The notes below the pieces were generated by a model. That model worked only from the letters and a program-made list of their open reading frames with translations. It was not told the origin of the DNA and searched no databases. A program made the translations under genes and the position numbers. From the IMG/VR virus record IMGVR_UViG_3300030103_005108, positions 2,825 to 24,797 of that record: 21,973 bases of DNA; one strand, written 5' to 3'. This DNA is from a virus. Numbering within the stretch: position 1 is the first letter of the stretch; every line of letters begins with the position of its first letter. Positions 1-21,973 of the stretch are shown piece after piece.

Positions 1-1008
1 GATAGATATCGTTTCTTTGGCAATCCTGGAACTAAGACCTCTAGAGAGAGGACTCAAGACCAGACAATTGGCACAGCTAACAGCAGATCTATCGTAAAGG
101 ACAAGGTACTTGTATCTCTTAGGGAATATACAGGTCCTGCTGACCCTAACAACACAAATCTTCCTAGCACATTCAAAATTGCTAGAGAAACCCTAATGAC
201 AGCTCAGCGTTTACTGCTTGATACTGGAAACTTAAATATGTTCCATCAATCAATTGGTTCGTTGACACTATTAGACGATTACCGCAGATGGCGTGACAGA
301 GTCTTCTTAGATGAACTATTTAAGACAGAATCTCGTGGTGCTTCCTCCGATACTCAGGGTGGTTACTACTATCCAAATACAAAGACAAAGTCTAACTCAA
401 CAACATTAAACTCATACTCTGCTACAGAATATGCTTCTGAGCGTTTCAAGTTTAATGTAAAGACTGACCTTCTTGAGGTAGTTAAGAGTTTAAGAAAGCG
501 TCACGTACCAGTATTCGCAGACGGATATTATCGTTGCATAGCAGATCCTTCATTCATGAAAGATCTAAGAGCTGATCAAGGCTTCCGTGAGGTAGCTAGA
601 TATCCAGGAATGGGACAAGGTTCACCTTTAATGGGTGCAATGGGTCCTAACCAAGCAATCTATGCTGGTGGACAGTATGGACAAGCTCAGTTCGTAGCTG
701 GTGAGCCAGTTATGCCTTCTGGATTCGTATTTGAAGGAGTAAGATTCTTTGAATCTACAAACTTCCCATCAAAAACAATTACGGTCGATATTGGTGATGG
801 AAATGGAGCTGTATCTAAGACAACTCCAGCAGGACTATTCTTTGGTCCTCAAGCTATCGGTGTTGGTGTCGGTGGTCCTAATGCTCAAGTTTTAATTAAT
901 AATAACGATGATTTTTCACGTTTTATCATTCTGATCTGGCAGTTATATGCTGGTTTTGCGAACTTGAATAAGGACTTCATCACCACTGCCTTCACAATTA
1001 CAGAGTAA
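1..1008 (+). CDS. Major capsid protein, N4-gp56-like, 5' end missing
   Basis: The reading frame is open from base 1 and continues without a stop into the ATG at 196, so the gene begins left of the window and 335 residues are visible. It looks like the shell protein of the icosahedral head, in the N4-gp56 branch of the HK97 fold. Supporting features are the helical stretch LLDTGNLNMFHQ, the segment ADGYYRCIADPSFMKDLRAD followed by GFREVARYPG, then GVRFFESTNFP, a GPQAIGVG turn and a C-terminal aromatic segment near IILIWQLYAGF. These match the order of elements I know for that family (a HP/DP-xxxxDLR region, then G-x-x-F-x-ES). It is followed after 16 nt by a second virion gene with a strong ribosome-binding site. 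The family call rests on motif recall, not on a search. Confidence 0.7.
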   Translation, partial: DRYRFFGNPGTKTSRERTQDQTIGTANSRSIVKDKVLVSLREYTGPADPNNTNLPSTFKIARETLMTAQRLLLDTGNLNMFHQSIGSLTLLDDYRRWRDRVFLDELFKTESRGASSDTQGGYYYPNTKTKSNSTTLNSYSATEYASERFKFNVKTDLLEVVKSLRKRHVPVFADGYYRCIADPSFMKDLRADQGFREVARYPGMGQGSPLMGAMGPNQAIYAGGQYGQAQFVAGEPVMPSGFVFEGVRFFESTNFPSKTITVDIGDGNGAVSKTTPAGLFFGPQAIGVGVGGPNAQVLINNNDDFSRFIILIWQLYAGFANLNKDFITTAFTITE

Positions 1009-1010
1009 TA

Positions 1011-1015
1011 GGAGG
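1011..1015 (+). promoter_or_regulatory. Strong Shine-Dalgarno site (GGAGG)
   Basis: GGAGG lies nine bases before the ATG at 1025. It is the clearest ribosome-binding site in the window. Most other genes here have only a weak site or none, so this one suggests high expression of the protein made together with the capsid protein. Confidence 0.75.
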
Positions 1016-1024
1016 TATTAACTA

Positions 1025-1840
1025 ATGGCAACTTACAAAAGTGACGCAGGAGCAATCCTACAACCCGGTAATCAGATCAACAAACTATCTTCATTCAATA
1101 ATGAAGGTGTATTTGGTTGGCCTGGAATTGAACTTTTTGAACAGGTTGGTTTTGTAAAAATTACTAACTTATCAGCTGATAAAGCTAACAACAAAAGTTT
1201 CAATATTACTGTACCTTCTCCAGATAGAAGAGTTGATGACAGAGTTAGAGATGACCGCACAAGTTTAGTGGTCAAAGCAAGTGCAGGCAGACCTGCATAT
1301 GTTTATGGAGCTTCCATAGCAATTGCACAGGATACACCTACAGGTGGTCTTCCTAGTTTCCCTGCATCTCCAATAACCGCAGACATTGGTGGCACAACTA
1401 GTGAGCTTTTACTTCTTGGTCCAGACAACAGTGGTTCACCTTTTGGTGTTCCTTCAACACAGTTGAATGGTTTAGCAGCAGCTTCTAGTTCTATTACTGC
1501 AGCAAGTTCCTTATTTGCTCAAGGTTCAGAAGATACAACAACTGGTGACTTCCCAGCATGGACAAGCGTAACTAGCACAATTGCAGCTGGTGACGCAGCT
1601 AACTCCATGATGTTTAAAGTAACAGCAGACACAACTTTTAAAGTTTATAATGTCAACGCTATTACTGGTACTTCTGTTAACGGTGACGGTGTCTTTATCT
1701 CTCAGGATGATTCTGATGCAGGTAGAGCAGGTTATATCGTTTGTAGAGTTAACTACCTACGCCCAGCAAAAGCTGTGACTTGGGATGACATATCCTCTTT
1801 CATAGACTTTGCTTCACAGGTAGGCGGAACAGATTCTTAA
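1025..1840 (+). CDS. Putative virion structural protein next to capsid
   Basis: This 271-residue protein is encoded directly after the major capsid gene and shares its transcript, which ends at the hairpin terminator about 20 bp downstream. The N-terminal part (about residues 1-75) contains NKLSSFNNEGVFGWPGIELF and a charged stretch RRVDDRVRDDRTSLVVKAS. The rest is rich in Ser, Thr, Gly and Ala with alternating hydrophobic residues, as expected for a beta-rich surface protein. There is no signal peptide or membrane segment. Its position and strong ribosome-binding site suggest an abundant virion component, for example a head decoration or minor head protein. I do not recognise a named family, and a tail-tube role cannot be excluded. 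Confidence 0.6.
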   Translation: MATYKSDAGAILQPGNQINKLSSFNNEGVFGWPGIELFEQVGFVKITNLSADKANNKSFNITVPSPDRRVDDRVRDDRTSLVVKASAGRPAYVYGASIAIAQDTPTGGLPSFPASPITADIGGTTSELLLLGPDNSGSPFGVPSTQLNGLAAASSSITAASSLFAQGSEDTTTGDFPAWTSVTSTIAAGDAANSMMFKVTADTTFKVYNVNAITGTSVNGDGVFISQDDSDAGRAGYIVCRVNYLRPAKAVTWDDISSFIDFASQVGGTDS

Positions 1841-1862
1841 TCTATATCTTTGTAGAATTACC

Positions 1863-1892
1863 AAAAAGGCGAGTCTCTCGACTCGCTTTTTT
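1863..1892 (+). terminator. Rho-independent terminator after capsid operon
   Basis: A 7-bp perfect stem GCGAGTC (1869-1875) / GACTCGC (1880-1886) encloses a TCTC loop and is followed by six T residues. Upstream A residues (1863-1867) can pair with the T tract, so the hairpin could also work in the other direction. It follows the 271-aa gene by about 20 bp and should end the capsid transcript. Confidence 0.88.
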
Positions 1893-1956
1893 ATTGCTCA
1901 TAAAAAATTCTTCAAGATTTACTTGCGGTATCCTCACAAAAGAGTATCGAAAAAGT

Positions 1957-2397
1957 ATGCTGTATCAACATAAGACAACCGGTGGTTTAGTTGAGAAAAT
2001 ATCTCAGCACGGAGAAGGGATCTTTATGGTTGTGAATGCAAATGATGAAGTGGATTACGTTCATGAAGATGATTTAATTCCTCATTTAGAAGCTACTAAT
2101 GAAAAAATTAAAACAGAGGAAAGATTAACTGCAGAATTAAAATCTACTGGAGATAAGGATGCTAAACCAACTAATAGAGAGACTTTTCCTCTTGATAGAC
2201 GTTTAAACATAAATACTGCAAGTGCTAGACAGATTGCTGATTCTCTTCCCGGAGTTGGTTTAAAAACTGCTAGAGATATAAAAGATTTACAGACAACAAT
2301 GACAGGAGAAAGATATACAAAATTAGAACAATTAAAAGGAATTAAAAGAATTGATTGGGATCAAATATTTAAAGAGAACTTAGTGAGAGTAGACTAG
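1957..2397 (+). CDS. Helix-hairpin-helix protein
   Basis: The product is 146 residues long. The N-terminal half (about 1-45) reads like a small beta domain (TTGGLVEKISQHGEGIFMVV), then comes a charged linker rich in Glu and Lys. The C-terminal half has a ComEA-type helix-hairpin-helix: LNINTAS near 83-89, then LPGVG near 97-101 and KTARDIKDLQ. Such motifs bind DNA backbone without sequence preference or serve as protein contacts. It lies between the capsid terminator and a neck-like gene, so a DNA-contacting head or connector role is plausible. I chose the ATG at 1957: the frame extends up to a TTG at 1894, but that TTG sits on the terminator hairpin and has no room for a ribosome-binding site. 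Confidence 0.6.
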   Translation: MLYQHKTTGGLVEKISQHGEGIFMVVNANDEVDYVHEDDLIPHLEATNEKIKTEERLTAELKSTGDKDAKPTNRETFPLDRRLNINTASARQIADSLPGVGLKTARDIKDLQTTMTGERYTKLEQLKGIKRIDWDQIFKENLVRVD

Positions 2398-2422
2398 TAA
2401 CAGGTATATTTTACTTGTTTGA

Positions 2423-2902
2423 ATGAAACTCGATACCTTTTTACAGTCAAAAGTACGTTGGCATTTAGGTTATAACATAACTTCTATCCCAGCCGGTGAC
2501 CAAGCTCGGCTAGAGGAAGCACTTAATAATGTTCAGGATTCTTTCTGGGTGAGTAAAATTGTAGAACAGGTCAGTAGATGTGATGAGGCCGAAAAAAGAA
2601 CTGACATGACTGGCAGTGTTAATAACAATACACTTCCAAAAAATAGAATAGAAAGTATTCTTGGTGACGTTGATAGAACAGTTTCAACTTCTGATTTTCG
2701 ACAAACTTTAAAAACTTGGACAGAAATTTATATTTATGAAACAGATAGATTAGCAATGCATCTTTACGTTCCTAACTATCGAAATCCAGAACAGGCTAGA
2801 TATAGATTTAACAGAGAAGGTGCAGAGTTTATACAAGCCCTTCCTGGGCCTGCTGATGTGGCTGTAGGGACACGTTTATTTCTAGAAACAACTCATAGAT
2901 AA
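2423..2902 (+). CDS. Putative neck or connector protein
   Basis: This 159-residue soluble protein has no signal peptide or membrane segment. It starts MKLDTFLQSKVRWHLGY, continues with a helical, charged middle (PAGDQARLEEALNNVQDSFW) and ends with YRNPEQARYRFNREGAEF and a Pro-rich tail. Its size, mixed helical nature and place a few genes after the capsid gene fit a head-completion, adaptor or tail-terminator protein. I believe similar proteins occur in marine cyanophages at the same map position, but I have no named family. No clear Shine-Dalgarno site precedes the ATG. Confidence 0.5.
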   Translation: MKLDTFLQSKVRWHLGYNITSIPAGDQARLEEALNNVQDSFWVSKIVEQVSRCDEAEKRTDMTGSVNNNTLPKNRIESILGDVDRTVSTSDFRQTLKTWTEIYIYETDRLAMHLYVPNYRNPEQARYRFNREGAEFIQALPGPADVAVGTRLFLETTHR

Positions 2903-2948
2903 GAACATTTCTTCCTGTTATTCTTAAGAAAACGACTGTAAATTTTCA

Positions 2949-3296
2949 ATGGCAATAACTTACTTTCAAGACACAATATTTTTTACTGATACGACTCTTT
3001 CTGCACCAGGAGATGGTACTGTTTTACAAGTAGCATCAAACAATTTTTTTGCTACAAGAAGTTATACTTTGACAGTAACAGTTGCTGACATTGATACTAA
3101 TGTAGTTGTTCGTTTAGATGGAAGTATTGATGGAACTAATTATGCTCCAATTATTGCAGCCCAAACAATTACTTCTAATGGCACTTCTGTTTATAGTGTG
3201 GCTGATAGACCAGTAAAATTTGTAAAAGCTGTTTTTGTCAGCGAGTCTGGAGGAGATAATTCTGCCACAGTTCTATTTAATTTAGCTGCTTTATAA
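2949..3296 (+). CDS. Small beta-sandwich virion protein
   Basis: This 115-residue protein is made almost entirely of alternating hydrophobic and polar residues: SYTLTVTVADIDTNVVVRL, GSIDGTNYAPI, then TITSNGTSVYSV and KFVKAVFVSESGG. The pattern (a strand, 'SxDGTNY', 'NGT', then VKAVFVSES) is that of a small jelly-roll or Ig-like phage protein, such as a decoration or tail-associated domain. The next gene's ATG begins immediately after its TAA, so the two are probably translationally coupled. No ribosome-binding site is visible. Confidence 0.5.
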   Translation: MAITYFQDTIFFTDTTLSAPGDGTVLQVASNNFFATRSYTLTVTVADIDTNVVVRLDGSIDGTNYAPIIAAQTITSNGTSVYSVADRPVKFVKAVFVSESGGDNSATVLFNLAAL

Positions 3297-3557
3297 ATGT
3301 CTGTTTTTCCTAGAACACAACTCGGATATACTTTAGGTATAAAAAGAAATAAAGATATTTATGGACAAGGAGAAAAACCACCTAAAAATCCTTTTGAGGA
3401 AAGTAGAACACCTACTAGAATGGCAGGAGACAGACGAGTAGATATCTTTACTGCAGAAAGGGACTATTTACGAGCCCCTACCGCTAGAGGAGATTTTCTA
3501 CCTAATCGTTTTAGAACTTCTGTAACAGCACCTAATTTGGAGAATTTTGATGGCTAA
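3297..3557 (+). CDS. Small Arg-rich hypothetical protein
   Basis: The 86-residue product is polar and rich in Arg and Pro, with little predicted regular structure: FPRTQLGYTLGIKRNKDIYG, then PPKNPFEESRTPTRMAGDRR and a C-terminal LPNRFRTSVTAPNLENF. The ATG abuts the stop of the gene before it, and its 3' end overlaps the next small gene by 8 bp. That tight packing supports it as a real gene of the virion operon. I do not recognise a family. It may be an extended linker-type head or neck component. Confidence 0.45.
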   Translation: MSVFPRTQLGYTLGIKRNKDIYGQGEKPPKNPFEESRTPTRMAGDRRVDIFTAERDYLRAPTARGDFLPNRFRTSVTAPNLENFDG

Positions 3558-3726
3558 AGGAAAAATGCCTCCTCAACTTCTTGAATATTTTAAGAATAAA
3601 AATAAGAAGAAAGAGGATGGTAGCGGAGAAAAAATGTCTGATAAAGAAAAACGTAAAGAAGCTTTAGAGAAAGCTAGAGATGCTAAAACTAAAAAAGGAA
3701 AAAAAGAAGAAAAAGATAAAAAATAG
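3550..3726 (+). CDS. 58-aa Lys-rich basic protein
   Basis: An ATG at 3550 overlaps the end of the previous gene and opens a 58-codon frame ending at TAG 3724-3726. The product begins MAKGKMPPQLLEYFKNKNKK and is then almost wholly Lys, Glu, Ala and Asp, so it is strongly basic and probably a single helix or disordered. The opening motif 'MAKGKMPPQLLEYF' is unlike random sequence, and the gene fills what would otherwise be a gap of more than 200 bp in a packed operon. A nucleic-acid-contacting or scaffold-type role is a guess. A TAGGAA/TTCCTA inverted repeat lies over the stop codon (3724-3742). Confidence 0.55.
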   Translation: MAKGKMPPQLLEYFKNKNKKKEDGSGEKMSDKEKRKEALEKARDAKTKKGKKEEKDKK

Positions 3727-3774
3727 GAAAAAAACCTTCCTATATAATTAAACTAAGTCTTTTAGAAAGTAACA

Positions 3775-4566
3775 GTGTCAAGTAGTAGTTCAAACAAACA
3801 ACCATTAATGGTGGATCGCCCAGCAACCGCTTCCACATTATGCACGGTTTCATCAGGGCAATCTTTTTTAACTAGTCTCATACCCACATCAGTTGGTGGA
3901 GCTACAAAGGTATTTGATGTTGACTCTGCTCTAACAGATACTGCAATCAGTGGTGCTTACGTAGATGAGATATTTTTTAGATACACTAAAAGAGTTTTAC
4001 AAACAATAGATGCTGTAACAGCTCCTACAGGAACATATTCTGCAAATAGTACTACTTGTACTGTTACTCTTTCATCTGGACATAATTTAGAAATTGGACA
4101 AAATGTATTTTTAGATTTTAAAACTTACAGTTCAGGTACAGTTCCAAAAGATGATACATTCACAGTATTAAACACAGTTAACTTCACTAGCACTACCTTT
4201 GATGTAACAATACCTTCTTTAGGAGGAACAATAACAGGTAATGTAGATATTTCTTTACCCACCGATTTCTGTTTTTATTTAGTAAATACAGGCACAGTAA
4301 CAAATATAAATCAATTTTTCCCTTTATTTGTAGCAAGTATTGATTGCAGTCAGCAAACTTACAGTTTAACTTTAAATGAAATATTACCTCTTATAAATCA
4401 TCCAACTGTGCAAGCTGGATCTAATTTTGGATCTGCTAACAATGAAATAGCTCCAAAACAAAGAGGATTAATGCTAAAAAGAGGGCAAGCTTTATATGTA
4501 GCTGCTAGTGGAGCTAATGCTTTGACTAATGGATTTTATTGTAATGTTCAAGGTGGATTCTATTAA
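3775..4566 (+). CDS. Virion protein with one HGL-type beta module
   Basis: This 263-residue protein starts at GTG 3775 (MSSSSSNKQPLMVDRP); the ATG at residue 12 is an alternative start. Residues about 87-160 form a beta module: TYSANSTTCTVTLSSGHNLE, then GQNVFLDF, TFTVLNTV, FDVTI and GNVDI. The same module type occurs three times in the 757-aa protein downstream, which points to a shared structural or adhesive role in the virion. A TATAAT-like hexamer (3743-3748) lies 27 bp upstream without a convincing -35 box. Head-fibre, neck or tail component are all possible. Its TAA is followed directly by the next ATG. Confidence 0.5.
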   Translation: MSSSSSNKQPLMVDRPATASTLCTVSSGQSFLTSLIPTSVGGATKVFDVDSALTDTAISGAYVDEIFFRYTKRVLQTIDAVTAPTGTYSANSTTCTVTLSSGHNLEIGQNVFLDFKTYSSGTVPKDDTFTVLNTVNFTSTTFDVTIPSLGGTITGNVDISLPTDFCFYLVNTGTVTNINQFFPLFVASIDCSQQTYSLTLNEILPLINHPTVQAGSNFGSANNEIAPKQRGLMLKRGQALYVAASGANALTNGFYCNVQGGFY

Positions 4567-4944
4567 ATGGAAAATAAGTTTAGAGAGATAGCATCTTCTA
4601 ACCAAGGTTTTCCTATCTTTAATCAATTTTTAGATGAGGCAGGTGCTAAAGATGCTGCAGTAGATTTTGCAAAAAATTTTATAAAAGATAAATTTAATAG
4701 AAAAGAAAATAATACAAATGAAATACAAAGTAATATGGATCAAAATAGTAACACCATAACAAAAACTCAAAACCTTTTAAATAAAATTAATCAAATAGGA
4801 TTGTCAGCAGATCTTTCAGGTGTAGGAATTGAAAAGACATTTGGTGACAAAAATCAAGGAATAAATACAACTGTTTTTGGTAGGCAGGATTTTGGAAAAC
4901 CTACACAGTATGGTGCAAAATTAGGGTTTAATTATAAGTTTTAA
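4567..4944 (+). CDS. Hypothetical protein with barrel-like C-terminus
   Basis: The product is 125 residues. Residues 1-45 are helical and charged (AAVDFAKNFIKDKFNRKE), followed by an Asn/Gln-rich linker. The last 45 residues turn beta-rich: SADLSGVGIEKTFGDKNQG, INTTVFGRQDF, YGAKLGFNYKF. The end, with alternating residues and a terminal Phe, resembles the closing strands of outer-membrane beta-barrels, although there is no signal peptide. It lies between two virion genes with 0-3 bp spacing and should be in the same operon. I do not recognise a family. Confidence 0.4.
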   Translation: MENKFREIASSNQGFPIFNQFLDEAGAKDAAVDFAKNFIKDKFNRKENNTNEIQSNMDQNSNTITKTQNLLNKINQIGLSADLSGVGIEKTFGDKNQGINTTVFGRQDFGKPTQYGAKLGFNYKF

Positions 4945-4947
4945 ATT

Positions 4948-7221
4948 ATGGCATTCGAAATAAAAGGTTTCGGTGAGCCATCAAAATTTAACTTTAAAAG
5001 TTTTGAAAATTTTAATAATAAATCAAAAAAACCAAATATTTATCCACGAGGATCTGATGGTTATCAATTAGAGAGTGAAGTAAAATTTTATAATCAGGAT
5101 TCTTTGTGGACAAGATGGAGAAGAGGATATGAATTATATGTAATGATGCAGACAATTTTAGGATCTACTTCTAAAGAAAGAGATAGAAGAGGAGATTATA
5201 GATTGTTTTTTACATTTCAGCAGTTTCCAGGAGTTTTTATACCAGCAAGAATATTTACTTTTCCTTCCAAAAATAAAGAATTAGGTGAACATGTTTGTGG
5301 AATGAGAGACACAGATGGATTTAGTTTTTATAATTTTGGATTACCAATACTCGCAGTGAGATATTTAGCACCTTCTGTAGATGCTACTTATCAACAAAAT
5401 GGTACAACTTTAGTTGTTACTAAAACTGATCATGGATTATTTCCGGGTGATGATGTTTTCTTAGATATATCTACTGGAAATGCAATTGATGAAACATTAG
5501 AAATTATTAGTAAAACGCAGAATACATTTACAGTCACAGCGACAAATTCTCTAACAACTTCAGGTAATGTAACCTATCATAATTCCACAACCTTTAATGA
5601 TACTCGTTGGAGGTTTGTAAGAGTTAAATTAAGAACTCTTCCTACAGAAGTAGCCTTTCTAGCCGGAGAAAGAATGGCCGATCGAATTATTGAAAAAGAT
5701 CCAGGGATATCCTCTACATATACAAGATCAGGTTCAGAGGTAACAGTAACCTGTAGTTCAGTTCATGGTTTATCTACAGGTAACAAAGTATTTTTAGATG
5801 TAAGTACAGGAAATGTAACTTCTGGTAGATACACAATAGAAGTTACTTCATCTACACAATTTAAAGTCACAACAATAACTAGTGGATCTACTTCGGGAAA
5901 CCTCACCTTAAGTAGATTATTAAGAGGATTTAGATATGACGATTATGTAGGGTATACCGTAACTGGATCTGATGTTAATACAAATGAGATAATTTTTCAA
6001 AAAAAAGATAGTTACGGAGCAAGAACTATTGATACAGTAGCAAAAACCACTGTGCCAGCTCATAGAGGTTTTGCTGTAGGTCGATTCTTAACTACAGAAC
6101 TAAGATGGAATTGTTCTTGTCAAGATTTTTCTAGAAGAGATTCTTATGATTTATTTAAAAGATCAACTGATTCAAGGTTTCCAGTAACACCAATAAGAGA
6201 TACAAAACCCGGAAATGTATTGCAACCAGACGGAACTCTTAGTGATGAGAGAGACATTCCTGGTACATTTAGAGATTTAGGTTACGTAACTATAAATAAT
6301 TTTTATGAATTACCGGAATATGAAGATAAAAAAGAAGATTCTTTTCAAAATTTACAATACTATCAACTTCGTTGGTGTAAACATATTTACGCAGCCATGT
6401 GGTCACTTGTTCATGATGAAGGTAATGAGCCACTTAAATTAGCAGCAAAATATACTCAGTCAGGTGTAAATATCACTGTTGACTTTGAAAATCATAATTT
6501 AAATAAAAACGATAAAATTCAATTAAATTTTACAAGTGGGAATGCAATTTCAGGAGAGTACACAATAAGTGATGTACCAAATCCAAATAGTTTCGTAGTT
6601 GTTTATCCTTTTGATGAGACTACCAGTGGTTATGTAACAGTAGAAAATTTAAAGAAACATGAATATGTTGGAGCATGGTTATTAGAACCTAATGACAAAC
6701 CTATAGGTCAAGGTCTCGAAGCATGGGAAAGAAATTGGAAGAAAGAACAAGAAAAGCTCAGAGAATCTGCAGAGATATTTGCTTTATATAATCGCTCGAC
6801 AAAATGGGAAGGTAATAAAGAAATTATTGGTAATTTTAACAATAAACAAAATGTAGCTAACTTTGATCCATCTGTAGTAGCAATGACGTTAACGGATAGT
6901 TTAAAGAGAGATGCACAGGGAGGATTGGATAGATCAGGACGATCTTTAAACACTACAAATAGAATGATTGCAATGGTTAATAAATTATTTAATAAAGCTC
7001 CAACAGTTTTAGATGATATTAAGTTTGGAATAATAAATAAACCTTTAATCGAATTTACCGATATTTTTGAATCTGGTTTGATTAATGCAGGCGATTATAT
7101 AAATGGAGAACTAGTAGATTCTGCAGTAAATACTAGTGATCTTGATGCTAGTACTTACAATCCAGATACTGCTCAAGATACAGTAGTAGATGCAGGATTA
7201 TACATAAATGTAGAAACTTAA
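4948..7221 (+). CDS. Large structural protein, beta modules and CxC/CxH set
   Basis: At 757 residues this is the largest protein in the window. A conserved core begins near residue 45 (SLWTRWRRGYELYVMMQ), followed by FTFQQFPGVFIPARIFTFPS and CGMRDTDGFSFYNFGLPIL. Three related beta modules interrupt the core at about 147-211, 257-323 and 502-568. Each has the plan T-x-Y-x-x-x-(G)-x-x-V-x-V, 'HGL/HNL', 'GD/GN/ND-x-V/I-x-L', 'STGN/TSGN', 'FTV' and a final 'SGNV/SGYV'. Between modules 2 and 3 lie C389-S-C391 (WNCSCQDF) and C477-K-H479 (RWCKHIYAAMW), the ligand pattern of a SWIM zinc site but with an 85-residue gap. Its size and place between neck-like genes and fibres suggest a main tail or nozzle component; that role is inferred. 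Confidence 0.55.
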   Translation: MAFEIKGFGEPSKFNFKSFENFNNKSKKPNIYPRGSDGYQLESEVKFYNQDSLWTRWRRGYELYVMMQTILGSTSKERDRRGDYRLFFTFQQFPGVFIPARIFTFPSKNKELGEHVCGMRDTDGFSFYNFGLPILAVRYLAPSVDATYQQNGTTLVVTKTDHGLFPGDDVFLDISTGNAIDETLEIISKTQNTFTVTATNSLTTSGNVTYHNSTTFNDTRWRFVRVKLRTLPTEVAFLAGERMADRIIEKDPGISSTYTRSGSEVTVTCSSVHGLSTGNKVFLDVSTGNVTSGRYTIEVTSSTQFKVTTITSGSTSGNLTLSRLLRGFRYDDYVGYTVTGSDVNTNEIIFQKKDSYGARTIDTVAKTTVPAHRGFAVGRFLTTELRWNCSCQDFSRRDSYDLFKRSTDSRFPVTPIRDTKPGNVLQPDGTLSDERDIPGTFRDLGYVTINNFYELPEYEDKKEDSFQNLQYYQLRWCKHIYAAMWSLVHDEGNEPLKLAAKYTQSGVNITVDFENHNLNKNDKIQLNFTSGNAISGEYTISDVPNPNSFVVVYPFDETTSGYVTVENLKKHEYVGAWLLEPNDKPIGQGLEAWERNWKKEQEKLRESAEIFALYNRSTKWEGNKEIIGNFNNKQNVANFDPSVVAMTLTDSLKRDAQGGLDRSGRSLNTTNRMIAMVNKLFNKAPTVLDDIKFGIINKPLIEFTDIFESGLINAGDYINGELVDSAVNTSDLDASTYNPDTAQDTVVDAGLYINVET

Positions 7222-7223
7222 TT

Positions 7224-7658
7224 ATGGCAGTACAAATTCAAACAAGAAGATCTAGCACACTTAATGACAGACCATTTCCAACTAGATTAGGAGTTGGTGA
7301 ACTTGCATTAAACAATCACAGTACAAGTCCCGGATTATTTTTTGCTGATAATGTTGCTTCTCCGAGTACTGGATTAATAAAAGTAGGTCCTGTCCATATT
7401 GGAAGCACTGCACCAAATAGTTCAGCAGCTGGATTTACATCATCAAGTAAAGGAGAGACTTGGTTAGATACAGCAAGCACTCATATATTTAAAGTATTTG
7501 ATGGATCTTCATTTCAATCTGTAAAGGCCGTAGCATCTGTTTCTTCTGGTCAACCTGCTAATCCAATTAATGGGCAACTTCATTGGGATACAGCTGGTGG
7601 TGGTAACGGAGTTCTAAAAATATATTTAGCTTCTATTTCTGCTTGGGTTAATGTTTAA
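7224..7658 (+). CDS. Tail-fibre-type protein, Mtd-like N-terminus
   Basis: This 144-residue protein starts MAVQIQTRRSSTLNDRPFPT and continues LGVGELALNNHSTSPGLFFAD. That is the 'R-R-x-T ... GELAlN ... lfF-aD' signature of the N-terminal domain seen in phage receptor-binding proteins such as Bordetella phage Mtd. The C-terminal half holds two copies of a 'GETWLDT ... FKVFDGSSFQSV' and 'GQLHWDT ... LKIYLASISAWVNV' unit, that is, G-x-x-W-D-T followed by a strand and a terminal aromatic residue. This repeat is common in fibre subunits. The gene begins 2 bp after the 757-aa gene, and its stop codon overlaps that of the opposite-strand gene at 7655. It is probably a short fibre or fibre adaptor. 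Confidence 0.6.
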   Translation: MAVQIQTRRSSTLNDRPFPTRLGVGELALNNHSTSPGLFFADNVASPSTGLIKVGPVHIGSTAPNSSAAGFTSSSKGETWLDTASTHIFKVFDGSSFQSVKAVASVSSGQPANPINGQLHWDTAGGGNGVLKIYLASISAWVNV

Positions 7659-7900
7659 TTTTTACTTAACAGATGATCTAAAATCCTGTCTAATTTAGTA
7701 TGAACTGCTTGCATTTCTCTCAAAAAATCTTCTTTTAAAACATAATCATGAATAACACTATTTTTTAGATCATCTACTTCTCTTTGTACTCGATCAAATT
7801 TTTTATCTATTTTTCTATTAAAATTACTTAAAGCTCTACTGATACCAGCAAAGGCACCAATACTTCCGGATATAATTGCAGCAATAACTTGTGGTTCCAT
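7655..7900 (-). CDS. Small membrane/coiled-coil protein, possible holin
   Basis: The 81-residue product has one hydrophobic N-terminal segment, about residues 4-23 (QVIAAIISGSIGAFAGISRA). It is followed by a long charged amphipathic helix (NRKIDKKFDRVQREVDDLKN, then a second heptad stretch to the C-terminus). This N-in membrane anchor plus coiled coil is typical of small phage inner-membrane proteins, including some holins, antiholins and superinfection-exclusion factors. It is the only minus-strand gene within the virion block and starts at an ATG only 54 bp from the divergent gene at 7955. Its stop codon shares bases with the convergent stop at 7658. The membrane topology is visible; the lysis role is a guess. 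Confidence 0.6.
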   Translation of the reverse strand: MEPQVIAAIISGSIGAFAGISRALSNFNRKIDKKFDRVQREVDDLKNSVIHDYVLKEDFLREMQAVHTKLDRILDHLLSKN

Positions 7901-7904
7901 ACTT

Positions 7905-7916
7905 CTATTATAATAG
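7905..7916. promoter_or_regulatory. 12-bp palindrome with -10-like hexamers on both strands
   Basis: CTATTATAATAG is a perfect palindrome in the 54-bp gap between the divergent genes at 7900 and 7955. It contains TATAAT on the plus strand (7909-7914) and TATAAT on the minus strand (7907-7912). No good -35 box is visible on either side, so a bidirectional promoter is possible but not proven. Confidence 0.45.
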
Positions 7917-7954
7917 TAGGCACAGTTTAAAATAGATATTAATAGAGGTTAACT

Positions 7955-8485
7955 ATGTCAACTGCTTACGAACCTAATATACAAGGAGCTATTGCAGTCC
8001 TACGAGACTTAATGATAGCTAATAGTTTTACAATGACTCGTGAACCATATGAGCCTAATTACAGAGGTTTGGTTGATGCTGTTATTGACTTAAAAGAAGG
8101 CTTTCCGACTTTTGCTCCATTACAGGTTGGTTTTGATGCGACTGCATTTGAGAATGTTAGTGAGGGAGATGCTTTATTCATGAGAACAAGTGACGGTCAA
8201 GTTGGAAAAGCTAGTGCATCAAATGGGTTACAAGAAAATGCACAAGTTGTAGGTTTTGCTAATGCAGATGCCTCTGCAAATGCAACAGTAAAAGTAATTG
8301 TAATTGGATTAAAAACAATGTCAGGTTTAGATGCAGGGGATTTATATTTTCTTTCTCCATCAACTGCAGGAGCTATAACCCTTACTCCTCCTTCATCTGC
8401 CGGACAAGCTGTAGTAAGAGTTGGAGAAGCATCTACTGCAACACAGTTTGCAATTCGAATTGAACCACCTATTAAGTTAAGCTAA
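7955..8485 (+). CDS. Tail-associated beta protein, paralogue A
   Basis: This 176-residue protein has two parts. The N-terminus carries two copies of a short motif: YEPNIQGAIAVLRDL (about 5-19) and YEPNYRGLVDAVIDLKEG (about 33-50). The remainder is a beta domain, including FENVSEGDALFMRTSDGQVG, VVGFA, VKVIVIGL, GLDAGDLYFLSPSTAGAIT, PPSSAGQAVVRVGEAS and FAIRIEPPIKLS. That domain plan (a DGQVG turn, an 'AGDxYFLS ... G', then 'AG ... RVGEA') is widespread in marine phage tail proteins. A good Shine-Dalgarno site (AGAGG) precedes the ATG. It overlaps its paralogue at 8485 by one base (TAATG). A fibre-attachment or receptor-contact role is inferred. Confidence 0.55.
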   Translation: MSTAYEPNIQGAIAVLRDLMIANSFTMTREPYEPNYRGLVDAVIDLKEGFPTFAPLQVGFDATAFENVSEGDALFMRTSDGQVGKASASNGLQENAQVVGFANADASANATVKVIVIGLKTMSGLDAGDLYFLSPSTAGAITLTPPSSAGQAVVRVGEASTATQFAIRIEPPIKLS

Positions 8486-8949
8486 TGGCAAGTGTAGAAG
8501 CCCTCGCTCCATATCAACCTAATGCTCAAGGTCTTACGGAAGCTTTAATTGACCTAAAGTCAACGATGCCCAGTCAGACAGTATTTAAAGTCACTGGATA
8601 CAACACTACATGCTTTGAAGATGTTACTCAAGGTGATGCAGTATTTTCAAGAGCTAGTGATGGTCAAGTAGGAAAGGCTATTGCAAGTGATACATTTGAT
8701 AAGGCATGTGTTGCCGGAATCGCAGAGACTACTCAATCTGCTGGTCAGACAGTAAAAATAATTGTTGCCGGAATAGTAGCAACCTCTGGTTTAAATGCAG
8801 GTGATCAATACTTTTTATCTGCAGCTTCTGCCGGTGCAATTGTTGAAACGCCTCCGACAACTGCTGGTCACTTTGTAACAAGAGTAGGAGAAGCTGGTAG
8901 TACTGGTCAATTCATAGTCAATGCTGAACGACCAATTCTTTTAAGCTGA
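8485..8949 (+). CDS. Tail-associated beta protein, paralogue B
   Basis: The 154-residue protein is a clear tandem paralogue of the gene just before it. It has a single N-terminal YQPNAQGLTEALIDLKSTMP, then FEDVTQGDAVFSRASDGQVG, VAGIAE, VKIIVAGI, GLNAGDQYFLSAASAGAIVE, PPTTAGHFVTRVGEAGS and a final ILLS, all in the same order as paralogue A. The stop of A and the start of B overlap as TAATG, so B is probably translated by ribosomes finishing A. It carries one N-terminal motif where A carries two. Its role should match that of A, perhaps as a hetero-oligomer. Confidence 0.55.
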   Translation: MASVEALAPYQPNAQGLTEALIDLKSTMPSQTVFKVTGYNTTCFEDVTQGDAVFSRASDGQVGKAIASDTFDKACVAGIAETTQSAGQTVKIIVAGIVATSGLNAGDQYFLSAASAGAIVETPPTTAGHFVTRVGEAGSTGQFIVNAERPILLS

Positions 8950-8981
8950 CAGTTTACTGGACGTAAAATAAATATAACTAG

Positions 8982-9003
8982 CAATTCAATAATTTTTGAA
9001 TTG
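8982..9003 (+). repeat. Inverted repeat ahead of the large fibre gene
   Basis: CAATTCAA (8982-8989) and TTGAATTG (8996-9003) form an 8-bp perfect stem with a 6-base loop, ending 14 bp before the ATG at 9018. No T tract follows, so it is not a typical terminator. It could be an RNA hairpin affecting initiation or an operator. A smaller stem TTTAC/GTAAA (8953-8967) precedes it. Confidence 0.5.
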
Positions 9004-9017
9004 TATCGGAATATAAA

Positions 9018-10454
9018 ATGGCAACAAGAAAGGCACTTGTTTTAGTTTCAGGTCTATTTCAGGAGTTAAATTCTTCTTCTGATAAATTAGATTTTGCTGG
9101 AAATAGTACAACTGATTTAAGTGAAGGTTCGAATCAATATTTCACAACATCTAGAGCTAGAGGATCCGTATCAGTAACCGACAGTGGTGGAGATGGTTCT
9201 TTAGCTTACAACAGCACTTCGGGAGTAATCACATACACAGGTCCTTCAGCCTCCGAAGCTAGGGCACATTTTAGTGTTGCATCTGGATCAGGATTATCTT
9301 ACAACTCAAGTTCTGGAGAATTTGGAACATCTGCAATACCAAATAGCCAACTTGCTAATGATGACATAACAATAGGAAGCACTGCAGTTGCACTCGGAGG
9401 TTCGCAAGGAACTTTTACAGGTTTAACTTCTTTAGCCTCAACAACCTTAATATCAGGTGTAGCTGATGCAGCAAACTCTATAAAGTTAGCTAGTGGAAAT
9501 ATTACTTTCGAAGGATCTACAGCAGATGCAAATGAAACAATTCTTACTGCTACTGATGCAACAGGTGGAGACAAAACTCTAACCTTACCAAATGAGACTG
9601 GAACAATATTATCTACTGCATCTTCAATTGCTAACAGTAACCTAGCTAATTCGGCTGTTACTATTGGATCAACTTCTATCAGTCTTGGAGGAACAGTAAC
9701 TACATTTACTGGTTTATCTTCTTTAACCTCTACAACTTTAGTTGGTACAACACTTATTTCAGGTACAGCTGATGCAGCAAATTCAATAAAAATTGCAAGT
9801 GGAAATATTGTTTTTGAAGGATCTAGTGCAAATGATTTTGAGACAACTCTTACCGTAACTAATCCAACAGCGGATAGGACAATTACATTCCCAGATTCAA
9901 CAGGTACCGTAGTTTTATTAGGATCTTTAAGTGTAGCTGCCGGATCGGGATTAACTTATAACAGTGGAACTGGACAATTTGGGACAAGTTCCATACCAAA
10001 TGCTCAATTAGCAAACAGTACTGTGACGGTTGGAAGCACAGCTGTAGCTTTAGGAGCAAGTGCCACGACATTTACTGGATTGGCTTCCATAACTTCAACC
10101 GCTGTAGTAACAAATGACAGCGGATTTAGAGTTAGAAATAATAGTGATAATACAAAAATACTAGCCCTAGATTGCTCTTCTATATCAGGAAGCACAACAA
10201 GGACGTTAGTAGTTCCTGATTCAAATGGAACAATTGCAACTCAAGCTTATGTCCAAGCTCAGATTACCGCTGAAGATCTCGACATAACCACAGATTCTGG
10301 AACGATTGCTATCGATTTAGATTCTGAAACTCTACAGCTATCAGGAGGCACTGGAATTGATACAAGTGCTTCTGGTAACACAGTTACAGTGGCTGTAGAT
10401 TCAACTATAGCAACTGAAAGTTTTGCTACCGCAATAGCAGTGGCGTTAGGATAG
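9018..10454 (+). CDS. Repeat-rich tail fibre protein
   Basis: The 478-residue protein is built of repeated beta units and is almost pure Ser, Thr, Gly, Ala, Asn and hydrophobic strand residues. One unit, 'GSGLSYNSSSGEFGTSAIP' plus 'QLAND ... IGSTAVALGG ... TFTGLTSL', begins near residues 93 and 311, with a shorter relative near 212. A second unit, 'ADAANSIKLASGNITFEGS ... KTLTLPNETGTILS', recurs with strong similarity after a GTTLISG spacer and in degenerate form near 372-406. Such trimeric beta fibres contact the host surface. No chaperone domain is visible at the C-terminus (…FATAIAVALG). Its last codons supply an AGGA site for the next gene. Confidence 0.65.
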   Translation: MATRKALVLVSGLFQELNSSSDKLDFAGNSTTDLSEGSNQYFTTSRARGSVSVTDSGGDGSLAYNSTSGVITYTGPSASEARAHFSVASGSGLSYNSSSGEFGTSAIPNSQLANDDITIGSTAVALGGSQGTFTGLTSLASTTLISGVADAANSIKLASGNITFEGSTADANETILTATDATGGDKTLTLPNETGTILSTASSIANSNLANSAVTIGSTSISLGGTVTTFTGLSSLTSTTLVGTTLISGTADAANSIKIASGNIVFEGSSANDFETTLTVTNPTADRTITFPDSTGTVVLLGSLSVAAGSGLTYNSGTGQFGTSSIPNAQLANSTVTVGSTAVALGASATTFTGLASITSTAVVTNDSGFRVRNNSDNTKILALDCSSISGSTTRTLVVPDSNGTIATQAYVQAQITAEDLDITTDSGTIAIDLDSETLQLSGGTGIDTSASGNTVTVAVDSTIATESFATAIAVALG

Positions 10455-10458
10455 TATT

Positions 10459-10863
10459 ATGGCAACCCAAGTTCAATTTAGAAGAGGAACAACAGCTGAG
10501 CACTCAGGATTTAAAGGTGCAGATGGTGAAGTAACTGTAGATACTTCATTAAAAACTGTTGTTATACATGATGCAATAACAAATGGTGGTTTTCCAGTTT
10601 TAAGACAAGATGGTTCTAATTCACAATTTGAAAGAGGATCAACAACAAACTGTGCATTAAAATTTGCAGGAGATCCTAATACAGGAATAATTAGTCCAGC
10701 TTCCGATGAAATTGCTCTCGTAACTGGTGGGTCTACTCATCTTACAATAGATGCTAATGGAGCTGCTACCTTTACAGGTAATGTCCAAGTAAATGGATCT
10801 TTATCAGTCACAGGTAATTTCGATTCCGGAGAAAACTTAGCATTAATTATTGCTTTAGGATAA
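10459..10863 (+). CDS. Short fibre protein, Mtd-like N-terminus
   Basis: This 134-residue protein opens MATQVQFRRGTTAEHSGFKG followed by DGEVTVDTSLKTVVIHD, the classic 'QFRRGTtaeh..F.G..GEvtvdt..ktlvvhD' N-terminal domain found in phage tail fibres and the Mtd receptor-binding protein. The second half, 'FAGDPNTGIISPASDEIALV' then 'THLTIDANGAATFTGNVQVN', is a fibre repeat that also appears as 'GDENSGLF ... FDSNG' in the 690-aa fibre. It starts 4 bp after the large fibre gene with an AGGA site embedded in that gene's last codons. Both proteins end in '…ALG'. It is probably a fibre adaptor or short fibre. Confidence 0.65.
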   Translation: MATQVQFRRGTTAEHSGFKGADGEVTVDTSLKTVVIHDAITNGGFPVLRQDGSNSQFERGSTTNCALKFAGDPNTGIISPASDEIALVTGGSTHLTIDANGAATFTGNVQVNGSLSVTGNFDSGENLALIIALG

Positions 10864-10864
10864 T

Positions 10865-11206
10865 ATGGCAAACACCTTCAAAGTCGATACAAAATCAAGT
10901 TGTGTTACAGATGCACATACGAGTTCAAATGCGAATGTCTTATCAGCAGGAGGTTCTGCTACATTAGTTCTTTTAAGTATTTTAGTTGCAAATAAGACAG
11001 GAGCTAGTGCTGATGTAGATGTTTTCTTAGTGACGAATACAGGTGATGACGTTTTTCTTTTAAGAAACGCACCGATACCAGCAGGATCTTCGCTTGAATT
11101 AATTAGTGGATCAAAAGTAATTATGGAGAGTAGTGATGTTCTTAGGGTTAGAACTGATACCGCTAGTGCTATTGATGTAGCAATAAGTTATCTAGAGCAG
11201 ACATAA
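10865..11206 (+). CDS. Small beta-rich tail protein
   Basis: The 113-residue product has no signal peptide or membrane segment. It shows strands such as SATLVLLSILVANKTGASAD, VDVFLVTNTGDDVFLL, PIPAGSSLELISGSKVIMES and DVLRVRTDTASAIDVAISYL. I recall similar short proteins beside fibre genes in cyanophage genomes. It starts one base after the previous stop, with AGGA provided by the previous gene's last codons (spacing four bases), and is followed after 1 bp by the chaperone-like gene. A tail or fibre-attachment role is likely from context only. Confidence 0.5.
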   Translation: MANTFKVDTKSSCVTDAHTSSNANVLSAGGSATLVLLSILVANKTGASADVDVFLVTNTGDDVFLLRNAPIPAGSSLELISGSKVIMESSDVLRVRTDTASAIDVAISYLEQT

Positions 11207-11207
11207 A

Positions 11208-11525
11208 ATGGGATTATCAGTAAATAACGACCTTGTAAATTTATCTGATAATTTTGAGATACTTAAGGCAAAGGTTGAGGCTATTGAAATTATACTTTAC
11301 GGTGAAAGAGTTTTAGAATTAGATGACTCTACTTGGGAAAATATTCGAAAAAAAAGAGATTATATTTTAAAATCTACAGATTGGACAGTTATACCAGGAT
11401 GCTCAGTAGATCAAGCACAATGGTCTGCATATAGGCAAAATTTAAGAGATATTCCTCAGACATACACAGTAATTACAGATGTTACTTGGCCGACGCAGCC
11501 CTCTACTTCTGGACCTAACAGTTAG
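11208..11525 (+). CDS. Phage tail assembly chaperone-like protein
   Basis: The 105-residue protein carries the signature of phage tail assembly chaperones (the family often found beside or fused to tail fibres): RKKRDYILKSTDWTVIPGC at about 47-65, W72, YRQNLRDIP at 75-83 and VTWPTQP at 92-98. In the family the 'R-D-x-x-L-x-x-T-D-W' and 'W-x-x-Y-R-Q-x-L-R-D-I-P ... W-P-x-x-P' elements are the defining parts, and all are present. The N-terminal 40 residues form a helix (NLSDNFEILKAKVEAIEIIL). It lies between fibre genes, consistent with helping fibre or tail maturation, and it should not be a major virion component. Confidence 0.75.
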   Translation: MGLSVNNDLVNLSDNFEILKAKVEAIEIILYGERVLELDDSTWENIRKKRDYILKSTDWTVIPGCSVDQAQWSAYRQNLRDIPQTYTVITDVTWPTQPSTSGPNS

Positions 11526-11592
11526 AAAGTTCCCATATTTACTGAGCTTAAAATAATTAAAGAAATAAAGAAGACTTCTAGTTTAATCTGCT

Positions 11593-13665
11593 ATGCCATA
11601 TATAGGAAATACTATTCGTGCTGCTGACGATTATAGATTAATTGATGACATAAGCAGTGGATTCAACGGCAGCACCACAAGTTTTGCATTACAAGTTGCT
11701 GGTTCAGCTCCAGTTCCTTTTCCAAAATCACCTCAACAGGTTTTAATATCAGTAAACGGAGTTATTCAAGAACCTGATCCTACTGGAGCTTCAGGATTTA
11801 ATTTAGTTGGTACAAATATAGTTTTTAGTTCTGCTCCTACAAATGGGCATGCATTTTTTGGAATAATATATGCGACTGCTGATTACCTAAATGCAGGTGG
11901 TAACTTCCCTGCAGGTAGTTTGGGTGCTCCATCTATCACGTTCATAGGGGATGAAAATAGTGGTCTATTTAGAAAAAGCGGTGGTAGTGTAGGTTTTGTT
12001 TCTGATGCTACTGAGATAGCTAATTTTGATAGTAATGGAATAACTATTTCCTCTGGTAATTTAATTATTCCTGACAGTATTATTCATAATGGAGATGCAA
12101 ATACAAAGATACGATTTCCAGCTGTTGATACAGTAACGATAGAAACTGCTGGTAGTGAGAGACTAAGAGTTGATTCGTCTGGAAATGTAGGTATAGGTAC
12201 AACAGGTCCAGCACGTAATTTGGAAGTTAAAGGTGCATCAGGTGATCCAGTTCATTTTAAATTAGAAGGAGATCCAGCTGACTATGCACGTATAATGTTT
12301 GCTGATGGCACTGACGATAATATTGGTGAGATACGTTATAACTTTGGTAGCGATTTTATGTCGTTCACTGCAAATGCAACAGAGCGTATGCGTATAGATT
12401 CGTCTGGAAGAGTTGGTATAGGTACAACAAGTCCAGGTTCATATAACGGTGGTTTTGATAATTTCGTTATAAGAGGATCTGGTAATACTGGACTGACTAT
12501 AAGCACTGATGATAATAGCTTCGGACAAATCTGTTTTAGTAATGCTGAAGATGCTCATGTCTCAGGAGCTATACAATATCGTAACAGTGATAACATCCTT
12601 GAATTAAGGGCAGGTGAGTCTAATGGAGCAGTAATTTTTTCTACAGTTTCCAATACAGAACGCATGCGTATAGATTCGTCTGGAAACGTAGGTATTGGAA
12701 TTACAGATCCAGATCAAAAAGTTGAAGTGGCAGGTGTTGTCGCTGGAAATGATTTAATGGTTGGTCGAACAGCAAATAGATTTCCAATTATACAAAGGCA
12801 CACTGTATCTGCAGGAAGTCAAAGTTTGACTATTACAGCAGGGGCAGGGTTAACAACTAACTCTACCTCAGCACCAACCCTTAATGATGCTTTAAATGGT
12901 GCTGCGATACAAATAGTAGGTGGTAATCCAACAAGTGATGTTTTTGGTGGTGGTATTAGATATTATGCAAATGGTCATACAAGTCCTAATAACCCAGGCA
13001 CTGGAAATCAACACGTTTTTTATAGAAGGTCAGCAGCAAATACTTTTACTGAAGCAGTAAGAATAACACATACTGGTCACTTTAAAGCTTCAACTGAAGG
13101 TAACTATGTAGATATTACTGGAAATTATCATGAAAGTTTCACTAATACAAATAATCAACATATTCACTGGTTTCAGCATAGTGGTAGTACGCAAGCACAA
13201 CAATTTGGTATAAGAGTCCGGACAGGTGATGATGGTAATGACTCAAATGCTTTAATACAAGCTTCAAGTGGTAGTGCAACTGCTGGTTTAATTTTACGAA
13301 ATGGCTCTTTCCAAAGTCGTAATAATTCTTTTGGTGGAATATCTGACATAAAATTAAAAGAAAATATTGTTGATGCAAAATCTCAATGGGATGACATAAA
13401 AGCAATAAAATTTAGAAATTTTAATTTTAAAGATAATCCAACACAAAAAATGTTAGGTGTTGTTGCACAAGAAATTGAACTTGTTTCTGCTGGTTTAGTT
13501 GAAGATATTCCAGATAGAGATCCAGATACAAATGAAGATTTAGGCACTGTTACAAAACATGTAAAAAGTTCTATTCTTTATATGAAAGCAATGAAGTGTT
13601 TACAGGAAGCTATGGCAAAAATAGAGGTGTTAGAAACAGAAGTTGCAGCATTAAAAGCAGCTTAA
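11593..13665 (+). CDS. Tail fibre with S74 self-cleaving chaperone
   Basis: This 690-residue fibre starts with a domain shared with the fibre at 14082 (DDISSGFNGSTTSFALQV ... VLISVNGVIQEP). It continues with repeats of the type 'ERMRIDSSGNVGIGTTSPG' at about residues 189-204, 262-278 and 354-369. The C-terminus, from S584, is an intramolecular chaperone of the endosialidase type (Peptidase_S74): SDIKLKENI, then IKFRNFNFKD, MLGVVAQEIE and a final coiled coil (MKAMKCLQEAMAKIEVLE). The catalytic pair S584 and K589 (S-D-x-x-x-K) is intact, so cleavage before S584 is expected after trimer folding. It follows the tail chaperone gene by 67 bp. It binds the host surface. Confidence 0.85.
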   Translation: MPYIGNTIRAADDYRLIDDISSGFNGSTTSFALQVAGSAPVPFPKSPQQVLISVNGVIQEPDPTGASGFNLVGTNIVFSSAPTNGHAFFGIIYATADYLNAGGNFPAGSLGAPSITFIGDENSGLFRKSGGSVGFVSDATEIANFDSNGITISSGNLIIPDSIIHNGDANTKIRFPAVDTVTIETAGSERLRVDSSGNVGIGTTGPARNLEVKGASGDPVHFKLEGDPADYARIMFADGTDDNIGEIRYNFGSDFMSFTANATERMRIDSSGRVGIGTTSPGSYNGGFDNFVIRGSGNTGLTISTDDNSFGQICFSNAEDAHVSGAIQYRNSDNILELRAGESNGAVIFSTVSNTERMRIDSSGNVGIGITDPDQKVEVAGVVAGNDLMVGRTANRFPIIQRHTVSAGSQSLTITAGAGLTTNSTSAPTLNDALNGAAIQIVGGNPTSDVFGGGIRYYANGHTSPNNPGTGNQHVFYRRSAANTFTEAVRITHTGHFKASTEGNYVDITGNYHESFTNTNNQHIHWFQHSGSTQAQQFGIRVRTGDDGNDSNALIQASSGSATAGLILRNGSFQSRNNSFGGISDIKLKENIVDAKSQWDDIKAIKFRNFNFKDNPTQKMLGVVAQEIELVSAGLVEDIPDRDPDTNEDLGTVTKHVKSSILYMKAMKCLQEAMAKIEVLETEVAALKAA
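12384..12409 (+). repeat. Fibre DNA repeat, copy in first fibre
   Basis: This stretch, encoding ERMRIDSSG-type residues, is identical over about 25 bases (core GATTCGTCTGGAA) to 14712-14736 in the second fibre. Another copy within the same gene at 12664-12695 shares about 32 bases with 14715-14746. A more diverged copy is at 12172-12204. The shared codon choice points to recent duplication or recombination. Confidence 0.7.
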
Positions 13666-13711
13666 AAATAAGTCAAAGTAAAATTAAAATATATTGATTA
13701 TTTTTTAAAAA

Positions 13712-14038
13712 ATGGCTGTTACATGGGGTGTTGTTTCTCTTGATTCAACAAAAACAGTAGGAAGTTTATCTAATGTCGTGACTACTGTTCATTGGACTGC
13801 TTCGGAAAGTGAGACTGTTGGTGAAGATACATATACAGGAAGCTCATATGGTTCTGTAGGTTTAGCTGAGGCTGACTCATCATCTTTTACTGCTTATAGT
13901 GACATTAAAGAATCTGATGCTATTGCATGGGCGAAGGCTGCAATAGGAGCTGATGAAGTTACTGCAATAGAAACAAGTATTGCTAATCAAATTACTGAAG
14001 CTAAAACACCAACTACAGCCACTGGAGTACCTTGGTAA
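13712..14038 (+). CDS. Cyanophage fibre-linked small protein (DUF7936-like)
   Basis: The 108-residue protein reads MAVTWGVVSLDSTKTVGSLS, VVTTVHWTASESE, then a Ser/Gly-rich loop (YTGSSYGSVGL) and a helical C-terminal half (DAIAWAKAAIGADEVTAIET) ending in TATGVPW. I recall the same plan ('VHW ... SE(T) ... GS.G ... W.K..lG..ev...E.si..qi......PATE.G.PW') in proteins next to tail fibres of many cyanophages, where it is called DUF7936; that assignment is from memory. It lies between two fibre genes and probably works with them. There is no Shine-Dalgarno site; an A/T-rich run precedes the ATG. Confidence 0.6.
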   Translation: MAVTWGVVSLDSTKTVGSLSNVVTTVHWTASESETVGEDTYTGSSYGSVGLAEADSSSFTAYSDIKESDAIAWAKAAIGADEVTAIETSIANQITEAKTPTTATGVPW

Positions 14039-14081
14039 AATTAGCCATTTTAAACTAGATATATCAAAACTAGTTATTTAG

Positions 14082-15653
14082 ATGGCATACATAGGAGCAG
14101 AACCTGTACCAGGTCAGAATAGAGAAGTTGATGACATATCAAGTGGTTTTAATGGCAGCACTACTGCATTTACCCTTCAAGTTTCCTCATCAAATGTAAG
14201 TCCAGAAAGTGCAAATAACATACTAATAAATCTTGGTGGTGTTTTACAGAATCCCGGAACAGATTATACAATTGCTGCGAGTACCATAACTTTTACTACA
14301 GCTCCAGCAGCCGGTCTTAGTTTCTTTGGATTGATATTAGGAGCTGGAATAAATACAGCAACTGTAGCCGATGACACGATAGGTGCTTCTAAATTAATTG
14401 ATACAGCGGTTACCGCAGGTAGTTATACGACTGCTGACATTACAGTTGATGCTCAGGGAAGAATTACAGCTGCAGCAAGTGGAACAATCTCAGGAGCTGA
14501 GATAGCTGATCAGGCCGTAACAAATGCCAAGGTAAATAACTCAGCTGCTATTGCAGGTACAAAGATTAGTCCAGATTTTGGATCTCAGGCAATATCTACA
14601 ACTAATGATTCCGTTACTATCGGTGATAGTATTATTCACTCTGGTGATACAAACACAAAGATAAGATTCCCAGCAGCCGATACAGTCACAGTCGAAACTG
14701 CTGGTTCAGAACGTATGCGTATAGATTCGTCTGGAAACGTAGGTATAGGTTCTTCAGTTACAAATCAATTTGGTCATAAATTATGTATTGAGGATACAAG
14801 TGGATCAATATTTTATGCACAACACTCAACATCAGGAATACAATTAAAACTGAATTTAGATAATACTAATAATGTTGCATTATTTGGAACAGTTTCTTCA
14901 GACGACTTACAATTTGTTACCGCAAATAATAATGCCCTTCTTATAGACTCGTCTGGGAGGTTATTAACAGGTGGAGCTACATCTTCGCATGGATCAACAA
15001 ATGCTGATGATTTACAGATTGGTGCAAATAATCAAGGTAATCAAACTGGAATTACTTTAGGAAGTGCTAGTGCAAGTAGTGTTAGATTTGCTGACGCTAG
15101 TGATGACACTTCTGGAGCGATAAATTATATACATAGTGATGATACCATGCGTTTTTCAACTGGATCTAGTGAAAGAGTAAGATTTGATAGTGATGGATTA
15201 AAGTTTAACGGAGACACGTCAGCAGATAACGCACTTGACGACTATGAAGAGGGAACTTTCACGCCACAATTTGCTGGTGTAGGTGGTGGTCCAACCTCAA
15301 TAACTTTTGGAACTAACAACGGAGGAAACTATGTAAAAATAGGTCATCTTGTATTTGTTTCAGGCCGATCTGAAATTACTGCTTCTTCAGGTGGTAGTCA
15401 GCATTGGTTAATAACTAATATGCCGTTTGTTTCAAAATCTGGTGGGAAACAATTTGAGTCAATAGGTCATATTGCTCTTGAAAACTTTGCTATTCCTGAT
15501 GATGTAATAGACCTTGTTGCAGTTAAGGAGCAAGGTAATAACAATATGCTCTTTAGTGGTACTAGAAAAAATAATACCTTAACTGTTGGTATTAGTCATG
15601 GAAATGATCAAGTTTATAACGTATCATTTGCAGTTTGTTATAGGACTGCTTAG
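14082..15653 (+). CDS. Second tail fibre, no chaperone domain
   Basis: The 523-residue protein shares its first 90 residues with the 690-aa fibre (DDISSGFNGSTTAFTLQV ... ILINLGGVLQNP ... FFGLILG). It then has the linker 'DDTIGASKLIDTAVTAGSY ... ADITVDAQGRITAA', common in cyanophage fibres, and a repeat unit 'DSIIHSGDTNTKIRFPA ... ERMRIDSSGNVGIGSS' matching the other fibre at both protein and DNA level. The C-terminal about 140 residues (from YEEGTFTPQF) form a distinct beta domain ending NVSFAVCYRTA, similar in outline to receptor-contact tips. There is no S74 chaperone. An inverted repeat AACTAG/CTAGTT (14053-14075) lies just upstream. Probably an alternative or partner receptor-binding fibre. 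Confidence 0.75.
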   Translation: MAYIGAEPVPGQNREVDDISSGFNGSTTAFTLQVSSSNVSPESANNILINLGGVLQNPGTDYTIAASTITFTTAPAAGLSFFGLILGAGINTATVADDTIGASKLIDTAVTAGSYTTADITVDAQGRITAAASGTISGAEIADQAVTNAKVNNSAAIAGTKISPDFGSQAISTTNDSVTIGDSIIHSGDTNTKIRFPAADTVTVETAGSERMRIDSSGNVGIGSSVTNQFGHKLCIEDTSGSIFYAQHSTSGIQLKLNLDNTNNVALFGTVSSDDLQFVTANNNALLIDSSGRLLTGGATSSHGSTNADDLQIGANNQGNQTGITLGSASASSVRFADASDDTSGAINYIHSDDTMRFSTGSSERVRFDSDGLKFNGDTSADNALDDYEEGTFTPQFAGVGGGPTSITFGTNNGGNYVKIGHLVFVSGRSEITASSGGSQHWLITNMPFVSKSGGKQFESIGHIALENFAIPDDVIDLVAVKEQGNNNMLFSGTRKNNTLTVGISHGNDQVYNVSFAVCYRTA

Positions 15654-15710
15654 ACCGTTAGCAAGTCTTTAAACTATGCCTAAACCTGTTTTAATTGGAG
15701 ATTAATCCTA

Positions 15711-15998
15711 ATGGCACTTACAGAATCAATTGAATACGACAAAATAGAAGTTGTTGGTGAGTACAACATTGTACAAGTAAGAAAGAAAAATGCAGTTAAA
15801 AAAGATGGAGTGGAAATTGCTTCCAGCTTTGAAAGATATAGCTTAAATCCAGGATCGTTAGATGGTTCTGATAATTTAGTAGATAGAGATTTATCAGCAG
15901 AACCAGAAAAAGTAAAATCAATTTGTAACGCTGTATGGACTGATGATATAAAAGCTACGTGGAAAGCTAGACTGATAGCAGATAAACCAAGCTCATAA
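15711..15998 (+). CDS. Small conserved cyanophage-type protein
   Basis: The 95-residue soluble protein begins MALTESIEYDKIEVVGEYNI and continues VQVRKKNAVKKDGVEIASSF, ERYSLNPG, then a helical C-terminus (VKSICNAVWTDDIKATWKAR). The order 'DKIEVV ... VQVR ... DGVEI-s-S-f-R ... pG' followed by a short helix is one I recall from many small cyanophage proteins next to tail fibres; the function is unknown. A GGAG site eleven bases before the ATG (15696-15699) is one of the better ribosome-binding sites here. It is the last gene of the fibre block before the membrane module. Confidence 0.55.
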   Translation: MALTESIEYDKIEVVGEYNIVQVRKKNAVKKDGVEIASSFERYSLNPGSLDGSDNLVDRDLSAEPEKVKSICNAVWTDDIKATWKARLIADKPSS

Positions 15999-16004
15999 TA
16001 ATTA

Positions 16005-16033
16005 TTGCTACATTAAAAACATCTTGATAATAT
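16005..16033 (+). promoter_or_regulatory. Possible sigma70-type promoter for membrane module
   Basis: TTGCTA (16005-16010) and TAATAT (16028-16033) are separated by 17 bases in the gap before the gene at 16054. An overlapping GATAAT (16026-16031) is an alternative -10. It marks the boundary between fibre genes and the membrane/secretion module. The match is partial, four of six at each box. Confidence 0.35.
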
Positions 16034-16053
16034 TTAAATAAATACTTTAAAAA

Positions 16054-16266
16054 ATGCAAAAAATTTTTAACGCTATCGCTGTAGCTTCAGGAGTTCTTAC
16101 TTTAACAATAATAGGAGTTGGTATCTATGGCTATAAATATTTAACTAGTGATAATTTTGAAAAATTAATTAAAAACAAAATCATGGGAGATATACAAAAT
16201 GTTCTCCCAAAAGCAATAGAAAATGAATTGCCAACAAAAACAGGAGTATCAATACCATTTAAATGA
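16054..16266 (+). CDS. Small single-span membrane protein
   Basis: The 70-residue product has one membrane helix at about residues 6-30 (NAIAVASGVLTLTIIGVGIY), then a polar segment with a charged helix (NFEKLIKNKIMGDIQNVLPK) and a short Thr/Pro-containing tail. Its TGA overlaps the ATG of the next gene as ATGA, so the two are translationally coupled and probably function together at the inner membrane. I recall this pair, a small membrane protein followed by a Pro-rich membrane protein, as recurring in marine cyanophages without known function. No ribosome-binding site is visible. Confidence 0.6.
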   Translation: MQKIFNAIAVASGVLTLTIIGVGIYGYKYLTSDNFEKLIKNKIMGDIQNVLPKAIENELPTKTGVSIPFK

Positions 16267-16946
16267 CCATCCCTGTTATAGGTGTACCTGATATATCTAT
16301 ACCTCATATACCTGTTCAAGTTATAGAGCCAGTAAGAGTATTTGGAGATTACGTAATCCATCCTTCTTTTAGTGAACCATCTCTAATGCTTCCAGGATGC
16401 TATAAAACTCATCGTGATGCGGATAAAAATTCTAATCTTATAAATGATGACCCTAAAGGATCTTTTTGGAATTGCCCTTGGGGTGAAGTAGCAGAAATTA
16501 TGCCTTTACAATTTGATAGGTCAAAAATGATCTATTCAAATGATGTAAAGGAAGAAAAGAAAAAAGAAGAACCAGTAATAATAAAAGAAACAAAAGAAAC
16601 AAAAATTCCAGAAAAAAAAGAAAAAAAGATATTTTTTCCTCCATGTCCAGATCCTAATTCAAAGCTTAGAGTAGGATCATTTGCCAATGAAAAAAGATTA
16701 GAGAAAGTTAAAGAGTTTCGCTATAACGAATCAAAAACCGAATGCTTAACCATTTGGGAAGATGTGTCCTATGTTGACCAATGGCTACCAGAACCAACCC
16801 TAGTCATAAACACAATAATAATAGCCTCGATAGCAGCTTCCAGTCCTATTTTAGTAAATGTTATTAAAGGACTTACGAAGAATATTGTTAAAAAAATTAC
16901 TTCTTCTCGGAAGAAAAAGAATGATAATGCTTCTCAATCTGATTAG
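16263..16946 (+). CDS. Pro/Lys-rich protein with C-terminal membrane anchor
   Basis: The 227-residue protein starts with a Pro/Ile-rich region (IPVIGVPDISIPHIPVQVIE). It has a conserved-looking 'LMLPGCYKTHRDADKNSNLI ... DDPKGSFWNCPWGE' with Cys residues, then a highly charged Lys/Glu linker (about 95-125). Next comes 'PCPDPNSKLRVGSF' and a second small domain (KTECLTIWEDVS). A membrane helix lies at about 179-201 (TLVINTIIIASIAASSPILV), with a basic tail after it. This suggests a membrane-anchored protein with an extended, partly extracytoplasmic body. It is coupled by ATGA to the small membrane gene. Its last 50 bp overlap the end of the convergent minus-strand secreted gene. The function is unknown. 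Confidence 0.6.
   Translation: MTIPVIGVPDISIPHIPVQVIEPVRVFGDYVIHPSFSEPSLMLPGCYKTHRDADKNSNLINDDPKGSFWNCPWGEVAEIMPLQFDRSKMIYSNDVKEEKKKEEPVIIKETKETKIPEKKEKKIFFPPCPDPNSKLRVGSFANEKRLEKVKEFRYNESKTECLTIWEDVSYVDQWLPEPTLVINTIIIASIAASSPILVNVIKGLTKNIVKKITSSRKKKNDNASQSD
16890..16915 (-). terminator. Weak terminator for the minus-strand secreted cassette
   Basis: Read on the minus strand, TTCTTC (16915-16910) and GAAGAA (16906-16901) form a 6-bp stem with a CGA loop, followed after GTAA by a run of T residues (16896-16890). The hairpin covers the last codons of the 221-aa gene, and its stop codon sits between stem and T tract. The stem is A/T-rich, so termination may be partial. Confidence 0.45.
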
Positions 16947-17562
16947 GTTGAGGGGTAAGATAAACATCAGCACAGACAGAATGGAAGACCGTTCCTTTTT
17001 TTACGTTTATGCCCTTTTGCATTAATTCTCCACAGTGTTTTACCCTAGCGACATGCCATTCAAGTTCTAAGTTTTTAAGTTTTTGTTTTTGAATATTAAT
17101 TTGAGTTTTAGCTGCAGCTTTACATTGTCTACCTAGTTCCCTATCTAATGGTATAGAAAAATTTAGAGTAATCCCTGTGCCCAAGGAATATGCATCTTTA
17201 TTAGTTCCTGAATAATTTTGTTGATAATAAAGAATATTACCAGGATTATCAGGAGTTCCATCTCCTATAGGGTTACCATCATCATCAAAATCACCCTTTA
17301 TATCTGTTGGATCATATACTGGAGTTTCATATCTGTGATCAAAAGGTTTCTGAAAATTTGAATTAAATGTAGAAAAGGGAGTGATGTTCATCATAGCTCC
17401 TTGACAGACTATATTTCCTCCATATTGATTGGTGTGAAAACTCCCATTATTGACATTATAATTTTGATTTGTAACACTTCCAGTATTTGATTGACTTACT
17501 GCATTAGCTAATACTGATGTAGGAGAGAGCAGTAAAACTAATGCTATTTTTGAAAAATTGAT
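16897..17562 (-). CDS. Exported protein C, non-standard start
   Basis: The product has an export signal (SKIALVLLLSPTSVLA, then NAVSQ), a Ser/Asn-rich region (NTGSVTNQNYNVNNGSFHTN), the segment NIVCQGAMMNITPF, a 'YDPTDIKGDFDDDGNPIGDG ... NILYYQQNYSGT' part and a helical C-terminus (RQCKAAAKTQINIQKQKLKN ... RVKHCGELMQKGI ... VCADVYL). Four Cys could form two disulfides. The frame stays open further upstream, but that part overlaps the 142-aa gene and would bury the signal. No ATG, GTG or TTG lies near the signal. Candidates are ATC at 17562 (keeps Lys 5, 221 residues) and ATA at 17547, which overlaps the upstream TAG as ATAG. I chose ATC because it leaves a normal signal peptide. Confidence 0.6.
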   Translation of the reverse strand: MNFSKIALVLLLSPTSVLANAVSQSNTGSVTNQNYNVNNGSFHTNQYGGNIVCQGAMMNITPFSTFNSNFQKPFDHRYETPVYDPTDIKGDFDDDGNPIGDGTPDNPGNILYYQQNYSGTNKDAYSLGTGITLNFSIPLDRELGRQCKAAAKTQINIQKQKLKNLELEWHVARVKHCGELMQKGINVKKGTVFHSVCADVYLTPQPNQIEKHYHSFSSEKK

Positions 17563-17972
17563 TGCGTGACTGTTGTGCTTTCCACGGTTATTTGGCGATT
17601 TATAGTTGTGACGTTGGAGAGCCCTGGCCCCATATAACTTTCCGTTAGTTGGAAGGGAGCTCCGTTTTCTGTCTGTACGAAGGTTGGTTTTGTACTGAAA
17701 TCTAAACCAGTCCATGAGTAACTAACTCCATCTGTAGTTCCATTCGTTTGAACAGCACTTGGTATCATACTACCGCTGTTTTGCAATTCTACGCCAGTAC
17801 CTGAAACACTATAGGTATATCCTGAATTATAGTCTTTTGAAACCACTGATTCAACTATAGTTTGCTGTGTCGTGGTAGTAGAATTCATAGTCCCAGTTGT
17901 GAAGGCTCCAGTGATAGGTGAGGCTTTTAAAGGGACAGGTAAAAATATAAACAGTAATAAGAACCGTTTCAC
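17544..17972 (-). CDS. Exported protein B
   Basis: The 142-residue protein has a textbook Sec signal peptide: MKRFLLLFIFLPVPLKA with cleavage likely before SPITGAF. The mature part is Ser, Thr, Gly and Val rich with beta-like alternation (YTYSVSGTGVELQNSGS, then 'SYSWTGLDFSTKPTFVQTEN' and 'NRQITVESTTVTQSIFQK') and has no Cys. It starts at GTG 17972, where TAG of the preceding gene and GTG overlap (TAGTG), and it ends inside the start region of protein C. I recall a set of three such secreted proteins in marine phages, but no function is known to me. Export to the periplasm or outer surface is the supported part. Confidence 0.6.
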   Translation of the reverse strand: MKRFLLLFIFLPVPLKASPITGAFTTGTMNSTTTTQQTIVESVVSKDYNSGYTYSVSGTGVELQNSGSMIPSAVQTNGTTDGVSYSWTGLDFSTKPTFVQTENGAPFQLTESYMGPGLSNVTTINRQITVESTTVTQSIFQK

Positions 17973-18457
17973 TAGTCTAGGGTAAGTCCAACTACAAATT
18001 GACCAGTAACCGTGGTGCCTGCTCCTCCTGCAGTTATTGTAATATCATTTTTAGTATCAATAGTACCTGCTAATGAGCCTGCTACACCAGCCGATGTGCT
18101 TGTAAGATCCCCGAATGGGCTTGTCTCACCAACCGTTAAGCTAGTTGCTACCGTATCACCGGCAGTATAACTACTCGAAAATGAGAAAGCGTCGCCTGAA
18201 GTCAATTGGCTTGCAGTGATTGGTGTGTAAGCATTTACGCCATTTGTGGCTGCTCCTAGACCGCCTACGCTACCTGTTGTTGTTCCATCGGTAGTATTGA
18301 CCCCAGAGCCACTTATACTCATAGAGTTACCAATGCGATCTGCAGCGGTTGCTGCTGCTGAAACCTCTAGTTTTACCGATGAGCTAATTGAGTGAGTAAT
18401 ATCGGCTTTTACACTAGGGGTTAATAAGATTATTAATAGTGAAAAATACTTTAACAT
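17972..18457 (-). CDS. Exported protein A
   Basis: This 161-residue protein is first in the minus-strand cassette. It has a Sec signal peptide (MLKYFSLLIILLTPSVKA, cleavage likely before DITHS). The mature region is almost free of charged residues and rich in Gly, Ser, Thr and Ala: SISSSVKLEVSAAATAADRI, then SMSISGSGVNTTDGTTTGSV, FSFSSSYTAG and GAGTTVTGQFVVGLTLD. That composition and alternating pattern suggest a small secreted beta protein or self-assembling surface material, although no curli-type repeat is evident. It starts at ATG 18457, opposite a palindrome shared with the divergent gene at 18528, and is coupled to protein B by a one-base overlap. Confidence 0.6.
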   Translation of the reverse strand: MLKYFSLLIILLTPSVKADITHSISSSVKLEVSAAATAADRIGNSMSISGSGVNTTDGTTTGSVGGLGAATNGVNAYTPITASQLTSGDAFSFSSSYTAGDTVATSLTVGETSPFGDLTSTSAGVAGSLAGTIDTKNDITITAGGAGTTVTGQFVVGLTLD

Positions 18458-18484
18458 TTGACTAAAACTAGGGCTTAGTACCTA

Positions 18485-18508
18485 TAAGTTTACATGAAGG
18501 TAAACTTA
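18485..18508. promoter_or_regulatory. Palindrome in divergent promoter region
   Basis: TAAGTTTAC (18485-18493) and GTAAACTTA (18500-18508) form a 9-bp perfect inverted repeat with a 6-base spacer. It is centred in the 70-bp gap between the divergent starts at 18457 and 18528. This is the geometry of an operator for a dimeric regulator, or of a short RNA hairpin in either leader. A weak TTTACA/TATGTA pair overlaps it on the plus strand. Confidence 0.5.
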
Positions 18509-18527
18509 GTATGTATGGGATAAAAAA

Positions 18528-18905
18528 ATGACAGAAAATCCAAAAGAAAAGAAGAATGTTTTCTCGAAAATAAAAGAAAACATGGATGACAAAGAAGAAC
18601 AAATGGCCTTTTTAGGTACTTTGATTAGACTTGGCGTAATGGTGTGGGCCGGATTTATAATTTCTTTAAACTACATCACAATACCTGGTATCACTGAAGA
18701 TAGAGAGGTTAAGGATATAACTTTTATCGCTTCGGTATTTACAGGATGCCTAGCCACCTTTAATATTACCCCAGGTGGTAAGAAGAAAAAAGATGAGAAA
18801 GAAGGAACTAAGTTAGCTTCATCAGGAGTAACTACACAAATATTGCGTATTGAACAAGCTCCTATTAAAATAGTGACTGAAGATATTAATAAAAAGAATG
18901 TATAG
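18528..18905 (+). CDS. Two-span membrane protein, possible holin
   Basis: The 125-residue protein has a charged N-terminus (about 1-25), a hydrophobic helix near 27-49 (AFLGTLIRLGVMVWAGFIIS), a short loop with EDREVKD, and a second helix near 66-82 (ITFIASVFTGCLATFNI). After that come a Lys-rich stretch (GGKKKKDEKEG) and a polar tail. Two helices with a basic C-terminal tail fit a class II holin, and I recall 'KEEQMAFLG...LIRLGV' proteins in cyanophages. Direct evidence for lysis is lacking. It is divergent from the exported cassette, and its last 8 bp overlap the next gene. Confidence 0.55.
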   Translation: MTENPKEKKNVFSKIKENMDDKEEQMAFLGTLIRLGVMVWAGFIISLNYITIPGITEDREVKDITFIASVFTGCLATFNITPGGKKKKDEKEGTKLASSGVTTQILRIEQAPIKIVTEDINKKNV

Positions 18906-19446
18906 TAGACCAAAAAGAAACTGGGGAACTATTGGATTAGTTTCCCTTTTGGGAGTATCAAATATAAGTTTAATAAGTAATTTATCTAATAAAACTAATC
19001 TTCCTGTAATTAATTTACCTGTAGGTCCCTACACTACATATCAGGTAGATGCTTCTGAATTCGGATATAAAATTTCTTATATGGCTAATGATCCCAAGGT
19101 TTTAAATAGTGTAAGAAGATCTGAAACACCTAAAGGATTTTTTGGTAATAAGACAGAAAAAATCATAATTAGTAAAGAATTTACAATGAACGGTGAGATA
19201 ATGAACTCAGATACCTCTAAAGAAGGATCTACTCCTACAGACAAAGAGATCGCATGTTACAAGATAGAAGGAAGCGGAGAGTCTACAGGAAGGCTTGTAG
19301 GAGCCTCTGTAGGTGTCAAGGCAGCTCCAGCTGTTACTAACATTCCAATAATAGGTTGGATAGCTGCAGGATGGATTACTATGTTTGGTCAGGATAAAGG
19401 AGCAGATATAGGTGGACAGATAGCCAGAGATTTTAATGATTGTTAA
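18898..19446 (+). CDS. Membrane-associated protein with glycine-rich C-terminus
   Basis: The 182-residue product has an N-terminal basic segment followed by a hydrophobic stretch (WGTIGLVSLLGVSNISLISN), which looks like a signal anchor. It has a polar middle (about 40-125) and a glycine-rich hydrophobic C-terminal region (GRLVGASVGVKAAPAV, then IPIIGWIAAGWITMFG and GADIGGQIARDF) resembling glycine-zipper membrane segments. It starts at ATG 18898, 8 bp before the stop of the two-span membrane gene, so the pair is coupled. It could cooperate with the holin-like protein or with the exported proteins. I know no function for it. Confidence 0.5.
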   Translation: MYSRPKRNWGTIGLVSLLGVSNISLISNLSNKTNLPVINLPVGPYTTYQVDASEFGYKISYMANDPKVLNSVRRSETPKGFFGNKTEKIIISKEFTMNGEIMNSDTSKEGSTPTDKEIACYKIEGSGESTGRLVGASVGVKAAPAVTNIPIIGWIAAGWITMFGQDKGADIGGQIARDFNDC

Positions 19447-19468
19447 TAAGTTATTCTAGGGTTATACT
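19440..19468 (+). promoter_or_regulatory. Sigma70-like promoter before the gene at 19490
   Basis: TTGTTA (19440-19445) and TATACT (19463-19468) are separated by exactly 17 bases, and the expected start point near 19475 leaves a short leader. The two boxes match the consensus at four and five of six positions. The site overlaps a 9-bp inverted repeat (19443-19451 with 19479-19487). Confidence 0.5.
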
Positions 19469-19487
19469 CTAAATAGTTACTTATTAA
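19443..19487. repeat. Inverted repeat flanking the promoter
   Basis: TTAATAAGT (19443-19451) and ACTTATTAA (19479-19487) are perfect complements separated by 27 bases. They bracket the -10 box and the expected transcription start. They could be two half-sites for a regulator. Confidence 0.45.
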
Positions 19488-19489
19488 AC

Positions 19490-19720
19490 ATGTCTTGTGG
19501 ATTAGAAATGGACAAGCTTAAAGATTTTGACAAGCAATTAGATGAACAAGCTACCACATTAGCAAATCAAATTCAACAATTAGAAACTCAATTAGCCACT
19601 GCCAAAAATACCTATTTAAAGGTTTTAGGTGCAAAAGAATTTTCAACTTCATTAATTAAAGAAGCCACACCAGCTGATGAAGCTACAGCTGAAGTTGTGC
19701 CAGAGGCAAGTGGTGATTAA
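19490..19720 (+). CDS. Small coiled-coil protein
   Basis: The 76-residue protein is one long amphipathic helix with heptad spacing (KLKDFDKQLDEQATTLANQI, QQLETQLATAKNTYLKVLGA), followed by an acidic tail rich in Ala, Glu and Pro. There is no membrane segment or signal. It has its own promoter candidate upstream and is followed after 1 bp by another small gene, so the two are probably co-transcribed. Oligomerisation or a small accessory role is likely. I do not recognise a family. Confidence 0.55.
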   Translation: MSCGLEMDKLKDFDKQLDEQATTLANQIQQLETQLATAKNTYLKVLGAKEFSTSLIKEATPADEATAEVVPEASGD

Positions 19721-19721
19721 G

Positions 19722-19946
19722 ATGTTAAGGGAGATGAATAGAGATAGATATAAAGCCTTACAACTATTAGCAGATCATTTACGCACTCCACCAAAAGATT
19801 TGTCTTTAGATGCTATTTTTAATGACGTAAAAGATGAAGATCTTAAATGGGTAACAGAAAAAATTCATTATTATTTATTAAGACTTCTCGAAGATGCAGA
19901 CTATGAAAAAGAAGAAGAGGTGGAGTTAATTTCATTAATGGAATAA
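19722..19946 (+). CDS. Small helical acidic protein
   Basis: The 74-residue product (MLREMNRDRYKALQLLADHL, then PPKDLSLDAIFNDVKDEDLK, a helix WVTEKIHYYLLRLLEDADYE and an acidic tail) is all-helical and soluble. The frame is open for 15 codons upstream, but those overlap the previous gene and read as a shadow of it. The ATG at 19722 directly follows that gene's stop, and a second ATG at 19734 is also possible. The function is unknown. It shares a transcript with the coiled-coil gene. Confidence 0.5.
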   Translation: MLREMNRDRYKALQLLADHLRTPPKDLSLDAIFNDVKDEDLKWVTEKIHYYLLRLLEDADYEKEEEVELISLME

Positions 19947-19964
19947 TCAATACACTTGTGTAAG

Positions 19965-19979
19965 TTTATGCAGCATAAA
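19965..19979. repeat. Short palindrome before the HNH gene
   Basis: TTTATGC-A-GCATAAA is a perfect 7-bp inverted repeat around a single base, 25 bp before the HNH start. It looks like an operator half-site pair, or it could be part of a nuclease target. No promoter was recognised here. Confidence 0.4.
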
Positions 19980-20004
19980 GTTTCTACAAGGTTGCAAGGT
20001 ACAT

Positions 20005-20412
20005 GTGATTCACTGCGAGCAAGATCTTCTAGCAAATTTAATTGAACTCTCTCCAAAAAATGCTCGCCATAAATTTCGACAATGTATATTTGAATCTTGG
20101 AATTGGAAATGTGCTTACTGTGACAAAGTATTAGATAACAAAACAGCAACTATTGATCATATACTTCCAAAATTTAAAGGTGGACATAATGTTAAGTCAA
20201 ATATGATTTGTTCTTGTTCCAAATGTAATAGATTAAAAGGATCACATCTTTTAAAAGATTGGTACAATCCCACATATAAGTTTTACCAAGAGGAGAGACT
20301 TGATAAGATAAAGCAGTGGATGGATCAAGATAACTCTATTAAAATCCTCTCCCCTGATACAGCAACACCATATATCACAAATGAATTCTACATTGGATGG
20401 GCAGCTTCCTGA
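20005..20412 (+). CDS. HNH endonuclease
   Basis: The 135-residue protein has the HNH core at about residues 36-75: C36-A-Y-C39, a D51-H52 pair in 'ATIDHILPKFKGG', H61, N66 and the second zinc pair C71-S-K-C74 followed by N75-R-L-K. All zinc and catalytic positions expected of a zinc-bound HNH nuclease are present. It may be a free-standing homing-type nuclease, a phage recombination or host-DNA nuclease, or a packaging-linked nuclease. The start is GTG 20005 with AAGG five bases upstream; the overlapping ATG at 20003 meets a stop at once. Its 3' end overlaps the next gene by 32 bp. Confidence 0.75.
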   Translation: MIHCEQDLLANLIELSPKNARHKFRQCIFESWNWKCAYCDKVLDNKTATIDHILPKFKGGHNVKSNMICSCSKCNRLKGSHLLKDWYNPTYKFYQEERLDKIKQWMDQDNSIKILSPDTATPYITNEFYIGWAAS

Positions 20413-20590
20413 AGACCAAGCTAAAGCATTTGCAAAGCAGTATGCAAAAGAGTTACAGGAAGAGAAACAAGCAAAAAATGATGCTTTGGTAGAAGCAAGA
20501 TCCTTAAAAGAAGGAGATACTGCTTTGTATGGTAAACCAGGCCAAGATTTAAATTCTAAAATACAATCAGGAGAGATAAAAATTATTTAA
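20381..20590 (+). CDS. Small soluble helical hypothetical protein
   Basis: The 69-residue protein begins MNSTLDGQLPEDQAKAFAKQ, continues with a Lys/Glu helix (YAKELQEEKQAKNDALVEAR), then SLKEGDTALYGKPGQDL and a short beta-like end. The ATG lies inside the end of the HNH gene in another frame (32-bp overlap), and there is no strong ribosome-binding site. The regular helix and the well-formed reading frame argue that it is real, and I have a faint memory of similar short cyanophage proteins. The function is unknown. Confidence 0.45.
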   Translation: MNSTLDGQLPEDQAKAFAKQYAKELQEEKQAKNDALVEARSLKEGDTALYGKPGQDLNSKIQSGEIKII

Positions 20591-20666
20591 CAAGAAATAA
20601 TCTATAAAACCCAATGGCATCTTCAAGTTACAATGACATATATGACTTGTAATAAAGAAAGAACTG

Positions 20667-20954
20667 ATGTCAAAGAGGGCAAAAGCTAAAAAACTTTCAA
20701 AAGAACATTTGAAATGTAATAAACCTAGAAGGACTCCTAATCATAAAACAAAATCTCATGTAGTAAAAGCATGTGATAATGGCAAAGAAAAACTAATAAG
20801 ATTTGGTCAGCAAGGTGTCAAAGGTGCTGGTAAAAATCCAAAAACTGCTAAAGAAAAAGCAAGAAAGAAATCTTATTATGCTAGACATAATGCTCAAGAT
20901 AAGAATCCTAGTAAAATGTCAGCTAGATATTGGTCACATAAAGTTAAGTGGTAA
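20667..20954 (+). CDS. Conserved basic phage protein (DUF6321-like)
   Basis: The 95-residue product is very basic and ordered: MSKRAKAKKLSKEHLKCNKP, RRTPNHKTKSHVV, then EKLIRFGQQGVKGAGKNP, KTAKEKARKKSYYARH and the end MSARYWSHKVKW. The string 'RRTPxHxTKSHVV ... IRFGQQGVKGAG ... ARxKSyxARH ... M-S-A-x-Y-W-x-x-K-V-K-W' is one I recall from many cyanophage genomes, annotated as DUF6321; the family name is from memory. DNA or RNA binding is likely from the charge. Its stop directly abuts the stop of the convergent hydroxylase gene. Confidence 0.65.
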   Translation: MSKRAKAKKLSKEHLKCNKPRRTPNHKTKSHVVKACDNGKEKLIRFGQQGVKGAGKNPKTAKEKARKKSYYARHNAQDKNPSKMSARYWSHKVKW

Positions 20955-21749
20955 TTAAATAAGACTCCAACTTCTCCACCATTTAGTAATTATATATTTA
21001 TCTCCACTAATAGGTGGTAAAGCCTCATGAAGCGTTTTAAAATTTGGAATTCCGTTAAAAAATAAGTTATTCCAAGCAATTAATAAGCCTTTTTTTGGTT
21101 TTATCTTTAAATTAAGATGTTTGAAATAAGTTTCTCCCCCATCTTCAACATCATTTAGATATATCATTGTTGTCCAAGTTCTCTGACCCATCCATTCACA
21201 ATAAGTTTTGTATTCAGCTGTAAATGGAGCAAAGAAATCATGATGTTCTTTGTAATATTCTCCTATTGCATATTTTTGACCTTGCATATTTTCCCCAATA
21301 AAAGGATTTAAATTTAACAAATTTACTAATTTTTTATCAATATTTAAAAAAAATTCATCTTCAAAGTATCCTAAACTTGCCGATTGACTTGTTCTGTAAT
21401 CATTCACAAGGCAGGAATCATTTGGATCTGCAACTGTAGATGCTGTTAGTCGAGAATCTATAAAAGTAATCATATCAGTGCATTCGTTGTCTGTTAGAAA
21501 ATTTTCGTGTTTATATACTTGAGTAAATGGATATTTAATTCTTTCACATTGAGTAGTTAATCTATTTTTATAAAAATCTAAATAATTAATTTTTTTTGGT
21601 TTTTTCTTAAAAGAACAAACTTTAAACAAATATTTAATATCTTCATCATTTAATTTATATGTATTTTTAAATTCACGTATCACTTGCGTTTTACTAGCAC
21701 CACTTAAGGCACATTCCATAAATCTTTCTATTATGTAATCGTTTTTCAC
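20955..21749 (-). CDS. 2OG-Fe(II) oxygenase, prolyl 4-hydroxylase-like
   Basis: The 264-residue enzyme should hydroxylate a peptidyl or free substrate using 2-oxoglutarate, O2 and Fe(II). The double-stranded beta-helix core spans about residues 75-264. The iron ligands are H169-x-D171 (in EYYKEHHDFF) and H241 (in FKTLHEALPP), and K251 lies ten residues after H241, in the 2-oxoglutarate position. 'MIYLNDVEDGGETYF' and 'GDKYIITKWWR' are further family marks. An extra N-terminal helical part (about 1-70) precedes the core. The GTG start at 21749 has a poor ribosome-binding site, and M11 is an alternative. Such genes are common in cyanophages; the substrate is unknown. Confidence 0.85.
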   Translation of the reverse strand: MKNDYIIERFMECALSGASKTQVIREFKNTYKLNDEDIKYLFKVCSFKKKPKKINYLDFYKNRLTTQCERIKYPFTQVYKHENFLTDNECTDMITFIDSRLTASTVADPNDSCLVNDYRTSQSASLGYFEDEFFLNIDKKLVNLLNLNPFIGENMQGQKYAIGEYYKEHHDFFAPFTAEYKTYCEWMGQRTWTTMIYLNDVEDGGETYFKHLNLKIKPKKGLLIAWNNLFFNGIPNFKTLHEALPPISGDKYIITKWWRSWSLI

Positions 21750-21796
21750 CCTAAGTTTTAGTAGTCCTAAAATGATTTTAGACGCTAAATAGGATT

Positions 21797-21895
21797 ATGG
21801 AAGTAGTCGCTGTCAGTTTCATCATCTTATTTGGGAGCACATATGGGGTGGGAACACTTTTTTTAACACGAAAAGATTCTGATAAACTAAATTAA
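21797..21895 (+). CDS. Possible 32-aa membrane peptide
   Basis: An ATG at 21797 opens a 32-codon frame with a hydrophobic helix at about residues 2-23 (EVVAVSFIILFGSTYGVGTL) and a short charged tail (TRKDSDKLN). The form, one helix with a few basic residues after it, matches tiny membrane subunits and phage membrane peptides. AGGA lies two bases before the ATG, closer than usual. It fills most of the gap between the divergent hydroxylase gene and the last, partial gene. Confidence 0.4.
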   Translation: MEVVAVSFIILFGSTYGVGTLFLTRKDSDKLN

Positions 21896-21945
21896 TTGCT
21901 GATTAATTCACTGTTGGTACTATATGTATAAAGGTTTTTATTTAT

Positions 21946-21973
21946 ATGGATCTTAACCTTCCGACAAATGTCG
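21946..21973 (+). CDS. Start of a gene cut by the window edge
   Basis: An ATG at 21946 begins MDLNLPTNV and remains open at the end of the window. AAGG lies eleven bases upstream, and a TATAAA-like element sits about 20 bp before the ATG. Too little is visible to name it, and it may not be a real start. Confidence 0.35.

Follow-up and report, generated by a model that had tools for sequence, protein, structure and literature searches.

Four residues of a 757-amino-acid (aa) protein, which is common to the S-EIV1-lineage cyanophages that we examined and is probably borne on the virus particle, are likely to form one structural zinc site of the SWIM type (Cys3His). The protein is encoded in a window of 21,973 nucleotides, by which we mean the whole stretch of DNA analysed here (positions 2,825 to 24,797 of IMGVR_UViG_3300030103_005108, an IMG/VR virus record of 28.4 kb). 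Its residues C389, C391, C477 and H479 make up two pairs, C-x-C and C-x-H, separated by 85 residues, and both pairs are kept in relatives in which the segment between them is of a different length. The core of the protein has no convincing match in PHROGs, Pfam or NCBIfam, though it is conserved in the cyanophage lineage, and the four-residue set offers a testable handle (through metal content and ligand changes) on a probably structural protein.

The open reading frame and its genome

The positions of the features discussed here are collected in Table 1. Re-reading the translation of the open reading frame (ORF) bore out the initial annotation as to the four residues, their spacing and their contexts: the codons concerned extend from 6112 to 6384, the first pair is embedded in WNCSCQDF, and the second in RWCKHIYAAMW. 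The protein contains five cysteines in total.

Table 1. Positions of the split SWIM-like set and of associated features in the window (protein coordinates where so marked)
Feature	Position	Strand	Remarks
Major capsid protein gene	1..1008	+	5' end outside the window; phrog_1357, E 9.1e-13
Beta-barrel, fourth copy, in the neighbouring 263-aa gene (3775-4566)	4030..4254	+	Domain E 2.2e-10
ORF, 757 aa, with split SWIM-like set	4948..7221	+	Stop codon included; homologous to S-EIV1 AHV82237.1
Beta-barrel domain 1, residues 142-215	5371..5592	+	FCCH/endosialidase-barrel-like; profile and fold match
Beta-barrel domain 2, residues 252-325	5701..5922	+	Profile and fold match
Predicted beta-hairpin into C-x-C, residues 380-389 (strands 380-383 and 386-389)	6085..6114	+	AlphaFold2; block pLDDT 83 at 381-390
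First ligand pair, C389-S-C391	6112..6120	+	Followed by Q-D-F-S-R-R-D
Insert between the pairs, residues 392-476 (85 aa)	6121..6375	+	pLDDT <50 over most of 393-467
Second ligand pair, C477-K-H479	6376..6384	+	
Predicted helix, residues 478-492, H479 at its start	6379..6423	+	AlphaFold2; block pLDDT 73 and 85 at 471-490
Beta-barrel domain 3, residues 495-570	6430..6657	+	4hiz_A match
DUF7406 match in a relative	L091 226-260 (protein)		20.0 bits, cut-off 28.4
U-box match in a relative	L199 175-221 (protein)		18.1 bits, cut-off 21.4

Among isolate records, the capsid protein of the window matched Synechococcus phage S-EIV1 alone at E 1e-5, sharing 69% identity with one of its reading frames. The genes for the capsid protein, a 271-aa protein, an HhH protein, a 159-aa protein, a 263-aa protein and the 757-aa protein follow one another in the same order in the window and in S-EIV1, with identities of 30% (271-aa), 45% (HhH), 57% (159-aa), 26% (263-aa) and 28-29% (757-aa, in two segments); S-EIV1, however, has further genes between some of them. 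Judged from these similarities, the window comes from a cyanophage of the S-EIV1 lineage. Gene order alone suggests that the 757-aa product is probably a particle protein and makes a tail component plausible, so that a tail or head-tail location may be proposed for it.

The S-EIV1 homologue, AHV82237.1 (527 aa, annotated as a hypothetical protein), occupies the same place in the gene order and is 27-31% identical to the 757-aa protein. It has the same four residues (C266, C268, C418 and H420), but with a gap of 149 residues and no inserted barrels detected, whereas the window protein has a gap of 85 residues and three barrels. According to its GenBank record, S-EIV1 originated from an arctic lake. 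A passage of PMC9382816 lists it among the Podoviridae, and a passage of PMC5332604 counts its lineage as one of the five cyanophage groups most abundant in data from the ocean; S-EIV1 is also treated in parts of PMC8790148, PMC9229316 and PMC6157547.

Some other genes may be mentioned here. The S-EIV1 capsid frame (KJ410740.1, 60997-61983, plus strand; L285, 30998-31984) is not one annotated gene in GenBank, where two coding sequences overlap it, one on the minus strand (60784-61545) and a short one on the plus strand (61540-62010). In the window, the HhH protein gene (1894-2397) comes soon after the capsid gene, and its product is a candidate for DNA binding in the particle or in packaging. 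Two more genes were recognized by eye, one for an HNH-like nuclease (20005-20412, plus strand) and one for a 2-oxoglutarate/Fe(II) oxygenase-like protein (20955-21749, minus strand).

Conservation of the four residues

Strict conservation in homologues had been proposed as a check on the split SWIM-like set, and all four residues turned out to be kept. In an alignment of 93 rows, they are present in 82 of the 82 rows that cover them (80 loci, together with the window protein and the record L001 from which it comes), the other 11 rows being short matches in the neighbouring gene. The least biased counts come from fetches with motif-free queries: all four ligands were found in 80 of 80 loci obtained with the window protein (the best 80 of 108 relatives) and in 102 of 109 loci obtained with N-terminal fragments (one of these fetches being the best 80 of 261), contigs recurring between fetches and the distinct sequences numbering 73 of 80 and 80 of 107. 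The seven remaining loci end early, four of them with C-x-C but before the second pair and three before the first. The 109 loci were examined out of 113 listed, the other four being already in the set under older ids. S-EIV1-type ORFs, in whose fetch one of six patterns contained CKH, have the four residues in 81 of 81 cases (S-EIV1 and 80 loci, the best 80 of 256 relatives).

Taking together the family ORFs of at least 300 aa among the matches listed, 375 of 385 have all four residues (242 distinct sequences), a count in which loci retrieved by searching for the motif's own DNA pattern are included as far as they were listed. The only misses are the other ten, which are without one or both pairs and all run off the fetched stretch. 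The wording CxCx[DEN][FYW] plus C[KR]H is present in every one of the 339 complete ORFs (211 distinct) among the matches listed. Both synonymous codons are used at every ligand position (TGT and TGC for cysteine, CAT and CAC for histidine), and thus the residue itself, not the DNA alone, appears to be under selection.

The family comprises two clades that are 25-31% identical outside the motif. In an alignment of 100 sequences (at least 25% identical to its first sequence, ten ORFs that lacked a clear ATG start being excluded), which was made without a motif filter yet contains motif-fetched loci, the four ligands are among 32 invariant columns. They are also among 36 invariant columns in an alignment of 62 sequences, in which the invariance of the motif is not independent because the rows were filtered by the motif (L080 was added by hand). 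The spacing within C-x-C and within C-x-H is fixed, and the gap between them amounts to 85 residues in the clade of the window protein and to 142-173 in the S-EIV1-type clade. This insert is evidently not mere filler, because its FP, KPG and RDxPG(x5)G elements are conserved in both clades and kept in at least 90% of the 100-sequence alignment. A diverged relative, L391 (4992-6352), reads CSCPDFMRRQ, and its stretch stops before the second pair; it has the CxCP that 15 of the 17 bacterial SWIM fingers compared below also show.

Predicted fold and inserted barrels

AlphaFold2 models were computed for the window protein from 62 sequences (mean pLDDT 68.6) and for an S-EIV1-type protein from 100 sequences (mean pLDDT 70.0). 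In the model of the window protein, pLDDT is below 50 at residues 393-427 and 429-467, and the residues right after C-x-C also score low. In the S-EIV1-type model, a hairpin of strands 257-260 and 263-266 (block means 94 and 74) precedes a helix at 419-427 (66 and 77), and both take the same motif positions as their counterparts in the window protein (Table 1). Thus, C-x-C ends a hairpin and C-x-H starts a helix in both models, the order of a SWIM finger, as predicted with moderate confidence.

On the reading that we prefer, zinc would clamp the hairpin ending in C-x-C to the helix beginning with C-x-H within a single chain, as in the beta-beta-alpha finger of SWIM, and the ordinary SWIM turn of 5-12 residues would be replaced by an excursion of 85-173 residues. 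The clamp would hold this excursion at its base and leave it free for contacts with partners, and the putative zinc site would serve folding and assembly, not DNA binding.

Fold searches revealed no convincing solved counterpart of the protein core among the matches listed. The full model had one Foldseek match at E <= 0.001, to the tail tube 9n71_A (E 4.2e-4, with rmsd 20.7 and a query-length TM of 0.09); the tube matches in VIA-align were 9l0f_G, at Z 9.1 on an inserted barrel, and again 9n71_A, weak at Z 5.5. Most fold matches of the full model fall on the inserted barrels, the best being to the phi92 endosialidase 4hiz_A (Z 10.3, rmsd 1.8 A, 74 aligned). BFVD gave 145 matches at E <= 0.001, and those listed are tail-fibre, baseplate, other named-domain and uncharacterized phage proteins. 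Foldseek found nothing at E <= 0.001 for the S-EIV1-type model, which is free of barrels, and the Z of its VIA-align matches did not exceed 6.3 (8zit_M, rmsd 4.0, 98 aligned); these VIA-align matches cover mostly residues 115-263, a common barrel-like arrangement. No SWIM structure was among the fold matches listed, which is uninformative either way, and the list of the first model was dominated by barrels. In a PDB search, the solved nozzle and tube proteins of podoviruses gave no sequence match.

The third of the three beta-barrel domains in the window protein is placed between the CKH helix and an E-P-x-D-x-P element (residues 580-585). The Pfam family PF12195 is matched by 15 of the 62 members of the smaller alignment (best E 1.4e-7), and the window protein scores 14.7 bits with it, below the cut-off of 35. 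Three barrels occur in all 96 distinct complete proteins with a gap of 85 residues and in none of the 115 with a longer gap (S-EIV1-type), as detected by a profile that was built from gap-85 copies and that a very diverged copy could escape; a search of 49 kb of S-EIV1 detected none. With four copies in the window, shared between two genes that lie close together, the module seems to spread within the structural gene cluster.

Relatives in sequence databases

Beyond the S-EIV1 lineage, no relatives were found in the databases searched. When isolate phage records were searched by tblastn, the whole protein gave five records at 1e-5, with the best places in the barrel region; the motif region alone gave S-EIV1 at E 1e-6; and residues 41-140 gave S-EIV1 at E 1e-3, with three further rows from Propionibacterium phages at E 7. 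Three Streptomyces phage matches to the motif region, at E 0.1-0.5, were taken as chance. The S-EIV1 protein itself, used as a tblastn query at E up to 10, retrieved only its own record. PHROGs matches at E <0.01 were on barrels wherever the place was shown, and weaker ones (E 0.015-1) concerned one or two members. NCBIfam had no match for the 757-aa protein or its S-EIV1 homologue, and the PDB sequence search returned the endosialidase barrel and, with the 100-sequence alignment as query, three rows at E 0.5-1.2.

The first of two scans of genome contigs yielded none, and the second yielded four contigs (L281-L284) in MAGs, which are probably misbinned phage contigs. The MAGs holding them are labelled Bacteroidetes, Aliivibrio and 'bacterium', and a Pfam SWIM search of the three MAGs gave none at E 0.001.

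Alternative explanations

It is extremely improbable that the likeness to SWIM is a matter of chance and that the four residues have no joint function. The Pfam SWIM profile does stay below its cut-off, and the gap is far beyond those of the SWIM fingers compared; yet C-x-C followed by C-x-H arose in 0.015% of 20,000 shuffles of the protein's own letters (a frequency of 0.00015), and an accidental set is already disfavoured by conservation over two clades about 25-31% identical. A redox or disulfide set in place of a metal site is a very unlikely explanation. It would suit the three cysteines present in all members reaching the region, often with a fourth just before C-x-C (YCCSC), but this additional cysteine occurs in 42 of 62 members and is not conserved, whereas the histidine, which disulfides do not need, is kept as strictly as the cysteines in the 375 of 385 ORFs counted among the matches listed.

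For other SWIM domains a role in binding DNA or protein is assumed, and the four residues might belong to a finger touching DNA or RNA, either in the path of the packaged genome or on ejection. The run CSCQDFSRRD, including both arginines, is invariant over the covering rows of the close family, as would suit such a finger, but the basic run changes in other relatives (THRD, RRE, RRS or RRQ, with KRRG or KRKG in two) while the ligands stay. Moreover, this analysis of sequences and models found no sign of DNA binding, the neighbouring HhH gene is a likelier DNA binder, and we consider a nucleic-acid finger unlikely. For the split SWIM-like set, the initial annotation had named either a zinc site stabilising a tail component or a DNA-contacting element exposed on ejection: a SWIM-like zinc site is well supported by the conserved ligands, the models of beta-beta-[insert]-alpha form and the weak SWIM profile matches, while nothing was found in favour of the DNA contact. 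Alternatively, C-x-C of one chain and C-x-H of the next could share the metal and so staple the subunits of a ring, ring proteins being usual around the phage portal. Between the pairs lies a long insert of variable length, predicted with low confidence, and each pair borders a better predicted element, an arrangement that might allow such sharing; the fact that a single chain supplies first the hairpin and then the helix, just as a SWIM finger does, argues instead for closure within the chain, and we consider the staple unlikely. One may also imagine, as a rather improbable scenario, that a SWIM finger was captured by the phage lineage and became an assembly clamp of the virion tail, its turn having been opened for a long partner-binding insert, possibly in a zinc-stapled ring of subunits that opens on DNA release.

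Relation to FCCH barrels and SWIM fingers

The three barrels of the window protein are of the kind known as FCCH/endosialidase barrel inserts (PF12195, PF16190), but they are separate from the zinc set. The structural zinc site that we favour is to be compared with the SWIM finger, which is a beta-beta-alpha structure with C-x-C after a hairpin and C-x-H at the start of a helix, is defined by a short linker joining its two pairs (CxCx(n)CxH), and is usually met in SWI2/SNF2 ATPases and transposases. The phage protein has in common with SWIM (PF04434) the order C-x-C ... C-x-H, the wording CKH[IV]xA after the second pair, a hairpin before and a helix after in the predicted models, and weak profile matches.

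The Pfam SWIM profile gave the window protein 11.9 bits against a cut-off of 19.6, and the best member 12.8 bits (E 0.087), likewise short of the cut-off; both matches cover the C-x-H half only, the insert being more than a local HMM could be expected to span. Weak SWIM matches were obtained for 27 of the 62 members (E up to 1), the most of any Pfam family. The others were DUF7406 (two members, 7e-4), DUF4222 (three, 0.0021), U-box (one, 0.003) and single ones at E >0.07. On rescanning 30 of the 62 members, all S-EIV1-type, two of these three families were located: the DUF7406 (two, within residues 213-260) and U-box (one, 175-221) matches proved to lie before C-x-C, outside the motif, and to score below cut-off. 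Six records of the lineage had no Pfam SWIM match above the cut-off; weak SWIM matches (13.3-13.5 bits) were seen in another gene, a 323-aa open frame, of the large records L395 and L396.

When the insert columns were omitted, hhalign matched both halves of the motif to 17 bacterial SWIM fingers (probability 72%, score 22.96). The best of 200 controls with all columns permuted scored 15.8; in controls with the ligand columns fixed and the rest permuted, the mean was 11.8, and one of 200 reached at least 22.96. Because this one ligand-fixed control outscored the real profile, part of the similarity is due to the ligands themselves, and these profile comparisons suggest a resemblance to SWIM that extends modestly beyond the ligands alone. 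The protein is not filed as a member of the SWIM family, because it has neither the short linker nor a Pfam score above the cut-off; the order of the four ligands is that of SWIM.

SWI2/SNF2 ATPases in mobile elements, a context of the SWIM domain, are treated in part of PMC5512222, and we found no SWIM zinc finger in a phage virion context in the literature searched. The gap between the pairs is 85-173 residues here versus 5-12 in the 17 bacterial SWIM fingers compared, whose fetch pattern allowed gaps of 4-40, and this suggests that inserts of such length are compatible with a SWIM-like metal site. Unlike the SWIM domains of SWI2/SNF2 ATPases or transposases, moreover, the phage protein sits in a structural-gene region.
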